From: Hyphomicrobiales bacterium | GTDB taxonomy: Bacteria > Pseudomonadota > Alphaproteobacteria > Rhizobiales > Rhizobiaceae | Assembly (NCBI GenBank): GCA_900489925.1 | Contig: UEHQ01000012.1 | Location: 372,001 to 436,000, forward strand | Reading direction: 5' to 3' | DNA length: 64,000 nucleotides | Shown: positions 1-64,000 of the stretch, piece after piece | Layout of the letters: each line of letters begins with the position of its first letter | How positions within the stretch are numbered: position 1 is the first letter of the stretch | The notes under the pieces: model-generated | What the model saw: only the letters and a program-made list of their open reading frames with translations | Told to the model about the DNA's origin: nothing | The model's database searches: none | Position numbers and translations under genes: made by a program

Positions 1-184
1 CTATCAGGCCGGCCGAGGCCAGGAGAATAAGCAGCCAGTCGTGGCTCAACAGCAGGCGGTCGACGAACAGCTTCACCGCCATCGGGAAGCCAAGCTCCAG
101 CAGGCCAGAGACAATGGCGCAACCGAAGTCGAGAATGAACAAGCCCCGGTATGGGCGATAATAAGCAAAAAAGCGGCTGAGCAT
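1..184 (-). CDS. ABC transporter (exporter-type) N-terminus, partial
   Basis: The reading frame begins at an ATG at 184 on the minus strand and runs off the left edge, so only about 61 residues are visible. It starts MLSRFFAYYRPYRGL, followed by a hydrophobic helix and a VKLFVDRLL segment. This is the usual beginning of fused membrane/ATPase exporters of the MsbA/multidrug ABC family, whose first transmembrane helix follows a short basic N-terminus. An AAGG ribosome-binding site lies about 5 bases upstream. The nucleotide-binding domain is outside the window, so substrate and family placement stay open. Confidence 0.6.
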   Translation of the reverse strand, partial: MLSRFFAYYRPYRGLFILDFGCAIVSGLLELGFPMAVKLFVDRLLLSHDWLLILLASAGLI

Positions 185-430
185 TCGACCTTACTTCATT
201 GTCGCTTGAAAGCGTCCCGATGCGGGCTCCCGAAAAATATGATGCGAGTTCTCATATTTCTTCCCGAAAGCCAACAGGGAAAGTGGTCGATACCCATTTG
301 AACCGAACACGCTGGCGTTACCGGCGCGACAGCCTCGTCCATGCGCGGCCCCTGTGACAATCTGATCTGTTGCCATGACCGAACTCAGAACGACCGACTA
401 TTCCCGAAACGGCGGAAGCCCGGCTGCGGG

Positions 431-970
431 CTAGACGCTGACGAGCAGCAGGACATAGGCGATAACAGTCACCATCAACCCGCGGAAAGCAAGGGTGACG
501 CAGCGGTATTTGCCGCGCGCGATGGCGGCGAGAATGTCGGCATTCTCCAGGTATTGGCTGAACAGATATCCTGTATCACGCCGTGCCGCTGCCTGACGGA
601 AATGATCGCGGTGCTTCGGCCAGGCGCCCCAGAAGAGCGACGTCGAGGAGTTCACCTGTCGCGGAAGCACGACCATGATCGCGCACAGGATCGAGAAGAC
701 CGAAGCAGTCGCCAACATGCCGGAGAACAGGATTCCCTGTGGCGTCCCCTGTGCATAGCGCGCCCAGGTAAACACCTCACGCCCCTCGCTGGAAGTGATG
801 AGAAAGGCAAGCATGAACGTGAAGATATAGGCGGCCTTCTGGTCGGATATCTTGATCTGATCGTAGAATATATCGTTGACCTTCTTGATATGGTCAAAAT
901 ACTCGCTGCCGACGCTTGCGGTCGAAGGATAGCTTTCTAACGAATCCGACGAATTTTCAAAATCACTCAC
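431..970 (-). CDS. Pycsar effector-type (DUF5706-like) membrane protein
   Basis: A 179-residue protein with a GTG start (GTGAGTGAT). Seen: a helix with an ISDQKAAYIFTF motif near residue 41, hydrophobic segments at about 46-60 and 82-102, a VLPR motif followed by a polar stretch with SLFWGAW, then an ILAAIARGKYRCV segment leading into a third hydrophobic helix at the C-terminus. This layout matches the DUF5706 / PycTM family, membrane effectors that respond to cyclic nucleotides in Pycsar anti-phage defence. The gene is divergent from the FecR-barrel and nucleotide-cyclase genes across a 110-bp shared promoter region, so a functional link is plausible. The family call rests on pattern memory. 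The pairing with this particular cyclase is inference, because known Pycsar cyclases are short soluble proteins. Confidence 0.6.
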   Translation of the reverse strand: MSDFENSSDSLESYPSTASVGSEYFDHIKKVNDIFYDQIKISDQKAAYIFTFMLAFLITSSEGREVFTWARYAQGTPQGILFSGMLATASVFSILCAIMVVLPRQVNSSTSLFWGAWPKHRDHFRQAAARRDTGYLFSQYLENADILAAIARGKYRCVTLAFRGLMVTVIAYVLLLVSV

Positions 971-1080
971 ATCCCGCCCCCATGTCCAAGTGTTACCCTG
1001 ATATTACACTTGCCTAACAAAGCAAATACAACGCTTGGTCACACGTTGACTTTCAAAACGGGCTGGCGAATGTTTGCCGC

Positions 1081-4000
1081 ATGAGGGGTAGTTTTGCGCG
1101 ATACGCGTGCGGGGGCACGGCGATCACGCTGGTTGCGTTATGCCTGACGCAGCCGGCATCGGCGGAGCCTCTTCAGCGCACGGCACGTGCCGCAGGCTCC
1201 GTCATCGATCGCAAGATGGGCGAGGAGGTTCGCTTCGTCGATCTCTCCAACTGGCAAAACGTTGTACTTCACCAGGATCTCCTGGGCGGCGACGTGCTGC
1301 GCACCAATGCCAACGGCCAGCTCGCCATCCTGTTCGCGGATCACACACAGGTGCGCCTTGGCCGCAACTCCGCATTGCAGGTCAAGCAGATGTCTGCCAC
1401 GGGCGACACGGTGCTGAACCTCCAATCCGGGACCATGTGGGGTCGCGCTCAGCGCGGCGGGCAAGGCCTGACCGTGGAAACGCCGGCTGCGGCAGCGGCC
1501 ATTCGCGGCACGGACTGGACGCTGACCGTCAAGGGCGACCAGACCTCCTTGATCGTTCTCGAAGGCCGTGTGCAGCTGAAGAACGAACTCGGCAGCGTTG
1601 ATGTTGCACAGGGGGAGGCGGCTGTCGCGACGATCGGACAGGCGCCACGCAAACTGATCATCGTCGCCCCGGACGATCGCGAACAGATGCTGTTCTATCT
1701 GACGCTTCGCAGCGGCTTCACCTTCATGCCGGCCTCCCCTCTGCCCCTGCAAAAGATGCGCAGCGAGCGTGGACGTATCGAGGCAAAGGCGCCGGAAGCA
1801 AGGAATGCCGAGGATTGGCTCTCCCTGGCTGAAATCCAGCTGTCCATGGATGGACGCCAGGCAGCCCTTCAATCGCTGGCGAGAGCACGGAGCCTCGGTC
1901 TATCCGCCCAGCAGCGCGCACGCGCTGATCTCATCGAAGCGCTGATCGCAGGCGCTGAAAAGCGCTACGACGATGCCGCAGCACTGTTTAAGCGGGCCGA
2001 ACCGGCGCTCGACCCAGAGCGGCGCAGTATCGCGGCCTATGGCGGTTACTATTCAAGATCACTGCGCGACCCGAACCATGTAGAGATGCCGCCGGCGAAC
2101 ATCACCGGCCCCTACGCAGCCGTGATGAAGGCCTACACCGCCGGTTTTCTGGAAGATATTCCGGCAGCGATCGAGACCATGAAGCAGGCAGAAGCCCGCT
2201 ACCCCACGGACTCGCGATTGCCGGCACTGCGTGCGCAATTGGCTCTCCTGATCAACGATCGGGTACAGATGAGGGAGGCGATCGAGCGCTCTCTGTCGAT
2301 CGATCCGAACGATCCCGACGGCCTTCAGGCTCGTGCGCGCCTGCGCGCTGATATCGAGGGTAACCTCGACGCAGCACTGGAAGATCTCAACAACGCGATC
2401 AAGGTGGCGCCCGGTTCATCCATGGCCTGGAACGATCTCGGGCTGCTGCAGGACGCCCGAGGCGCAAGCCGGGAGGCGGAAGCAGCCTTCAAGAAAGCCA
2501 TCGAGCTCGATCCCGATGATCCGATCAGCCACGCCAATCTGGCGGTCTTTTATCTCGACCACTCGCGGATGAAGGAAGCCAAGCGCGAGATCGACCTGGC
2601 GCTTGCCGCCGATCCGGCTTTCGACGTCGCGCTGCTGGCACGTGGCCGCTACTATCTGCAGACAGGCGAGATGGACAAGGCGATCGACGATCTGCTCGCC
2701 GCCTCCACAGCCAATCCGGGCTATTCCCAAGCGCAGCTGATGCTGGCGGCCGGTCATTACGAAAAAGGCGATCGCGACCCGTCCAATCAGGCGCTCGACA
2801 ACGCCGACAGGCTCGACAAGAACGACCCCGTGATCTCGTCGTTCAGAACGGCGGTGGCGATCGATGACTATGACGCGGACGGGGCCATACGATATGCGCA
2901 GGAGTTCCTGCGGCGCTCCAAGGCGCAGGGCGGACATTACAGCTCGCTCGGCGCCAACCAGGACGCTGGTTCGACCCTCAACAACGCCTTCCGACTGCAA
3001 GGATTGAATGCCTGGGGCCGCTACTACGGCGACGCGGTTTTCGACCCGTTTGCCGGCAGCGGATATGTTGACCAGTCGATCCGCGGCAATATCAGGTCGT
3101 TCGTCAACGTGGCGAGCTTCGATGAGGAAATCGACCCATACAGGCTCAATCCGGACAGCTTCTCGGCGTTGCTGCAGGGTCTCCTGCTTGATCCGCATAT
3201 GCTGTCGGGCCGGTCACGTTCCGCGAACCTGTTGCGACGGCCCTTCCTGGAAGGATCGCTTGGAACGGGCGTCATGCATTCGGGCGGCGAGAACAAGCTG
3301 ATCGGCGAAGCCGAAATTCAGGGCTTCGCCAACGAACCTTTCCCGATCAGCGGTTATGCCAATCTCAATTGGAACAATGTCCCCTTCGAGGGTGATTATC
3401 AGCCCTTTCTCGGGCAGGGCCAATTCAGCGGCGAGCTTCGCGCCCTGTCAGGAAACGCCTACCTGACGGCAACGCCCGCCCCCGATGACCGGTTCGTCCT
3501 CTATGCAAACCATTCCGACAGCAAGATCGATCAGGACATAACGTTCCCGCTGGCTCCCTACAGCGAGAGCGACAAGATCGACACCCAATCGACCGCGGCC
3601 GGCATCGGTTGGAGCCACACTTTCGGCTACCGCAATGTCATGAACGCCGCGGCACTTTATACCGGCGTCGACCAGGACTTGTCGCAATCCATCGTCTTCG
3701 GGGGACCGTTCGCCAGAAACGCCGAGGCGTCGCAGAGGAACTATGTTTTTGCCATCAATCATCTCTATGGCGATGACGAGCTCACATGGCGTTACGGCAT
3801 CGAAGGCGGCATTGTCGATGTGAAAGCGAATGATCCGCTGTCCACACCGGTTGACGAGACCGTCAATATCGGCCGCGCCTATGTCGACCTGCTCCACGAG
3901 ATCACACCTGACCTGAAGGCCGAGTACGCTCTGTTCGGCACGCTGATCAACGGTGAGACTTCGGATGTCAGTCGGCTGGAGCCGCGTCTTGGCGTGGCCT

Positions 4001-4713
4001 GGGCGCCTGCGGATGGTCAGTGGCTACGCGCCGCCTTCATGCGTCAGAGTTTCGACTTCGGTTCTCCGACACTGTCGCCGATCGGCGTCCTCGGGATACA
4101 ATCGATCCAGCCATTCGTCGGAATCGAAGGCTATACCGATACGATCGCCCTGCAATGGGACGCGCAATGGACAGACAGCCTGTTCACCAGCGTCGACTAC
4201 CAGCACCAGGAAATCCGCAATCTCAACCTCGCCTATCCGACAACGGCGCCGTTTCTTGTCTTTCCGTTCGGGATCAACATTGATGATGGACGCCTCGATC
4301 GCGTCAGCGCGACGGCAAACGTCGCCCTCGGCTACGGTTTCGGCATCTCCGCCACAGCCGCGTACGCCAATTCCAAAAACAACGACGCGAGCAGTCCTGG
4401 CTTTGGAGGCCCCCTACCCTTTGTGCCCGACAAGTTTGGGCAGCTCGCCGTTACCTGGGTGAACGAGGCGAATGTCAAAGTGACGGTTGCGGCCAATTAT
4501 ATCGGCGAACGCCAGGGTGATGATGGAACCCTTGGTAGTGTCCGCCTCGGCGACTACTGGACCCTGGATGCCAACATGATCTGGGAGCCGCTCGACAAGC
4601 GCTTTGCGCTCGAGGCCGCTGCATTCAACCTGCTTGACGAAGACTTCGAGGTTGCTCCGGGCGTGCCCGGGTGGGGCCGCGCCGTCAAGGGCACTTTCAA
4701 AGTCCGATTCTGA
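1081..4713 (+). CDS. FecR-TPR-outer-membrane beta-barrel protein
   Basis: A 1210-residue exported protein. Residues 1-28 form a Sec signal peptide ending in PASA. A FecR-like domain covers about 50-165 (GQLAILFADHTQVRLG, then AAIRGTDWTL). Several tetratricopeptide-like repeats fill about 225-560; AWNDLGLLQDARG and HANLAVFYLD are typical. From about 640 to the end the sequence alternates aromatic and polar residues as in an outer-membrane beta-barrel and ends with a C-terminal Phe (TFKVRF), a barrel-assembly signature. The stop codon overlaps the start of the next gene (ATGA), so it is translationally coupled to the CHASE2 cyclase. A role as an envelope sensor or scaffold feeding the cyclase is inference; FecR/TPR proteins beside CHASE2 proteins recur in many proteobacteria. 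Confidence 0.8.
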   Translation: MRGSFARYACGGTAITLVALCLTQPASAEPLQRTARAAGSVIDRKMGEEVRFVDLSNWQNVVLHQDLLGGDVLRTNANGQLAILFADHTQVRLGRNSALQVKQMSATGDTVLNLQSGTMWGRAQRGGQGLTVETPAAAAAIRGTDWTLTVKGDQTSLIVLEGRVQLKNELGSVDVAQGEAAVATIGQAPRKLIIVAPDDREQMLFYLTLRSGFTFMPASPLPLQKMRSERGRIEAKAPEARNAEDWLSLAEIQLSMDGRQAALQSLARARSLGLSAQQRARADLIEALIAGAEKRYDDAAALFKRAEPALDPERRSIAAYGGYYSRSLRDPNHVEMPPANITGPYAAVMKAYTAGFLEDIPAAIETMKQAEARYPTDSRLPALRAQLALLINDRVQMREAIERSLSIDPNDPDGLQARARLRADIEGNLDAALEDLNNAIKVAPGSSMAWNDLGLLQDARGASREAEAAFKKAIELDPDDPISHANLAVFYLDHSRMKEAKREIDLALAADPAFDVALLARGRYYLQTGEMDKAIDDLLAASTANPGYSQAQLMLAAGHYEKGDRDPSNQALDNADRLDKNDPVISSFRTAVAIDDYDADGAIRYAQEFLRRSKAQGGHYSSLGANQDAGSTLNNAFRLQGLNAWGRYYGDAVFDPFAGSGYVDQSIRGNIRSFVNVASFDEEIDPYRLNPDSFSALLQGLLLDPHMLSGRSRSANLLRRPFLEGSLGTGVMHSGGENKLIGEAEIQGFANEPFPISGYANLNWNNVPFEGDYQPFLGQGQFSGELRALSGNAYLTATPAPDDRFVLYANHSDSKIDQDITFPLAPYSESDKIDTQSTAAGIGWSHTFGYRNVMNAAALYTGVDQDLSQSIVFGGPFARNAEASQRNYVFAINHLYGDDELTWRYGIEGGIVDVKANDPLSTPVDETVNIGRAYVDLLHEITPDLKAEYALFGTLINGETSDVSRLEPRLGVAWAPADGQWLRAAFMRQSFDFGSPTLSPIGVLGIQSIQPFVGIEGYTDTIALQWDAQWTDSLFTSVDYQHQEIRNLNLAYPTTAPFLVFPFGINIDDGRLDRVSATANVALGYGFGISATAAYANSKNNDASSPGFGGPLPFVPDKFGQLAVTWVNEANVKVTVAANYIGERQGDDGTLGSVRLGDYWTLDANMIWEPLDKRFALEAAAFNLLDEDFEVAPGVPGWGRAVKGTFKVRF

Positions 4714-6698
4714 TGAACGCAGTTTCGGCGCTCAGTCACTCCTCACGTCCGCCAGGCTGGCCATTCAGCAGCCGCGGCCTGCGCTTGTGCGTGCTGGTGC
4801 TCGTGACGCTGGTTGCCACCTTGCTTCTGTCACGACTGCCGGCATGGCCGCTGCTTGAGCTTCGATCGTTCGACTACCTGTCTACGATCGACGGCCTGCC
4901 CCCACCGTCCGATGGACCGGTCATTGTTGCGATCGACGAGCCGTCGCTCGCTGCCATCAACGCGCAGTGGCCCTGGCCGCGCAGCCTGCATGCCGAGCTT
5001 GTGCGCCAGTTGAGAGCGGCCGGTGCCAAGGCGATCGGGCTTGATATCATCATGGCCGAGCCGTCGACGCAGGCAAATGATGCCGCCATGACGGCAGCCG
5101 TCGGGCCGGATGTCGTGCTGGCGGGTGACGAGACGCTGATCCAGACGCCCCAGGCCGACCAGCTCGTGCGCGCCACCCCGTTGCCGCAGTTGACCGCCGC
5201 CGGCGCGCGCACCGGCATCGCGTCCATTGAACTCGGCGGCGACGGTGTCTTCCGCAGCATGCCGCAATATGTCGACGGTTTCGCGGTAACGTTGCTGGCA
5301 ACGTCAGGTACCGCGGTGCACTCGATCCCCGAAGCCGCAATGATCCAGTCTTTTGGTCCCGCCCGCAGCTACCCGACCGTGTCCTACTACCAGGCCCTCG
5401 ATCCGAAGAATTTCCTGCCGCCGGATTTCTTCAAGGGTCGCGTGGTGCTGGTGGGCTTGAGCCTTCAGAACGCGCCAGAGATCGACAAGGGAGGCGCTGA
5501 CGCCTTTGCGACGCCCTATACGATGCATACAGGCAAACTCACCGCCGGCGTCGAGATACAAGCGACGATCTACGACAATCTCCGCCGCCAGGCGGCGATC
5601 GCACAATCAAGCGGATTGGCCTTTGTTGCTTCCGTGCTCCTCGCCGCGTTGCTCGCCGCGGCCACCGTCTGGCGGTCGACCGGCTGGCCGACCCTGGTCA
5701 TGGCCTTTGTCGCCATCTGCGTCTTCGCGGGGCTGAGCTACGCGGGTATTCGCTTCGGCCATCTCTTCGTGTCGCCGCTCGGACCAACGGTTGCCTACAT
5801 ATCGGTCGCCTTTGGCCAGGCCGCGCTCGACTACGCCGAAGAACGCCGGAACAAGCAGCGCATCACGCGCGCCTTTTCGCAGTATATATCGCCCGATCTC
5901 GTCAAGCGGTTGTCCGACGATCCTTCCCAGCTGAAGCTTGGAGGCGAACGGCGCACGCTATCGGTTCTCTTCTCTGATGTTCGTGGTTTCACGACAATCG
6001 CCGAGACGATGAAAGATGACCCCGAGAAGTTGACTGGCCTGATCAATCGGCTGCTCACGCCTCTCTCCGATATCGTCATGGATCAAGGCGGTACGATCGA
6101 CAAATACATGGGCGATTGCATCATGGCCTTTTGGAACGCGCCGCTCGACGATCCGGACCACGCGCTCCACGCTGTCACAGCCTCCCTCGAGATGCAGGCA
6201 GCAATCGGACGCCTGAACCAACAGCTTGAAAGGGAAGCCAGGGCGACAGGCGCGCCATTGCACGTGCTGCGCATGGGTGTCGGCATCAATACAGGCGACT
6301 GCGTCGTCGGCAACATGGGCTCGACGCGCCGTTTCGACTACTCCTGCCTCGGAGACGCCGTCAACCTCGCCTCCCGTCTGGAGAGTGCTTCGAAGAACTA
6401 CGGCGTTGCGCTCCTGCTCGGCGAGGAGACGGCAAAGCAGATCGCCGGTCATTACACTGTCGTCGAATTGGATCGCATCATCGTCAAGGGACGCACCGCT
6501 CCCTCACCGATATTCACGGTTGCCGACGATGCCGACGGTCTGGGTCTCGCCTCGCACAAAGCGTTCCTGGATGCAAAGTACGACAAGACCCTGACGCCGC
6601 TGGATGTTCGGTTTGAAACCCTGCCACAAATGATCCCGTCGCTTGCTCCCTACTACGAAATCATCCGCACGCAGCTCTCGACGTCGCAGGACGACTGA
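4713..6698 (+). CDS. CHASE2-domain adenylate/guanylate cyclase
   Basis: A 661-residue membrane-bound class III nucleotide cyclase. An N-terminal helix (about 22-42) precedes a periplasmic CHASE2 sensor domain (about 50-285), then three transmembrane helices (about 300-370) and a cytoplasmic catalytic domain (about 405-590). Metal-binding Asp residues are visible in LFSDVRGFT and GDCIMAFW. DKYMGD supplies the Lys usual for adenine selection, and FDYSCLGDAVN carries a small hydroxyl residue where ATP-using enzymes often have Thr. These features favour cAMP as product over cCMP or cUMP. The start at 4713 is chosen because it forms an ATGA overlap with the preceding gene; an in-frame ATG at 4671 lies inside that gene. 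Product specificity is untested. Confidence 0.85.
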   Translation: MNAVSALSHSSRPPGWPFSSRGLRLCVLVLVTLVATLLLSRLPAWPLLELRSFDYLSTIDGLPPPSDGPVIVAIDEPSLAAINAQWPWPRSLHAELVRQLRAAGAKAIGLDIIMAEPSTQANDAAMTAAVGPDVVLAGDETLIQTPQADQLVRATPLPQLTAAGARTGIASIELGGDGVFRSMPQYVDGFAVTLLATSGTAVHSIPEAAMIQSFGPARSYPTVSYYQALDPKNFLPPDFFKGRVVLVGLSLQNAPEIDKGGADAFATPYTMHTGKLTAGVEIQATIYDNLRRQAAIAQSSGLAFVASVLLAALLAAATVWRSTGWPTLVMAFVAICVFAGLSYAGIRFGHLFVSPLGPTVAYISVAFGQAALDYAEERRNKQRITRAFSQYISPDLVKRLSDDPSQLKLGGERRTLSVLFSDVRGFTTIAETMKDDPEKLTGLINRLLTPLSDIVMDQGGTIDKYMGDCIMAFWNAPLDDPDHALHAVTASLEMQAAIGRLNQQLEREARATGAPLHVLRMGVGINTGDCVVGNMGSTRRFDYSCLGDAVNLASRLESASKNYGVALLLGEETAKQIAGHYTVVELDRIIVKGRTAPSPIFTVADDADGLGLASHKAFLDAKYDKTLTPLDVRFETLPQMIPSLAPYYEIIRTQLSTSQDD

Positions 6699-6741
6699 CC
6701 GCGACGATGCGCTGGTCGGTGAGTTGAGATCAATATCCGTG

Positions 6742-7677
6742 TCAGTCCAGCCGTTGGCGCGCCCGCCATTGCGCCGGGGTTAGGCCGAGCTCGACCCGGA
6801 AAGCCGTTCTTAGGGCCTGCGCATCGGGAAAACCGCAGCGGGCGGCAACATCGTCAAAACCACGAGCACCCGCAGCGAGAAGCTCCTGTGCCCGTGCAAT
6901 CCGCACACGCCTGAGCCACCCGCCGAAATTGTCGCCTGTCTGCGCCCTGACATGCCGGGTGAGACTGCGACGGCTCATGCCCGCGCGCTGCGCCAATTCA
7001 TCCAGCGAGGGGGTACGGGATGGGTCGGCGCGCAGGCTTTCCAGAATTTCGCTGATCCTGCGATGGATCGATCCGCCAATGGTTGGCTTGTCGATCAACT
7101 GGGGCTGATGTCCCGCACGTTGGGGTGCGACGACAAGCTGGCGGGCGATACGATTGGCTTCGGCAACGCCGGAGATGCGCGCGACCAGGTGAAGGCAGCA
7201 ATCCAGGCCGGACGCAACGCCGGCAGAGGTCAGTATCCGACCCTCATCGACGAACAGGGCCCCGGCATCGACCGTCACCCGGGGATAACGGGCAGCAAAG
7301 GTTTCGGCCTGCGTCCAGTGCGTCGTCGCCCGCCGTCCATCGAGCAACCCCGCCTCCGCCAGCCCGAAGGCGCCGAGGCAAAGCCCGACGACGACTGACC
7401 CTCGCGCTTCAGCATCGCGCAGTTCCGAGATGATCTCCGGCGGTATAGGCTCCGCCGCGTCGCGCCAGCCGGGCAGAATAACCATGTCGGCGTCGCGTGC
7501 AGCTTCCAGGGTACACGGCGCGTCGATCGTCAGTCCCCCGGTTGCAGAAAACCTCGCCTGATTGGCACAGACATCGATCCGATGCCCACCCACCAGAAAC
7601 TGCTCGCCAAAGACGGCGAGCGGCGTCGACAACATGAAGGGGCTAATCCCGTCGTAAGCAAGAACAGCAAGGCGCAT
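6742..7677 (-). CDS. GlxA-family transcriptional regulator (DJ-1/PfpI + AraC HTH)
   Basis: A 311-residue regulator. The N-terminal half (about 1-180) is a DJ-1/PfpI-like class I amidotransferase fold, with VVGLCLGAFGLAEAGLLDGRRATTHW around the nucleophile elbow. The C-terminal part (about 215-310) is an AraC helix-turn-helix pair (LAQRAGMSRRSLTRH and ARCGFPDAQALR). This is the GlxA architecture. It is divergent from the isochorismatase-like gene at 7772 across 94 bases, so regulation of that gene is a reasonable inference. The ligand is unknown. Confidence 0.85.
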   Translation of the reverse strand: MRLAVLAYDGISPFMLSTPLAVFGEQFLVGGHRIDVCANQARFSATGGLTIDAPCTLEAARDADMVILPGWRDAAEPIPPEIISELRDAEARGSVVVGLCLGAFGLAEAGLLDGRRATTHWTQAETFAARYPRVTVDAGALFVDEGRILTSAGVASGLDCCLHLVARISGVAEANRIARQLVVAPQRAGHQPQLIDKPTIGGSIHRRISEILESLRADPSRTPSLDELAQRAGMSRRSLTRHVRAQTGDNFGGWLRRVRIARAQELLAAGARGFDDVAARCGFPDAQALRTAFRVELGLTPAQWRARQRLD

Positions 7678-7771
7678 TGGCCCAATCTACACGCAACATG
7701 GCCATCGGGCCACTCATGGATAAGCACGAAGACGGCTAAGTAGTCAGCACAACCTTCTCAGGAGTTTTTAC

Positions 7772-8275
7772 ATGGCCCGCACTCTTCTCGTGATCGATGT
7801 TCAGAACGACTATTTTCCGGGAGGCGCGTTGCCGCTTTGGCAGGCCGAAGAAACCGAAGCAAGGATCGTCTCTGCCATCGCACGGACGCGCGCCGCCGGC
7901 GACAAGGTCGTGCTGGTGCAACACGTTTCCACAGCAACCCAGGGCTTGTTTGCCGCTGACGCTCCCGGCACCGCCATCCGTTCTGGTATACTTGCCGCCG
8001 CCGGAAACGCAGCAGTGGTGACCAAGCGCAACGCCGACGCCTTCCAGGACACCGACCTTGCAAAACACCTGGAAGGCACGGGAGATCTGCTCGTTTGTGG
8101 GATGATGACCCAGAACTGCGTCGTCTTCACTGCGATGTCGCGCGCGGCGGATGACTTCAAGGTACAGGTCATCGGCGACCTCTGCACCGCCCCGATGGAG
8201 GTCGTCCATCGCATCGCTCTGAGCGCGTTGAATTCGAAGCTTCCCGTTACCACTGCGGAGCAGGTCTGGTCCTAG
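7772..8275 (+). CDS. Isochorismatase-family cysteine hydrolase
   Basis: A 167-residue cytosolic hydrolase of the isochorismatase/nicotinamidase superfamily. The catalytic Asp is D9 in LLVIDVQNDYF and the nucleophile Cys is C116 in CGMMTQNCV; a Lys lies between them (VVTKRNADAF), giving the family's Asp-Lys-Cys set. An AGGAG ribosome-binding site precedes the ATG by 8 bases. The substrate cannot be read from sequence: family members cleave isochorismate, nicotinamide, ureidoacrylate or N-carbamoyl compounds. The divergent GlxA-type regulator suggests inducible use of a small amide or carbamoyl compound. Confidence 0.8.
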   Translation: MARTLLVIDVQNDYFPGGALPLWQAEETEARIVSAIARTRAAGDKVVLVQHVSTATQGLFAADAPGTAIRSGILAAAGNAAVVTKRNADAFQDTDLAKHLEGTGDLLVCGMMTQNCVVFTAMSRAADDFKVQVIGDLCTAPMEVVHRIALSALNSKLPVTTAEQVWS

Positions 8276-8304
8276 GACGGCGATCCTCATCTGCCCTAAG
8301 AAAA

Positions 8305-8331
8305 GCTGGCCGAGACTGGATCTAGGCCAGC
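8305..8331 (+). terminator. Stem-loop after isochorismatase gene
   Basis: GCTGGCC and GGCCAGC form a 7-bp perfect stem around a 13-base loop, 30 bases after the hydrolase stop. There is no T-run, so it is at best a weak terminator. Confidence 0.3.
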
Positions 8332-8474
8332 CGTTGACCCATGGCCAGCCTGCCGATCTCCATCCGCTCAGCAAGGTGACTGAAGCGCATATTAGCATTT
8401 TGCATGCACATAGTTGCTCTCGTGCGAAGTGAGCAGTCATGATCAGTGCCCGATCGACCACGGAGCGCAAGGCA

Positions 8475-8807
8475 ATGGATATTCGCAGTTTCACCAGCTT
8501 CGTCATGGCCGCCGAACTTATGAATATCACCCTGGCTGCTCAGCGACTGAATGTGACGCAGTCCGTTCTCTCCCGCCAGATAAAGCGACTTGAGAACCAC
8601 CTAGGCGTCAAGCTTTTCGAGAAGTCGGGCCGAAATGTCCGACTGACGGTCAAGGGTGAAGTCTTGTTTGCCCGGATCAACAGCGTTCTCATCGCCGACA
8701 AGAACCTGAGGACACTCGCCGACGATCTCTCACAGAAAAAAATCGGGTTCCCCGGAGGACGGCTTCGTCCACATAACGGACGATCGCAGGCGCGAGGGCA
8801 TCTTTGA
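8475..8807 (+). pseudogene. LysR-family regulator, truncated
   Basis: Starting at the ATG at 8475, MDIRSFTSFVMAAELMN continues into a clear LysR helix-turn-helix (TLAAQRLNVTQSVLSRQIKRLE) and LGVKLFEKSGRNVRLT. LysR similarity stops near residue 90, and the frame closes at 8807 after unrelated sequence. The effector-binding domain of about 200 residues is missing, so only the DNA-binding part remains. The break coincides with the start of a fragment of a different gene, which points to deletion or rearrangement. It could still make a short DNA-binding peptide. Confidence 0.65.
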
Positions 8808-8892
8808 AACTATGTCGATGGCCGAAAACCTGCTCTCGGATTACTCCGCCGAGCACGAAAAGCGCGGACCATCGACCAAGGACTACTACTAG
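8755..8892 (+). pseudogene. Fragment resembling a sugar ABC ATPase C-terminal part
   Basis: In the frame starting at 8755 the translation contains ITDDRRREGIFETMSMAENL and then ends at a TAG. This resembles the second-domain region of RbsA/MglA-type sugar ABC ATPases (PEDR-REG-motif followed by S-x-x-EN). No start codon, Walker motifs or remaining domains are present, so it is a relic. The family assignment is from a short motif and is tentative. Confidence 0.4.
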
Positions 8893-8904
8893 CGCAATTC
8901 TGGA

Positions 8905-9307
8905 GCGCCCCTGGGCGTCCGTGCGATCGAGACCGCCGGCCCAACCGACAACATCGCCCTCGCCCTGCGGCACGGTTACGAACATGTGGTCAATCACCGA
9001 GAGCAGGACTTTGTTTGCGTAGTCAAGGAACTCACGGCCGGCCTCGGATGTGCCGCCTCCTACGACAGCGTCGGCCGGGATACGTGGCGCGGTTCGCTGA
9101 AATGTCTGCGGCGCTTCGGCATGCTTGTGAATTTCGGCCAGTCGTCGGGCCCGATCCGCGATTTCACGGTACCTGACATCGCCGACCGGATCGCAAACCG
9201 GCCGGTACTCTTCGTACTATGTCTCAAGCCGCGAAGATCTCAAGGCGCGTGCGGCGAATTGGCTTTCACGTCTGCTGAGCGGACAGATCCGCGCTGACGT
9301 GGTCTAG
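8905..9307 (+). pseudogene. NADPH:quinone oxidoreductase fragment, frameshifted
   Basis: Translation from about 8911 reads like the cofactor domain of zinc-free quinone oxidoreductases: a HGYEHVVNHREQDF segment, then YDSVGRDTW, SLKCLRRFGMLVNFGQSSG and a RPVLF segment. Near 9210 the frame shifts. The expected ending (SSREDLKARAANWLSRLLSG) is found in another frame and stops at 9307. The N-terminal half and normal start are absent. It is a decayed gene remnant beside two other remnants, which marks a scar between functional modules. Confidence 0.65.
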
Positions 9308-9331
9308 AAGCAACCCGTCGGGGTTGCTTCT
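9306..9331 (+). terminator. Perfect 11-bp stem-loop at end of gene remnant
   Basis: AGAAGCAACCC and GGGTTGCTTCT flank a GTCG tetraloop. It sits at the last codon of the quinone oxidoreductase relic, where its ancestral terminator would be. The downstream sequence is not T-rich. Confidence 0.55.
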
Positions 9332-9720
9332 GCTTCGCCCGCCGCCCCTTGGTCACCTCTTAGGTGTTCCTCGGGCACCCAAATACCCGCCGCGACAGGC
9401 CGCCAAGGTTCACAGCCTGCTTGAAAGTTGCCAGACCGTAGCGCGACTGTCTCAATTCCCTAACGACGCAGGCGTCTCCTGGCCGCGACGTATCGTGAAA
9501 CGACCTCCAGGGCTTCGATTTCAACCAATTGTAACACGTTGATATGGATTCATATTCGCGGTTGGACGGAAGCTATCTCGAGCTTAGCTTTTCCTAGTAC
9601 CAGATCAGAACACGGCTGATGCTATACTCGCGTGCCATTTTTTCGCCCTCTGGTGGGACCGTATGGCTTTAGTGCCAGGCTCAGTTTGGTCCGCGGGGCG
9701 ACACACACGCCCTCAACGCG
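9332..9720. other. Gene-free stretch
   Basis: No reading frame with a ribosome-binding site or recognisable family is seen here. It separates the decayed gene fragments from the small-gene/repAB region. Confidence 0.4.
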
Positions 9721-9736
9721 TTAATCTTTCGTTAAC
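9721..9736 (+). promoter_or_regulatory. CtrA-like box
   Basis: TTAA, seven bases, then TTAAC: an exact match to the alphaproteobacterial CtrA consensus TTAA-N7-TTAAC. It lies 129 bases upstream of the small gene at 9865. Further TTAACC elements follow within 20 bases. Function is inferred only from the motif. Confidence 0.4.
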
Positions 9737-9864
9737 CAACCTTACCTAGCCTTAACCCCGCTCACATAGGTGTAGCCGAGATCACGTCATCGTCCTGATG
9801 AGCGTTCGAACCGCGCCTCGCCGCATCAGGCAAGACGGTACCAGAACACGCCAAGGAGGTCGAA

Positions 9865-10143
9865 ATGCCCCTCGTCGCAATACCCGGCAAGATCAAGCCC
9901 ATCGGGGGAGATCGGATTATCGTCATGGATGCCGGAACGAACCATCAGGCGGTGCATATAACCGCAGATGCTCTCCTGCACGATTGCCGACCCGCTCCGG
10001 GCGTAAGCTACACGCTCAGCCAACTCTCGCTGCTAGAGCAGGTTGCCAGCCACAAATTCGACAATGGCGAACTCGCCTTCGACGGCAATATCTGGATCAC
10101 CGCGTCGGACATTGCAGATTGGCAGCGAGGCCGCTCGCACTGA
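9865..10143 (+). CDS. Small hypothetical protein (DUF1488-like pattern)
   Basis: A 92-residue protein with an excellent AAGGAGG ribosome-binding site ending 7 bases before the ATG, which makes translation likely. No signal peptide or membrane helix is seen. A DRIIVMDAGTNHQAVHITADALL strand-rich N-terminal part and an acidic C-terminal ITASDIADW vaguely resemble the short DUF1488 family common on rhizobial replicons, but the match is loose. It has no close operon partner. Confidence 0.55.
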   Translation: MPLVAIPGKIKPIGGDRIIVMDAGTNHQAVHITADALLHDCRPAPGVSYTLSQLSLLEQVASHKFDNGELAFDGNIWITASDIADWQRGRSH

Positions 10144-10331
10144 AGCTGTCAATCTGCGGCATCACCTCTCGAAGCTGAGGTGACACTGTTGTCACGTTGC
10201 CGAACCGCCAATCGTCTCGGCGCACCTCGCCGTATCGCTCATAGTCTTTCCGCCACAGCTGATCATTCCCTCTTCGAAACGGGAGTACGATCGGGTATGA
10301 AGCAGACCAATCAAAACCAGGCGAGAAACCG

Positions 10332-10550
10332 ATGGAAACCGTAACAATCGACAATCGAAGCGACCTTGCTCTTTGGGCAATCGAACGCGCCAAACAGATC
10401 GTGGCGGAGCAAGGCACCGCCCTGGCGTTGGCCGCACGCGACATGAACGATACAGCGATCGGAGAAGCCGGCAATGCCCTCGGGCAGGCGATTGCCGACG
10501 CCATGCTGGAAGTCTTTGACGGCCTGATGGATGGCCTGGACGCCGACTAA
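10332..10550 (+). CDS. Small acidic hypothetical protein
   Basis: A 72-residue, Ala-rich, acidic and probably helical protein (ALALAARDMNDTAIGEAGNALGQ). No family is recognised. The ribosome-binding site is weak (GAGAAACCG). It lies convergent to the orphan repB. Short frames of this kind are common next to plasmid partition genes, but no function can be assigned. Confidence 0.45.
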   Translation: METVTIDNRSDLALWAIERAKQIVAEQGTALALAARDMNDTAIGEAGNALGQAIADAMLEVFDGLMDGLDAD

Positions 10551-10639
10551 GCTAGTCCAGAGACGCCTCGGAGTCCCTCGCCGCCATCATCGGATCGCGG
10601 CGGTACATTGACTACGCGTCTTGACCGCCCGCCTCAGCG

Positions 10640-11644
10640 TCAGTCGCGCGGCTTGGTGCTCCGCTCCGCCAGAAATTCTGCGTGAAGCTTATCCAGTCTC
10701 TCAGTCAGGAACGCAGCGAAGTCCGGCACGACGCGCTCATCGAAGGTGATACGCGTCTTCTTGCCGGACGGCTCGATAAGCGCCGCATTCTGTCCCTTGG
10801 CATTTTTCCAGTGCGTACCGACGTCCCCGGCCCTTTTCACCTGCGCCACCGCAGCCAGCACCTTGGCGAAGCGTTCATCCGACGGAAGCGAGAGAAAATC
10901 GCCACCGACCAGCAGGGTCTCGACGTCCTCTCCCCTTGCGCCGATGGCATCGGCTAAGCCTATCCACCGCGAGCGTCCTGCCTTGGGCGCCGGCCCGATT
11001 GCCTGTACGACGGCCTCCGGTATGGAACGCGCGACTGAGATGTACCGGCTTAGATCCCCCTTGTCGGTGGAGAGTGCCGCGGCGATCACATCGCGCTGGT
11101 AACCGGCATCCTCCAGGCGTCGGGCAAACAGCGCCTTCTCGATATAGGAGAGATCTTGCCGGTCCAGGTTTTCTTTGCCCTGCGCGATAACCAGCTCGTC
11201 ATCGGTCAGGTTCTGGACGATCGCTCTGACCTTGCCGCCAATAGCCACCGCAGCGCGCAGTCGCCGCCGCCCATATGCGATCTGATAGTGGCCGGCTCGG
11301 GCCGGCTCGGGCCGAACGAGAATCGGCACCTGCTGGCCATGCTCCCGGATACTCGCAACGAGGTCGTCGAAACCGGGATCGACATCGATAGTGATGCGAT
11401 CGCTGACCGAGGAATTTGTAACCACACTCGGGTCGAGCTCGATGATGAAAGTACCTGAGGCAAGCTGCTCCTGCAGGCGCGCCGCCGCGCGGGCGCCCTC
11501 GCTCATTTCCTGCAGCGACGCCCCCATTGCCGATATGGCGCCGGTGCGAACGCGATCCGCATTCTTCTCTGCCCCGGGCGGCGGCGCTGCGGATGCTTCG
11601 GGCTTCCTCATGAAGAGCGAATTAACGGTGTCTTTTCTGCTCAT
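10640..11644 (-). CDS. repB: RepB/ParB-type partition protein of orphan repAB pair
   Basis: A 334-residue centromere-binding protein. The start at 11644 gives MSRKDTVNSLFMRKPE, the typical RepB N-terminus; an upstream in-frame start would include non-homologous sequence. The ParB/Srx-like domain is seen at about 65-170 (GQQVPILVRPE, YGRRRLRAA, AQGKENLDRQDLS), followed by a helix-turn-helix (YQRDVIAAALSTDKGDLSRYISVA). It follows repA on the same strand with two parS-type palindromes in the spacer. There is no repC downstream; instead two small plus-strand genes follow. The pair therefore looks like a stand-alone partition module or the remnant of a second repABC replicon. Confidence 0.88.
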   Translation of the reverse strand: MSRKDTVNSLFMRKPEASAAPPPGAEKNADRVRTGAISAMGASLQEMSEGARAAARLQEQLASGTFIIELDPSVVTNSSVSDRITIDVDPGFDDLVASIREHGQQVPILVRPEPARAGHYQIAYGRRRLRAAVAIGGKVRAIVQNLTDDELVIAQGKENLDRQDLSYIEKALFARRLEDAGYQRDVIAAALSTDKGDLSRYISVARSIPEAVVQAIGPAPKAGRSRWIGLADAIGARGEDVETLLVGGDFLSLPSDERFAKVLAAVAQVKRAGDVGTHWKNAKGQNAALIEPSGKKTRITFDERVVPDFAAFLTERLDKLHAEFLAERSTKPRD

Positions 11645-11701
11645 GCGGAAATCCTGCCAATGGAACTGCACACAGCGGCACTGCCACTCGAAAGAGCCCC
11701 C

Positions 11702-11717
11702 GTTGGGAGCTCCCAAC
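11702..11717. promoter_or_regulatory. parS-type palindrome, copy 1 of orphan repAB
   Basis: GTTGGGAGCTCCCAAC is a perfect 16-bp palindrome fitting the repABC centromere form GTTNNNNGCNNNNAAC. It lies in the repA-repB spacer, 58 bases upstream of repB. Confidence 0.75.
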
Positions 11718-11818
11718 GAGACGCCACCCCATGACCGGTGGCACGCCTTATCGCCGCGCTACCACCCCAAGAGCGTCGAGTGGGTCCTACTTCAAGCGAA
11801 ACCGATAACGCGAGATAT

Positions 11819-11834
11819 GTTGGGAGCTCCCAAC
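11819..11834. promoter_or_regulatory. parS-type palindrome, copy 2 of orphan repAB
   Basis: A second identical copy of GTTGGGAGCTCCCAAC, 117 bases from the first and 18 bases past the repA stop. Two identical sites in one spacer support a true centromere. Confidence 0.75.
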
Positions 11835-11852
11835 TTTTGGACGCCCCTCCTC

Positions 11853-13082
11853 TCATCGCTTGTTGCGCCCCCACGCCGCTCTGATCATTCCCTCCACTTC
11901 CGCGTTGACCGCGTCCAGCGACTCCATCGCGCGGTCATAGGTCGTGCGGGTCAGATTCTCTCGGCCGACCTCGTATAAGGTTTGCTTGGTCAACCCGGCG
12001 TCCGAGACGGCTGCGGATTTCACCATCGGGTTGGTCATGACGCTATCGTCGAATAGATTGCGCAGGAGTGCGGCAACCTTGGTCTGCGGCGCATCCTGAG
12101 GCTCAAAGCGCGTCAGCAGATAGCGGATGAAATCGTAACGAAGCTCACCGCCCGCTTCTCTTACAACAGCCAACAGGTCCTGCGTCATCAGCAGGAACTG
12201 GCTCATGGATGCGATGTCGAGCATCTGCGGATGCACCGTGACGATCATGGATGTCGCGGCGCACAGCCCGCTCAGCGTCAGATAGCCCAACTGCGGCGGG
12301 CAATCGATCACCACAACGTCGTAACGATCCGCAACGTCATCGAGCGCGCGGGCAACGCGCATGAAGAAGATCTCGTCGGCCTCCTTCTTCCCGCTGGTCA
12401 GCGCCCGTGGTGTCGTATGCTCGAACTCCATGAGTTCCAGGTTGCCCGGAACGAGGTCGAGACCATTGAAGTATGTCTGGCGAACCACGTCGCTCAACGG
12501 GCGTCGCTCATCGTCATAGCGTATGGCAGCATAGAGCGTTTCGTTTGCCCCGACGTCTGTCTCCGGCAGCACTCCGAGGAGGGCGGACAGACTTGCCTGC
12601 GGATCAAGATCCACCGCAAGCACACGATACCCCTGCAGGGCCAGATATTGCGCGAGGTGCACCGATGTCGTCGTCTTCCCGGATCCGCCCTTGAAATTCG
12701 TGACGGCAAGGACCTGCAAGTGATCATCCGGCCCACGGCGCGGCAGAAAATCGTGCGCGTCGCGCCCGCGCGCGGTCGCGGCCAGGCGCTGACGCAGTTC
12801 ATTGATCTGCGCGAGGGAGTAGAGCCGGCGGCCGTTGCTGGTCACCTCGGGCTGCGGCCCGTCACCCGCCAAACTCATCTTGCGCAGAGTGGAGTCGGAG
12901 ATACCCATGAGCTTCGCCGCTTCGCCCGACGTAAATCGCCGCAGCAGCTTGCTCGCCGCAGGCGGAAAGATGACCTCACTGATTGCCTGCAACTGCGAAC
13001 TGAGGATCGACGCATGCTCGCCGATGGCCTCGTCCACGGTCTTTTGCGCGGCAGCCTTGGAAGATCGAAGTAGCTTGTTCAC
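11853..13082 (-). CDS. repA: RepA/ParA-type partition ATPase of orphan repAB pair
   Basis: A partition ATPase of about 409 residues. An N-terminal helix-turn-helix (FTSGEAAKLMGISDSTLRKMS, about 50-75) precedes a ParA domain with a deviant Walker A KGGSGKTTT (about 130-140), Walker A' DLDPQASLSA and Walker B VVVIDCPPQLGYLTL. This is the repABC-type RepA layout. The start is uncertain: GTG at 13082 or TTG at 13088. Its closest relative in the window is the RepA at 24723-25931. The two differ along most of their length, so this is not a recent duplication. Upstream lies a CtrA-like motif shared with the other repA. Confidence 0.9.
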   Translation of the reverse strand: MNKLLRSSKAAAQKTVDEAIGEHASILSSQLQAISEVIFPPAASKLLRRFTSGEAAKLMGISDSTLRKMSLAGDGPQPEVTSNGRRLYSLAQINELRQRLAATARGRDAHDFLPRRGPDDHLQVLAVTNFKGGSGKTTTSVHLAQYLALQGYRVLAVDLDPQASLSALLGVLPETDVGANETLYAAIRYDDERRPLSDVVRQTYFNGLDLVPGNLELMEFEHTTPRALTSGKKEADEIFFMRVARALDDVADRYDVVVIDCPPQLGYLTLSGLCAATSMIVTVHPQMLDIASMSQFLLMTQDLLAVVREAGGELRYDFIRYLLTRFEPQDAPQTKVAALLRNLFDDSVMTNPMVKSAAVSDAGLTKQTLYEVGRENLTRTTYDRAMESLDAVNAEVEGMIRAAWGRNKR

Positions 13083-13171
13083 GGTCAAAAACTTTCGTCA
13101 CGGATAAAATGCAGTTTCGGTGTTTAAACCGTGACGATAAGGAAATGCGCGATTCGTGCAAGATTTTTTTG

Positions 13172-13187
13172 GTTAACAAGGCCTTAG
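13172..13187. promoter_or_regulatory. CtrA-like motif upstream of orphan repA
   Basis: GGTTAACAAGGCCTTA followed by G: TTAA-N7-TTAG, one base from the CtrA consensus. The element is almost identical to one upstream of the repABC operon at 26027. Confidence 0.4.
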
Positions 13188-13373
13188 TACGACGGTCGCC
13201 GGGCGCGATCGTCGGGAGCGGGCGGGCTAGAGGCTACTTGGTAGGCAGTCGCAAGCAGGCCCTTGACGCAGCAGGGGACCACAGCAAACCGCAAGCCTTA
13301 CCAAAATATCTGAGCCGCATGGAGGTGCGCAGCTCCTCCGAGCTAATACACCAACTCCGGAGCGGGCAGGGGA

Positions 13374-13520
13374 TCAGACGGGGCGGCCGGCGAAGTTGAA
13401 ATAGAGCCAGACGACCACAAACGCCGCAACGATCCCGAGGACCGTCAGCAGCTTCCGAAGCCCAGGACGCGGCGCCTTCGGCGGCGTTGGCTTCCTGAAC
13501 TGAATGACATTGTTATTCAT
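13374..13520 (-). CDS. 48-residue single-helix membrane protein
   Basis: A short frame starting at the ATG at 13520 encodes MNNNVIQFRKP, a Pro/Lys/Arg-rich stretch, one strongly hydrophobic helix (LLTVLGIVAAFVVVWLYFNF, about 24-43) and a short tail. The basic-then-hydrophobic pattern is that of a small inner-membrane protein with a cytosolic N-terminus. The upstream AGGTCGG is a modest ribosome-binding site. It stands alone, with a bidirectional terminator 70 bases upstream separating it from the other side. Confidence 0.55.
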   Translation of the reverse strand: MNNNVIQFRKPTPPKAPRPGLRKLLTVLGIVAAFVVVWLYFNFAGRPV

Positions 13521-13586
13521 CTGACCGACCTACTATGTTCCATTGCTCTGAGAGCCGTCTGTCTCATAGCAGCAGTCTTCAAAACG

Positions 13587-13623
13587 AAAAAGGCGCTCGA
13601 CCCTTTCGGGGAGCGCCTTTTCT
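13587..13623. terminator. Bidirectional rho-independent terminator
   Basis: AAAAGGCGCTC and GAGCGCCTTTT form an 11-bp perfect stem with A- and T-runs on both sides, so it can act in both directions. Confidence 0.75.
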
Positions 13624-14141
13624 TTCCCGGACAGCGAAACGCGATCGACCTCGAGGGCCGAACCTGCAGGCTGTCAACACGGGTAGTGGCGGCTATATGG
13701 CAGCAGTCTTCCCATATTTCAAGGCCGGCCTGAAAATTGTTTTTCCGATCCCGCCTCAACGGCTCCGCTTTAGGTCGGCAGGGGAGGGCAGGGGCGAGGG
13801 ACACACACAAACCCTATCTATGTGCAGGTCCCTTAGACTTGGGCACAATGCAACATCTGGCGCCGAGAACCGCCTTACAGCACATGTAGAGCCTTGCTCC
13901 CAAGTCGCGAAAGCGGATCCCGACGCGCCGACTGAAGTAATCGGCTTATTTTCTTCCGGTAAAGCCGTTGACCGTCAGAGATTCAGCGTACTGCGATAGG
14001 CGATGTCAGCAACCTCCGGTCGTCCGAGTTGGCTCCAGCTCAATACTCTGCGTCATCTCCTGTAACAAAGCGCAGCTTTCGTACGTATATCCAGTCAGAC
14101 CGGCCTGAACCGGACCCAATGCACGAATGGGAGGCTAGACA
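13624..14141. other. Gene-free stretch before the msr cluster
   Basis: About 500 bases with no convincing gene. An open frame crosses it but has no ribosome-binding site or recognisable similarity. The msr promoter must lie in its right part; no clear operator was identified. Confidence 0.4.
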
Positions 14142-14636
14142 ATGCTGACGAGACGCATTCTGCTCGGGAACGTCGCGCTCGTTTCGGTGGTGGCAGGAAT
14201 TTCGCTCAACGGCCCCGCAGCGGAAGCCAACAGCTCCTTTGCGGTGACGCATACGGATGCGGAATGGCGCAAACTGCTTACCACAGCACAATATTCAGTC
14301 CTGCGAGAGGGTGACACCGAACAGCCGTTCACCAGTCCGCTACTAGACGAGCACCGCAAGGGCAAGTTCGCCTGCGCAGGCTGCAACCGGGATCTATTCA
14401 CATCCGCGACGAAGTTCGACAGCGGCACAGGCTGGCCGAGCTTCTGGGCGCCCCTCGACGCCGCGGCGGTCGGCATCACCGCCGACACGTCGTTTGGCAT
14501 GGTTCGCAAGGCTGTCCATTGCTCGCGCTGCGGCGGGCACCTCGGTCACGTCTTCAATGACGGCCCGAAGCCAACGGGGTTGCGATATTGCCTGAACGGC
14601 ATTGCGCTGCAATTCCATCCGGCATCAGGCACGTAA
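14142..14636 (+). CDS. msrB: Exported peptide-methionine (R)-S-oxide reductase
   Basis: A 164-residue MsrB with an N-terminal export signal (MLTRRILLG plus a hydrophobic stretch, cleavage near AAEA). The twin Arg suggests Tat or Sec export. Zinc-binding pairs CAGC and CSRC, the GTGWPSF motif, HLGHVF and the catalytic C150 in RYCLNG are all present. It reduces the R-sulfoxide of methionine in periplasmic proteins. It is first in a run of four reductase genes, with an exported MsrA directly after it. The end of its frame overlaps the beginning of a longer alternative frame for that msrA, but the chosen msrA start avoids this. Confidence 0.9.
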   Translation: MLTRRILLGNVALVSVVAGISLNGPAAEANSSFAVTHTDAEWRKLLTTAQYSVLREGDTEQPFTSPLLDEHRKGKFACAGCNRDLFTSATKFDSGTGWPSFWAPLDAAAVGITADTSFGMVRKAVHCSRCGGHLGHVFNDGPKPTGLRYCLNGIALQFHPASGT

Positions 14637-14664
14637 CGTGTGCGCTTGTAGAAAGGAGCCCATC

Positions 14665-15396
14665 GTGAAGAAGGAATCCACAATGCCTCGTCGTTGGCCC
14701 GCACTCGCCATATGCGCGACAGCAATGGCGCTTGCCATCGCTGCCGGTGTCGAGGTCACAGCCTCATCGGCAGAACAGGCACGCACCATTCCTGCCCCCA
14801 CACAGGACGAACGGAAGAATACGCAGACAGAGACGGCCCTTTTGGCCGGTGGCTGCTTCTGGGGCGTTCAGGGTGTGTTTCAGCATGTCAAAGGCGTTGT
14901 CAGCGCGAAGTCCGGCTACGCCGGTGGTAACAGGAATACCGCCCAGTATGAGACTGTGAGCAACGGCGATACCGGCCACGCCGAGTCTGTTGAGATTGTT
15001 TTCGATCCAGCAAAAGTCAGCTATGGCCACCTGCTTCAGATCTACTTTTCGGTCGCGCATGACCCGACGGAGCTGAACCGCCAAGGCCCTGACACGGGAA
15101 CGCAGTATCGCTCGGCGATCTTTCCAACGACACCGGAGCAGGCGGCCGTCGCCAAGGCCTATATCAGCCAGCTCAATCATTCGCATGTCTTCGATGGCCC
15201 GATCGTCACCAAGATCGAACCCGGGAAAACATTCTACCCGGCGGAGAATTATCACCAGGACTTCCTGACAAATAACCCAACCTATCCCTATATAGTGATC
15301 AACGACTTGCCGAAGATCGAACACCTCAAGCAGTTGTTTCCCATGGATTACCGCGCCAGGCCCGTCCTGGTCTCGGCTAAGGGTTCAACTGATTGA
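14665..15396 (+). CDS. msrA: Exported peptide-methionine (S)-S-oxide reductase
   Basis: An MsrA of about 243 residues with an N-terminal signal sequence (MPRRWPALAIC followed by an Ala-rich helix, cleavage near ASSA). The catalytic C64 lies in AGGCFWGVQ; GYAGG, HDPTELNRQGPDTGTQYRSAIF and YHQDFL are family hallmarks. The GTG at 14665 has AAAGGAG 6 bases upstream and is chosen. The ATG at 14683 with AAGGA upstream is a good alternative and would keep the whole signal peptide. It complements the preceding exported MsrB by reducing the other sulfoxide epimer in the periplasm. Confidence 0.9.
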   Translation: MKKESTMPRRWPALAICATAMALAIAAGVEVTASSAEQARTIPAPTQDERKNTQTETALLAGGCFWGVQGVFQHVKGVVSAKSGYAGGNRNTAQYETVSNGDTGHAESVEIVFDPAKVSYGHLLQIYFSVAHDPTELNRQGPDTGTQYRSAIFPTTPEQAAVAKAYISQLNHSHVFDGPIVTKIEPGKTFYPAENYHQDFLTNNPTYPYIVINDLPKIEHLKQLFPMDYRARPVLVSAKGSTD

Positions 15397-15423
15397 TGGC
15401 AGGTCATTGATAGGAGATCTCAA

Positions 15424-15873
15424 ATGCAGCCTTACAGCAAAAGCGCGGCGGCCATATCAAAGCTCTCGCCGGAACAGTACCGTGTGACGCAACAGGCCGG
15501 CACGGAACGGCCGGGGACCGGCGAATACCTCAACAACAAGGAACCGGGGATCTACGTTGATATCGTCTCCGGCGAGCCGCTCTTTGCCTCATCCGACAAA
15601 TACGAATCCGGTTGCGGATGGCCAAGCTTTACCAAGCCGATCGAAGTGGAGAACGTTAGCGAATTGACCGACCGTTCTCACGGCATGCTCCGCACCGAAG
15701 TTCGCTCGACCCACGGCGACAGCCATCTCGGCCACGTGTTTCCCGACGGTCCCGCCGACAGGGGCGGCCTGCGCTATTGCATCAATTCGGCATCCCTGCG
15801 CTTCGTCCATCGTGACAAGATGGAAGCTGAAGGCTATGGGGCCTATCTCAACCAGGTGGAGGAAGTTCAATGA
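15424..15873 (+). CDS. msrB: Cytosolic peptide-methionine (R)-S-oxide reductase
   Basis: A 149-residue MsrB without a signal peptide. [20 protein letters not shown] and [11 protein letters not shown] carry the active site. It lacks the two CxxC zinc pairs present in the exported MsrB (FASSDK and RSTHGD at those places), so it is the zinc-free subtype. AGGAGA precedes the ATG. Its stop overlaps the next gene by four bases (ATGA), implying co-translation with the cytosolic MsrA. Confidence 0.9.
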
Positions 15874-16379
15874 CAACAGAACGTGCAGTGCTCGCCGGTG
15901 GTTGCTTCTGGGGTATGCAGGACCTCATCCGCCGCTATAACGGCGTCATCTCAACCCGCGTGGGCTACACCGGCGGCGAGGTTCCGAATGCGACCTATCG
16001 CAACCACGGCAATCACGCCGAAGCGATCGAGATCATCTTCGATCCTGCGAAGATCAGCTACCGTGATCTCCTCGAGTTTTTCTTCCAGATTCATGACCCG
16101 TCGACTCTGAACCGACAGGGCAACGATTTGGGCGCAAGCTATCGTTCCGCAATCTTCTATACCAGCGACGAACAGAAGCGCGTTGCCGAAAAAACTATCG
16201 CGGACGTCGATGCCTCCGGCCTCTGGCCGGGAAAGGTCGTGACCGAAGTGACGCCGGCGAGCGATTTCTGGCAGGCCGAACCCGAGCACCAGGATTATCT
16301 GGAGCGCATACCCAATGGATATACCTGCCATTTCGCCAGGCCCGGTTGGAAGCTTCCGAGTCGGCACGCAGCCGCCTAG
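15870..16379 (+). CDS. msrA: Cytosolic peptide-methionine (S)-S-oxide reductase
   Basis: A 169-residue MsrA, compact and without a signal. The catalytic C12 is in [37 protein letters not shown] and EHQDYLE complete the family pattern. It is translationally coupled to the preceding MsrB and closes the four-gene msr cluster. A short inverted repeat with T-rich flank follows. Confidence 0.92.
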
Positions 16380-16439
16380 CGCTGCGGGGCAAATGAACAG
16401 CCATCCCAGCGGGTAAGCGATCCTTTGGGGATTATAGCG

Positions 16440-16467
16440 GAGGCGCCTGGCGATCGGGCGCCTCTTT
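16440..16467 (+). terminator. Terminator of msr cluster
   Basis: GAGGCGCC and GGCGCCTC form an 8-bp stem around a 9-base loop, followed by TTTCGTTC, 60 bases after the last msrA. Confidence 0.6.
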
Positions 16468-16590
16468 CGTTCACGGCCGAGAGCGTGATATTGCGCCGAT
16501 GCGCCCTAAGCATCCCGCCCAGCGCATAGCGCATGGCTGACCTGCAGATTTCTGCCTACCTTTTGAGCTCAGATCCTGTATATACATATT

Positions 16591-16748
16591 CATCGAAGCG
16601 ATGCACCTCCTCCCGCAGCGCTTCGAATTGCAGGCGACCTTCTCCTCCTCCCAAGGGCGCCTGTGGAACAACAGCACTCCTCCTCCCAGCTGTTGTTCGG
16701 TTATTTCAAGAAAGCCTGCCGCACCTCCTCCCGCGGCAGGCTTTTTTT
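16591..16748 (+). ncRNA. Four-hairpin anti-Shine-Dalgarno sRNA (alpha-r14/NfeR1-like)
   Basis: Four successive stem-loops each present the same CCTCCTCCC loop: stems CGAAGCG/CGCTTCG (loop motif 16606-16614), CAGGCG/CGCCTG (16644-16652), AACAACAGC/GCTGTTGTT (16679-16687) and AAAGCCTGCCGC/GCGGCAGGCTTT (16724-16732). The last stem runs into seven or more T residues and is a strong rho-independent terminator. The loop sequence is complementary to the ribosome-binding site core GGGAGGAGG. Repeated anti-Shine-Dalgarno loops define the rhizobial alpha-r14 family (NfeR1) and related regulators of osmoadaptation and symbiosis, which act by base-pairing with mRNA ribosome-binding sites. The 5' end is approximate; a TATATA-like -10 lies near 16579. 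Strand is set by the terminator. Confidence 0.8.
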
Positions 16749-16868
16749 GTATTCAGCGGTCTGCAAAGAGGTTGTCGAGAACAGGAACGACTCGTCGAGC
16801 GTTTCGAGAGAAACGTCAATGCCGCGGCAGTGACCACATAAACGTCACGGGGCTATAGGCGTGCATAT

Positions 16869-17057
16869 TCAATTTGGATCGAGATTAATTTCCGTAATCG
16901 TCCGACGTCGATACTTCGCTTCGACGATCTGCCTGAGAAGCGCAAATCGAAGTTCCAAAGCCGTCGTCTCGACTGACGAAGGCAGCTTGCTGAGCTCCTC
17001 CGCGAAAACATCAAATTCCTTGACCAGAAATGGCAGGTCAACACCGTCATTTTTCAT
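16869..17057 (-). CDS. Small hypothetical protein
   Basis: A 62-residue, charged, probably helical protein (MKNDGVDLPFLVKEFDVF... ending ITEINLDPN). The start at 17057 is preferred over the ATG at 17081 because AAGGCGG lies about 7 bases upstream. No family recognised. It is convergent with the sRNA terminator and alone on its strand. Confidence 0.45.
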   Translation of the reverse strand: MKNDGVDLPFLVKEFDVFAEELSKLPSSVETTALELRFALLRQIVEAKYRRRTITEINLDPN

Positions 17058-17228
17058 TTTGCCGCCTTGCGATTCATGCAAGCGATTCTTGCACTTGCCG
17101 GTTTACACGCTGCAACGCGAAGTCTCTCAGGCCGTCTTCTTTATCGTTAATATTCAATAATATCTATGTATGCGCTGTCACGAATTGAGACGGATCCGCT
17201 GCCGGACAAGGAAAGGGACCTCCAGATT

Positions 17229-17244
17229 GTTGTCTGCAGACAAC
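17229..17244. promoter_or_regulatory. repABC-type parS palindrome, distal copy
   Basis: GTTGTCTGCAGACAAC is a perfect 16-bp palindrome fitting GTTNNCNGCNGNNAAC. It lies about 5 kb from repC, just beyond the end of the AraC-type regulator. A one-mismatch copy is at 22212. Confidence 0.7.
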
Positions 17245-17277
17245 AGTTCCTCGACCACTATTGTCCCCGACATCCAT

Positions 17278-18294
17278 CTAGTCTTCGCCTACACGGCTCC
17301 AGGCCCGCTGGGCGCGCCACAGGACCGTGCTGTCGGCATACCCCAAGGCGTTTGCAATCTGCGCCTTCTTCACATCACTACTGAGATGAAGCCGCACTAT
17401 CGCCTGCCGATGGTCGCGGACCAAAGCTCGCAACGACGTTCCCTCTTCAGTCAGCCGCCGCTGGAGTGTGCGAGACGACACGCCCAGCTCCCTGGAAATC
17501 GCGTCAAGCGTGATCGGCTTGTGGCCGAGATAAATAGCAATGAGCGCACGCACCTTCTGCCGGAGATCCGGCTCAAAGTCCGCCTCCTCGATCAGGTCGG
17601 CGATATGGCGCTCAAGGATTGCAGTCAGATTGCGATCCTCCTGCCGATAGATCCTGTCGGCATCCTTCTTGGCAATCACAAGCCTGTTGCCGGATTGGCC
17701 AAAAAGTACCGGTGCCCGGAAAATCTTACGGAGCGGGGAAGCGTCCCGCGGTGCCTGATGCTCGAAATGAACCTCCAACGGCTTCCAACTGCTCGTGAAG
17801 CAAGATCTCACCAACTCGCAGGAGGCGGCCAGCGAGTACTCGCTATCCTGCCGACGCGGCCACATGCCAGGATCGATCAGACCATAGTTCCAGACGAGTT
17901 CGCCGTTTTCCTCGAACAGACCGGAACTCGTGGCTCCCTGAACTGATGTGACGTACTTCGACATGCGTTCGAAAGCGCGCTTGATCGTCGGCGACAGAGA
18001 AAACAGCATGCCGATTGGGCCGATATCGGCCGGCTTGAAGAGTGTTCCCATCCGAGCGCCAAACGCCGGCTCGCCGATAAGCACAGCAGCCTCTTCGAAC
18101 AGCGCGATATAACGCGCCATCGGTACGACGGCATAGGGATCGGCGAGCTGAGACCGCAACATGCCGTGGCTGGCGAGCAAAATATCCGCCTTGCCTGTCT
18201 TTTTGTCGAGTTGCTGAACCAAGACGTCGAGCACCGAGGCTCGAATTGAAGCAATCGAAGGCATCTTGCTGATGAAATGCGGTGCAGTTGCCAT
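17278..18294 (-). CDS. AraC-family regulator with arabinose-binding-like N-terminal domain
   Basis: A 338-residue regulator. The N-terminal domain (about 20-205) has the pattern of the Arabinose_bd/OruR-type ligand domain. The C-terminal helix-turn-helix pair is seen at about 258-335 (LDAISRELGVSSRTLQRRLTEEGTS and KKAQIANALGYADSTVLWRAQRAW). It is divergent from the amine permease and copper amine oxidase genes, so it probably activates them in response to an amine or its product. The first in-frame ATG is used; MPSIASIRAS 10 codons later is an alternative start. Confidence 0.82.
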   Translation of the reverse strand: MATAPHFISKMPSIASIRASVLDVLVQQLDKKTGKADILLASHGMLRSQLADPYAVVPMARYIALFEEAAVLIGEPAFGARMGTLFKPADIGPIGMLFSLSPTIKRAFERMSKYVTSVQGATSSGLFEENGELVWNYGLIDPGMWPRRQDSEYSLAASCELVRSCFTSSWKPLEVHFEHQAPRDASPLRKIFRAPVLFGQSGNRLVIAKKDADRIYRQEDRNLTAILERHIADLIEEADFEPDLRQKVRALIAIYLGHKPITLDAISRELGVSSRTLQRRLTEEGTSLRALVRDHRQAIVRLHLSSDVKKAQIANALGYADSTVLWRAQRAWSRVGED

Positions 18295-18415
18295 TTTGGA
18301 TGCCTTCGCGACCAGCCGTGGCGCAATTTATCGATTCTCTGGCATAACCTGCAATTCTTGGGCCAGTGCGCGACCGCTACCTTCTTTGCAATCGTCAAGA
18401 AAAAGAGGGGTTCCC

Positions 18416-19861
18416 ATGTCTTATGAAGCAAGCATGCCGGCCGCCGCGCCCGAGCGCCTGGCCAAGAATTCCGTCGGGCTGGCCCATATTGTCTTCTTCG
18501 TGGTTGCGGCCGCCGCGCCCCTGACGGCAGTGGTCGGCGCATCGCCGGCGGCCTTCGCCTTTGGAAACGGCGCCGGCGTTCCCGGGGCATTTGTGCTCGC
18601 GGGCCTGCTCTATCTCATTTTTTCTGTCGGATTCACCGCCATGAGCCGTCATGTCGGCGGGGCAGGGGCGTTCTACACCTACATTGCACAAGGTATCGGC
18701 AAACCGGCTGGCGTCGGCGGCGCCTTGATGGCGCTTCTCACGTACAACGCGGTCCAGATCGCAATCTACGCGCTGTTCGGTGTCTTCATGTCTGGGGCGA
18801 TCGCGCCGCTCGGGCTCGATCTGCCGTGGTGGACATGGTCATTTCTCGCACTGATTGTCGTATTGATATGCGGTCAACGCAACATTGCATTCAGCGGAAC
18901 AATCCTCGGCGCTTGCATGATCGCGGAGATCGCCATCCTGCTGCTACTGGATCTCGGGATCCTGTTTACAGGTGGTGGTCCGGAAGGTCTTGGGATCACC
19001 TCGTTTGCCCCAGCCTCCATCTTCACCCCGGGCCTGGGCGTCGCGCTGGTCTTTGTGATCGGCTCCTTCATTGGTTTCGAGGCGACCGCGATTTTCGCCG
19101 AGGAAGCTGAAAATCCCGGGAAGACAATCCCGCGCGCGACTTACGTCGCCGTCCTTCTGATTACGCTGTTTTATGCCTTCTCGACTTGGGCGATCGTGCA
19201 ATTCTATGGTCCCTCGGTCGTGCAGAAAACGGCGGAGGGCAGCCTCGAGACGTTCTATTTCAACGCCGCCGGATCCGTGCTCGGTGCCTGGTCCGTGCAG
19301 GTCATGAATGTGCTCCTGATCACCAGCCTCTTTGCCTGCGTCTTGTCCTTCCATAACACCATCAACCGCTACTTCTTCGCACTCGGGCGTGAAGGCCTCG
19401 CGATCCGCGCCCTTGGCAAGGTCCATGCAAAGCATGGATCGCCACATATCGCCGGGCTTGTTCAAAGTGCAATCGCAGCCGTGATACTGCTTGGTTTCGT
19501 GCTCGGAGCCGCCGATCCTTATGCTGTTGTTTTCTCCTGGATGTCGGCGCTGGCTGTCATTGGCATCTTGGCCGTGCAGGCGCTCGTATCGGTCGCGGTC
19601 ATCCTGTTCTTTCGCAAGAATACCTCGTCCCACGGAATCTGGACGACCACCATTGCGCCGGCGATCGGCCTCCTTGGACTACTTGGATCGCTATGGCTGG
19701 TCATCTCCAATCTGCAACTGCTCTCGGGAAGCGACAGCATCATTGTCGCCTCGTTCCCCTACGCCATCGTCCTGGTCGGCCTGTTCGGCGCAGCCTTCGC
19801 AAAGCAGCTCAGCCGGACACGTCCCGAACTTTATGCCTCGCTGGGGAAGGTGTTCGAATGA
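18416..19861 (+). CDS. APC-family amino acid/amine permease
   Basis: A 481-residue inner-membrane transporter of the amino acid-polyamine-organocation superfamily with about 12 hydrophobic helices. IVFFVVAAAAPLTAVVGASP and FIGFEATAIFAEEAENPGKTIPRATY are classic APC signatures. The start at 18416 is preceded by an AGAGGGG site; upstream in-frame codons lie within the promoter region. It overlaps the next small gene by four bases and is followed by a copper amine oxidase. Import of an aromatic or aliphatic primary amine is the natural inference. Confidence 0.88.
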   Translation: MSYEASMPAAAPERLAKNSVGLAHIVFFVVAAAAPLTAVVGASPAAFAFGNGAGVPGAFVLAGLLYLIFSVGFTAMSRHVGGAGAFYTYIAQGIGKPAGVGGALMALLTYNAVQIAIYALFGVFMSGAIAPLGLDLPWWTWSFLALIVVLICGQRNIAFSGTILGACMIAEIAILLLLDLGILFTGGGPEGLGITSFAPASIFTPGLGVALVFVIGSFIGFEATAIFAEEAENPGKTIPRATYVAVLLITLFYAFSTWAIVQFYGPSVVQKTAEGSLETFYFNAAGSVLGAWSVQVMNVLLITSLFACVLSFHNTINRYFFALGREGLAIRALGKVHAKHGSPHIAGLVQSAIAAVILLGFVLGAADPYAVVFSWMSALAVIGILAVQALVSVAVILFFRKNTSSHGIWTTTIAPAIGLLGLLGSLWLVISNLQLLSGSDSIIVASFPYAIVLVGLFGAAFAKQLSRTRPELYASLGKVFE

Positions 19862-20040
19862 CAACCGCGATCTCCCTCAAGGGCCCCGACCGCTTGCTTG
19901 CCGGAGCGTTCGCGACGCTGTTGATCGCGACCGCCTTTCTCGCCGCAAGCAACGCGCATCTGCTTTGCTCCGTCTACTGCATTCACAGCGTAAGCGAGAT
20001 GGCGCCGACTGAAATCTGCTCGCGGGTCGATCTTCGCTGA
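19858..20040 (+). CDS. 60-residue small membrane protein in amine operon
   Basis: The ATG overlaps the permease stop (ATGA), a strong sign of translational coupling. The product has one hydrophobic helix (LLAGAFATLLIATAFLAAS, about 13-31) followed by a short tail with three Cys (HLLCSVYC and EICSRVD). No known family is recognised. It lies between the permease and the copper amine oxidase, so it may assist the transporter or copper/TPQ maturation, but nothing in the sequence proves this. Confidence 0.5.
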   Translation: MTTAISLKGPDRLLAGAFATLLIATAFLAASNAHLLCSVYCIHSVSEMAPTEICSRVDLR

Positions 20041-20111
20041 TCATCGCACCCCGACGACCTCGCGATGCGCATCTGCGCGCATCGCCCAAGGAATATGAAG
20101 AGGACTTTCCC

Positions 20112-22121
20112 ATGGACGCTCAAGTCGTGTTGACACATCCGCTCGATCCCCTCAGCCTTTCCGAAATTGCCCATGCGGTTGCCCTGCTCAAGGACCAGCA
20201 AGCGCTTTCGGAGACCGTACGCTTCCCCATCATCCGACTCGAAGAGCCTACCAAGGCCGATCTCGCCGCCTTCCGGAATGGCGCCAACCTGCCGAGGCTT
20301 ACCTTCCTCCTTGCGATGGATGTGACAACCGGCGAGACCAACGAAGCGATCGTCGACTTGCGTTCCGGAAAAGTCGCAAGTTTCGTTCGTCTTCCACTCG
20401 ACCAGGCCCCCTACGGTCAGCCACCAGTCATGCTCGAAGAATTCATGCGCATCGAAGACGCGGTCAAATCGGACTCGCGCTGGGTTGCGGCCGTCAAGAA
20501 GCGCGGGATTACCGACGATGACATTCCACTGATCCAGATCGATCCCTTCTCGTCGGGCTATTTTGCCCGAGAGTTCGAGAAGGGGAGGCGTATCGTGCGG
20601 GCGGTCAGTTACTGGCGCGAAGATCCTCGCGACAACGGATACGCACATCCGATCGAAGGCGTGGTCGCGGTTGTCGACCTGATTTCCAATACGGTGGTCG
20701 ACCTAGTCGACGACGAGAAGATCATCCCGGTTCCAAGGAAGAAACGCAACTACGGTCGCGAAGCGTTTTCCGAAACGCGCAACGATGTCAAACCGTTGCA
20801 CATCGTTCAACCGGACGGGCCGAGTTTTCATGTCGACGGCTGGAAGGTCGAGTGGCAGAACTGGAGTTTCCGCGTCGGCTTCACGCCGCGTGAAGGCCTG
20901 GTGCTGCATGAGCTCGGCATTGCTGACGAGGGCAGGGTGCGGCCTGTCATTTTTCGCGCGAGCGTCACGGAGATGGTCGTGCCTTACGCCGATCCGACCG
21001 CCAATCACTATTGGAAAAGCGCCTTCGATGCCGGCGAATACGGTCTCGGCCGGCTGGCCAACTCCCTGGAGCTCGGCTGTGATTGCCTCGGCCAGATCCA
21101 CTATTTCGATGTCCCCTCCGCAGACGACCTTGGCCAACCCGTGGTGATGAAGAACGCCATCTGCATGCACGAAGAGGATTACGGAATCCTCTGGAAGCAC
21201 TATGAGTTCCGCAACGATATCTTCGAAGTCCGTCGCTCTCGTCGTTTGGTGATTTCGTTCTTCGCAACGGTCGGCAACTACGACTACGGCTTCTATTGGT
21301 ATCTCTATCAGGACGGCACCATACAGCTCGAAGCGAAACTGACCGGTATCATCCAGACTGCGGCGGTTTCGCCAGGCGAGACCTACCAGTGGGGAGGCAT
21401 GGTCGACGACAATCTGGGGGGCCCGACCCACCAGCATTTCTTCAATGCCCGTCTGCACATGGACGTCGACGGCGGAGGCAACACCGTAACCGAGCATGAA
21501 TTCGTCCCTCGTGCGTGGGGTGACGACAATCCATACGGCAATGTTTTCGACACAACCGCACGCCCGCTGAAGCGCGAGCTGGACAGTCCTGCCGTCGCCA
21601 ATGGCGAGACCGGTCGCTATTGGAAGATCTCTAATCCGAATGTTACCAACAGCGTCGGCAAGGCGCCGGGCTACAAGCTCTCCGTCATGCCTTCACCCTT
21701 GATGTTGGCGCAGCCCGGTTCGACGGTCGCTCAGCGCGGTGGCTTTGCCAAGAAGCACATCTGGGTTACCGCCTTTGACGCCGCCGAAAAATATGCCAGC
21801 GGCGACTATCCCAACGTCCATGCCGGCGGCGACGGCCTGCCCAAATATGTGCAACAGAACCGGCCGATCGAAAATGCGGATCTGGTACTCTGGCACTCCT
21901 TCGGCCACACGCATGTTTGCAAGCCGGAAGATTTTCCGATCATGCCGGTGGAATATGCGGGCTTCACCCTGAAGCCAAACGGCTTCTTCTCTGCGAACAT
22001 CGCCATGAACCTGCCGGCCGAGAAGAATGCACACAGCAGGGACAACCGTGACCCCGCGGGGGAGGGGGACCCGAACCATTCCTGCTGCCATTCAGCCGTA
22101 GCATCATCCAACTTCCGTTAG
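20112..22121 (+). CDS. Copper-containing primary amine oxidase
   Basis: A 669-residue enzyme oxidising primary amines (tyramine, phenethylamine or similar) to aldehyde, ammonia and hydrogen peroxide. The topaquinone precursor Tyr is Y390 in the TVGNYDYGF motif. The copper ligands are HQH in GGPTHQHFFNARLHMDVDG and the His in HSFGHTHVCKPEDFPIMPVE. No signal peptide is seen, so it is likely cytosolic like the Arthrobacter enzymes; the length fits the form lacking the extra N-terminal domain of E. coli TynA. A GAGGA site precedes the ATG. It is last in the AraC-regulated permease operon. Confidence 0.93.
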   Translation: MDAQVVLTHPLDPLSLSEIAHAVALLKDQQALSETVRFPIIRLEEPTKADLAAFRNGANLPRLTFLLAMDVTTGETNEAIVDLRSGKVASFVRLPLDQAPYGQPPVMLEEFMRIEDAVKSDSRWVAAVKKRGITDDDIPLIQIDPFSSGYFAREFEKGRRIVRAVSYWREDPRDNGYAHPIEGVVAVVDLISNTVVDLVDDEKIIPVPRKKRNYGREAFSETRNDVKPLHIVQPDGPSFHVDGWKVEWQNWSFRVGFTPREGLVLHELGIADEGRVRPVIFRASVTEMVVPYADPTANHYWKSAFDAGEYGLGRLANSLELGCDCLGQIHYFDVPSADDLGQPVVMKNAICMHEEDYGILWKHYEFRNDIFEVRRSRRLVISFFATVGNYDYGFYWYLYQDGTIQLEAKLTGIIQTAAVSPGETYQWGGMVDDNLGGPTHQHFFNARLHMDVDGGGNTVTEHEFVPRAWGDDNPYGNVFDTTARPLKRELDSPAVANGETGRYWKISNPNVTNSVGKAPGYKLSVMPSPLMLAQPGSTVAQRGGFAKKHIWVTAFDAAEKYASGDYPNVHAGGDGLPKYVQQNRPIENADLVLWHSFGHTHVCKPEDFPIMPVEYAGFTLKPNGFFSANIAMNLPAEKNAHSRDNRDPAGEGDPNHSCCHSAVASSNFR

Positions 22122-22153
22122 CCGAGCACGACTCCGCTATCGAATAGGGATCT

Positions 22154-22195
22154 GAAACCAGAGGCGAGCGACTTTCGCAATCCGGCTCTGGTTTC
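22154..22195. terminator. Terminator between amine oxidase and repC
   Basis: GAAACCAGAG and CTCTGGTTTC pair as a 10-bp stem. It sits between the convergent amine oxidase and repC genes and can serve both. Confidence 0.55.
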
Positions 22196-22211
22196 ATCGT
22201 GCGATCACCAC

Positions 22212-22227
22212 GTTGTCTGCGGACAAC
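22212..22227. promoter_or_regulatory. repABC-type parS palindrome, repC-proximal copy
   Basis: GTTGTCTGCGGACAAC matches the parS form GTTNNCNGCNGNNAAC and differs from the perfect palindrome at 17229 by one base. It lies 17 bases downstream of the repC stop, a usual parS location in repABC plasmids. Confidence 0.75.
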
Positions 22228-22244
22228 TGCCCACCGAAACAGCC

Positions 22245-23456
22245 TTACGCGACTTGAGCAGATGATCCGTGTCCACGCATCAGTGCCATGATCATCGGTC
22301 CAAGCGAGAACTCACCTCTGCGCGCCCGACCGGTCAGATCTCGAAGGTAGCCGCCCGGCGAATTGATGTGGCCTGACTTCTCGAAGATGCACGCCATGAC
22401 GGACGCGGCCGTCACCTGTCCCATGACCTCGCAAGCCTCCTCATACGCCGACGGGCTGACCCCAAGCATCGATCGAACGGTAACCGCCGCCATCATCAGA
22501 TCGCGCCAATTCTTGATGTCGCCCTCCGGCCCGTAGTCGCGGATGTCACGGCATGCCCTCAAGACCATCTCCAACGGAAATGCCTGAACCTTGATCTTGG
22601 GTCTGTCATCCAGATTGAGCGATTTCGCCTCCTGCTCTTTTTCAGAGCTAGGTTCAAGTTCATTGCTGGATTCGGTATTTGAATTCTGTTTGTGACGATC
22701 AAAATGACCATCATTGGCAGTCATATTTTGTGAAATTACCTGTTTTTCCAGCATATTGACGACTTCGTCGTGAAGTAGCGTCAGTTCTTCAGCGATCTCT
22801 GTGAGGTCGGCAATCGTCGGCGAGCGCGGAATACGTCCCGCTATCGCGATATAGTAATCTTCCACGCGAGACCAATCACCGGCAGCCCCCTCCTCTATCG
22901 CGGCAGAGATCAGCTTGCGAATATCTCGGCGGCAGAGAGAGACGCGTTCCTTGGCAGCCTTGAACCGCCGCTGCTCCGCGACAACTTCCTGCGCCAACAT
23001 CGCCAGTTCTTCCGAGCGCGCGAGAAGCGGTGCGAGACTGAACCCGTAAGCTTCCTGGATCTCGCCCTGGTTTCCCTTTCTGGCGTAGCGCTTTCCGTTT
23101 GGGCTATCTTTTCGTGAAATCAACCCCGCGTCGACGAGTGCCGCAAGGCTACGCCTCAGCGTGCTGCCGGATATACCATTCGAGCGGCTGGTCAGCTGCG
23201 CGTTCGAAGGGAACACCACCATTGGGCTGTCGCCTGATAGTTCCGCGTTTGGATAAAACGACAACAGGGCGTTCAGGACCGCCAATGCGCGATCCTGCAG
23301 CCCCAGCCGCGATCGAGCGTCGCATGCATCGCGATGGATCTTCCATTTGTCCACAGATTTACCAGAGGCAATGTCTGAGGCTTCGATCTGTCGTTTCACC
23401 AGCGCAAGCGACATCGAACGCCGTCCAAACGGCGTCGTAACGCTTAATCTCTCCAT
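22245..23456 (-). CDS. repC: RepC replication initiator
   Basis: A 403-residue RepC, the initiator unique to repABC replicons. The N-terminal winged-helix region contains LGLQDRALAVLNALLSFYP, MVVFPSNAQLTSRSNGISGSTLRRSLAALVDAGLISR and KRYARKG. The C-terminal domain has IKNWRDLMMAAVTVRSMLGVSPSAYEEA and AASVMACIFEKSGHINSPGGYLRDLT. RepC binds an AT-rich origin inside its own gene. It is the third gene of the minus-strand repABC operon, separated from repB by a spacer of about 200 bases that carries the antisense RNA. Confidence 0.95.
   Translation of the reverse strand: MERLSVTTPFGRRSMSLALVKRQIEASDIASGKSVDKWKIHRDACDARSRLGLQDRALAVLNALLSFYPNAELSGDSPMVVFPSNAQLTSRSNGISGSTLRRSLAALVDAGLISRKDSPNGKRYARKGNQGEIQEAYGFSLAPLLARSEELAMLAQEVVAEQRRFKAAKERVSLCRRDIRKLISAAIEEGAAGDWSRVEDYYIAIAGRIPRSPTIADLTEIAEELTLLHDEVVNMLEKQVISQNMTANDGHFDRHKQNSNTESSNELEPSSEKEQEAKSLNLDDRPKIKVQAFPLEMVLRACRDIRDYGPEGDIKNWRDLMMAAVTVRSMLGVSPSAYEEACEVMGQVTAASVMACIFEKSGHINSPGGYLRDLTGRARRGEFSLGPMIMALMRGHGSSAQVA
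22650..22760. other. Probable replication origin (AT-rich segment within repC)
   Basis: This part of repC is clearly richer in A and T than its surroundings and encodes a low-complexity Asn/Ser/Glu-rich linker. In studied repABC plasmids oriV lies in such an AT-rich segment of repC. The limits are approximate. Confidence 0.4.
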
Positions 23457-23559
23457 TTTCTTCTCTACCTTTTTCTAGGCAAAGAAATAGGGATCACCGG
23501 AAAGGCGTCGAATCTCACGCGAGACTCTTGACTGTGATTCTTGGAAGTGCGAATCTCGA

Positions 23560-23616
23560 AATCGCCAAAGATCGAGAAAGGGCCTTCTGAGACGCTGTTT
23601 CGGGGGGCCTTTTTTC
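23560..23616 (+). ncRNA. Antisense counter-transcribed RNA of repABC (incA type)
   Basis: The repB-repC spacer contains, on the strand opposite to the operon, a TTGACT box at 23528, a weak -10 at 23551, and about 55 bases later a GC-rich imperfect hairpin ending in GGCCTTTTTT. In repABC plasmids a short antisense RNA from this place represses RepC synthesis and determines incompatibility. Size, strand and position fit; the ends are estimates. Confidence 0.6.
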
Positions 23617-23659
23617 TTTTGCCGGTATATCTCCGTTCAAGGTGTTGGAATAACCGAAC

Positions 23660-24676
23660 TTAATGTTCGGCGCCGTCTTTACCTGCCTGCTCAGCTTCCC
23701 TGTATGCGTCGTAAAGCGCGGGAAGTTTCGCCGCCAGGTATCCTGCAAAGCCGTCGTTCTTCGCGCGATTGACGGATAGTCGCCACTGCGCGCTCGTCAT
23801 TGAAACCTTACCGATCTCCTCGCCCGACAAGGAAACGACCGACATGCTCGACGCCGGGACCTTGTCTTCATCGACCGCATTGGCCGCTGACAAAACCGCG
23901 ATGAACCTGTCGTCAGTCGCCTTCGTCCCCAGCTTGGCCGAGGCCATCGCTGCCGTGACGCGCGCCGACGCGCCAGGCGTCTTGAGAGCATCCGCCAGCG
24001 CCTGCCACCGGCCACGGCCAATCTTGGGGGCGCGCCCGATCGCGTCAACGATGTCGCGCGACAGCGCACGGGAAACGGCAATCAGCTTCGATACCTCCGC
24101 TCGATCGACAGAAAGTGCCGTCTGGATCAGCGCCCTCTGAAAACCCGCATCTTCCAGCCGCGCCGCAAAAACCGCCCGCTCGATGAAACTGAGATCCTCA
24201 CGCGCCGAATTCTCCAACCCCTGTGCGACGACAAGGTCTTCGTCGGAGAGCGGCCGGAGATAGGCCTTGACCGGCAGTCCTAGTTCTCTTGCCGCACGTA
24301 CACGCCGATGACCGTAAGCGCTCTGGAAGCGTCCAGCTATCGTCGGGTGCTGGCGTACGAGCACAGGAATTTCCTGGCCACGTTCGCTGATGGATGTTTT
24401 CAGGGCGTCAAAGGTAGCCGCGTCCTGTTCCACGAACCGGTCCGCAAGAGGCGAGGGGTCAATCAGTGTCGGATCGATCTCGATCGCGACCTGCCCGGTA
24501 GCAAGCTGCGCCCGCAGCGCCTCGTACTCACGCTCGACGTCGGAGAAGGTGTCCTTCAGGGAGCGCACTGCACCTGACGTAACGCGCGATAGCGTGGGTC
24601 GCTTCTGCTCGCCGGCATCAGCGCCTTCGGACTGCCCGGCAAACATCGATCGGATTGATTGTGTCCGCTTGTTCAC
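23660..24676 (-). CDS. repB: RepB/ParB-type partition protein of repABC
   Basis: A 338-residue ParB-type protein with a GTG start. The ParB/Srx fold is visible at about 65-175 (GQEIPVLVRQHP, YGHRRVRAARELG, AQGLENSAREDLS), followed by a helix-turn-helix (FQRALIQTALSVDRAEVSKLIAVSRAL). It is expected to bind the GTTGTCTGC(A/G)GACAAC parS sites at 22212 and 17229. It lies 46 bases after repA and ahead of repC in the same operon. Confidence 0.93.
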   Translation of the reverse strand: MNKRTQSIRSMFAGQSEGADAGEQKRPTLSRVTSGAVRSLKDTFSDVEREYEALRAQLATGQVAIEIDPTLIDPSPLADRFVEQDAATFDALKTSISERGQEIPVLVRQHPTIAGRFQSAYGHRRVRAARELGLPVKAYLRPLSDEDLVVAQGLENSAREDLSFIERAVFAARLEDAGFQRALIQTALSVDRAEVSKLIAVSRALSRDIVDAIGRAPKIGRGRWQALADALKTPGASARVTAAMASAKLGTKATDDRFIAVLSAANAVDEDKVPASSMSVVSLSGEEIGKVSMTSAQWRLSVNRAKNDGFAGYLAAKLPALYDAYREAEQAGKDGAEH

Positions 24677-24722
24677 ACGGTTATCCCTTCAGTCTGGTCG
24701 ATCGAAAAGAGTGCAGAAGAGA

Positions 24723-25931
24723 TCATCGGCCCCAGACCTCCGATATCATCGCCACCACTTCAGCGTTGACCGCATTGATGGACTCCATGGCGCGGTCATA
24801 GACCGAGCGCCCAACGGAACCCTTCGAAAGCTCATAGAGTGACTGCTTGGTCAGTCCGGCATTTGCAATTGCCGTCGATTTCCATGCTGTCGCGCGCAAA
24901 ACATCCGGTCCGAACAAGTCGCGAAGCAACCCGACGATCTCTTGCTCCGGCACGTCGCGTGGATCATGTCGCGTGACGACAAACTTCAGGAAGTCGTAGT
25001 TGAGATGGCCGCCGGCCTCCTCCAGGACAGACACAAGGTCCGCCGTCATCAGCAGGAACTGGCTCATCGAGGCCACATCAACCATCTGCGGGTGGATGGT
25101 GACCAACATTCCCGTAGCAGCATTCAGCGCGCCCATCGTTAGAAAGCCTAGCTGTGGCGGGCAATCGATCACGACAACATCGTAATCCGCTTCGATCTGA
25201 TCGATGGCGACGGCGACGCGCCGGAAGAACAAATCCTCCGGCCCCGTCCGCTTGCTCAGTGCCCTGGGCGTCTCGTGCTCGAACTCCATGAGCTCCAGAT
25301 TGCCCGGCACCAGATCGATTCCTGCAAAATAGGTCTTGCGAATAACAGACCGCATATCAACGCGGTCTTCGTCGTAACGGATCGCACCATAAAGCGTTGT
25401 GTTCGGCGCAACGTCGAACTCGGGCTGATATCCGAACATCGCCGACAGCGATGCCTGCGGGTCGAGATCGATTGCCAGAACCCGATATCCCTGCAGTGCC
25501 AGTCCCTGTGCCAGGTAGAGCGAGGTCGTCGTCTTCGCCGACCCGCCCTTGAAGTTGGCGACAGTGATCACCTGCAGCTTCTCGCCGGGGCGGCGGCGCG
25601 GCCAGAACTTCAGCGCTTCCTTCGGCCGCGCCTTGGCGAGGTACTCCCGAAGTTCGTTGATCTGCTCAAGCGTATAGGAACGCCGTCCCGCGGTGCCCAG
25701 CTCGGGCATGGGGCCGAGGCCATCAAGCGACAGCTGTCTGAGATACCCATCGGAGACGCCGACAATCTGCGCGACCTCGCCAGAGGTAAACGATCGCAGC
25801 GATTTCTCCGCCAACGGTGGAAAGGCGAGTTCGCCGACGGCGCGCAAACGGTCGGAAAGAGCCGACGCTTGACGCGTGATCCTTTGCGAGGTTGTCTCGT
25901 TTTCCAGTCGGGGCATCACAACTTTTAGCAT
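24723..25931 (-). CDS. repA: RepA/ParA-type partition ATPase of repABC
   Basis: A partition ATPase of about 402 residues, first gene of the repABC operon. N-terminal helix-turn-helix (FTSGEVAQIVGVSDGYLRQLS), deviant Walker A KGGSAKTTT, DLDPQASLSAMF and Walker B VVVIDCPPQLGFLTM are present. With RepB it partitions the replicon and represses the operon. The start is placed at the ATG at 25931 with GAAGAG upstream; a TTG at 25946 and an ATG at 25916 are alternatives. Confidence 0.93.
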   Translation of the reverse strand: MLKVVMPRLENETTSQRITRQASALSDRLRAVGELAFPPLAEKSLRSFTSGEVAQIVGVSDGYLRQLSLDGLGPMPELGTAGRRSYTLEQINELREYLAKARPKEALKFWPRRRPGEKLQVITVANFKGGSAKTTTSLYLAQGLALQGYRVLAIDLDPQASLSAMFGYQPEFDVAPNTTLYGAIRYDEDRVDMRSVIRKTYFAGIDLVPGNLELMEFEHETPRALSKRTGPEDLFFRRVAVAIDQIEADYDVVVIDCPPQLGFLTMGALNAATGMLVTIHPQMVDVASMSQFLLMTADLVSVLEEAGGHLNYDFLKFVVTRHDPRDVPEQEIVGLLRDLFGPDVLRATAWKSTAIANAGLTKQSLYELSKGSVGRSVYDRAMESINAVNAEVVAMISEVWGR

Positions 25932-26026
25932 TCGCAAGCTCTTCAAAACGGTTTCTGCGCGTCTGACGCATCCTTGCCGTCTGTGATTAGAGACACGATT
26001 CGATGAGTTCCGACAAGATCTTTAAG

Positions 26027-26043
26027 GTTAACAAGGCATTAAC
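26027..26043. promoter_or_regulatory. CtrA box upstream of repABC
   Basis: TTAA-CAAGGCA-TTAAC exactly fits the CtrA consensus TTAA-N7-TTAAC and lies about 96 bases upstream of repA. The core GGTTAACAAGGC is identical to the element upstream of the orphan repA at 13172. Confidence 0.5.
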
Positions 26044-26232
26044 CCGTTTCGCGGACTTGAAATGGCAGCAGGGTGCAATTCCGCATTTCGTTATTTGTAA
26101 CAGTGGTTTAACACCACCGCCACCATCCACTTGCTTGTCGTCGCATCTCGCTCCTGCCAAACGCCCATCTGCAGGCAGCACTCGCCCTGTTTGGATGGCG
26201 AGCGCGAAGGCAGCACTCTCTCGAATCGATTC

Positions 26233-27402
26233 CTACTTGGCGAAAATCAGCAGAAAATACGCCAGGAACAGGACCAGATGAACAGCACCCTGCATCAGAT
26301 GTGTGCGTCCACTCGCGAAAGTCAGCATGCTCAGTGCAAGCGTCAGAATCAGCAGGACAGGATCGCTGTGCTCCAAACCAAGTACGATAGGGCGGTCGGT
26401 AACATGACTGATCACCAGCATGGCGGGTACCGTCAATCCGATCGTAGACAGCACCGAACCGAGAAAGATGTTCACCGACCGTTGCAGGTGATTGGCTACC
26501 GAGGCACGCACGGCGCTGATCGCTTCCGGCGTCGCAACCAGCACCGCCATCATAACGCCGCCAAGGGCTACGGGCGCGTGCAGTGTCTCGATAAAGTAGT
26601 CTATCGGAGGCGCGAGCTTCTCGACCAGGAAAACGACCAGCGCCATGTAAGCGAATAGGAAAGCGACCGGAAACCAGAGCGACCCCTCGTGAGCAGTCTT
26701 GTGCTGGACGTTCACACCTTCCTCGCCATCATCAATGAAAAATCCCCGGTGCCGACCTGTCTGGAGCATCAGGAACACAACGTAGAGACCGACTGAGATC
26801 ACCGCCAAAATCGACTGCTGCGGAATGGAGTAGCCGGGCCCGTCACTTTGTCGGGTGAAATTCGGCATGATCATGCTCAGCGTCGCCAATGGTACGATGA
26901 CACCGAGATAGGCGTTGGCGCCTTGGAGATTATGGTGCTGATCAGGTCTCCGCCACCCTCCCACAAGCAAGGAGAGGCCAACCATGCCGTTCAAGATGAT
27001 CATCACGACGGCAAACAGCGTATGGGTGACGAGTGTTGGATTGTTGTCGCCGTGCAGCATCACGGCCGTAATGGCCATCACCTCGATCGACGTGATGGTC
27101 AATGTCAGGATCAGGGTCCCGTAGGGCTCACCCAACCGCTCGGCAAGATGATCGGCATGGCGAACGACAGAGAGCGCAGAGCCGAGGACGACGGAAAACA
27201 GCCAGACGAAGATGATCGTCAGCCACACAGGATTGGCAAACTGGCTGGTAAAGGTATCGCCATAGATGAGGAACAGGATGCTCGTCACCGCGCTGACGGC
27301 AAGAAACCACTCCCGATGCGCCAACTCACCAAACCCAGCCCGTCGCAACGTACCGCTCTCCGCAGTCACACCGGTGCCCTCCACAGCCGTTCGCGACGCC
27401 AT
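26233..27402 (-). CDS. chaA: ChaA-like Ca2+(Na+)/H+ antiporter
   Basis: An inner-membrane cation/proton antiporter of the CaCA superfamily, about 389 residues from the start used here, with about 11 helices. The two alpha-repeat regions are seen: LTITSIEVMAITAVMLHGD in the first half and VAVLVATPEAISAVRASVANHLQRSVNIFLGSVLSTIGLT in the second. An acidic loop FFIDDGEEG lies between the halves. The start is uncertain: an ATG at 27462 would add 20 residues that look non-homologous. It is monocistronic between repA and the rut operon. Confidence 0.8.
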   Translation of the reverse strand: MASRTAVEGTGVTAESGTLRRAGFGELAHREWFLAVSAVTSILFLIYGDTFTSQFANPVWLTIIFVWLFSVVLGSALSVVRHADHLAERLGEPYGTLILTLTITSIEVMAITAVMLHGDNNPTLVTHTLFAVVMIILNGMVGLSLLVGGWRRPDQHHNLQGANAYLGVIVPLATLSMIMPNFTRQSDGPGYSIPQQSILAVISVGLYVVFLMLQTGRHRGFFIDDGEEGVNVQHKTAHEGSLWFPVAFLFAYMALVVFLVEKLAPPIDYFIETLHAPVALGGVMMAVLVATPEAISAVRASVANHLQRSVNIFLGSVLSTIGLTVPAMLVISHVTDRPIVLGLEHSDPVLLILTLALSMLTFASGRTHLMQGAVHLVLFLAYFLLIFAK

Positions 27403-27539
27403 CTCGGCGTCGGCATCCAAGCGCGCGACGCGCCAGCGATCGCGTGCACCTGAACATGACATTTGCCCGGTTTCCCGGCTATATCAACTGGCGATCGAGA
27501 AGCACCGACCTTTGACGTACGTTGATCCCGATCAGCCGG

Positions 27540-28061
27540 TTACAGCGTGTGATACTGCCGGTCGAAATAGATCAACGCCTGGCCGCCATCGTTTTCGCGG
27601 ATCGCCACAACCTCGCAGATGAGGATGTCGTGGGTGCCGCCGTCCGAGACAGTCCTCACCCTGCAGTCGAGAGATATTAACGCGTCATCAAGTACCGGTG
27701 CGCCCGTTTCCAGCAACGACCATCTGGCACCGTCGAAACGCTCCTTTGCCGGGGTCTTGCCGCCAAACCGCCGACTGAGATCGGCATGGCCTCCCTCTAG
27801 CGTATTGACGCACAGCACCTGATTGGCCTTGACGGCAGGGTAGGCGGACGACTCCCTGTTGAGGCATACCAATAGAGTTGGGGGACTGTCACTGACGCTG
27901 CACACTGCCGTTGCCGCAAAGCCGGCAAGGCCACCGGGACCATCCGTCGTCACGATGTTGACCGCAGCCCCAAGCCGCGCCATCGCGTTGCGATACTCAT
28001 CCTTTCTCTCGTCGAGAGATGGAATGATCGATGGAGGCGGACTCAAAGGAGTGGCGTGCAT
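27540..28061 (-). CDS. rutF: Flavin reductase of pyrimidine catabolism
   Basis: A 173-residue FMN reductase family protein: [19 protein letters not shown]-like N-terminus, [17 protein letters not shown], and a C-terminal [13 protein letters not shown]. RutF regenerates reduced FMN for the RutA monooxygenase. AAGGAACCTGAC precedes the ATG at 28061; an upstream in-frame TTG at 28079 is less likely. It is the last gene of the rutABCDEF operon. Confidence 0.9.
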
Positions 28062-28085
28062 GTCAGGTTCCTTGCGCAAGTGACA

Positions 28086-28667
28086 TCAGGCGATAACGCA
28101 TGCATCCTCGAAGCTGAGCCGCGGCAAGCGACCAAAGAGCTTCGAGGGATCCCCGTGGCCGAGGTTGATCAAGAGATTTGATTTCCAGCTTGTCCCCGCA
28201 AAGAAGGCTTCGTCGACCTTCGCCTTGTCGAACCCGGACATAGGACCTGTATCAAGCCCGAGCGCACGTGCTGCGAGAATCAGATATCCCGCCTGAAGGG
28301 TCGCATTCCGGAATGCCGTTTCCTCGCTGAGGGCCGGGCTGGATGTGAACCACGACCGAGCGTCGGCATGCGGAAACAATTCCGGCAGACGCTCGTAAAA
28401 GGCCGCGTCGTAGGCCGCGATGACGGTGAAGGGAGCCGTCATGGTCTTCTCCCGGTTGCCCGATGAAAGCGAGGGCTCCAGCTTCGCCTTGGCCTCAGCG
28501 CTTTCGATGAACACGAAGCGTGCCGGCGAGCAGTTGGCCGACGTCGGCCCCATCCGCACAAGTTCGTAAAGTTTGCGGATCGTTTCAGACGCAATCGGTC
28601 GATCGTCCCAGCCATTGTGGGTGCGCGCATCCGTAAAAAGGGCCGCCAGGGCGGCGTCATCAAGCAT
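28086..28667 (-). CDS. rutE: Probable malonic semialdehyde reductase
   Basis: A 193-residue nitroreductase-fold oxidoreductase ([50 protein letters not shown]). RutE reduces malonic semialdehyde from uracil breakdown to 3-hydroxypropionate. The length matches E. coli RutE. The ATG at 28667 is preferred to the TTG at 28673. Confidence 0.92.
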
Positions 28668-28677
28668 CGTCAATTTC

Positions 28678-29469
28678 TTATCCTTGGTAAGCGTGGGCGT
28701 CTCGTTTCAGAAAACCCAGAAGTGTGCTGTTGAACTGTTCCGGTTCCACGACGTTCACGGCATGGGCGCCGAAATCCGAAAGTGCGAGTTGGGCATTCGG
28801 CAAACCATCCGCCAGGCGAACTGATCGCGAATAGGGCACGAGCAGATCGTCGCGCGTGGCGACCACTAGCGTGGGAGTGTCGATCTCGCCGAGACGGTCG
28901 TCGACGTCAAAAGCGCGCAGGGCCGCGATGCGTCGCAAGATATTCGCCTTGCCCTGGAAATGAGCGACGCCATGCTCGTCCTCAGAGGACATTCGCTCCG
29001 CGTTCTCGGACATCCAGATGGCCGGGTAGAGAAAGAGAGGCTGGGCTTTGACAAATGCCTCGACACCAGAGCGTTCTAGCAGTTCGACGCGAACGTCGAA
29101 GCATCGACCGGAATGTGGATCAGCCTTGCTCCATGCGTTGACGAGAACAAGCCGATCGATCAACCCGGGCCGCCGCAGCGCAATATCCAGACCGATCAAC
29201 CCGCCAAGCGCATGGCCGACGAAGTCAAAGCGATCGAGTTGAAGCTCGCTCGCGATCGCCAGCACATCATCCGCCATGGAGCCAATTCCACCGTTCGGCA
29301 CGTCGCCACCGGTTCGGCCCGTACCACGATGATCGTAGGTGATAATGCGAAACTGGGTGGAAAGCGCCTCGATCTGAGGCGCCCAGTAACGACCGGATCC
29401 ACCGAGGCCGGAGGAGAGGATCACTGTCCTGGCCTCCGGATGATCAATCCCATGAACCTCGAAATGCAT
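28678..29469 (-). CDS. rutD: Aminoacrylate-processing alpha/beta hydrolase
   Basis: A 263-residue alpha/beta hydrolase. [15 protein letters not shown] forms the oxyanion side, [13 protein letters not shown] replaces the usual nucleophile-elbow Ser with Ala, and [15 protein letters not shown] carries the terminal His. RutD is thought to speed spontaneous hydrolysis of aminoacrylate/carbamate, and a non-Ser elbow is known in some RutD proteins. The start at 29469 lies just 5 bases after the rutC stop. Confidence 0.9.
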
Positions 29470-29473
29470 GCTC

Positions 29474-29863
29474 TTACTTCTTGCCAATATGAGCGACGGT
29501 GGCAATTTCGACCAATGCATCCGGTTTTACGAGGCCGCACTGGACGCAGTAACGCGCTGGCTTGTCGCCCGGAAAATATTCGGCATAGACGGCGTTGACG
29601 GCCTGATAGTTGGACCAGTCCGTGACGAAGATGTGGTTCATCGTCACGTCCTCCATCGTGCCGCCAGCCGTCTCGATCACCGATTTGATCGTTTCGAGCA
29701 CGTGCCGTGTCTGTGCGCCTGCGTCGCCTACGTGGACGACATCATTGTTCTTGTCGAAGGGCAGGGTGCCCGAGACGTAGACGACGCCATCGGCGAGAGT
29801 GCCCGGCGAATAAGGTGCGATCGGCTTCTGTGTTCCGACCGGAACGACGATAGACTTTGGCAT
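29474..29863 (-). CDS. rutC: RidA-family 3-aminoacrylate deaminase
   Basis: A 129-residue RidA/YjgF-family protein ([50 protein letters not shown]). In the Rut pathway it converts 3-aminoacrylate to malonic semialdehyde. AAGGAGA lies 7 bases before the ATG. Confidence 0.93.
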
Positions 29864-29874
29864 TGAAACTCTCC

Positions 29875-30612
29875 TTAAGGGTTGGCCGGGGCTGCTTGAG
29901 AAATGACGCCGCAGAAGTCGTTGACCGTCGCAACCCAGCCAAAGAACTTTTCGACGTTGTAGACGGTCGCTTGCTGAATGAAGTCCGGGCCTAGGTGGTG
30001 AGTGGCATCCTCGAGCATCACACCGAAATATTCGAGATGAAACGCGTCCCTCAGCGAGCTCTCCACGCAGACATTCGTCGCGATACCGACAAAGACGAGA
30101 TTACGAATCCCCCGTGCGCGCAGCACGCTGTCCATGTTTGTGTTGAAGAAGCCGCTGTAACGGGTCTTCGGAACCAGGATATCGCCGGGTTGCGGCTGCA
30201 ACTCGTCGACGATCGCGTAGTCCCAGGTGCCTTTGGCGAGAAGCTTGCCGTGCAGTTCCGGCCGCTGACGCATCGTCTTCAGCGCATTGGATTTGTGGTA
30301 GTTCGGCGAGCCCGGTCCTCCCGCCTCCACGTAGTCCTTGTCCCAGCCGTTCTGGAAGTAGATGACCTGCACGCCCGCCGCGCGCGCCCCGTCGAGCGTC
30401 CTCTTTATGTTGGCAATCGTGCCCTTGGCGCCGGCTATGTCGAAGCCAGCGAGATCGACATAACCACCCTCCGTCGAGTAGGCGTTTTGCATGTCGACAA
30501 CGACGACAGCAGTCTCGCTCGGTTTCAGGGTGATCGGCTCAGGACGGGCAGGCAGGGTGACGCTCTGCGCATGCTCTTGAGGTGCGACATATCCAGCTGC
30601 AGCGGTGCTCAT
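29875..30612 (-). CDS. rutB: Peroxyureidoacrylate/ureidoacrylate amidohydrolase
   Basis: A 245-residue isochorismatase-fold hydrolase. The catalytic Asp is in [10 protein letters not shown] and the Cys in [29 protein letters not shown] is also conserved. It releases carbamate from the product of RutA. The start at 30612 overlaps the rutA stop by four bases (ATGA); an upstream GTG at 30651 would run into rutA. Confidence 0.93.
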
Positions 30613-31700
30613 TCTGCAGCCTCCAGCATCGGCTTGATATGCTGCCGGCACTTCATCAGGGGCTGGATCTTCGTTCCGAAATCCTCGACGCCCTTCACGA
30701 AATCATCGAAGGCCAGAAGCACACCGCCGGTTCCCGGTACCGTCGGCACCTCATCAAGCAGCGCGGCGACTGTTTCGTATGAACCGACCAAGGTTCCCAT
30801 GTTGATGTTGACCGCCGATACCGGATCGGCCATCTGCCGAACGTTGGTGTCCGCGCCGGATTTCGTGTCGGCTGCGCCCTGCAAGCCAAGCCAGGCAATG
30901 GCCTCCTGGTCGGCGCCATCCTTGTAGCTCTCCCACTTGGCGCGGGCCGCCTCGTCGGTCTCGTCGGCGATCACCATGAAAAGCACGAAGGAGGAGACAT
31001 CGCGGCCGGTCTTCGCCGTTGCCGCCTGCAAGCGCTCGGCGGCTGGCGCGAACGCCTTCGGCGTGTTCACTCCAACGCCGAAGCAGAAGTTATAATCGGC
31101 ATACTGTGCCGAAAACTCCATGCCTGCATTCGACGAGCCCGCGCAGATGACCTTCATGTGCGTCTGCGGCTGGGGCGAGAGACGGCAATCGTCCATCTGG
31201 AAGAACTCGCCTTTCAGATCGCTCTTGCCGGTTTCCCAGAGGTCCCTCAGAACCGTTGCGTACTCGCCCAGATAATCGTAGCGCTTGGTGAAATACTCAT
31301 CGCCGGGCCACATCCCCATCTGCGAATATTCCGGCCGCTGCCAGCCCGTCACAAGATTGAGGCCAAACCGGCCGTTGGAGATGGAGTCGATTGTCGACGC
31401 CATGCGGGCGACGATGGCTGGTGGCATCACGAGCGTCGCTGCAGTCGCAAACAGCTTGATTCGCGTCGTGACGGCAGCCAAGCCAGACATCAGGGTGAAG
31501 GATTCGAGATTGTGATCCCAGAATTCGGTCTTGCCGCCGAAACCACGGAGCTTGATCATCGACAGCACGAAGTCGAGACCGTATTTCTCCGCCTTCAGCG
31601 TAATTTCCTTGTTGAGCTCGAAGGTCGGCTTGTACTGCGGTGCGTTCTCAGACAGCAACCAACCATTATTTCCAATCGGAATGAAAACACCGACTTCCAT
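30609..31700 (-). CDS. rutA: Pyrimidine monooxygenase
   Basis: A 363-residue flavin-dependent luciferase-fold monooxygenase that opens the uracil or thymine ring. [47 protein letters not shown] and [29 protein letters not shown] are near-canonical RutA motifs. GAGGAGAG precedes the ATG. It is the first gene of the rut operon; the uracil permease rutG and repressor rutR are not in the window. Confidence 0.95.
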
Positions 31701-31832
31701 ATTCTGCTCTCCTCTTGAGGCGACGAGCGGCCGAGGCCTTGGGTTCGCAGTATTGAATGCAGGTTGCGTGCCACTCTGAAAACATCAATAAAATCAACGC
31801 AACGCTCGTTGATGCTCTCTGTTTATTTATCG

Positions 31833-31860
31833 TTTGGTCAATTTTTTATCGGATGATAAA
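31833..31860. promoter_or_regulatory. Candidate operators upstream of rutA
   Basis: TTTGGTCAAT contains one complete half-site (TGGTCAA) of the RutR operator TTGACCA-N2-TGGTCAA; the other half is degenerate. Immediately beside it TTTATCggatGATAAA is a perfect inverted repeat with a 4-base spacer. They lie about 135-160 bases upstream of rutA, in the region shared with the divergent eptA-like gene. Confidence 0.3.
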
Positions 31861-32145
31861 TTTTCTGCCGAAATGACGGTCATTGCCGCCTACATTTTCA
31901 CCAGTGCAAGATTTTGCCCACAAAATACCCACCAGATCGCCGCGGAAGGCGTCCGAGAAGTGTGCTCCGACCATGGGGCGATTAGTCCCCGAAACCTGTT
32001 TACGACACAGTCCTCCGGCCCTCCGAACCGCAAGCCTTCAGGTTCTTGTCAGAAAAGATCGTCATCCAGCGTCGGCGCGGGCCGACGATCTCCTGTGGCT
32101 CTTCCCCGAGATGCCCCGCGCCAGTAATCTTCTGGAGACAATCGC

Positions 32146-33813
32146 TTGAGCGACAATAAAATGAAGGCCGGAGCAAATGCCTTCCGGCCAGCAATCGGCG
32201 CTGTCACGCTCTGCCTGATAACGACCGCCTACATCCTGCTCGTGACCAACCGCACATTCTGGACCAAGGCGTTCGGATATTTCGACGCCGATCACCTCTC
32301 GTTTGCGCTTTTCCTCACCGGTATCGCGGTGGCGAGCATGGCGTTCATCACTGCCTTTTCGGCAAAGTATATCACCAAGCCATTCCTGATCTTCTTCATT
32401 CTCGTCTCATCCGCGGCATCCTGGTTCACGGACCAGTTCGGCGTGATCGTCGACAGGGAGATGATCCGCAACGCCGCCGTTTCGACCGGCGCTGAGGCCG
32501 GCCATCTCATCACCACGCGGTTTGCGATCCACCTGCTGCTGACCGGCATCCTGCCGTCTCTCCTCATCCTGTGGGTTCGGATCCAGCACCGCCCCGTACT
32601 GCAAAAGCTTGCGCACAATACCGCGGTCGTCGTGGGGTGCCTCGCGATTTTTGCTGCAGTGGGCCTCGGCAACTACCGGACATTTGCCGGCGTCGGGCGC
32701 GCTCACAACGACATCCTCGACACGCTCAATCCATTTGCCCCGATCACCAGCGCAGTGAAATTCGCCATCTCTCTCCAGCGTGATGCACGCGTCGTTGCCC
32801 AGCCGTTGGGAACCGACGCACACCGCGTCGGCTCCATCAATCCGGCCAAGCCACGCGTAACCATCCTCGTTGTCGGAGAAACGGCACGCGCGGAGGATTT
32901 TTCGCTTGGCGGATACAAGCGCGAGACGAATCCTGAGCTGAAGAAGCAGAATGTCGTGTACTTCCAGAACACAAGCAGCTGCGGCACGGCGACGGCAGTT
33001 TCGCTGCCGTGCCTGTTTTCGGTCTACACAAGGAATACCTATACGCACCGCAAGGGCTTGGAAACGCAGAACCTCTTGGACGTCCTTGCCAACGCTAAGG
33101 TGACGAGCACCTGGCTCGACAACGACACCGGCAGCTATCACGTCACCGATCGCGTTTCCTACACCTACCTGCCCCCGTCCGCCGATCCCCGCTTCTGCAA
33201 GGACGGCGAATGCCTCGACGATATCCTTTTGGACAAGGTGGACGCATGGCTCGACAAGGTGAACGGCGACAGCGTCCTTGTCCTTCATCAGCTCGGCAGT
33301 CATGGCCCCGCATATTTTGCGCGCTACCCCGAGGAATTCCGCCGCTTCAAGCCGGATTGCCGCGCCAATGATTTTGGAAGCTGCTCTCCTGAGGAAATCA
33401 GGAACGCTTACGACAATACCATCCTCTATACTGACCACCTCGTGGCGTCGGTCATCGAGAAGGTAAAGCGGCGTTCGGAGAACCTGACGGGAGCTGTCGT
33501 CTATCTATCGGATCACGGCGAGTCGCTGGGCGAGAACGGCATATATCTCCACGGCACGCCGTATTTCATTGCTCCGTCGCAGCAGACACACGTGCCATTC
33601 CTTGCCTGGCTCTCGGATGATCTCCAGAAGACTGCCGGCTTCGATATGGCGTGTCTGGCAAACCGGGCAGGCGAGACCTACTCGCACGACAACTTCTTCC
33701 ATAGCATCCTGGGCCTCATCGATGTCTCGACGAAGGTCTACGACCCGAAGCTTGACGTCTTTGCCGGATGCAGGCGGCAGCCAGCCAACGTTGCATCGCT
33801 AACGACCAACTGA
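32146..33813 (+). CDS. eptA: EptA-like lipid A phosphoethanolamine transferase
   Basis: A 555-residue inner-membrane enzyme adding phosphoethanolamine to lipid A. Five N-terminal helices span about 15-185, followed by a periplasmic sulfatase-fold domain. VGETARAEDFSLGGY supplies the metal Glu, SCGTATAVSLPCLFS the nucleophile Thr, and YLSDHGESLGENGIYLHG plus THVPFLAW the remaining metal ligands; several Cys pairs suit disulfides. The TTG at 32146 has GGAG 8 bases upstream; the ATG at 32161 lacks a good site. Such modification reduces susceptibility to cationic peptides. Confidence 0.9.
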   Translation: MSDNKMKAGANAFRPAIGAVTLCLITTAYILLVTNRTFWTKAFGYFDADHLSFALFLTGIAVASMAFITAFSAKYITKPFLIFFILVSSAASWFTDQFGVIVDREMIRNAAVSTGAEAGHLITTRFAIHLLLTGILPSLLILWVRIQHRPVLQKLAHNTAVVVGCLAIFAAVGLGNYRTFAGVGRAHNDILDTLNPFAPITSAVKFAISLQRDARVVAQPLGTDAHRVGSINPAKPRVTILVVGETARAEDFSLGGYKRETNPELKKQNVVYFQNTSSCGTATAVSLPCLFSVYTRNTYTHRKGLETQNLLDVLANAKVTSTWLDNDTGSYHVTDRVSYTYLPPSADPRFCKDGECLDDILLDKVDAWLDKVNGDSVLVLHQLGSHGPAYFARYPEEFRRFKPDCRANDFGSCSPEEIRNAYDNTILYTDHLVASVIEKVKRRSENLTGAVVYLSDHGESLGENGIYLHGTPYFIAPSQQTHVPFLAWLSDDLQKTAGFDMACLANRAGETYSHDNFFHSILGLIDVSTKVYDPKLDVFAGCRRQPANVASLTTN

Positions 33814-34053
33814 CCCGAGTGCCGGCTTGCACCATTTGGGCGCTGCCGGCGCTTCCATCCCGTCGCCGAAATGGGAGCTAGGCGGGCGCTTCTACCGCTG
33901 CAGCTCAAGCAGGACGAGATTAGCTTCAATAGAGCCGGGAAGGAGCGCAGAACCTGAACAGCATCTCGGAGCTATCGAGACACCGAAAACAATGTTATCC
34001 TAATATACGGATGGTGAAATGTAATATTGTCGATCTCGCAGGTGGAGAGAACA

Positions 34054-34800
34054 ATGCAGGATTACTCACCTTGCCTTCAGCGACGCGCCCGCACGCTCGC
34101 AGCGTCTTACGCACTTCTTGCCTTCGTAATCCCCTTCGGTTCTGCATTGGCGCAACAGCCCACCCCTGAACAGCGGAGTGCAGTCAGGGCAGCCTGCCGC
34201 GCAGACTTCATAGCGCAGTGCTCGGGCGTAACGCCTGGCGGCATCGAGGCACTGACCTGCCTGCAGAAGCATAGCGCAACACTCTCCGAGAGCTGCCAAA
34301 AGGCGGTGCCCGCCATAACCGCACCCAAGAAGGCGACGGCATTCTCGCCAACCGAAGCACCGGCCGCAGCGGTTATCCTCGTGGCGTCGTCGCCCACCAC
34401 CGCTCAACGTAATGCGATCAAGTCGGCTTGCAGCTCCGATTTCATGAAACTGTGCTCAGGTGTCACGCCCGGCGGCGCCGAAGCGCTTTCATGCCTGCAG
34501 AAAAACAACAGTGCCCTATCTGGCTCGTGCCAGCAGGCGGTCGGCGCACTGTCAACCGGCTCGGCTCCCGCGGCGAGCCCTCCGGCCGCCGGCGGAACGA
34601 CCACAGCAAGCCCACCGGCAGCCATGCCGTCGTTCACTCCTAGGCAAGAGGTCAGGATTGTGCGCGAGACCTGCGGAGGAGATTTCCGCCGCCTTTGCAG
34701 CACCGTGCCGCTTGGTGGCGGTCGCGGCATCGCATGCCTTCGAGAAAATCTCTCTCATCTCTCGGCGGGCTGCCAGAAAGTTCTGACCAAGGGGCTCTGA
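34054..34800 (+). CDS. Exported Cys-rich triple-repeat protein
   Basis: A 248-residue protein with a Sec signal peptide (cleavage near SALA) and three similar repeats of about 45 residues: ACRADFIAQCSGVTPGG...CLQ...SESCQ, ACSSDFMKLCSGVTPGG...CLQ...SGSCQ and TCGGDFRRLCSTVPLGG...CLR...SAGCQ. Each repeat has four Cys in fixed spacing, like the Cys-rich GLG1/FGF-receptor-type repeat. Pro/Ala/Thr-rich linkers separate them. It is probably periplasmic with two disulfides per repeat. GGAGAGA precedes the ATG at 34054. Similar short proteins occur widely in rhizobia; the function is unknown. Confidence 0.75.
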   Translation: MQDYSPCLQRRARTLAASYALLAFVIPFGSALAQQPTPEQRSAVRAACRADFIAQCSGVTPGGIEALTCLQKHSATLSESCQKAVPAITAPKKATAFSPTEAPAAAVILVASSPTTAQRNAIKSACSSDFMKLCSGVTPGGAEALSCLQKNNSALSGSCQQAVGALSTGSAPAASPPAAGGTTTASPPAAMPSFTPRQEVRIVRETCGGDFRRLCSTVPLGGGRGIACLRENLSHLSAGCQKVLTKGL

Positions 34801-34837
34801 GAGACTGAAAGCGTTTCTCCTCGCCGCAAACAGGCCT

Positions 34838-37800
34838 CTATGCCTGCGACACTGGAGCTGTCTCCTTGTTACGCCTTGTCTTTCTGTATTCCTCGAAGCG
34901 CTGCAGTACGACGTAAAACGACGGGACGAACAACACCGCCAGGCAGGTCGATGCAATCATACCGCTGAAGACCGAGATCCCGATCGACTTGCGCGCGGAA
35001 GCGCCCGCACCGGACGCAAGCACCAGCGGCAGAACGCCAAGGATGAAGGAAAAAGACGTCATCAGGATCGGCCGGAAACGCAACCGAGCCGCTTCGATCG
35101 CAGCATCGGCGATCGCCATTCCCTCCGCGCGCTTGTCACGTGCATATTCCACGATCAGAATTGCGTTCTTGGAGGCAAGTGCGATCAGAAGGATGAGACC
35201 AATCTGCGTATAGAGGTTGTTGGCAACGCCGGTAGCGGTCAATGCGCCGACCGTCCCGATCAGCGCAAGCGGCACGGCAAGAAGCACCGCCAGCGGCAAA
35301 ATCCAGCTCTCATACTGGCCGGCCAGCACGAAATAGACGAGCAGCAAGGCCAGCGCGAATACAACATAGATCTGCGAGCCGACGGCCTTTTCCTGATAGG
35401 AAAGTGCACTCCATTCGAACCGGGTGCCGGGCGAAAGCGTCTGGTCGGCAAGCTGCTCCATGAGCTGCAGCGCCTGGCCGGAGCTGAAGCCGGGGGCTGA
35501 TCCGCCAACGATCGTGGCTGTCGGGTAGAGGTTAAAGAGACCGATCAGTGAAGGCCCCTGGCTCTCCGTAATATCGATGACGGTGTCGAGCGGGATCATC
35601 GTTCCGTCCCCCGCCTTCACCTTAAGATTGGCGATGTCGGCGGCACTCACGCGCGCTTCGGGGGAAGCCTGCACATAGACCTGGAATGTTCGGCCGAACG
35701 TATTGAACTGCGTGACGTAACTGGACCCCACGTAACCGGAAAGCGCCGAGAACACCTGTCCCGTCGTGACGCCGAGCGTTTCAGCCTTGATGCGATCCAC
35801 CGAGATCGCCAGCTGCGGCACCTCGGAGCGGAATGTCGAGTTCAGCCTCTGCAATGACGATTGCGCATTGCCGTTTCTGACGATCGTTTCCGCCAATGTC
35901 TGCAGAAGCGGATAGTCGAAGTTTCCGCTGGTCAGCTCGACCTGCATCGTAAAACCGTTGGCATTGCCGATACCCTGGATCGGAGGAGGGACGACGACGA
36001 GCGTCCGCGCCTCCAGGACCTTCCCGAGATCGACATTCAGGCGATCGTAGATGGAACGCAGGTCCTGGCCCTTCTGCTTTCCGCGCTGGCCCCAGTCCTT
36101 CAATACGACATAGGCGACACCAGCATTTTGAAGGCTCGCATTGTTGTCGAGGATCGAGATACCGCTGATCGTCAGCACCTGGTCCACACCCGGCGTCGCC
36201 TGTGCGATCGCGCCGACCTGCGCCATGACGGCATCTGTTCGCTCCTTTGAAGCTCCGTCCGGCAGCTGAGCGCTGATCAGGACATAGCCTTGATCTTCGA
36301 CCGGCAGGAACGCCGTCGGCTGGCGGGTCAAACCCCATATGGCGATGGAGATCAGGACGAGCGCCACGATGACCGATACCGCGCTATGGCGGACGAGACC
36401 GCCGATGAGCCTGACATATCCCCTCTCGCCAGCCGCATAGATCCTGTTGAAACCGCGGTAGATGAAGTTGCGCTGCTGCGGCGGCACCGGTGGACGCAGC
36501 CACAAAGCGCATTGCGTCGGCTTTAACGTCATCGCGTTGATGGCACTGATCAATGCCGTCGCGGCGATGACGAGCGCGAACTGTCTGTAAAGCTGCCCGG
36601 TCAGGCCGGGAAGGAAGGCGGCTGGGATGAAGACCGCCATCAGGACAAGGGTGATCCCGATCACCGGCCCGAACAGCTCGTCCATCGCCGCCTCGGCGGC
36701 TTCTCTGCCCGGCATGCCTTCTTCTATCTTTCGCGCAACGCCTTCCACGATGACGATCGCGTCATCAACGACGATGCCGATCGCAAGGACGATGGCAAAC
36801 AGGGTCGACAGGTTGACGGTGAAATTCAAAGCCGCCATGGCGGCAAATGACCCAATGATTGTCACCGGCACCGTTGTCGCCGGCACCAGCATCGCGCGCC
36901 AGTCCTGAAGGAAGATGAGGATGACGACAAGGACGAGAACGCCGGCTTCAATCAACGTCATGTAGACCTCACTGATGGAGGCCTTGACGAACTTCGTCGT
37001 ATCGAAGGGAATTTGATAGGCAAGGCCCTGCGGGAAGCTCTTGGAGAGCTCGGCCATGCGCGCGGAAACCTCCTCGGCGACGGTAATGGCATTGGCCTCG
37101 GGCAGCTGGGAAATGCCGATGCCGGTCGCAGGCTGACCGTTCTGCATGAAGGACTGGCTATAACTCTGGGCACCGAGTTCGACGCGGCCGATATCGCGAA
37201 TACGGGTGATGCGCCCACCGTCCTTCGCATCGACCTTGACGATGATGTTTTCGAAGTCGGGCGCGTCATTCAGACGCCCGTCGATGTTCAGCGTGTATTG
37301 GAAGTCCTGCCCCTTCGGAACAGGCGGCATCCCGACCTGTCCTGCGGCAACCTCCTGGCTCTGTTGCTGCACGACATTGATGATATCCTGCGGCGTCAGG
37401 CCGCGTGCCTGCAGAAGATCGGGATTCATCCAGATGCGCATGGCGTATTGCCCGGCACCGAATACGGTCACGTTGCCGACGCCGGGGAGGCGGGAGAGCT
37501 CATTCTGCAGGTTGATGACGGCATAGTTTGAAAGAAACAGGCTGTCATAGCGCCCATCGGGCGACGTCAGTGTGACGAAGCCGAGGATCGCGGTGGACTT
37601 CTTCTGTGTCGTGACGCCCTGCGCCTGCACTGCATCCGGCAGCGACGACATCGCTGTCGCAACGCGATTTTGGACCAGCACCTGCGCCTGGTCAGGGTCA
37701 GTGCCGATGGCAAAGGTCACCGTCAGCGAATAGGTGCCGTCGCTGGCGCTCGTCGACTGCATATAGAGCATGTCTTGGACGCCATTGACCTGTTGCTCGA

Positions 37801-37996
37801 TCGGCAGAGCAACGGTGTCGATCAGCGTCTTCGCGCTCGCGCCAGGGAAGCGCGTGGTGACCTGCACGGTTGGAGGAACGACGTTCGGGTACTGCGCCAC
37901 CGGCAGCTGAAAAATCGCCACGACGCCCAGCAACACGAAGACCATGGCGAGGACGTTGGCAAGCACTGGCCGCTCGATGAAGAAGCGCGAGATCAT
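34838..37996 (-). CDS. RND multidrug efflux inner-membrane pump (HAE1 family)
   Basis: A 1052-residue AcrB/MexB-type pump. MISRFFIERPVLANVLAMVFVLLG starts the first of 12 helices. Two large periplasmic loops follow helices 1 and 7. The proton-relay Asp pair is in the helix-4 segment AIGIVVDDAIVIVEGV, and G-rich motifs GSFAAMAALNFTVNLSTLF and FRPILMTSFSFILGVLPLV are canonical. It sits 39 bases after the gene for its periplasmic adaptor. There is no outer-membrane partner in view, so a TolC-like protein encoded elsewhere is expected. Confidence 0.95.
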   Translation of the reverse strand: MISRFFIERPVLANVLAMVFVLLGVVAIFQLPVAQYPNVVPPTVQVTTRFPGASAKTLIDTVALPIEQQVNGVQDMLYMQSTSASDGTYSLTVTFAIGTDPDQAQVLVQNRVATAMSSLPDAVQAQGVTTQKKSTAILGFVTLTSPDGRYDSLFLSNYAVINLQNELSRLPGVGNVTVFGAGQYAMRIWMNPDLLQARGLTPQDIINVVQQQSQEVAAGQVGMPPVPKGQDFQYTLNIDGRLNDAPDFENIIVKVDAKDGGRITRIRDIGRVELGAQSYSQSFMQNGQPATGIGISQLPEANAITVAEEVSARMAELSKSFPQGLAYQIPFDTTKFVKASISEVYMTLIEAGVLVLVVILIFLQDWRAMLVPATTVPVTIIGSFAAMAALNFTVNLSTLFAIVLAIGIVVDDAIVIVEGVARKIEEGMPGREAAEAAMDELFGPVIGITLVLMAVFIPAAFLPGLTGQLYRQFALVIAATALISAINAMTLKPTQCALWLRPPVPPQQRNFIYRGFNRIYAAGERGYVRLIGGLVRHSAVSVIVALVLISIAIWGLTRQPTAFLPVEDQGYVLISAQLPDGASKERTDAVMAQVGAIAQATPGVDQVLTISGISILDNNASLQNAGVAYVVLKDWGQRGKQKGQDLRSIYDRLNVDLGKVLEARTLVVVPPPIQGIGNANGFTMQVELTSGNFDYPLLQTLAETIVRNGNAQSSLQRLNSTFRSEVPQLAISVDRIKAETLGVTTGQVFSALSGYVGSSYVTQFNTFGRTFQVYVQASPEARVSAADIANLKVKAGDGTMIPLDTVIDITESQGPSLIGLFNLYPTATIVGGSAPGFSSGQALQLMEQLADQTLSPGTRFEWSALSYQEKAVGSQIYVVFALALLLVYFVLAGQYESWILPLAVLLAVPLALIGTVGALTATGVANNLYTQIGLILLIALASKNAILIVEYARDKRAEGMAIADAAIEAARLRFRPILMTSFSFILGVLPLVLASGAGASARKSIGISVFSGMIASTCLAVLFVPSFYVVLQRFEEYRKTRRNKETAPVSQA

Positions 37997-38035
37997 GCTG
38001 TTGTCCTCAACTGGTCGGCTAAGACGATCGCAAAC

Positions 38036-39223
38036 TCATGGAGTAGTGGCAGTTCCTGTCGCGCTCGTTGCGGCAGCCTTCATGTCGATTTTCTCAGGTG
38101 AGACCTTGTTTCCGGGAACAGCCTGCTGGATCCCCCCGATGACCACCCAATCGGCCGCGTCGAGTCCGGATTCGATAACGCGCAAATCGCCTTCGCGCTG
38201 GCCAGTGTTCACCGGCCTCTGCTCGACGGTGTCGTCTTTCCCGAGAACCAGCACATAGCTGCCCTGCTGGTTTGTCCCGATGGCGTCGTTCCGTACCAGC
38301 AGCGCCTTGTCATCGTGGCCGACGGGCACGCGAACCCGCACGAAAAGCCCCGGAATCAGCGCCCGTTCCTTGTTGTCGAAGAGACCTCGTACCTGCAGCG
38401 TGCCTGTCGAGGTATCGAGCTGCGGAGACACATAGTCGAGATGCCCCTTGTGCGGGTAGCCGTCCTCGTTCTGCAGGCCGATTTCAACCGGGATGTTGGG
38501 AAGGTCTGTCTGTTTCAGCGTGCGGCCCTGTTTCGCCAGCATCTGCTTGATCGACAGAACCTGCGTCTCGCTCACGTTGAAATAGGCATAAAGCGGGTCG
38601 GTCTGGACAATTGTAGCAAGCGTCGTCGGGCCGGATACACCCACGAGTTCGCCGATATCGACGAGATGGTTGGTCACCGTTCCGTCGAAGGGGGCCAGCA
38701 CTTGCGTATATCCGAGATTGATCGTGGCCAGTTCCAGGCTCGCCTGCGCATTGAGTATCGTTGCGTTGGCTTCGTCGTAGGTGGCCTTCGCACTATCCAC
38801 GGCGGTCTGTGTCGTGACCTCCTGCTTCATCAGATTGAGCTGGCGATCATATTCCTGCTTCGCCCCGACCTGCGATGCCTGGGCGGACGCAAGCGTCGCC
38901 TTTGCCTGATCTACCTGCGCTTGATAGGTCTCTCGTTCGATGCCGAAGAGCTGCGTACCCTTGGTAACCGGGGTTCCGTCGCGGTAGTCGATCGATTGGA
39001 TATAGCCGACGACACGGGCTTCGATATCGACCGAGTTGAGCGCCCCCGTATTGCCGGTCAGCTCGAAGTATTGAGTTACCGATTCCTGCACGGGGAGCGC
39101 TATGTGCACGACAGGCGGGGGAGGCGGTGCGTAGCTGTTGTTGGGCCGGTCGCACGAGGCGATGAACGTCACGCATGAAAGCGTCACCAAGACCTGCAGA
39201 GCCTGACTGAACCCTTTACGCAT
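38036..39223 (-). CDS. RND efflux periplasmic adaptor (membrane fusion lipoprotein)
   Basis: A 395-residue AcrA-type adaptor. From the ATG at 39223 the signal peptide ends with a lipobox IASC, so it is a lipoprotein. A barrel-sandwich (IEARVVGYIQSIDYRDGTPVTKGTQLF), a coiled-coil hairpin (about 105-170), and beta-barrel/membrane-proximal domains (APFDGTVTNHLVDIGELVG, GLFVRVRVPVG) follow. It connects the inner-membrane pump to an outer-membrane channel. A longer frame to 39334 has no signal peptide at its start and is rejected. Confidence 0.93.
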   Translation of the reverse strand: MRKGFSQALQVLVTLSCVTFIASCDRPNNSYAPPPPPVVHIALPVQESVTQYFELTGNTGALNSVDIEARVVGYIQSIDYRDGTPVTKGTQLFGIERETYQAQVDQAKATLASAQASQVGAKQEYDRQLNLMKQEVTTQTAVDSAKATYDEANATILNAQASLELATINLGYTQVLAPFDGTVTNHLVDIGELVGVSGPTTLATIVQTDPLYAYFNVSETQVLSIKQMLAKQGRTLKQTDLPNIPVEIGLQNEDGYPHKGHLDYVSPQLDTSTGTLQVRGLFDNKERALIPGLFVRVRVPVGHDDKALLVRNDAIGTNQQGSYVLVLGKDDTVEQRPVNTGQREGDLRVIESGLDAADWVVIGGIQQAVPGNKVSPEKIDMKAAATSATGTATTP

Positions 39224-39432
39224 TGTCGCTGCCCCAGACGATCTTCGGCGTTTCCAGTCGTCATGCGCGCCCTGTCGCTGCCAGCCGTCTCGCAGGCCCA
39301 AGGCATGAGACAATATGAGGGGGCTATAGCGCAAATTGCAATAGCATTTACGAATATACCACTATCGGCTAAATGTTCGACTTCCGCCTGTCAATCAGCC
39401 ACAACCGGCAATGGAACAAACTCAAAAACGCC

Positions 39433-40434
39433 CTAGCGATCGCCTTCCCATTGAAGCGCTGCTGTGGCGACCGGAAAGTCCCAGAGACCGATCTCTTCAT
39501 CGGTTAGAAGCGCGAGCGTCACTGACAGTCCCCGCATGTCGAGCGAGGTGACATAGGTTCCAACCAGGGACCGCGCGATGTGAATATGCCGCTCTTCCAT
39601 CCAATTGCGAGCCGCATTATATGCAACGTACAATTCCGCGGGTGGCGTGCTTCCCAGCCCATTCACGAAGAGCAGCGCTCTCGCGTCCGCCGGCGGCGAG
39701 AGATCATTCAAGATCGTCGTGCATAGCCGGCTGACAATCTGGTCGGAAGCACAGAAGGCTTCGCGTGAATAGCCGGGCTCGCCGTGGATGCCGACACCCA
39801 ATTCCATCTCGTCAGGCCCAAGCGCGAAGGTCGGCCGGTCCGTTTGTGGCACCGTGACACCGTCAAGCGCCACGCCCATCGATCGCACCCTGTCATTCAA
39901 CTGCTCACCGAAACGCTTCAATTCGGCAAGCGGCATGCCTTGCTCCGCCGCCGCCCCGAGCAGTTTCTCAAAGATCAGCGTGCCGGCGACGCCCCGGCGC
40001 CCGCGTCCGTCACCAGCCCGAGCCGTTTCGATGTCGTCGCGGACGATGACCATTTCGATCTGATGACGGCCCGCTACCATCTCCATCGCCATCTCGAAGT
40101 TCATCACATCGCCGTCATAATTCTTCACGATGAGAAGGCAGCCTGCACCGGTATCGGCCTCCTCGATCGCCCTGATGATCTGGGTAGGAGTGGGGGAGGT
40201 GAAGGTATGTCCGATGCAGGCGGCATCCAGCATGCCGCGACCGATGAAGCCGATATGCATGGGCTCATGGCCAGCGCCGCCGCCCGAGACGACAGCGACC
40301 TTGCCGGGCGTCAGATGCTTGCGCCGCACACATTTGCGATCCCTGTCCAACACCAGAAACGTCTCGTGAGCCCGCACGAAGCCTTCAACGCTTTCGGCGA
40401 CCATCGTTTCCGCTGTGTTCATGAACCTCTTCAT
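39433..40434 (-). CDS. dhaK: PTS-type dihydroxyacetone kinase, subunit DhaK
   Basis: A 333-residue DhaK, the substrate-binding subunit. VVSGGGAGHEPMHIGFIGRGMLDAA and IVKNYDGDVMNFEMA form the binding site, and the His that covalently holds the ketose is in GVGIHGEPGYSREAF. A GGGAGGGG site precedes the ATG. It ends the long minus-strand operon, separated from its DhaL and phosphotransfer partners by three genes. With them it would phosphorylate dihydroxyacetone, or a related ketose, using PEP. Confidence 0.92.
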   Translation of the reverse strand: MKRFMNTAETMVAESVEGFVRAHETFLVLDRDRKCVRRKHLTPGKVAVVSGGGAGHEPMHIGFIGRGMLDAACIGHTFTSPTPTQIIRAIEEADTGAGCLLIVKNYDGDVMNFEMAMEMVAGRHQIEMVIVRDDIETARAGDGRGRRGVAGTLIFEKLLGAAAEQGMPLAELKRFGEQLNDRVRSMGVALDGVTVPQTDRPTFALGPDEMELGVGIHGEPGYSREAFCASDQIVSRLCTTILNDLSPPADARALLFVNGLGSTPPAELYVAYNAARNWMEERHIHIARSLVGTYVTSLDMRGLSVTLALLTDEEIGLWDFPVATAALQWEGDR

Positions 40435-40491
40435 CGAGCCCCTCCCAAGGCGGCGATTACGATAGCAAATTCATCCGTCTTCCATCATCGA

Positions 40492-40902
40492 TCAATCCGC
40501 CCCTCCGGAGATCGCGACAATCTTCTGCACAAGATCCGAAATGGCCTCTTCCAGCAGGCGATTGCGCCGCTCGTCACCGAAATCCGGCACCATCAATGAA
40601 AGGTGGCGCAACTTTTCCGAATTACCGAGTTCCGGCAGTTTTCCCGGATGAGCATCCTGATATGCACCAAGAAAGCGTTCCTGCTCGCCGGCGCTGAAAT
40701 GGCAGACCCGAAAGATGGTTGCTAGGTGGCGTGCTGGCAAAGGTGTCGCATAGCTCGGACTAGTGATCTGCGTGACAAAACTGCGATGCTTTCCGAGTTC
40801 CGTGGCCAGACGTTGGCGCGTTCCGGAAGGTCGGTTGTCGATGATCTGAGCCAGAATAGACTTGTAGGCGATAATGGCGTCTTCGGTTTCTTCACGCGCC
40901 AT
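40492..40902 (-). CDS. Small helix-turn-helix-like protein in dha operon
   Basis: A 136-residue soluble protein. SGTRQRLATELGKHRSFVTQITSPSY looks like an XRE-type helix-turn-helix (about 25-50), followed by helices and a C-terminal LLEEAISDLVQKIVAI. GGAGAAT precedes the ATG at 40902, which lies one base past the EI stop, so it is translated from the same message. No characterised family is recognised. It could regulate the operon or sense phosphorylation state; this is inference. Confidence 0.6.
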   Translation of the reverse strand: MAREETEDAIIAYKSILAQIIDNRPSGTRQRLATELGKHRSFVTQITSPSYATPLPARHLATIFRVCHFSAGEQERFLGAYQDAHPGKLPELGNSEKLRHLSLMVPDFGDERRNRLLEEAISDLVQKIVAISGGAD

Positions 40903-40903
40903 T

Positions 40904-42487
40904 TTATTCTCCGGCTGCCGTTGTCCCATCGGCGTTCAAACCGATGATTGCCGACCTTATCGCGGGAAGTCGTGCGGGTGCCATGGAAAAATGACGAATG
41001 CCGGCGGCAAGGAGCGCCGGCAGGTACTGCGGATCGCCGGCCATGTCCCCACAGATGCTCATCGGCTTGGTCGAGGCGAGCCGAGCTGCGTTTGTTAGGA
41101 CCCGGAGCACGGCAGGTGAAGTCTGCTGGCTGTCTGCCGTCACGGCGCGACGTGTCGACGCTGCTAGGTATTGCGCCAGATCATTTGTGCCGAACGAGAA
41201 GAAATCTGCGGTCGGAAACGTATCAAGCATCACGGCTGCGGCAGGCACTTCGACCATCATGCCGATGGGCGGCATGCGATAGGGCAGGCCGCGCCGATCG
41301 AGCTGGCCTGCCTCCTCCTCGAATATTCGCCGCATCGCCTCCACTTCAGCCGGAAAGGTCACCATTGGCAGCAAGACGGCCAGTTTACCGAAGATTGCCG
41401 CGCGAAGCAGCGCGCGCGCCTGAACGCGCGCGATCTCGGGTCTTTCAAGGAGCAACCGGATGCCCCGCAGCTCGGCATGTACATCCTCGAGCCCCGAGAG
41501 CGGTTTGTCGCCTCCGACATCGAGCATCCGGATCGTCACCGACTTCCCGTCGGCCCACTCGAGCACCCGCCGATAGATCGAGAGCTGCTTCTCCTCGTTG
41601 GCCGCGTCGGCGATAGACGATATCGCGAACTCCGTGCGCATCAGGCCAACGCCTGCAATCGCGTTGATGCTCACCGCATCGACCTCGGACGGATCGTTCA
41701 GGTTGACCGACAATAGAACCGGCTTGCCGTCCGCCGTGTTCAGCATTCCGTTGTCGGACGGCTCTGTGTGGTCGTGCCGCCGGGCTGCCGGTCGCGGCAC
41801 CATTCGCATCACCGTGTTGCCTGCCGGCAGGAAAACCATGCCAGCGTCGCCCTCCACGGTAATCGGTGCACCGTCGGCAACCGTGAAATCGCCGGCTCCG
41901 ACGACCATCGGTACGGATCTCGACCGCGCAAGCAGCGCGACATGACCGACGGCACTGCCTTTATGCAGCACGATGCCTCCGCCCGCCGACCAATCATGCG
42001 CAAGAAAACGGCTGGGCTCCATGTCACTGCCGACGAACACCGAACCGGCTGGAAAATCCTTGATCGGCTTGCCTGTCAGCGCGCCGAGCACGCGGTTCTT
42101 GATATCCTGGATATCGACGGCGCGGGCCCGCATCTGCTCCTCGTCCGCACCCTCCAACTCGGTAATGTATCCATCGAGGGTGCCTACCCATGCGAAGACG
42201 ACATTCTCTCCGGCTTTCACGCGGGCGGTCGTTGTGGCCGCGATTGTCGGATCGCGCAGAACCTCGATCTGGAAATCGATGATGTCATGGCTTTCAGGAT
42301 CAGCGCCTTCCGCAAGCCGCTGCAATTCGCCTATCGCCGTTTGCACGGCCCCGGCCAAAACCTCATGCCCGGATGTCGCCTGCTGGCCAGCAGCAAACTC
42401 CGCGGCCGGCTGCGCTGCAAGGTAGGCCGGCCCTACCGCGATGCCGGGCGAAGCGCTGATCGCTCTTTGCCTAAACCGTTCGGCCAT
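40904..42487 (-). CDS. Enzyme I (PEP-protein phosphotransferase) of the dha system
   Basis: A 527-residue EI-like protein. It has an N-terminal swivelling domain with the phospho-accepting His in the KGSAVGHVALLARSRSVPMVVGAG segment, and a C-terminal PEP-binding barrel (GVGLMRTEFAIS, TIRMLDVGGDKPL, MPPIGMMVEVPAA, SFGTNDLAQY). In E. coli this activity is part of the single DhaM polypeptide or general PtsI; here it is a separate dedicated gene. It overlaps the HPr gene by 17 bases. Confidence 0.88.
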   Translation of the reverse strand: MAERFRQRAISASPGIAVGPAYLAAQPAAEFAAGQQATSGHEVLAGAVQTAIGELQRLAEGADPESHDIIDFQIEVLRDPTIAATTTARVKAGENVVFAWVGTLDGYITELEGADEEQMRARAVDIQDIKNRVLGALTGKPIKDFPAGSVFVGSDMEPSRFLAHDWSAGGGIVLHKGSAVGHVALLARSRSVPMVVGAGDFTVADGAPITVEGDAGMVFLPAGNTVMRMVPRPAARRHDHTEPSDNGMLNTADGKPVLLSVNLNDPSEVDAVSINAIAGVGLMRTEFAISSIADAANEEKQLSIYRRVLEWADGKSVTIRMLDVGGDKPLSGLEDVHAELRGIRLLLERPEIARVQARALLRAAIFGKLAVLLPMVTFPAEVEAMRRIFEEEAGQLDRRGLPYRMPPIGMMVEVPAAAVMLDTFPTADFFSFGTNDLAQYLAASTRRAVTADSQQTSPAVLRVLTNAARLASTKPMSICGDMAGDPQYLPALLAAGIRHFSMAPARLPAIRSAIIGLNADGTTAAGE

Positions 42488-42815
42488 GCTTCATTTCCTC
42501 ATCGAAGTTGCGTTCGATGAGCTCCTTCAATGCCCTGATCGCCTCCTCGGCGAGAATCCCGTCGGCCCTTATCCGCAGGACGGATCCCTTGCGGATCTTC
42601 GCGCCCATGATCTTGATAATGCTCTTGCCGTTCAGCCAGATGTCACTGCCGTTGACCGCGACTTCGATCGAACAGGGGAAGGATTTTGCAAGCCGCGTGA
42701 AGGTCACCGACGGGCGCGCATGCAGCCCCACGCCGTGCTTGACTTCCACCTCGGTCTGGCAACTCGAATGCACTGTATCATCCTTTCGCTTGTCGATACG
42801 CAACCTGTCGGTCAT
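42471..42815 (-). CDS. HPr-like phosphocarrier of the dha system
   Basis: A 114-residue HPr-family protein with an N-terminal extension of about 20 residues. The active His is in KHGVGLHARPSVTFTRLA, and NGKSIIKIMGAKI holds the Ser at the usual regulatory position. Its ATG at 42815 shares a base with the EIIA stop (TGATG). It would carry phosphate from EI to the EIIA protein. Confidence 0.88.
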   Translation of the reverse strand: MTDRLRIDKRKDDTVHSSCQTEVEVKHGVGLHARPSVTFTRLAKSFPCSIEVAVNGSDIWLNGKSIIKIMGAKIRKGSVLRIRADGILAEEAIRALKELIERNFDEEMKHGRTV

Positions 42816-43213
42816 CAGGGGGAGAGCTCCTCCGCCGTAGCGACGACCCTCGCTAATGTGGCACCTCCAGAAGCCTCTGCGGCGGCCATCACCGCACCTT
42901 CCACCAACGGCGCGTTGCAGATGGACACCAGCCCCGACCGAGGCGCTCCCAGCATCTCGATCGCCATCTCGCTGTTTGTCTCGGCACCGCCGAGATCGAC
43001 GAAGACGGCGACGCCGGCATCCGACCATGCCGTCTCTATGGCACGAAGGATGCCCGCCGCGTCCGTGCCCAGCTCACCGCGAACATTGCCGCCCGACCAT
43101 GCAAGCGGCACGCAATCACCCACCATCTGCCGCACCATGTCGACAATTCCCTGAGCGACGAGGGGCGAATGCGAAACGATCACGATCCCCACATTGGTGG
43201 TCTTTCCGCTCAT
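42815..43213 (-). CDS. dhaM: PTS EIIA subunit DhaM (single-domain form)
   Basis: A 132-residue mannose-type EIIA domain (MSGKTTNVGIVIVSHSPLVAQGI with the active His in VSHS; VFVDLGGAETNSEMAIEML). It matches only the first domain of E. coli DhaM, and the HPr and EI parts are the next two genes. The start at 43213 overlaps the dhaL stop by four bases. It re-phosphorylates the ADP bound to DhaL. Confidence 0.9.
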   Translation of the reverse strand: MSGKTTNVGIVIVSHSPLVAQGIVDMVRQMVGDCVPLAWSGGNVRGELGTDAAGILRAIETAWSDAGVAVFVDLGGAETNSEMAIEMLGAPRSGLVSICNAPLVEGAVMAAAEASGGATLARVVATAEELSP

Positions 43214-43821
43214 TGCAGATGCTGCTCCTCGAGATACCGGCATATCGCCGTGGTCAACAGGGCACAACTCGATGCCCCTGGATCAATATGGCCGATCGAG
43301 CGGTCGCCAAGGTAGGAGGCGCGACCGCGCATCGCTTTCATGGCCGCCGTCCCAGTAGCGGAATACTCCGCCCGAAGGGCGATCTCCCGGAGCGAAGACT
43401 GGTTCATAAGTGCTGCGTGGACGGGATAGAGAACATCGAGAAGCGTCTTGTCTCCCTCATGCGCGCGACCACGTTTCGCCACGGCGTCAATGGCCTGCTT
43501 CAGCACCAGCGGAAAATCGGCGCCATCGCGCATCCGAAGCTCTCGCCCGATTTCCATGAGCAGCGTCCCGTAGAGCGGGCCCGCCGCGCCGCCGATGTTC
43601 ATGACGAGTGTCAGACCGATCTTCTCGACAGCGTCGGGGAGGGGGAGGCTCGACAGCTGCGCACCTTCGGCACTCACCGCCTCGCAGCCGCGCTTCATGT
43701 TCGTTCCGTGATCCCCATCGCCGATTGCCCGATCCAGCGCGCAAAGATGCTCGCTGTTGGCAGCGATCGCTGCACAACAGACCTCAATCAATTCTGCCAA
43801 ATGGATTGGCTCCGGCTGCAA
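43210..43821 (-). CDS. dhaL: PTS-type dihydroxyacetone kinase, subunit DhaL
   Basis: An ADP-carrying subunit of about 203 residues. ALDRAIGDGDHGTNMKRG holds the Mg-ADP-binding Asp residues; NIGGAAGPLYGTLLME, GDKTLLDVLYPVH and GRASYLGDRSIGHIDPGA follow. The TTG at 43821 with GGGAGGA upstream is chosen because it places the LDRxIGD motif at residue 29 as in E. coli DhaL and avoids overlap with the upstream kinase gene; the ATG at 43866 would overlap it. Confidence 0.88.
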   Translation of the reverse strand: MQPEPIHLAELIEVCCAAIAANSEHLCALDRAIGDGDHGTNMKRGCEAVSAEGAQLSSLPLPDAVEKIGLTLVMNIGGAAGPLYGTLLMEIGRELRMRDGADFPLVLKQAIDAVAKRGRAHEGDKTLLDVLYPVHAALMNQSSLREIALRAEYSATGTAAMKAMRGRASYLGDRSIGHIDPGASSCALLTTAICRYLEEQHLQ

Positions 43822-43846
43822 TTCGAATCCTCCCAACGAATGCCTT

Positions 43847-45487
43847 CTATACGAGTCGCGCAGCAACCTCGAATGCGCGAGCGACAGCGACTGCTCCGGG
43901 ATCGGCTACTCCCACCAGATCCCTTTCGCCGACATAGGACGCTCGACCAGCCTTTGCTTTCGTCATCGTCTTCGTCGCCTCCGCGCCTGCCGCCGCCGCC
44001 GCTGCGGCCGCAACGGCACCATCGGTGGCGAGAGCCTTCAGCGCAGGCGCAAGCGCATCGACCATCGTCCGGTCACCTATGCCAGCCCCCCCATAGAACG
44101 TCATGCGATCGAGCCCGGCAATCAGGGCCGCGGCGATGTCCTGCTTCTCCGCCATCGCCTTGGCGGCCGCGGTGAAGAAGATCGACATCAGCACCCCGCT
44201 CGACCCGCCCATGCTGGTCCCGAGCGTGTCGCCGATCACAGCGAGTGTCGAGGCGGGTTGGTTCAGCGGCAGCCGGTCCATCCGAGCGAGAATGCTGCGC
44301 GCACCCGTGGCAACCGTGGAGCCCGTATCCCCATCCCCGACGCGGCCGTCGAGCCGGTTAAGCTCCTCCTCCAGCGAAATGAGGTGGTCGCAGAGCGCCG
44401 AGATTAAGCGGCGTGTCTGTTCATGGTTGCTGGCGACAGCGCCGCCATCTGGCGTCGCGACCGTCTGTAGTGCGGCAACGACAGCAATGGTGTGGCGTTC
44501 CACCACAGGCACCCAGGCATGCGGCGCCACTGCCGCGGCCAATGCCTTCTCGCGGCTTTCATCCAGCCGGATCAAGGACAGAGAAAAGCCGTTCATGTTC
44601 AATGCCGTCATCATTGGCGCCGGACCGACGATCAATCGAACATGATCTCCCAGGGTAGACGTAAGCACGGCGTTTGCGATCACGGCCATTTCGAGCGGCG
44701 GTACGGCCCCAAGATTGTTGATCAGCAGCGCATGCTTGTCCCCGTCGCGAAGCTTTGCGGACAGTCGCGTGGTCATCGTGGCGACGATGTCGGCCACCGG
44801 CTGCAATGCAATGCGCTCAACGCCCGGCTCGCCATGGATCCCGAGCCCGAGCTCGCCTTCGTCCGCGCCCAGCCGGCTTTCGTGAGCCTGTCCTGGCACA
44901 CTGCAAGTGGAGAGCGACATACCCAGGGATACGATGTCGGCAGCTGCCGAGGCGGCATAGGCCGCGACTGTCTTCAGGTCCGCCCCGGCCTCTGCGTGAT
45001 AGCCCGCGATCTTGTGTACGAACAGCGTGCCGGCGACGCCGCGCGGCTGGTTTATATCCGGAATGGCGATATCGTCGGCTACAATCACCATTTCAACGTC
45101 GAACCCTTCAGCCCGCGCCTTTTCAGCGGCGAGGCCGAAATTCAGGCGATCGCCCGTGTAGTTCTTGACGATCAGCAGGACACCCATCGGGCCAGCGACC
45201 GCGCGGATGGCCGTTAGAACAGCTTCCACACTCGGCGACGCGAATATTTCACCCGAGACGGCGGCGGTCAGCATGCCTCTTCCAACGAACCCGGCATGCG
45301 ACGGCTCGTGTCCCGCCCCCCCACCGGAGACGATCGCCACTTTCGATTTGTCCCAATCGGCGCGCAGGATCACCTTGACGTCGGGGAAGGTATCCAGGCG
45401 GGCGAGGCGGCCCTCGCCAGTCGTCAGAAGCAGCCCATCCAGAGCTTCGGTGACGATGTTTTCCCTGCGGTTGAAGAAGTGCTTCAT
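43847..45487 (-). CDS. DhaK-DhaL fusion kinase (ATP-type dihydroxyacetone/ketose kinase)
   Basis: A 546-residue two-domain kinase. The DhaK domain (about 1-330) has IVSGGGAGHEPSHAGFVGRGML and the covalent-binding His in GLGIHGEPGVERI. The DhaL domain (about 350-546) has LDGRVGDGDTGSTVATGA, LGTSMGGSSGVLMSIFF and GRASYVGERDLVGVADPGA. This is the layout of ATP-dependent dihydroxyacetone kinases, which also includes erythrulose kinases of tetritol catabolism. It stands just before the separate PTS-type DhaL, so two kinase systems share one operon. The substrate is undetermined. Confidence 0.88.
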   Translation of the reverse strand: MKHFFNRRENIVTEALDGLLLTTGEGRLARLDTFPDVKVILRADWDKSKVAIVSGGGAGHEPSHAGFVGRGMLTAAVSGEIFASPSVEAVLTAIRAVAGPMGVLLIVKNYTGDRLNFGLAAEKARAEGFDVEMVIVADDIAIPDINQPRGVAGTLFVHKIAGYHAEAGADLKTVAAYAASAAADIVSLGMSLSTCSVPGQAHESRLGADEGELGLGIHGEPGVERIALQPVADIVATMTTRLSAKLRDGDKHALLINNLGAVPPLEMAVIANAVLTSTLGDHVRLIVGPAPMMTALNMNGFSLSLIRLDESREKALAAAVAPHAWVPVVERHTIAVVAALQTVATPDGGAVASNHEQTRRLISALCDHLISLEEELNRLDGRVGDGDTGSTVATGARSILARMDRLPLNQPASTLAVIGDTLGTSMGGSSGVLMSIFFTAAAKAMAEKQDIAAALIAGLDRMTFYGGAGIGDRTMVDALAPALKALATDGAVAAAAAAAAGAEATKTMTKAKAGRASYVGERDLVGVADPGAVAVARAFEVAARLV

Positions 45488-45540
45488 TGATTAATACCCG
45501 TCTGTTCTGCTGGGCTGCTGATGATTGTTCGAACTCGTTC

Positions 45541-46540
<1,000 letters not shown>

Positions 46541-46548
<8 letters not shown>

Positions 46549-47638
46549 TTTGAGCCTCCTGGTAAAGTGCCGACGCGAGCGCGCGGCCCGATTTGCAGTC
46601 GAAAAGCGCAAGGTTCGCGTTGCTGAACTCCAGGCCGACCGGCTCACCGATGTGAAAATTCCGGTTGGCGGGCACCCGCGCCTTGATGAGGCCGCTCGAT
46701 GTCTCCACCGCAACGACCTGGTTTGTGCCGAGGTATTCGCTGCCATAAACCGCGCCGCGCAGCGGCGATGCGTCGTTGAAGCGAATGTGTTCCGGGCGCA
46801 CTCCGAGCGCAAGCTCGCCCACGGCCACGTCCTGACGAACTTCCGGTACCGAAACATCGACGCCGCCGAGCGAAACCGAGCGTGTTCCTTTTTGCAGTCC
46901 GGCATTGAACCGCATGAAGTTCATCGGCGGCGAACCGATGAAATCCGCGACGTACATAGTCGCAGGCTTGCTGTAGATTTCCTGCGGCGTTCCAAATTGC
47001 TCGATGACGCCGTGGTTCATCACCGCGATCTTGTCGGCCATTGCCATCGCCTCGTGCTGATCGTGAGTCACGTAGACCGTCGTGGCATGGATGCGGTTGT
47101 GCAGCTCGCGCAGTTCATGGACCATCACTTCGCGAAACTCCGCATCGAGCGTGCCGAGCGGTTCATCCATGAGAAAGCATTTCGGCCGGCGAACGATGGC
47201 GCGGCCGAGTGCCACGCGCTGCCGGTCGCCACCGGCAAGTCCCGACACCGAGCGGTCAAGGATGTGATCGATCTGGAGCAGACGTGCGGTCTCCTCGACA
47301 CGCTTGCGGATATCTGCCTTCGGCATGCCTTGGGACAACAGCGGAAATCCAATGTTCTTGCGCACGTTCATATGCGGGTAAAGCGCAAACAGCTGAAAAA
47401 CGAACGCGATGTCACGAGCACTGGCACGGTTGAACGTCACATCTTCACCGTCAAGATAGATCCTTCCGCTAGTCGGAAGCTCCAACCCGGCGATCATACG
47501 CAGCGTCGTCGTCTTGCCGCACCCCGATGGACCCAGTAGCGCCAGGAATTCGCCGTCATGGATGACGAAGTTCGAATCCTGAACCGCAACGAAATTGCCG
47601 AACTGCTTGCGGAGATTCTCAATTCTGATGTCCGCCAT
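46541..47638 (-). CDS. Sugar ABC importer ATPase (MalK/UgpC type), first copy
   Basis: A 365-residue ATPase. Walker A GPSGCGKTTT, a variant signature LAGGDRQRVALGRAI (Ala in place of the usual Ser), Walker B FLMDEPLGTLD and switch His in VYVTHDQHEAM are seen, with a C-terminal TOBE region. CCGGAGTG lies before the ATG. The divergent signature next to a canonical partner fits an asymmetric ATPase pair. Confidence 0.92.
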
Positions 47639-47641
47639 GGT

Positions 47642-47854
47642 TCACTCCGGAAACTTTGAGACGATGATGAACATGACGGTTCCCGCCAGCAGTGTCACCA
47701 GCGAGTAGGTGTAAAGCACCAGCAAAAAGGGCTGGAACAGCATGAGGAAACCGACAGCAATCAGGACGGTCGCGATGTTCTCCATCGGCCCGCGGCGCAG
47801 CAAGAAGGGCCGCTTTGGGGTAACGGGGCGGGGTGTTTCAATCAGGTGCGTCAT
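47642..47854 (-). CDS. 70-residue membrane protein of ABC importer operon
   Basis: A basic, Pro-rich N-terminus (PRPVTPKRPFLLRRG) precedes two hydrophobic helices (about 26-45 and 48-66). The ATG overlaps the upstream permease stop by four bases, and the stop lies 4 bases before the first ATPase gene, so it is firmly part of the operon. It is too small for a permease and could be an accessory subunit of the transporter. No named family recalled. Confidence 0.7.
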   Translation of the reverse strand: MTHLIETPRPVTPKRPFLLRRGPMENIATVLIAVGFLMLFQPFLLVLYTYSLVTLLAGTVMFIIVSKFPE

Positions 47855-48804
47855 TTGCGGACCGCTCCGAAGGTGATGCCACGCAGCAGCTGCTTGCGCA
47901 GGAGAATGGTGAAGACGAGAATCGGGATCAGAAAGATCGTCGTACCGGCCGCTACCGCCGGCCAGTCCTGCCCGCCTTCGCCAATGATCGTCGGGATGAA
48001 CGGTGGTGCCGTCTGCGCCTCGCCCGATGTCAGAAGGGCAGCGAAGGCATATTCGTTCCAGGCGAAGATCAGGCAGAAGATGGCCGTTGCCGCGATGCCG
48101 GTCGTTGCCTGTGGCAACACGACCTTCCAGAATGCCTGCAAGCGCGTGTAGCCATCGATCATCGCTGCTTCCTCGTATTCACGGGGAATTTCGTCGATGA
48201 AGCCCTTGAGCAGCCAGACGGCGAGCGAGACATTGACCGCGGTGTAAAGCAGGATCATGCCGAGCGCCGTGTCTGACAGACCCAACTCGCGATACATCAG
48301 GTAGATCGGAATCGCGACCGCGATCGGCGGCATCATGCGTGTCGACAGAATGAAGAATAGCAGGTCATCCGCGAGCGGCACCTTGAACCGAGAGAAGCCA
48401 TAGGCGGCAAGCGTGCCCAGGAAGACAGCAAGAAATGTCGAACCGAAGGCAATCACGAGCGAATTGACGAAGCGCGGCAGGAAGTTCGAAGGGCCGGCTA
48501 TCACCATGTTGCGCTTGCGGGTTACCTCATCACAGGTTCCGGTCGGCGCCGGCAACGCTGCGATATATTCGGGTGTCTGCCGCGTTCTCGTCGTGAGAAG
48601 ATTGCAATAGCCTTCGACCGTGGGGCTGAAGACGATCTTCGGCGGGTAGCTGATCGAGTCCGGCGGCGACTTGATGCTCGTGAGGAAGATCCAGGCAAGT
48701 GGGATCAGCGTTATCAGGGCATAGAGGATCACGATCGCACCGGCGATCCGCTTGCTTGTGGGGCTCGGCTCGACGACCGAATGGGCAGCGTTGACGGAGC
48801 TCAT
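47851..48804 (-). CDS. Sugar ABC importer permease (MalG type)
   Basis: A 317-residue inner-membrane permease with six helices and the EAA loop EYEEAAMIDGYTRLQAFWKVVLPQ. A long periplasmic insertion with two Cys (GYCNLL and GTCDEV) follows the first helix, unlike typical MalG. The start at 48804 overlaps the stop of the other permease by four bases. Confidence 0.92.
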   Translation of the reverse strand: MSSVNAAHSVVEPSPTSKRIAGAIVILYALITLIPLAWIFLTSIKSPPDSISYPPKIVFSPTVEGYCNLLTTRTRQTPEYIAALPAPTGTCDEVTRKRNMVIAGPSNFLPRFVNSLVIAFGSTFLAVFLGTLAAYGFSRFKVPLADDLLFFILSTRMMPPIAVAIPIYLMYRELGLSDTALGMILLYTAVNVSLAVWLLKGFIDEIPREYEEAAMIDGYTRLQAFWKVVLPQATTGIAATAIFCLIFAWNEYAFAALLTSGEAQTAPPFIPTIIGEGGQDWPAVAAGTTIFLIPILVFTILLRKQLLRGITFGAVRK

Positions 48805-49769
48805 CTTTGCTTCACCTTGTTGAGAGCCTTGACGTAGATGTTGGCAAGACCGAACACCGCAACGAAAAGGACGATTGCGAAGGCAGAGGCACGGCCGGTT
48901 GCCCAGCTTTCGAATGCCGCCCGCTTGAGGGTGATCGAGGCGACCTCGGTGACCGAGCCCGGTCCGCCGCCCGTCAACAGCGTGACCATGTCGAACATCT
49001 TGAAATTCTCGATGCCACGGAAGAGCACCGCGAGCATGATGAAGGGAAGCGCCATCGGCACTGTGATCGACCAGAACTGCCGCCACGCCGACGCTCGGTC
49101 CACCTCTGCCGCCTCGTAGATATAGTCGGGGATCGAACGCAGGCCGGCCAGGCAAATGAGCATGACGTATGGCGTCCACATCCAGGTATCGACGATGACG
49201 ATGGCCCAGGGTGCCAGCGAGACATTGCCCAGCATCTGGATGTCGGCGGTCGGGATGCCGGTGACCAACGAAACCGCATAGGCAAAGAGCCCGATCTGCG
49301 GTTCATAGAGGAACCGCCAGAAATTGCCGACCACGGCAGGCGACAGCATCATCGGAATGAGGATGATGGTCGTCCAGAAGGCGTGGCCGCGAAACTTGCG
49401 ATCGATCAGATAGGCCAGCGCAAATCCGATCACGGTCTGTAGCAGGATCGTCCAGAACACGAAATGCGCCGTCGTCTGCATGGCCTGCCAGATATCCGGA
49501 TCGGTCAGGACGCGCTCGTAATTACTGAAGCCGACACCTTGAACAGGTGCATTCGGCCGATTGGCGCGATAGTTCGTGAACGACAGATAGATTGCCCAGA
49601 TCAGCGGAAATATATTGATCGCGAGCAACAGCGTGATGGCAGGTGCGATAAACACCCAGGCGATGGCGCGATCGGATAGGCCGCGGACGCGTCGGGCGAC
49701 AGATACGGGTGTTGCCCTTGCTGTCACGTCTGCCGCCTTCTCGACGATGGAAGAATGAGAGATATTCAA
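48801..49769 (-). CDS. Sugar ABC importer permease (MalF type)
   Basis: A permease of about 322 residues with six helices (AIAWVFIAPAITLLLAINIFPLIWAIYLSF in the first) and EAA loop IYEAAEVDRASAWRQFWSITVPM. The TTG at 49769 with AGGTGA just upstream is a plausible start. The longer frame to 49871 begins in the intergenic segment after the binding protein. The exact start is uncertain. Confidence 0.9.
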   Translation of the reverse strand: MNISHSSIVEKAADVTARATPVSVARRVRGLSDRAIAWVFIAPAITLLLAINIFPLIWAIYLSFTNYRANRPNAPVQGVGFSNYERVLTDPDIWQAMQTTAHFVFWTILLQTVIGFALAYLIDRKFRGHAFWTTIILIPMMLSPAVVGNFWRFLYEPQIGLFAYAVSLVTGIPTADIQMLGNVSLAPWAIVIVDTWMWTPYVMLICLAGLRSIPDYIYEAAEVDRASAWRQFWSITVPMALPFIMLAVLFRGIENFKMFDMVTLLTGGGPGSVTEVASITLKRAAFESWATGRASAFAIVLFVAVFGLANIYVKALNKVKQR

Positions 49770-49870
49770 GATGTCACCTGGTCTTTGCGTATATGAGACA
49801 TCTGGCGGCTCGGCCCGTTTGCCGATCCGAGCCGCCATCTTGACGATCAGGTTGGATGCCCAGCGGGACA

Positions 49871-51196
49871 CTAGATCTTGCCGTCGTCCTTGAAGACCTC
49901 GGTCCAGTCCTTCACCAGCCCGTCCAGCGCTTCCTGGGCAGTCCCGTTACCGGCGACTACGTAGTTGTGGACGCGCTTCTGCATGTCCTGGAGCAGGGTG
50001 GCGTAGCTCGGCTCGGCCCAGAAATCCTTGACGATTGCCATGGAGTCCAGGAACGCCTGAGCATAAGGCTGGCTTGCTGCAAAGTCCGGCGCATTGATGA
50101 CCGCCTTCAGGCAAGAATAGCCACCAAGCTTCCACCATTTGGCCTGCACCTCAGGCTGGGCGAACCACTTGATGTACTGCAGCGCCGCATCCTTCTTGTC
50201 GGAGTAGGACACGACGGAGATGCCCTGGCCGCCAAGCTGCGCGAAATGCTCTTTCTCCGCAGGGTTCGGGAAGAACCCGATCCTGTCGCCGCCCACCTTC
50301 TCGTCCTTGTAGAGGCCGGGCCAAGTGAAGGCGAAGTTCATCTGCATGGCAACCTGGCCTGATTTGAAGGCATCAGCGGATTCGACCATGTAGACGTTGG
50401 AGCTGCCGGGCGGCGTGCAGCAATCATAGAGAGCCTTGTAGAACTCCAGACCCTTGACTGCTTCAGGAGAGTTGACGAAGCCTTCCATTTCATAGGGCTT
50501 CTTCGGGTTTTCGTACTGGAAACCCCAGTCGTAAAGGACGTTGGTCACGCCCATGGTGATACCTTCCGAGCCGCGCTCGGTGTAGATCGACGCGCCGTAG
50601 ACGGTCTTTCCATCGATCTCACGCTTCTGGAAAAACTCGGCGATCTGCTTCAGCTGATCATAGGTCTTTGGCGCCGCCAGTTCCCAGCCGTACTTTTCCT
50701 TGAATTCCTTCTTCAGCTCCGGTCTTTCGAACCAGTCCTTGCGATAGGTCCAGCCTACGACGTCGCCCATGGCCGGCAGCGCCCAGTAGTTTGGCGTATT
50801 CTTCGGCCACTCTGAATAACCCACGACTGTCGCCGGCACGAAGTCATCCATCTTGATGCCTTCCTTGTCGAAGAAGTCGTTCAGCTTGACATAGTGGCCG
50901 TTCTCGGCCGAGCCGCCGATCCACTGGCTGTCGCCGATGATCAGATCGCAAAGCTTGCCATGCGAGTTTAGTTCGTTGAGGAACCGGTCGGCGTAACTCG
51001 TCCACGGAACGAACTCGAACTTCATGTCCGTTCCCGTCTTGGCGGTGAAGTCCTTCGACAGTTCGACGAGCGCGTTTGCAGGGTCCCAAGCGGCCCAGCA
51101 CAGCGTCAACTGATCGGCTTTCGCGAGGTTGGGCAATGCCGACGACAACACGATTGCCGAGGCAAGCCCGATGAGGGCTTTCGATCTTTTCTGCAT
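49871..51196 (-). CDS. Sugar/polyol ABC importer substrate-binding protein
   Basis: A 441-residue periplasmic binding protein of the family 1 type. The signal peptide MQKRSKALIGLASAIV... is cleaved near LAKADQ. LCWAAWDPANALVELSKDF, FEFVPWTSYADRFLNEL and LIIGDSQWIGG resemble binding proteins of polyol/sugar importers. GGAGGAACTT precedes the ATG at 51196. It is the first gene of the operon that continues through two permeases, two ATPases and the ketose kinases, so the ligand is probably a polyol or ketose such as glycerol, dihydroxyacetone or a tetritol (inference). Confidence 0.92.
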   Translation of the reverse strand: MQKRSKALIGLASAIVLSSALPNLAKADQLTLCWAAWDPANALVELSKDFTAKTGTDMKFEFVPWTSYADRFLNELNSHGKLCDLIIGDSQWIGGSAENGHYVKLNDFFDKEGIKMDDFVPATVVGYSEWPKNTPNYWALPAMGDVVGWTYRKDWFERPELKKEFKEKYGWELAAPKTYDQLKQIAEFFQKREIDGKTVYGASIYTERGSEGITMGVTNVLYDWGFQYENPKKPYEMEGFVNSPEAVKGLEFYKALYDCCTPPGSSNVYMVESADAFKSGQVAMQMNFAFTWPGLYKDEKVGGDRIGFFPNPAEKEHFAQLGGQGISVVSYSDKKDAALQYIKWFAQPEVQAKWWKLGGYSCLKAVINAPDFAASQPYAQAFLDSMAIVKDFWAEPSYATLLQDMQKRVHNYVVAGNGTAQEALDGLVKDWTEVFKDDGKI

Positions 51197-51283
51197 AAGT
51201 TCCTCCCAGAACCAAAGCCGGCCCGGCCGGCAGCACAAGTTCACCCATTTCTAGAAAATGCTCACATGAACTCCTCGACCATC

Positions 51284-51325
51284 ATGTTTAGCAATATGTT
51301 TAGTGATAAACTCTTTTATAAACAT
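51284..51325. promoter_or_regulatory. Cluster of ATGTTTA/TAAACAT operator-like repeats
   Basis: Two direct copies of ATGTTTAG (51284 and 51296) are followed by ATAAAC (51306) and ATAAACAT (51318), the inverse of the first pair. The cluster lies about 90-130 bases upstream of the ABC/dha operon and 210 bases before the MBL-rhodanese gene. It looks like a repressor operator (DeoR/GlpR-like spacing). Confidence 0.4.
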
Positions 51326-51538
51326 TGCAAGCGGCAATCGATGCTGCATCGCAGCGCAATTGACGATCGCGTCGGTGCGAGTGTCATGTCCGCAAAGGCT
51401 GTCAGAAATTTCAGGACAGGGAGCTATTTTGAGCCGCCGGACTATGGTCTATTCTCGCCCAACAAAATCAACCTGACGCGCGGCCGCCGCTTCGATTGCG
51501 CTCACTCGCCGCAACGCTCGAAAGCAATGGAGCAGACA

Positions 51539-52576
51539 ATGATCTTCCGACAGTTGTTCGACAGCGTTTCAGGCACCTACACCTACCTCATCGCGAGCAG
51601 GCAGGGCGGAGAGGCCCTGATCATCGATCCGGTGCTCGAGAAGGTCGATCGATACCTGCAGCTGGTAAGAGAGCTGGACCTGAAGCTGGTCAAGGCCGTC
51701 GATACGCATCTGCACGCCGATCACATCACAGGCCTCGGCGCCCTTCGTGACCATACGCATTGCATCACTGTCATGGGCGAGCAGACCAAGGCCGATGTCG
51801 TCGCCATGCGCGTCGCCGAGGGCGATCGCGTTTCGATCGAGGGTGTCAGCCTCGATGTGATGTACACGCCGGGCCATACCGACGATTCCTATTCCTACCT
51901 GATGGGCAACCGCATCTTCACCGGTGACACGCTGCTGATCCGTGGCACAGGACGCACAGACTTCCAGAATGGCGATCCGCGCGCGCAGTACGATTCGATC
52001 TTCAACAAGCTTCTGCGACTGCCCGACGAGACGCTGCTTTATCCGGCGCATGACTACAAGGGCGACACCGTTTCGACGATCGGCGAAGAGAAGCGGTTCA
52101 ATCCGCGCCTGCAGGTGAAATCGATCGACGAATATGTTGACCTGATGAACAACCTGAACTTGCCCAACCCGAAGATGATGGATGTGGCCGTGCCGGCCAA
52201 TGTCCATATCGGGCTGCATCAGGATGAAATCGCGCGCAAGGGATGGGCGCTGTCGGCAACGCAGGCGCTCTCCTTGCGCGGTCGCACCGACACGACGATC
52301 GTCGATCTGCGCGAGCGGAGCGAACGCGAACGGCACGGCGTCATACCGGGCTCGCTCCACGCGCCTTACCCCGACCTCCAGGAAAACCTCAGCGCCGGCG
52401 GAATACTCCACGAGCTTGCAATGGCCACCGGCAAGAGGATCGTCTTCTACTGCGCCTTCGGCGAACGCTCGGCGATGGCCGTACAAGCCGCCCAAGATGC
52501 GGGCCTGAAGAGCGCCTGCCATATCGAGGGTGGAATCGACGCCTGGAAGAAGGCAGGCGGTACGATCGAGCAGTGA
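51539..52576 (+). CDS. MBL-fold (persulfide dioxygenase-like) + rhodanese fusion protein
   Basis: A 345-residue protein. Residues 1-230 form a metallo-beta-lactamase fold (THLHADHITGLG, TPGHTDDSYSYLM, FTGDTLLIRGTGRTDFQNGD, LYPAHDYKG) like ETHE1/Blh persulfide dioxygenases. The C-terminal 240-345 form a rhodanese domain with active Cys in VFYCAFGERSAM and IEGGIDAWKKAGG. It probably oxidises glutathione persulfide in sulfide detoxification. GGAG lies 6 bases before the ATG at 51539; the ATG at 51527 is an alternative. Confidence 0.9.
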   Translation: MIFRQLFDSVSGTYTYLIASRQGGEALIIDPVLEKVDRYLQLVRELDLKLVKAVDTHLHADHITGLGALRDHTHCITVMGEQTKADVVAMRVAEGDRVSIEGVSLDVMYTPGHTDDSYSYLMGNRIFTGDTLLIRGTGRTDFQNGDPRAQYDSIFNKLLRLPDETLLYPAHDYKGDTVSTIGEEKRFNPRLQVKSIDEYVDLMNNLNLPNPKMMDVAVPANVHIGLHQDEIARKGWALSATQALSLRGRTDTTIVDLRERSERERHGVIPGSLHAPYPDLQENLSAGGILHELAMATGKRIVFYCAFGERSAMAVQAAQDAGLKSACHIEGGIDAWKKAGGTIEQ

Positions 52577-52744
52577 TACGCAGGCAGCCAGGCCGACCAG
52601 CAGTCGCGCGGGCAGCGGACCTCATATCGGCAGCACTTGAGCCAATCGGCCACTCAACGGCCACGATTCCGCCGGAGGGTTGGCCTGTTGCATCCTGCGC
52701 CGACACATGTCGGTTCCCACACGAGAACACCTCCCGAGATTCCC

Positions 52745-54235
52745 ATGGTTGAAAACCGCATTCGCCGCAAATCCCTGCTTGACAAGATAACCACGCCGCA
52801 AGCTGCTGCCGACCTCATCAAGGACGGCATGACCATCGGCATGAGTGGGTTTACCCGTGCCGGCGATGCCAAGGCGGTCCCGATCGCCATGGCGGAAAAG
52901 GCCAAGACAGATCCATTTCAGATCACCCTCATCACCGGCGCTTCGCTCGGCCATGACGTGGACCGGATACTGACCGAGGCCGGTGTTCTTGCGCGGCGCC
53001 TGCCGTTCCAGGTCGACCGGACGCTGCGTGCCGCGATCAACCGGGGCGAGGTCATGTTCATCGACCAGCACCTTTCCGAGACTGTCGAGCATTTGCGCTC
53101 CAACCAGCTGGGTCCGATCGACTACGCTGTGGTCGAAGCCGCGGCAATCACCGAGGATGGCGGCATCGTGCCTTCCACATCGATCGGCAACTCGGCAAGC
53201 TTCGCGATCTTGGCAAAGAAGCTCATCGTCGAAATCAATCTCAGCCAGCCCCTGGCACTCGAGGGACTTCACGACGTCTACATCCCGACAAAGCGTCCGT
53301 CGCGAGTGCCCATCCCGGTCGTTGGCTGCGATAGCAGGGTTGGCTTCCCCTATGTCCCGATCGATCCCGACAAGATCGCCGCTATCGTCGTGACCGACGC
53401 CAAGGACAGCTTTTCGAGGGTCGAGGCACCGGATGCCGACACACAGGCGATTGCCGATCACCTGATCCACTTCCTCGAAGGAGAAGTGGCGCGCGGGCGC
53501 CTGGATCTGACGCTTCAGCCACTCCAGGCGGGCATCGGTACGATCGCCAATTCGGTGCTGACGGGCCTTGCGGCCGGGCCTTTCCATCATTTGCGGATGT
53601 ACAGCGAAGTGCTGCAGGACAGCACGTTCGACCTCTTCGATGCGGGCAAGCTGGCCTTTGCCTCGGGATCGTCGATCACGCTGTCGGCGGCATGTGGCGA
53701 GCGGGTCTTCAACCAGTTCGACAAATACAAGGACAAGCTGATCCTGCGGCCACAGGAAATCAGCAACCACCCTGAGGTAATCCGCAGACTTGGCGTCATC
53801 GGTATCAATACGGCGCTCGAGGTGGACATCTACGGCAACATCAACTCCACACACGTCAACGGCACGCACATGATGAACGGCATCGGCGGTTCCGGAGACT
53901 TTGCTCGCAACGCCTATCTGTCGATCTTCGTCACCAAGTCTCTCGCCAAGGGCGGCCGGACCTCCTCTGTGGTGCCAATGGTGCCGCATGTCGATCACAC
54001 CGAACACGACGTTGACGTCATCGTCACCGAAAACGGCCTGGCAGACCTGCGTGAGCTCGCTCCGCGGGAACGAGCGGAGCTGATCATCGCCCACTGTGCG
54101 CACCCGGATTACCGTGAGGCATTGCTCGATTATTTCCAGCGAGCAACCGCACGCGGCGGTCACACTCCCCACATTCTCGAGGAAGCCTTCTCCTGGCATA
54201 CGCGCCAGCAGGCAACGGGCAGCATGCAACCCTAA
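52745..54235 (+). CDS. Acetyl-CoA hydrolase/CoA-transferase family (succinyl-CoA:acetate type)
   Basis: A 496-residue class I CoA-transferase. GMTIGMSGFTRAGDAKAVP at the N-terminus and GIGTIANSVLTGL mid-protein are family hallmarks. The probable catalytic Glu is E288 in MYSEVLQDSTFDLFDAGK; NTALEVDIYGNINSTHVNGT and GSGDFARNAYLSIF follow. Such enzymes move CoA between succinyl-CoA and acetate or propionate. The start at 52745 avoids an N-terminal extension of unrelated sequence. It lies downstream of the MBL-rhodanese gene with a 168-base gap. Confidence 0.92.
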   Translation: MVENRIRRKSLLDKITTPQAAADLIKDGMTIGMSGFTRAGDAKAVPIAMAEKAKTDPFQITLITGASLGHDVDRILTEAGVLARRLPFQVDRTLRAAINRGEVMFIDQHLSETVEHLRSNQLGPIDYAVVEAAAITEDGGIVPSTSIGNSASFAILAKKLIVEINLSQPLALEGLHDVYIPTKRPSRVPIPVVGCDSRVGFPYVPIDPDKIAAIVVTDAKDSFSRVEAPDADTQAIADHLIHFLEGEVARGRLDLTLQPLQAGIGTIANSVLTGLAAGPFHHLRMYSEVLQDSTFDLFDAGKLAFASGSSITLSAACGERVFNQFDKYKDKLILRPQEISNHPEVIRRLGVIGINTALEVDIYGNINSTHVNGTHMMNGIGGSGDFARNAYLSIFVTKSLAKGGRTSSVVPMVPHVDHTEHDVDVIVTENGLADLRELAPRERAELIIAHCAHPDYREALLDYFQRATARGGHTPHILEEAFSWHTRQQATGSMQP

Positions 54236-54319
54236 CTCAAGGACGGCCACGTCCATTCAAGCCTAGTACTGGACTACCGCCTAAAGTCTCATCTCCAGCT
54301 TCAATCGTTCCGATGGCCA

Positions 54320-54346
54320 GCCCGGCAGCCTTATCCGCTGCCGGGC
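54320..54346. terminator. Stem-loop between convergent genes
   Basis: GCCCGGCAGC and GCTGCCGGGC form a 10-bp perfect stem with a 7-base loop, between the convergent CoA-transferase and uxuA. No T-run on the plus strand. Confidence 0.5.
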
Positions 54347-54365
54347 GAAATGGTTTCGCCGCAGT

Positions 54366-55553
54366 CTAGTTTGCGACGGCGCCTAGCGCATGCAAGATGC
54401 CGCGAAGCTCCGCCAACCCACGCAGACGACCGATCGCCGGGTATCCGGGCGTGACGGTCTTGTTCAGATCATCGAGCATGCGGTGGCCATGATCCGAGCG
54501 AATGACGATTGTCTCATTCGCTGCACGCTTGTTGTCTTCGGCCACCAGCTCCTTGAGCACCGCAACCATGTCGACATCACCTTCCAGATGCGCGCTCTCA
54601 TGAAAGGAGCGGCCGTCTCCCTCACGCTTGGTGGCGCGCAGGTGAGCGAAGTGAATGCGCGACGCAAAACGACGCGCGATGGCCGGTAGGTCATTGTCGG
54701 CACGAACACCGAGACTGCCCGTGCAGTAGCACATGCCGTTGGCGGGGGAGGGAACAGCGTCGAAGAGAGCCGCATAATCGTCAACCGTAGACGCGATCCT
54801 GGGAAGGCCGAAGAGGGGACGTGGCGGGTCGTCGGGGTGCAGCGTCAACTTGACTCCGCGTGCCTCCGCCACAGGCGTCACCGCCTCGAGGAACTCGATG
54901 AGGTGCTGGCGCAGCCGCGCCGCGTCAATGTCCGCATACGCGGCCAGCTTCTCGCGAAACTCCGGAACAGTCAGCGGTTCGGTCGTTGATCCCGGGAGCG
55001 CCGATGTGATGTTATGGGTGATCTCCGCAATTTCGGCCTCCGTCATCGCGTCGAACACTTCGCGCGCCCGCGCCCTGTCCTGCGCCGAGTATTGGTCCTC
55101 CGCGCCCTGGCGCTGGAGAACGAACAGATCAAAGGCCGCGAATTTCTCGTGGTCAAACCGCATAGCGGTCGCACCGGTGTCGATCACATAGTCGAGCTCG
55201 GTGCGCGTCCAGTCGACAACGGGCATGAAGTTGTAGCAGACGATCGGTATGTTGCAGGCGGCCACTGCTTCAAGACTTGCGATCCAGGCCTCGATCTCCG
55301 CCTTGGCTCGGCCACCGTTGCGCTTGACCGCATCCGGAATTGGAATGCTCTCGACAACGGACCACGTTAGGTTCGAGCGGCCAGGCGGCGTTGTTTCGAT
55401 CATGGCCTGGCGCTCGCGCACCTCAGCCTGCGTCCACGCCCGGCCGATCGGCACCTGATGCAGGGACGAGACCACGTTCGTCGCACCGGTTTGCCGTACC
55501 TCATCGAGTGTCACCGGCGCCTGCGGACCGAACCATCTCCAACCTTGACGCAT
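54366..55553 (-). CDS. uxuA: Mannonate dehydratase
   Basis: A 395-residue UxuA: MRQGWRWFGPQAPVTLDEVRQTGATNVVSSLHQVPIG at the start, SIPIPDAVKRNGG, CYNFMPVVDWTRTEL, LTLHPDDPPRPLFGLPRI and IRSDHGHRMLDDL. It dehydrates D-mannonate to 2-keto-3-deoxygluconate in glucuronate breakdown. AGGAGGAAG precedes the ATG. It lies 44 bases after a GntR regulator on the same strand. The other hexuronate genes (uxaC, uxuB) are not here. Confidence 0.95.
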   Translation of the reverse strand: MRQGWRWFGPQAPVTLDEVRQTGATNVVSSLHQVPIGRAWTQAEVRERQAMIETTPPGRSNLTWSVVESIPIPDAVKRNGGRAKAEIEAWIASLEAVAACNIPIVCYNFMPVVDWTRTELDYVIDTGATAMRFDHEKFAAFDLFVLQRQGAEDQYSAQDRARAREVFDAMTEAEIAEITHNITSALPGSTTEPLTVPEFREKLAAYADIDAARLRQHLIEFLEAVTPVAEARGVKLTLHPDDPPRPLFGLPRIASTVDDYAALFDAVPSPANGMCYCTGSLGVRADNDLPAIARRFASRIHFAHLRATKREGDGRSFHESAHLEGDVDMVAVLKELVAEDNKRAANETIVIRSDHGHRMLDDLNKTVTPGYPAIGRLRGLAELRGILHALGAVAN

Positions 55554-55597
55554 TACACTTCCTCCTTGGGATCTTCTGTATCGTTCGTTGCTGAGAT

Positions 55598-56311
55598 TCA
55601 GCGGAAATAATCGGGATATCGCGTACGAAGCTCGGCGACATCAGGGATAACCGCACTCAGATGATGCATCATGGCCTCACGGGCTGCGGCAACGTTATGA
55701 GCTGCGATCGCATCGCGGATGCATCCGTGTTCCCGGACCACATTGTCCATGCGACCGAGAACCGGCAACGTAAGTCGCCGAGCGCGATCGATTTGCACCT
55801 TCACGGTCTTCAGGATCGTCCAGATGCCGGGATAGCCTGCGATCCCCGCAATAGCCTCATGGAAAGCCTCGTCCTCCTCGTGAAAGGCCGCGGTATCGCC
55901 GAGCGCCGCAAGCGATCGTTGGCGGGAAATAATGGCGTCCAGACGATCGATGTCCAACGCGGTGGCGATTTCGGCGGCCCGCTCCACCGTCGTGCCTTCA
56001 AGCGCCTTGCGCACGACAACCGCTTCAGGGATTGCCGAGACCGGGACCTGCGACACAGCGGTGCCCGATTGAGGATAGATGTCGACCAGTCCGCCCTCCG
56101 ACAGCCGAAGCAGAGCCTCGCGAACCGGCGTTCGGCTGACTTTGAACTCCTCCGCAATCCGCTTTTCCTGCAACGGCATTCCGGGCGGCAGACGAAGGGA
56201 GAGGATATCCGCATGCAGCCGATCAAAGATGACATCAGCCGTCGTCACCCGACGAAGCTTCAAGGGCGGAGAAGACACGGCATGCGCCGCCAAAACATCA
56301 CTCGTCTGCAT
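55598..56311 (-). CDS. GntR/FadR-family transcriptional regulator
   Basis: A 237-residue regulator. The winged helix lies at about 20-85 (RLPPGMPLQEKRIAEEFKVSRTPVREALLRLSEGGLVDIYPQSGTAV), then an all-helical FCD ligand domain (FHEEDEAFHEAI, HGCIRDAIAAHNVAAAREAMMHHL) with metal-binding His. It is upstream of and co-directional with uxuA, so control of hexuronate use is likely. Confidence 0.88.
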   Translation of the reverse strand: MQTSDVLAAHAVSSPPLKLRRVTTADVIFDRLHADILSLRLPPGMPLQEKRIAEEFKVSRTPVREALLRLSEGGLVDIYPQSGTAVSQVPVSAIPEAVVVRKALEGTTVERAAEIATALDIDRLDAIISRQRSLAALGDTAAFHEEDEAFHEAIAGIAGYPGIWTILKTVKVQIDRARRLTLPVLGRMDNVVREHGCIRDAIAAHNVAAAREAMMHHLSAVIPDVAELRTRYPDYFR

Positions 56312-56406
56312 AGGTCACGTCGGTATCAACTGGAATGCGTATTCTAGTATATTAATTTTCCCCGACTGCCAAGAAGCGTCCGGATTGGGCACGGCGACGT
56401 AAGACG

Positions 56407-56466
<60 letters not shown>

Positions 56467-56730
56467 AACCTCGCTCTAGCGGAAGTCGACGCGGCAACAG
56501 AAGCCTGCGCGTCTCAGGCCTGCGTAGAAGCGGGCGTATATCCATTCGATCAATCGCGCTTCGATTTCTGGCCGGTCCGTACGAGGTCCGAGCGGAAGAC
56601 AATCCTTGGCGTTGCATTCGACCCGGACCGCCGGCCTGCCCATCCTGACGCTACCGTGTCGATGGTTGCCTTGATGCTTGGCGCCACGATTGACCGGCAC
56701 CAGATATAGCCGAAGCCAGATGGCTCGGCC
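56467..56730. other. Gene-free stretch upstream of kdp
   Basis: No supported gene. Short frames cross it but lack ribosome-binding sites and similarity. Confidence 0.35.
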
Positions 56731-56747
56731 TTTATAAGATTTTTATA
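56731..56747 (+). promoter_or_regulatory. Possible KdpE-binding direct repeat
   Basis: TTTATA-AGATT-TTTATA: two direct TTTATA elements 11 bases apart, about 160 bases before the first kdp ORF. The E. coli KdpE site is a comparable T-rich TTTTTATA repeat. This is the natural place for KdpD/KdpE control. Confidence 0.35.
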
Positions 56748-56906
56748 TCTTCGCCCTCCGCTCCCACTCGAACGGCTATGCGCTTCAGCCGCATATTAAC
56801 GCCCGAGAGATCCGAAGATCATCTCCACGTCAGAAAGATCAACGCGCCGTTCACGGATGGCGCCCGCAGTCTTGTCTGACCAGAAGAACAACAGGAGTCA
56901 GGACCG

Positions 56907-56990
56907 ATGATGGACATAGTTCTACTCATCACAGCAATCGTATTTTTCGCTCTGTGCTTTGCCTACACCAAAGCCTGCGACCGGCTTTAA
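56907..56990 (+). CDS. 27-residue membrane peptide upstream of kdpF
   Basis: The frame begins ATGATG, with CAGGAG upstream, and encodes MMDIVLLITAIVFFALCFAYTK followed by ACDRL: a single hydrophobic helix with a short charged tail. It ends 14 bases before kdpF. The size and place suggest an accessory peptide of the Kdp complex or a KdpF-like relative. It is too short for routine gene callers. Confidence 0.55.
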   Translation: MMDIVLLITAIVFFALCFAYTKACDRL

Positions 56991-57004
56991 CCGGAGGAAG
57001 CGCC

Positions 57005-57094
57005 ATGACTGTCGATTATATTCTCAGTGGTGCCGTCACCGTATTTCTTACGGTTTACCTCACCTACGCTCTCATCCGCCCCGAGCGCTTCTAG
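57005..57094 (+). CDS. kdpF: K+-transporting ATPase subunit F
   Basis: A 29-residue hydrophobic peptide (MTVDYILSGAVTVFLTVYLT, ending YALIRPERF). The YAL-x-RPERF ending is the KdpF hallmark. GGAGGAAG lies 4 bases upstream. KdpF stabilises the KdpABC complex in the inner membrane. It opens the kdpFABC series. Confidence 0.88.
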   Translation: MTVDYILSGAVTVFLTVYLTYALIRPERF

Positions 57095-57157
57095 CGCCGC
57101 GCTCCAAACGCGATTGCGCGGCAGGCAGAACCAATCGGGTATTGAAAGTTACCTCCC

Positions 57158-58861
57158 ATGACCCTTAACGGATGGCTTCAGATCCTGCTCTTTTGCGGGA
57201 TCATCATCGTGCTTGTAAAACCGCTCGGCGGTTATATGACACGCGTCTTCAGCGGCGGACGCACGCTTCTCTCACCGGTCTTCGCTCCCATCGAACGTGG
57301 ACTTTATGCCATTGCCGGCACCGGCGAACGCGAGGAACAGCACTGGACGTCCTACGCGTTCTCAATGTTGCTGTTCAATCTGCTCGGCGTGCTCGTTCTA
57401 TACGCCTTGATGCGCCTGCAGGCAGTCTTGCCCTACAACCCGGCCGGCATGGCTGCCGTCGGGCCTGAACTGTCCTTCAACACCGCCGTCAGCTTCGTGA
57501 CGAACACGAACTGGCAGAACTACGGTGGCGAAAGCACCATGTCCTACCTCACGCAGATGGCGGGGCTCACGGTTCAGAATTTCGTCTCGGCCGCGACCGG
57601 CATCGCCATTGCCCTTGGTCTGATACGCGCTTTCTCGCGCGCCTCCGGCAAGGCGATCGGCAATTTCTGGGTCGATATGACCCGCGCGACGCTCTACGTC
57701 CTCCTGCCGCTCTGCATCGTGCTGACGCTGGTCTATGTCTATCTCGGTGTTCCGCAGACGCTCGGCCCGTATGTCGATGCGACCACCCTCGAGGGTGCCA
57801 AGCAGACCATTGCGGTTGGCCCTGTCGCCTCTCAGCTCGCCATCAAGATGCTCGGCACCAACGGCGGCGGCTTCTTCAACGCCAACTCCGCACATCCGTT
57901 CGAGAACCCGGACAATATCTCGAACATGATCCAGATGGTTTCGATCTTCGCGATCGGTGCGGCCCTGACCAATGTCTTTGGACGCATGGTCGGAAACCAG
58001 CGCCAGGGCTGGGCCATCCTCGGCACCATGGGCATCCTCTTTGTCGCCGGTGTGGCTGTGACCTATTGGGCTGAGGCGGCCGGCAACCCGCTGATGCACC
58101 AGCTCGGCCTTTCGGGCGGCAACATGGAAGGCAAGGAAGTCCGCTTCGGCGTGGCCATGTCCTCGCTCTTCGCCGTCATCACCACTGCGGCGTCCTGCGG
58201 TGCGGTCAATGCCATGCATGGCAGCTTCACGGCGCTGGGCGGCCTCATTCCGCTCATCAACATGCAGCTCGGCGAAGTTATCGTCGGCGGTGTCGGCGCA
58301 GGTTTCTACGGCATCCTGCTGTTCGTCATCATTGCGATCTTCGTCGCAGGGCTGATGGTCGGTCGCACGCCCGAATATCTCGGCAAGAAGATTGAAGCCA
58401 AGGAGATGAAGATGGCCGTGCTTGCCATTCTTTGCCTACCACTGGCCATGCTCGTCTTCACCGCGATCTCGAGCGTCCTGCCGTCCGCTGTTGCCTCGAT
58501 CGGCACCGCTGGCCCGCACGGCTTCTCGGAGATCCTCTATGCCTATACCTCGGCTGCTGCGAATAACGGATCCGCCTTCGGTGGCCTGACGGGCAACACG
58601 CCCTGGTACAACATCACCCTTGGCCTCGGCATGCTGATGGGCCGCTTCCTTGTCATCGTCCCGGCGCTCGCAATCGCAGGGTCACTCGTGGCCAAGAAGA
58701 CCGTTCCCGCGTCCGCCGGCACGTTCGCGACCGATGGTCCGCTTTTCGTGGGACTTCTTACGGGCACGATCCTGATCGTCGGCGGCCTGACCTTCTTCCC
58801 GGCCTTGGCGCTCGGTCCTGTCATCGAGCACCTGGTCATGATCGCCGGCCAGACCTTCTGA
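57158..58861 (+). CDS. kdpA: K+-transporting ATPase channel subunit A
   Basis: A 567-residue inner-membrane subunit that selects and conducts K+. [24 protein letters not shown] starts the first of 10 helices; the selectivity-filter-like loops are seen as [46 protein letters not shown] and [12 protein letters not shown]. Its length and motifs are full. It is part of the high-affinity Kdp uptake system induced by K+ limitation. Confidence 0.97.
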
Positions 58862-58869
58862 GGTGGAGC

Positions 58870-59025
58870 ATGATCCTTCGACACAGGCTTCGCAAATCCT
58901 TCAACCCACGTCCCGGTTCGCCGGGACGTGAAAGGCAGCGCATGACCCGCGGCTCCGACATCATCCTCGTGATGCTCGCCAGCCTTCTCGTTCTCGTCGC
59001 TGTCTTTCGGATCTTACACGGCTGA
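58870..59025 (+). CDS. 51-residue single-helix protein between kdpA and kdpB
   Basis: The frame starts at an ATG 9 bases after the kdpA stop, with GTGGAG upstream. It encodes a basic N-terminus (MILRHRLRKSFNPRPGSPGR), then MTRGSDIILVMLASLL and a hydrophobic continuation, ending RILHG. An internal ATG at codon 25 would give a 27-residue peptide consisting almost only of the helix. It occupies most of the 206-base kdpA-kdpB gap and ends 42 bases before kdpB. No family is known to me; a role as an additional Kdp peptide is inference. Confidence 0.5.
   Translation: MILRHRLRKSFNPRPGSPGRERQRMTRGSDIILVMLASLLVLVAVFRILHG
58907..58930 (+). other. Perfect 10-bp hairpin with UUCG loop between kdpA and kdpB
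   Basis: CACGTCCCGG and CCGGGACGTG enclose a TTCG tetraloop, one of the most stable RNA hairpins. It lies inside the small ORF and has no T-run, so it may shape mRNA stability or translation instead of terminating. Confidence 0.7.
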
Positions 59026-59067
59026 TCGCCCGGCGATCGCCTTACTCTTTTCAAGCTGGAGTCTCTT

Positions 59068-61155
59068 ATGAGCCAGGCACAATCAGCGAGCATCATAGAT
59101 TCTCGCATTCTCATCCCCGCCGTGGGCGCGGCGTTCAAGAAGCTCAATCCCCGCACTCTTGCCAAGAATCCGGTCATGTTTGTCGTCGCGACCGTCTCGG
59201 CATTGACCACAGTCCTATTCGTCCGCGATCTCGTCACCGGTGCCGGCAATCTCGGCTTCTCCTTCCAGATCAATCTCTGGCTCTGGTTCACTGTGCTTTT
59301 CGCAAATTTCGCCGAAGCCGTCGCGGAGGGGCGCGGCAAGGCGCAAGCGGACTCGCTGCGAAAGGCTCGTACGGAAACGCAGGCAAAGCTGCTAACGGCC
59401 AACAGCGGCAGCAGCTACCGTCTCGTCCCGGGCACCAGCCTGAAGGTCGGCGATCTGGTCCTTGTCGAGGCAGGAGATATCATTCCGTCTGATGGCGAGG
59501 TCGTCGAGGGCGTTGCCTCAGTCAACGAAGCGGCGATCACGGGTGAATCCGCCCCTGTCATCCGGGAGTCGGGCGGCGACCGCTCGGCCGTCACCGGCGG
59601 CACGCAGGTCCTATCCGATTGGATCCGCGTCCGCATCAGCGCCGCGGCGGGTCACACCTTCCTCGATCGCATGATTTCGCTTGTCGAAGGCGCCGAACGG
59701 CAAAAGACACCGAACGAGATCGCTCTCAATATTCTGCTGGCCGGTATGACGCTGATCTTCGTTCTGGCCACCGCCACAATCCCGAGCTTCGCGAGCTATG
59801 CTGGCGGCTCCATCCCGATCATCATTCTCGTTGCTCTCTTCGTCACACTCATTCCCACGACCATTGGCGCGCTTCTTTCGGCGATCGGCATTGCAGGCAT
59901 GGACCGCCTCGTGCGCTTCAACGTACTCGCCATGTCCGGCCGCGCGGTCGAGGCAGCCGGCGACGTTGATACGCTGCTTCTCGACAAGACCGGCACGATT
60001 ACGCTCGGCAACCGCCAGGCAACCTCCTTCCGCCCGGTTCGCGGCGTCAGCGAACAGGGGCTTGCGGACGCAGCCCAGCTCGCGTCGCTGGCCGACGAAA
60101 CACCGGAAGGCCGCTCGATCGTCGTTCTCGCCAAGGAGAAATATGCGATCCGTGGCCGCGACATGGGAAGCCTGCACGCTACGTTCGTTCCGTTCACCGC
60201 CCAGACCCGCATGAGCGGCGTCGATGTCGAAGGCTCGTCCATTCGTAAGGGAGCCGTCGATGCCGTGCTTGCCTACGTCGGGGCTGCCTCCGCGCCTACA
60301 TCGGGCAACACAGCTGTCGCAATCCGCACCAACAGCGAAACCGTGCGTGAGCTGCAGGCGATTGCCGATGAAATCGCCAAGGCTGGCGGAACTCCGCTGG
60401 CCGTCGCCCGTGACGGCAAGCTGCTCGGCATCATCCAGCTCAAGGATATCGTCAAGGGCGGCATTCGCGAGCGCTTTGCCGAGCTGCGCCGCATGGGCAT
60501 CCGCACGGTCATGATCACCGGGGACAACCCGATGACAGCTGCCGCAATTGCCGCGGAGGCCGGCGTTGACGACTTCCTCGCGCAGGCGACACCCGAAAAC
60601 AAGCTGTCCCTGATCCGCGAGGAGCAGGCCAAGGGCAAGCTCGTTGCCATGTGCGGCGACGGCACGAACGACGCCCCGGCGCTCGCCCAGGCCGATGTCG
60701 GCGTGGCCATGAACACCGGTACTGTCGCTGCCCGCGAAGCCGGCAACATGGTCGACCTCGACTCCGATCCCACAAAGCTCATTGAAATCGTCGAGATCGG
60801 CAAGCAGCTCCTGATGACGCGCGGCGCGCTGACGACCTTCTCGATCGCCAACGACATCGCCAAATATTTCGCCATCATCCCGGCGATGTTCCTTGCCTTC
60901 TACCCGCAACTGGGTGTCCTGAACATCATGGGGCTTGCCACGCCGCAGAGCGCCATCCTGTCGGCCATCATCTTCAACGCGCTGATCATCGTGGCGCTGA
61001 TCCCGCTGTCGCTGAAGGGCGTGAAATACCGGGCGATCGGTGCCGGCGCGCTGCTGTCCCGCAATCTGCTCGTCTACGGTGTTGGCGGCATCATCGTCCC
61101 GTTCATCGGCATCAAGGCCATCGACGTGGTCATTACGGCCATCGGCCTCGCCTAA
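59068..61155 (+). CDS. kdpB: K+-transporting ATPase subunit B
   Basis: A 695-residue P-type ATPase. The phosphorylated Asp is D306 in [17 protein letters not shown] in [16 protein letters not shown] is the actuator motif, and [31 protein letters not shown] plus [22 protein letters not shown] form the hinge and Mg site. It hydrolyses ATP to drive K+ uptake through KdpA. Confidence 0.98.
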
Positions 61156-61167
61156 GGAGTTGATATC

Positions 61168-61737
61168 ATGTTGAAAGAACTACGTCCCGCAATCGTGATG
61201 ATCGTTGCCACCACTGCTATCACCGGCCTCCTCTATCCACTGGCCATGACCGGCGCGGCGCAGGCACTCTTCCCGTCGCAGGCCAATGGCAGCTTGATCG
61301 AAAAGGACGGCAAGGTCATTGGCTCAACGCTGATTGGCCAGGCATTTACGAGCGACAAGTATTTTCACGGCCGCCCCTCGGCGGCAGGCGATGGATACAA
61401 CGCTACCTCTTCATCCGGCTCCAACCTCGGCCCGACAAGCCAAAAGCTGCTTGATCGTGTCAAGGCCGACTACGAGGCAGCCAAGGCCACCAATCCGAAT
61501 GCCGAGGTTCCGATTGATCTCGTGACCGCGTCCGGAAGCGGCCTGGATCCGCACATTTCGCCCGAGGCTGCCTACTTCCAGGTACCACGCGTTGCCAAGG
61601 CGCGCGGCGTGGATGAAACCAAGCTGAAGGCGATTGTTGACGCCGCCGTCGAAAGTCCCGAACTCGGATTTCTCGGTGAAAGCACGGTCAATGTTCTGGC
61701 ATTGAACCAATCGCTTGATACTTCTATGTCTGAGTAA
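61168..61737 (+). CDS. kdpC: K+-transporting ATPase subunit C
   Basis: A 189-residue subunit with one N-terminal helix ([21 protein letters not shown]) and a periplasmic domain ([56 protein letters not shown]). AAGGAG precedes the ATG, 12 bases after kdpB. Confidence 0.97.
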
Positions 61738-61743
61738 GGTGGA

Positions 61744-61775
61744 AAGCCCCGGCCGCTTGGATGCGGCCGGGGCTT
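61744..61775 (+). terminator. Strong hairpin between kdpC and kdpD
   Basis: AAGCCCCGGCCGC and GCGGCCGGGGCTT form a 13-bp perfect stem with a 6-base loop just after kdpC. Only a short T/C tail follows, so it may be a partial terminator lowering kdpD expression relative to kdpFABC. Confidence 0.55.
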
Positions 61776-61790
61776 CCTCGTCAGGGAAAG

Positions 61791-64000
61791 ATGAAAGTCA
61801 TGCCGGAAGACAACCGCGACAAGGTTGGCAGGCCCTCACCAGACGCACTGCTTGAGAAGGCGCGACAGGAGACCCGCGGCCGGCTAAAGATATTCCTCGG
61901 AGCAGCTGCCGGCGTGGGCAAGACCTATGAGATGCTCGAGTCGGGCCGCGCCAAGCTGTCCGACGGGGTCGATGTCGTGATCGGGGTCGTCGAGACCCAT
62001 GGCCGCAAGGAAACCCAGGCGCTCGTCAGCGGCTTCGAAGTCGTCCCGCGCATCAAGGTCGACTACAAGGGTCATCCGCTCGAGGAAATGGATATCGATG
62101 CGATCCTTGCCCGTCGGCCAGACCTCGTGCTCGTTGATGAGCTTGCCCATACGAACGCCAAGGGCAGCCGCCATCCGAAGCGCTATCTCGATGTCATGGA
62201 ACTGCTGGACCGTGGCATCGACGTCTATTCGACGCTGAATGTCCAGCATGTCGAAAGCCTTAACGATGTCGTCTCCCAGATCACGCGCATCCGCGTACGC
62301 GAAACGGTTCCGGATTCGATCATCGACATGGCCGATGACGTCGAGATCATCGATCTCACGCCCGATGACCTGATCAAGCGCCTGCATGACGGCAAGGTCT
62401 ATGTTCCGAAGACCGCCGAATGGGCTCTGACCAATTACTTCACGCCTGGAAACCTGACCGCACTGCGTGAGCTCGCCTTGCGCAAGACTGCACAGCGGGT
62501 CGACGACCAGCTCCTGAACCATATGCAGGCACATGCCATCGCCGGCCCCTGGGCTGCGGGCGAAAGGGTTCTTGTATCGGTCGATCAGCATCCACGCTCG
62601 GCCTCGCTTGTGCGCTACGCATCCCGCATGGCTTCGCGCCTCCGGGCCCCCTGGGCCGCCGTCTATATCGAGACCAACCGCTCGATCAGCCTGACGGAAT
62701 CGGACCGCGACACGATTGCCGCGACGCTGCGGTTGGCTGAACAGCTCGGCGGGGAGGCGATCACCATCCCCGGACGAGAAGTCTCCGAAGAGCTTGTGCG
62801 GCACGCCGCTGCCAACAACGTCACGCATATCGTGATCGGCGCACCGAGCAAGCCGACTTGGCGTGATTGGCTTCATCGTTCGATTGCCGACGATCTCATC
62901 AGGAGGTCAGGCAACATCAGCGTGCACGTGATTTCCGGCAGCGAGAGGGAAGGGGCCGCTGCGCGCGGCGTAAAGGCCGCGCCATCCGCCCCCGCATTCG
63001 ACATCTATGCCTATCTTGCCGCGACGGTCTATGTAGCGATCGCGCTTGTGGTCGGCGTGGTCCTCGACCAGGTTCTGGATGTTCGCAACCTAGCCCTTGT
63101 CTTCCTGATGGCGGTCCTGACATCAGCGGTCATCCACGGGCTTCGCCCGGCACTTTACACCTGCATTCTCAGTGCGCTGTCCTTCAATTTCTTCTTTCTG
63201 CCGCCCCGGTACACCCTGACAATCAGCGATCCGGAGAGCGTGCTGGCGCTGTTCTTCTTCCTCGGCGTCGCCGTCATCGCCAGCAATTTGACCGCAACGG
63301 TCCAGCGACAGGCCGCCGCTGCCAGACAACGCGCAAGGACGACGGAAGATCTCTATGTCTTCTCGAAAAAGCTCGCGGGCACCGGAACACTGGACGATGT
63401 GCTTTGGGCGACCGCCTTCCAGTTGGCGTCCATGCTCAAGGTTCGCGTCGTCCTGCTGCTTCCGGAAGACGGGACCATTGCCGTCAAGGCCGGCTATCCA
63501 CCTGACGACACGCTCGACGACGCGGACATTGCCGCCGCGCGCTGGGCTTGGGAGCACAACCATGCCGCCGGTCGCGGTGCCGATACCTTGCCCGGCGCCA
63601 AGCGACTCTATGTGCCTTTGCGGACGGGTCGGGCAGCCGTCGGCGTCATCGGGCTCGACAATGACCGCCGCGACGGGCCCTTGCTGACGCCTGAGCAGCA
63701 GCGGCTTCTGGATGCGTTGGCCGACCAGGCGGCGCTGGCGATCGAACGCATCCAACTTGTGGCCGATGTCGACCGCGCCAAACTTGCTGCCGAGGCCGAC
63801 CGCCTGCGCTCCGCTCTTCTGACCTCGATCTCGCACGACCTGAAGACGCCGCTGGCGGCTATTCTCGGCGCCGCGGGTACATTGCGCGACTATCGCGATT
63901 CCATGCCGCAAGAGGACCAGTTGGATCTCCTGTCGACCATTGTCGACGAGTCCGAGCGCCTCAATCGTTTCATTGCCAACCTGCTTGATATGACAAAGAT
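61791..64000 (+). CDS. kdpD: Sensor histidine kinase KdpD, partial
   Basis: The frame is open to the right edge, about 736 residues. N-terminal KdpD domain (about 22-240: LKIFLGAAAGVGKTYEML Walker-type site, VETHGRKET, LVLVDELAHTNAKGSRHPKR), Usp domain (about 260-385), four helices (about 400-505), a GAF domain, and the dimerisation region with the autophosphorylated His in LTSISHDLKTPLAAILG. The ATPase domain lies beyond the window. An ATG at 61800 is an alternative start. It senses low K+ and should act with KdpE, which would follow outside. Confidence 0.96.
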   Translation, partial: MKVMPEDNRDKVGRPSPDALLEKARQETRGRLKIFLGAAAGVGKTYEMLESGRAKLSDGVDVVIGVVETHGRKETQALVSGFEVVPRIKVDYKGHPLEEMDIDAILARRPDLVLVDELAHTNAKGSRHPKRYLDVMELLDRGIDVYSTLNVQHVESLNDVVSQITRIRVRETVPDSIIDMADDVEIIDLTPDDLIKRLHDGKVYVPKTAEWALTNYFTPGNLTALRELALRKTAQRVDDQLLNHMQAHAIAGPWAAGERVLVSVDQHPRSASLVRYASRMASRLRAPWAAVYIETNRSISLTESDRDTIAATLRLAEQLGGEAITIPGREVSEELVRHAAANNVTHIVIGAPSKPTWRDWLHRSIADDLIRRSGNISVHVISGSEREGAAARGVKAAPSAPAFDIYAYLAATVYVAIALVVGVVLDQVLDVRNLALVFLMAVLTSAVIHGLRPALYTCILSALSFNFFFLPPRYTLTISDPESVLALFFFLGVAVIASNLTATVQRQAAAARQRARTTEDLYVFSKKLAGTGTLDDVLWATAFQLASMLKVRVVLLLPEDGTIAVKAGYPPDDTLDDADIAAARWAWEHNHAAGRGADTLPGAKRLYVPLRTGRAAVGVIGLDNDRRDGPLLTPEQQRLLDALADQAALAIERIQLVADVDRAKLAAEADRLRSALLTSISHDLKTPLAAILGAAGTLRDYRDSMPQEDQLDLLSTIVDESERLNRFIANLLDMTK

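Follow-up and report, generated by a model that had tools for sequence, protein, structure and literature searches.

A four-loop ar14-type small RNA with repeated anti-Shine-Dalgarno loops in a plasmid region near repABC

The window analysed here (the whole stretch of 64,000 nucleotides) carries on its plus strand a short region in which one anti-Shine-Dalgarno sequence recurs four times, raising the questions of what kind of RNA is encoded there, where it begins and which mRNAs it might address. The motif CCTCCTCCC has exactly four occurrences in the 64 kb, always on the plus strand, at positions 16606, 16644, 16679 and 16724; the four copies span 127 bases, the count expected for the window is 0.5, and none of 100 shuffles reached a window count of four. 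Folding of the plus strand between 16591 and 16748 yielded four hairpins at 16593–16747, each with the 9-mer CCUCCUCCC in its loop, and a fold energy of −70.8 kcal/mol, compared with −41.7 (SD 3.7) for shuffled sequences (z −7.85; equalled by none of 200 shuffles). An earlier note on this DNA had described four hairpins with an identical 9-mer in every loop and a terminator at the end, and motif count and fold statistics confirmed this description. The elements are as follows (A1 and A2 are alignments introduced below).

16591–16748, plus strand: four-loop ar14-type small RNA of about 158 nt, ends placed by homology to SmelA099; fold z −7.85
16593–16626, plus strand: hairpin 1, extra 5′ module with the loop ACCUCCUCCC at 16605–16614; from folding, outside the Rfam match
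16630–16664, plus strand: hairpin 2, CCUCCUCCC at 16644–16652; from folding, two-sided changes in 4 of 11 pairs
16666–16698, plus strand: hairpin 3, CCUCCUCCC at 16679–16687; from folding, two-sided changes in 6 of 10 pairs
16708–16748, plus strand: hairpin 4 and T run, an intrinsic terminator, loop with CCUCCUCCC at 16724–16732; from folding, near-invariant among the four-loop copies aligned in A1 and A2

The stem-loop of hairpin 4 (16708–16747) continues into a run of seven T residues (16742–16748). A simple terminator scan listed no sites, hairpin 4 being missed because its loop of 10 exceeds the loop limit of 8 in that scan. A coding explanation for the region was dropped: none of seven small frames around the RNA, taken from both strands, had a Pfam match reaching a curated cut-off, frames 16533–16841 and 16601–16858 being without a Pfam match, and one minus-strand frame of the seven gave a chance-level match below the cut-off (E 0.035).

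With both strands searched, the sole Rfam match in the whole window was to RF02344.

16625–16748, plus strand: Rfam RF02344 (ar14) match, model positions 1–123 of 123; 109.7 bits, gathering score 58.8, E 2.2e-19

The covariance model, at 109.7 against 58.8 bits, bears out the ar14/NfeR1 assignment made in the earlier note. Hairpins 2–4, three hairpins with CCUCCUCCC in each loop, match the model end to end and have the same loops as the three-loop RNA NfeR1/SmelA075 (RF02344), whereas hairpin 1 is one additional 5′ hairpin. As the match begins after hairpin 1 in all four SmelA099-type copies checked (the window copy, L003, L105 and L106), the RNA comes out too short when annotated from Rfam alone. 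The four-loop SmelA099 has been described before (section 2.7 of PMC3927594) and is reported as a 160 nt RNA at 1328175–1328334 of Sinorhizobium meliloti pSymA (PMC2873474). On the minus strand of pSymA (NC_003037) this stretch contains four CCTCCTCCC at offsets 15, 52, 88 and 134 of 160 nt, begins with AATCGAAGCGATGC and has the same terminal hairpin as the window terminator. SmelA099 (RFMSmelA099, SmrA6) and the window RNA thus both have four CCUCCUCCC hairpins within about 160 nt and the 5′ hairpin ATCGAAGCGATGC, both are plasmid-borne, and they are 81% identical over aligned columns; they differ in that SmelA099 lies on pSymA, another replicon, and the window copy is known from sequence. 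The novelty that the earlier note had implied for four loops and plasmid carriage therefore does not stand, both having been published as SmelA099 of pSymA, and the window locus adds a member rather than a new kind. Judged by sequence matches, plasmid copies of ar14-type RNAs are common: 486 plasmid records match a 253-base query and 145 of them cover at least 80% of it, counts that reflect query coverage and not loop number.

Two elements were recognized in front of the RNA.

16531–16545, plus strand: promoter element GCATGGCTGACCTGC, located upstream at 61 nt from hairpin 1; the only GCAT-N-GCTG-N3-TGC match in the window
16578–16584, plus strand: likely −10 region GTATATA, from the GTAT kept in the alignment of 30 four-loop loci and the spacing to the SmelA099 5′ end

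The published 5′ end of SmelA099 aligns with position 16591. A simple sigma-70 scan listed no site, and no clear −35 was seen upstream of the RNA. Of 43 four-loop loci, 35 carried the pattern GCAT-N-GCTG-N3-TGC, as did 26 of the 36 three-loop loci, the count taking in L001–L078 (without duplicates), L105–L107, L109–L118, L125 and L126, and leaving out L079–L104 and the DUF1127-type loci (L119–L124, L127 and L128). With the first hairpin taken to start 14 nt before the first motif, the element begins 59–62 nt before that hairpin in 60 of the 61 loci having it, namely 60–61 nt for four-loop loci and, in most cases, 59–62 nt for three-loop loci, NfeR1-type copies thus sharing this promoter core at nearly the same distance. 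Because these distances are alike, three- and four-loop copies share a promoter architecture in which hairpin 1 falls inside the expected transcript. The nfeR1 promoter differs in one respect: its LsrB box is reported as TGCA-N6-GCAT at −72 to −60 (PMC10746234), and near the corresponding place the window reads AGCG-N6-GCAT, only the second half being matched. LsrB control of the window copy, with the published box half matched, may reasonably be supposed by analogy.

The source genome has five ar14 loci above the cut-off, with four loops in the window copy and in a copy on contig C60 and three loops in the other three, two of which have a degenerate third motif. A first search of relatives, comprising 61 genomes with the source genome included, gave a match in 46 and a match above the cut-off in 38; all 37 same-genus rows and 9 of 24 other rows had a match. 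Three exact motifs in a row, correctly spaced, occurred one or more times in 218 of 297 genomes sampled from the taxonomic family, and the reversed control pattern gave 0 among the rows listed. Examination of 63 loci (L002 was omitted as a duplicate of L035) returned 30 four-loop loci, 29 three-loop loci and four that failed the loop filter (L021, L027 and the four-loop loci L040 and L044, each with one degenerate motif), a four-loop share that is not a measure of frequency because most of the four-loop loci were found with the window's own sequence as query. Larger arrays occur in other genera: L099 contains, at 606–1580 (RNA strand), seven tandem three-loop ar14-like units spaced by 147–150 nt, with seven Rfam matches; L102 contains, at 1500–2390 (RNA strand), six tandem three-loop units at about 161-nt spacing, by motif count only; and L124 is a five-loop cluster in another genus. 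In three genomes one replicon bears a pair of copies separated by about 7 kb, namely in L108 (a R. grahamii plasmid; 9130 and 16242), where one of the two copies has a degenerate first loop, in G152:C65 and in G119:C41.

With five copies in one genome, the window copy might be a silent paralogue kept by plasmid carriage, a reading compatible with membership of the ar14 family. Reliable Northern detection in S. meliloti is reported for only one of six NfeR1 copies (PMC7143759), so the window copy could likewise be silent in many conditions, and within flanks of 1–2 kb msrA accompanies the window copy only. The four loops, the stems, the terminator and the promoter element of the window copy are, however, all intact, which is informative because some relatives have decayed loops (L040, L044 and L115), and we regard a silent paralogue as quite improbable.

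The stems were compared in alignment A1, made of 30 four-loop genus rows (28 distinct), in which 94.8% of cells pair, compared with 34.3–52.9% when the partners are slid, and 11 of 47 pairs show two-sided changes, a number reached in none of 500 shuffles. Structural conservation, on which the earlier note had let its reading depend, therefore held. Two-sided changes were distributed over hairpins 1–4 as 0 of 11, 4 of 11, 6 of 10 and 1 of 15 pairs. In hairpin 4 the changed pair is an outer one, unformed in 22 of 28 rows. As none of its 11 pairs changes on both sides, hairpin 1 is without covariation in A1; its outer and inner pairs are fixed and its middle is mismatched in many rows, one middle pair being unformed in 16 of 28, and free variation is confined to hairpins 2 and 3. 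The stems had been called ‘otherwise unrelated’, which is apt for hairpins 2 and 3, since these vary freely between species, but not for the nearly invariant hairpin 4 or the partly fixed hairpin 1. The terminator hairpin GCCTGCCGCACCTCCTCCCGCGGCAGGC is nearly invariant even across genera, although only a stem is needed.

A second alignment, A2, held 26 more diverse four-loop copies, among them the window copy, two S. meliloti copies and that of R. etli p42e. Pairs of hairpin 1 were counted on A1 and A2 and those of hairpins 2–4 on A1, hairpin 2 being poorly aligned in A2. When folded singly, all 26 copies place the motif of hairpin 1 in the loop (in L036 with its last base changed), and 90.7% of hairpin 1 cells are paired, compared with 27.1–49.0% after sliding. 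Two-sided changes occur in 3 of 10 pairs (shuffle mean 0.3; as many in none of 500 shuffles); they amount to four cells from two loci only, L117 and L125, the count of further pair types does not exceed that of the shuffles, 488 of 500 of which reach it, and a +3 slide gives two two-sided pairs. Because the pair changes in A2, the folds and the mapped SmelA099 5′ end come together, hairpin 1 is held to be a real structural module, on thin pair-change evidence; this extra first hairpin, absent from the Rfam model, looks structurally constrained. The transcript might instead be a three-loop ar14 RNA with the extent of the Rfam match (16625–16748), hairpin 1 being untranscribed leader or promoter DNA, as the start of that match after hairpin 1, the three hairpins described in reviews and in the NfeR1 paper (PMC7143759, PMC10746234), and the genus rows, with their unformed middle pair and lack of two-sided change in hairpin 1, would suggest. 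We consider this highly improbable, given that the promoter element keeps its distance to the first hairpin in four-loop and three-loop loci alike, that the published 5′ end of SmelA099 precedes hairpin 1 (PMC2873474) and that three hairpin 1 pairs are two-sided in diverse members.

Anti-Shine-Dalgarno stem-loops with a link to stress are also reported for CcsR1–4/CIN1 of Rhodobacter and other Alphaproteobacteria (PMC3927594, PMC10253847), but the CcsR RNAs are described as cut from a DUF1127 mRNA (PMC10253847), whereas the window locus is without a DUF1127 gene. That RNase E cuts the hairpins from such an mRNA, and that the small protein takes part in their maturation, is barely credible here and as a model for the window locus is largely refuted. 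In its favour, the 9-mer loops are the same, in L119 and L124, from two relatives belonging to other genera, the array comes after a DUF1127 gene as in Rhodobacter (PMC10253847), and the R. etli p42e copy has a DUF1127 gene annotated upstream; against it, the seven small frames around the RNA have no DUF1127 match, none of the nine DUF1127 genes found in the genome (150 of 191 candidates scored) is on the contig of the RNA, and the locus has its own promoter element. In L119 (361–507, plus strand) and L124 (647–787, minus strand) the DUF1127 genes, confirmed by Pfam, lie directly before the loop arrays, an arrangement like ccaF1–CcsR and the one described for CIN1 (PMC10253847). One three-loop copy of the source genome (L004; G000:C55, 24824–24943) is situated about 300 bases before two DUF1127 genes (25250–25797).

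We are highly confident that the locus encodes a four-loop ar14 (NfeR1/SmelA075/SmelA099) trans-acting small RNA with its own promoter and terminator that would silence transporter mRNAs by anti-Shine-Dalgarno pairing. Transcription would start from its own promoter, with a 5′ end near 16591, and end at its own terminator at 16748. Each loop would present the anti-Shine-Dalgarno 9-mer for pairing with G-rich ribosome binding sites of the GGGAGGAG type, and therefore any of the four could cover the start region of an mRNA, whereupon ribosome entry would be blocked and decay favoured. The anti-Shine-Dalgarno mechanism proposed in the earlier note agrees with published NfeR1 experiments: NfeR1 mutated in its three 9-mers is reported no longer to lower an ntrB reporter, these motifs are described as redundant, NfeR1 is called Hfq-independent, and two mRNAs for ABC transporters are named as confirmed targets (PMC10746234). 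By analogy, the same 9-mer in the window copy should act as in NfeR1. The likely trigger would be stress or nutrient state, acting via an LsrB-like LysR regulator; SmelA075 is reported to give a strong signal when the temperature is raised from 30 to 40 °C (PMC2873474). Silencing, redundancy of the loops, and control by stress and LsrB would in this copy follow the pattern of NfeR1 and SmelA075, from which we infer them. AbcR1/AbcR2 (ar15) are similar in having CU-rich anti-Shine-Dalgarno regions, ABC-transporter targets and, in S. meliloti, activation by LsrB, but represent another family with another motif and are reported to bind Hfq, whereas NfeR1 is Hfq-independent (PMC7143759, PMC10746234).

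The likely targets would be transport and uptake genes, above all those of ABC-importer binding proteins. Leaders in the genome matching eight bases of the loop complement were taken from all 30 places with GGGAGGAG and from 30 of the 36 places with TGGGAGGA, merged to 47 after removal of duplicates, and the 27 with a frame of at least 100 aa were kept. ABC-transporter components stood behind 10 of these 27 and behind 2 of 28 other strong leaders (Fisher p 0.0095, uncorrected and with categories picked after the hits had been seen), the ten being eight solute-binding proteins, one BPD_transp_1 permease and one ABC-2 membrane protein. The 28 control frames comprised nine from all 29 places of one leader and 19 from 30 of the 60 places of another; one of them, L230, is an internal start in kdpA. 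Across the genome the matching leaders did not outnumber other strong ones (30 places versus 29 and 60). With this target-class enrichment, as obtained by the uncorrected test, the observations on the window copy itself extend from structure, conservation, family membership and promoter element to its predicted targets as a class.

Within the window, duplexes with the loop were ranked for 44 genes hand-picked from the ORF list, taking for each the start of best energy within the first 50 codons, a choice that flatters the energies of all 44. The best was a Dak1 gene (−16.8 kcal/mol), whose match is irregular and whose ATG lies 12 bases into the listed ORF. Second was the following site.

51201–51208, minus strand: leader of an ABC-importer solute-binding protein (SBP_bac_1), TGGGAGGA; predicted duplex −14.9 kcal/mol, second of 44

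This site lies 4 nt before the ATG at 51196 in ORF 49871–51244, the start having been chosen by best energy, and the predicted duplex makes this gene, among those of the window with a clear leader, the best target candidate. The leader of the msrA gene directly before the RNA was third (−14.3 kcal/mol), and that of uxuA, with a weaker GGAGGA match, fifth (−12.4 kcal/mol). The earlier note had suggested pairing with ABC-importer and uxuA leaders, and the 8-nt TGGGAGGA match and the GGAGGA match are consistent with this at second and fifth place of the 44. Perfect targets in the window were sought and set aside, exact GGGAGGAGG occurring only opposite the RNA's own loops; sites of GGGAGGAGG with at most one mismatch numbered 22 in the window (its own four included) against 18.6 expected and thus were not in excess.

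The setting among partition genes, to which the earlier note had drawn attention, is real in that repABC lies about 5.5 kb from the RNA, all on the minus strand (RepC 22245–23456, RepB 23660–24676, ParA/RepA-like 24723–25946), but no tie between the two was found, the rep leaders standing in the lower half of the 44 window genes. Control of repABC by the RNA is not supported, the energies with the loop being −7.3 for repC, −6.7 for repB and −3.5 kcal/mol for repA (ranks 25, 32 and 40 of 44). A second pair of RepB and ParA/RepA-like genes is located at 10640–13088 (minus strand), some 9 kb away from the full repABC set (22245–25946), so that one replicon region holds two partition sets; among the 44 genes, the leaders of this pair gave −9.2 (rank 13) and −2.0 kcal/mol. 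Three methionine sulfoxide reductase genes (msrA, msrB, msrA) lie in a row directly before the RNA (14602–16379, plus strand). Conserved synteny with msrA was rejected, as the only tblastn matches to msrA among 60 loci (1–2 kb flanks) were those of two overlapping loci from the window itself.

The most likely function of the RNA is thus a stress-linked, redundant anti-Shine-Dalgarno silencing of transporter mRNAs, for which the ‘global’ reach suggested in the earlier note remains an inference. The locus represents an intact copy of an experimentally studied family carried in a plasmid region near repABC, and, as loop and copy number differ between genomes, the family offers a natural series for asking what is gained by repeating anti-Shine-Dalgarno loops. 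It is possible, if unlikely, that four-loop RNAs make up a separate branch associated with plasmids and have a job of their own, in which the nearly invariant terminator hairpin and the sequence-conserved first hairpin act differently from the freely varying middle ones. If this were true, the outer hairpins, both with short 10-nt loops, might be, for instance, fixed sites of binding or processing, and accessory replicons would each supply their own dose of a common anti-Shine-Dalgarno regulator, shifting the transporter use of their host.
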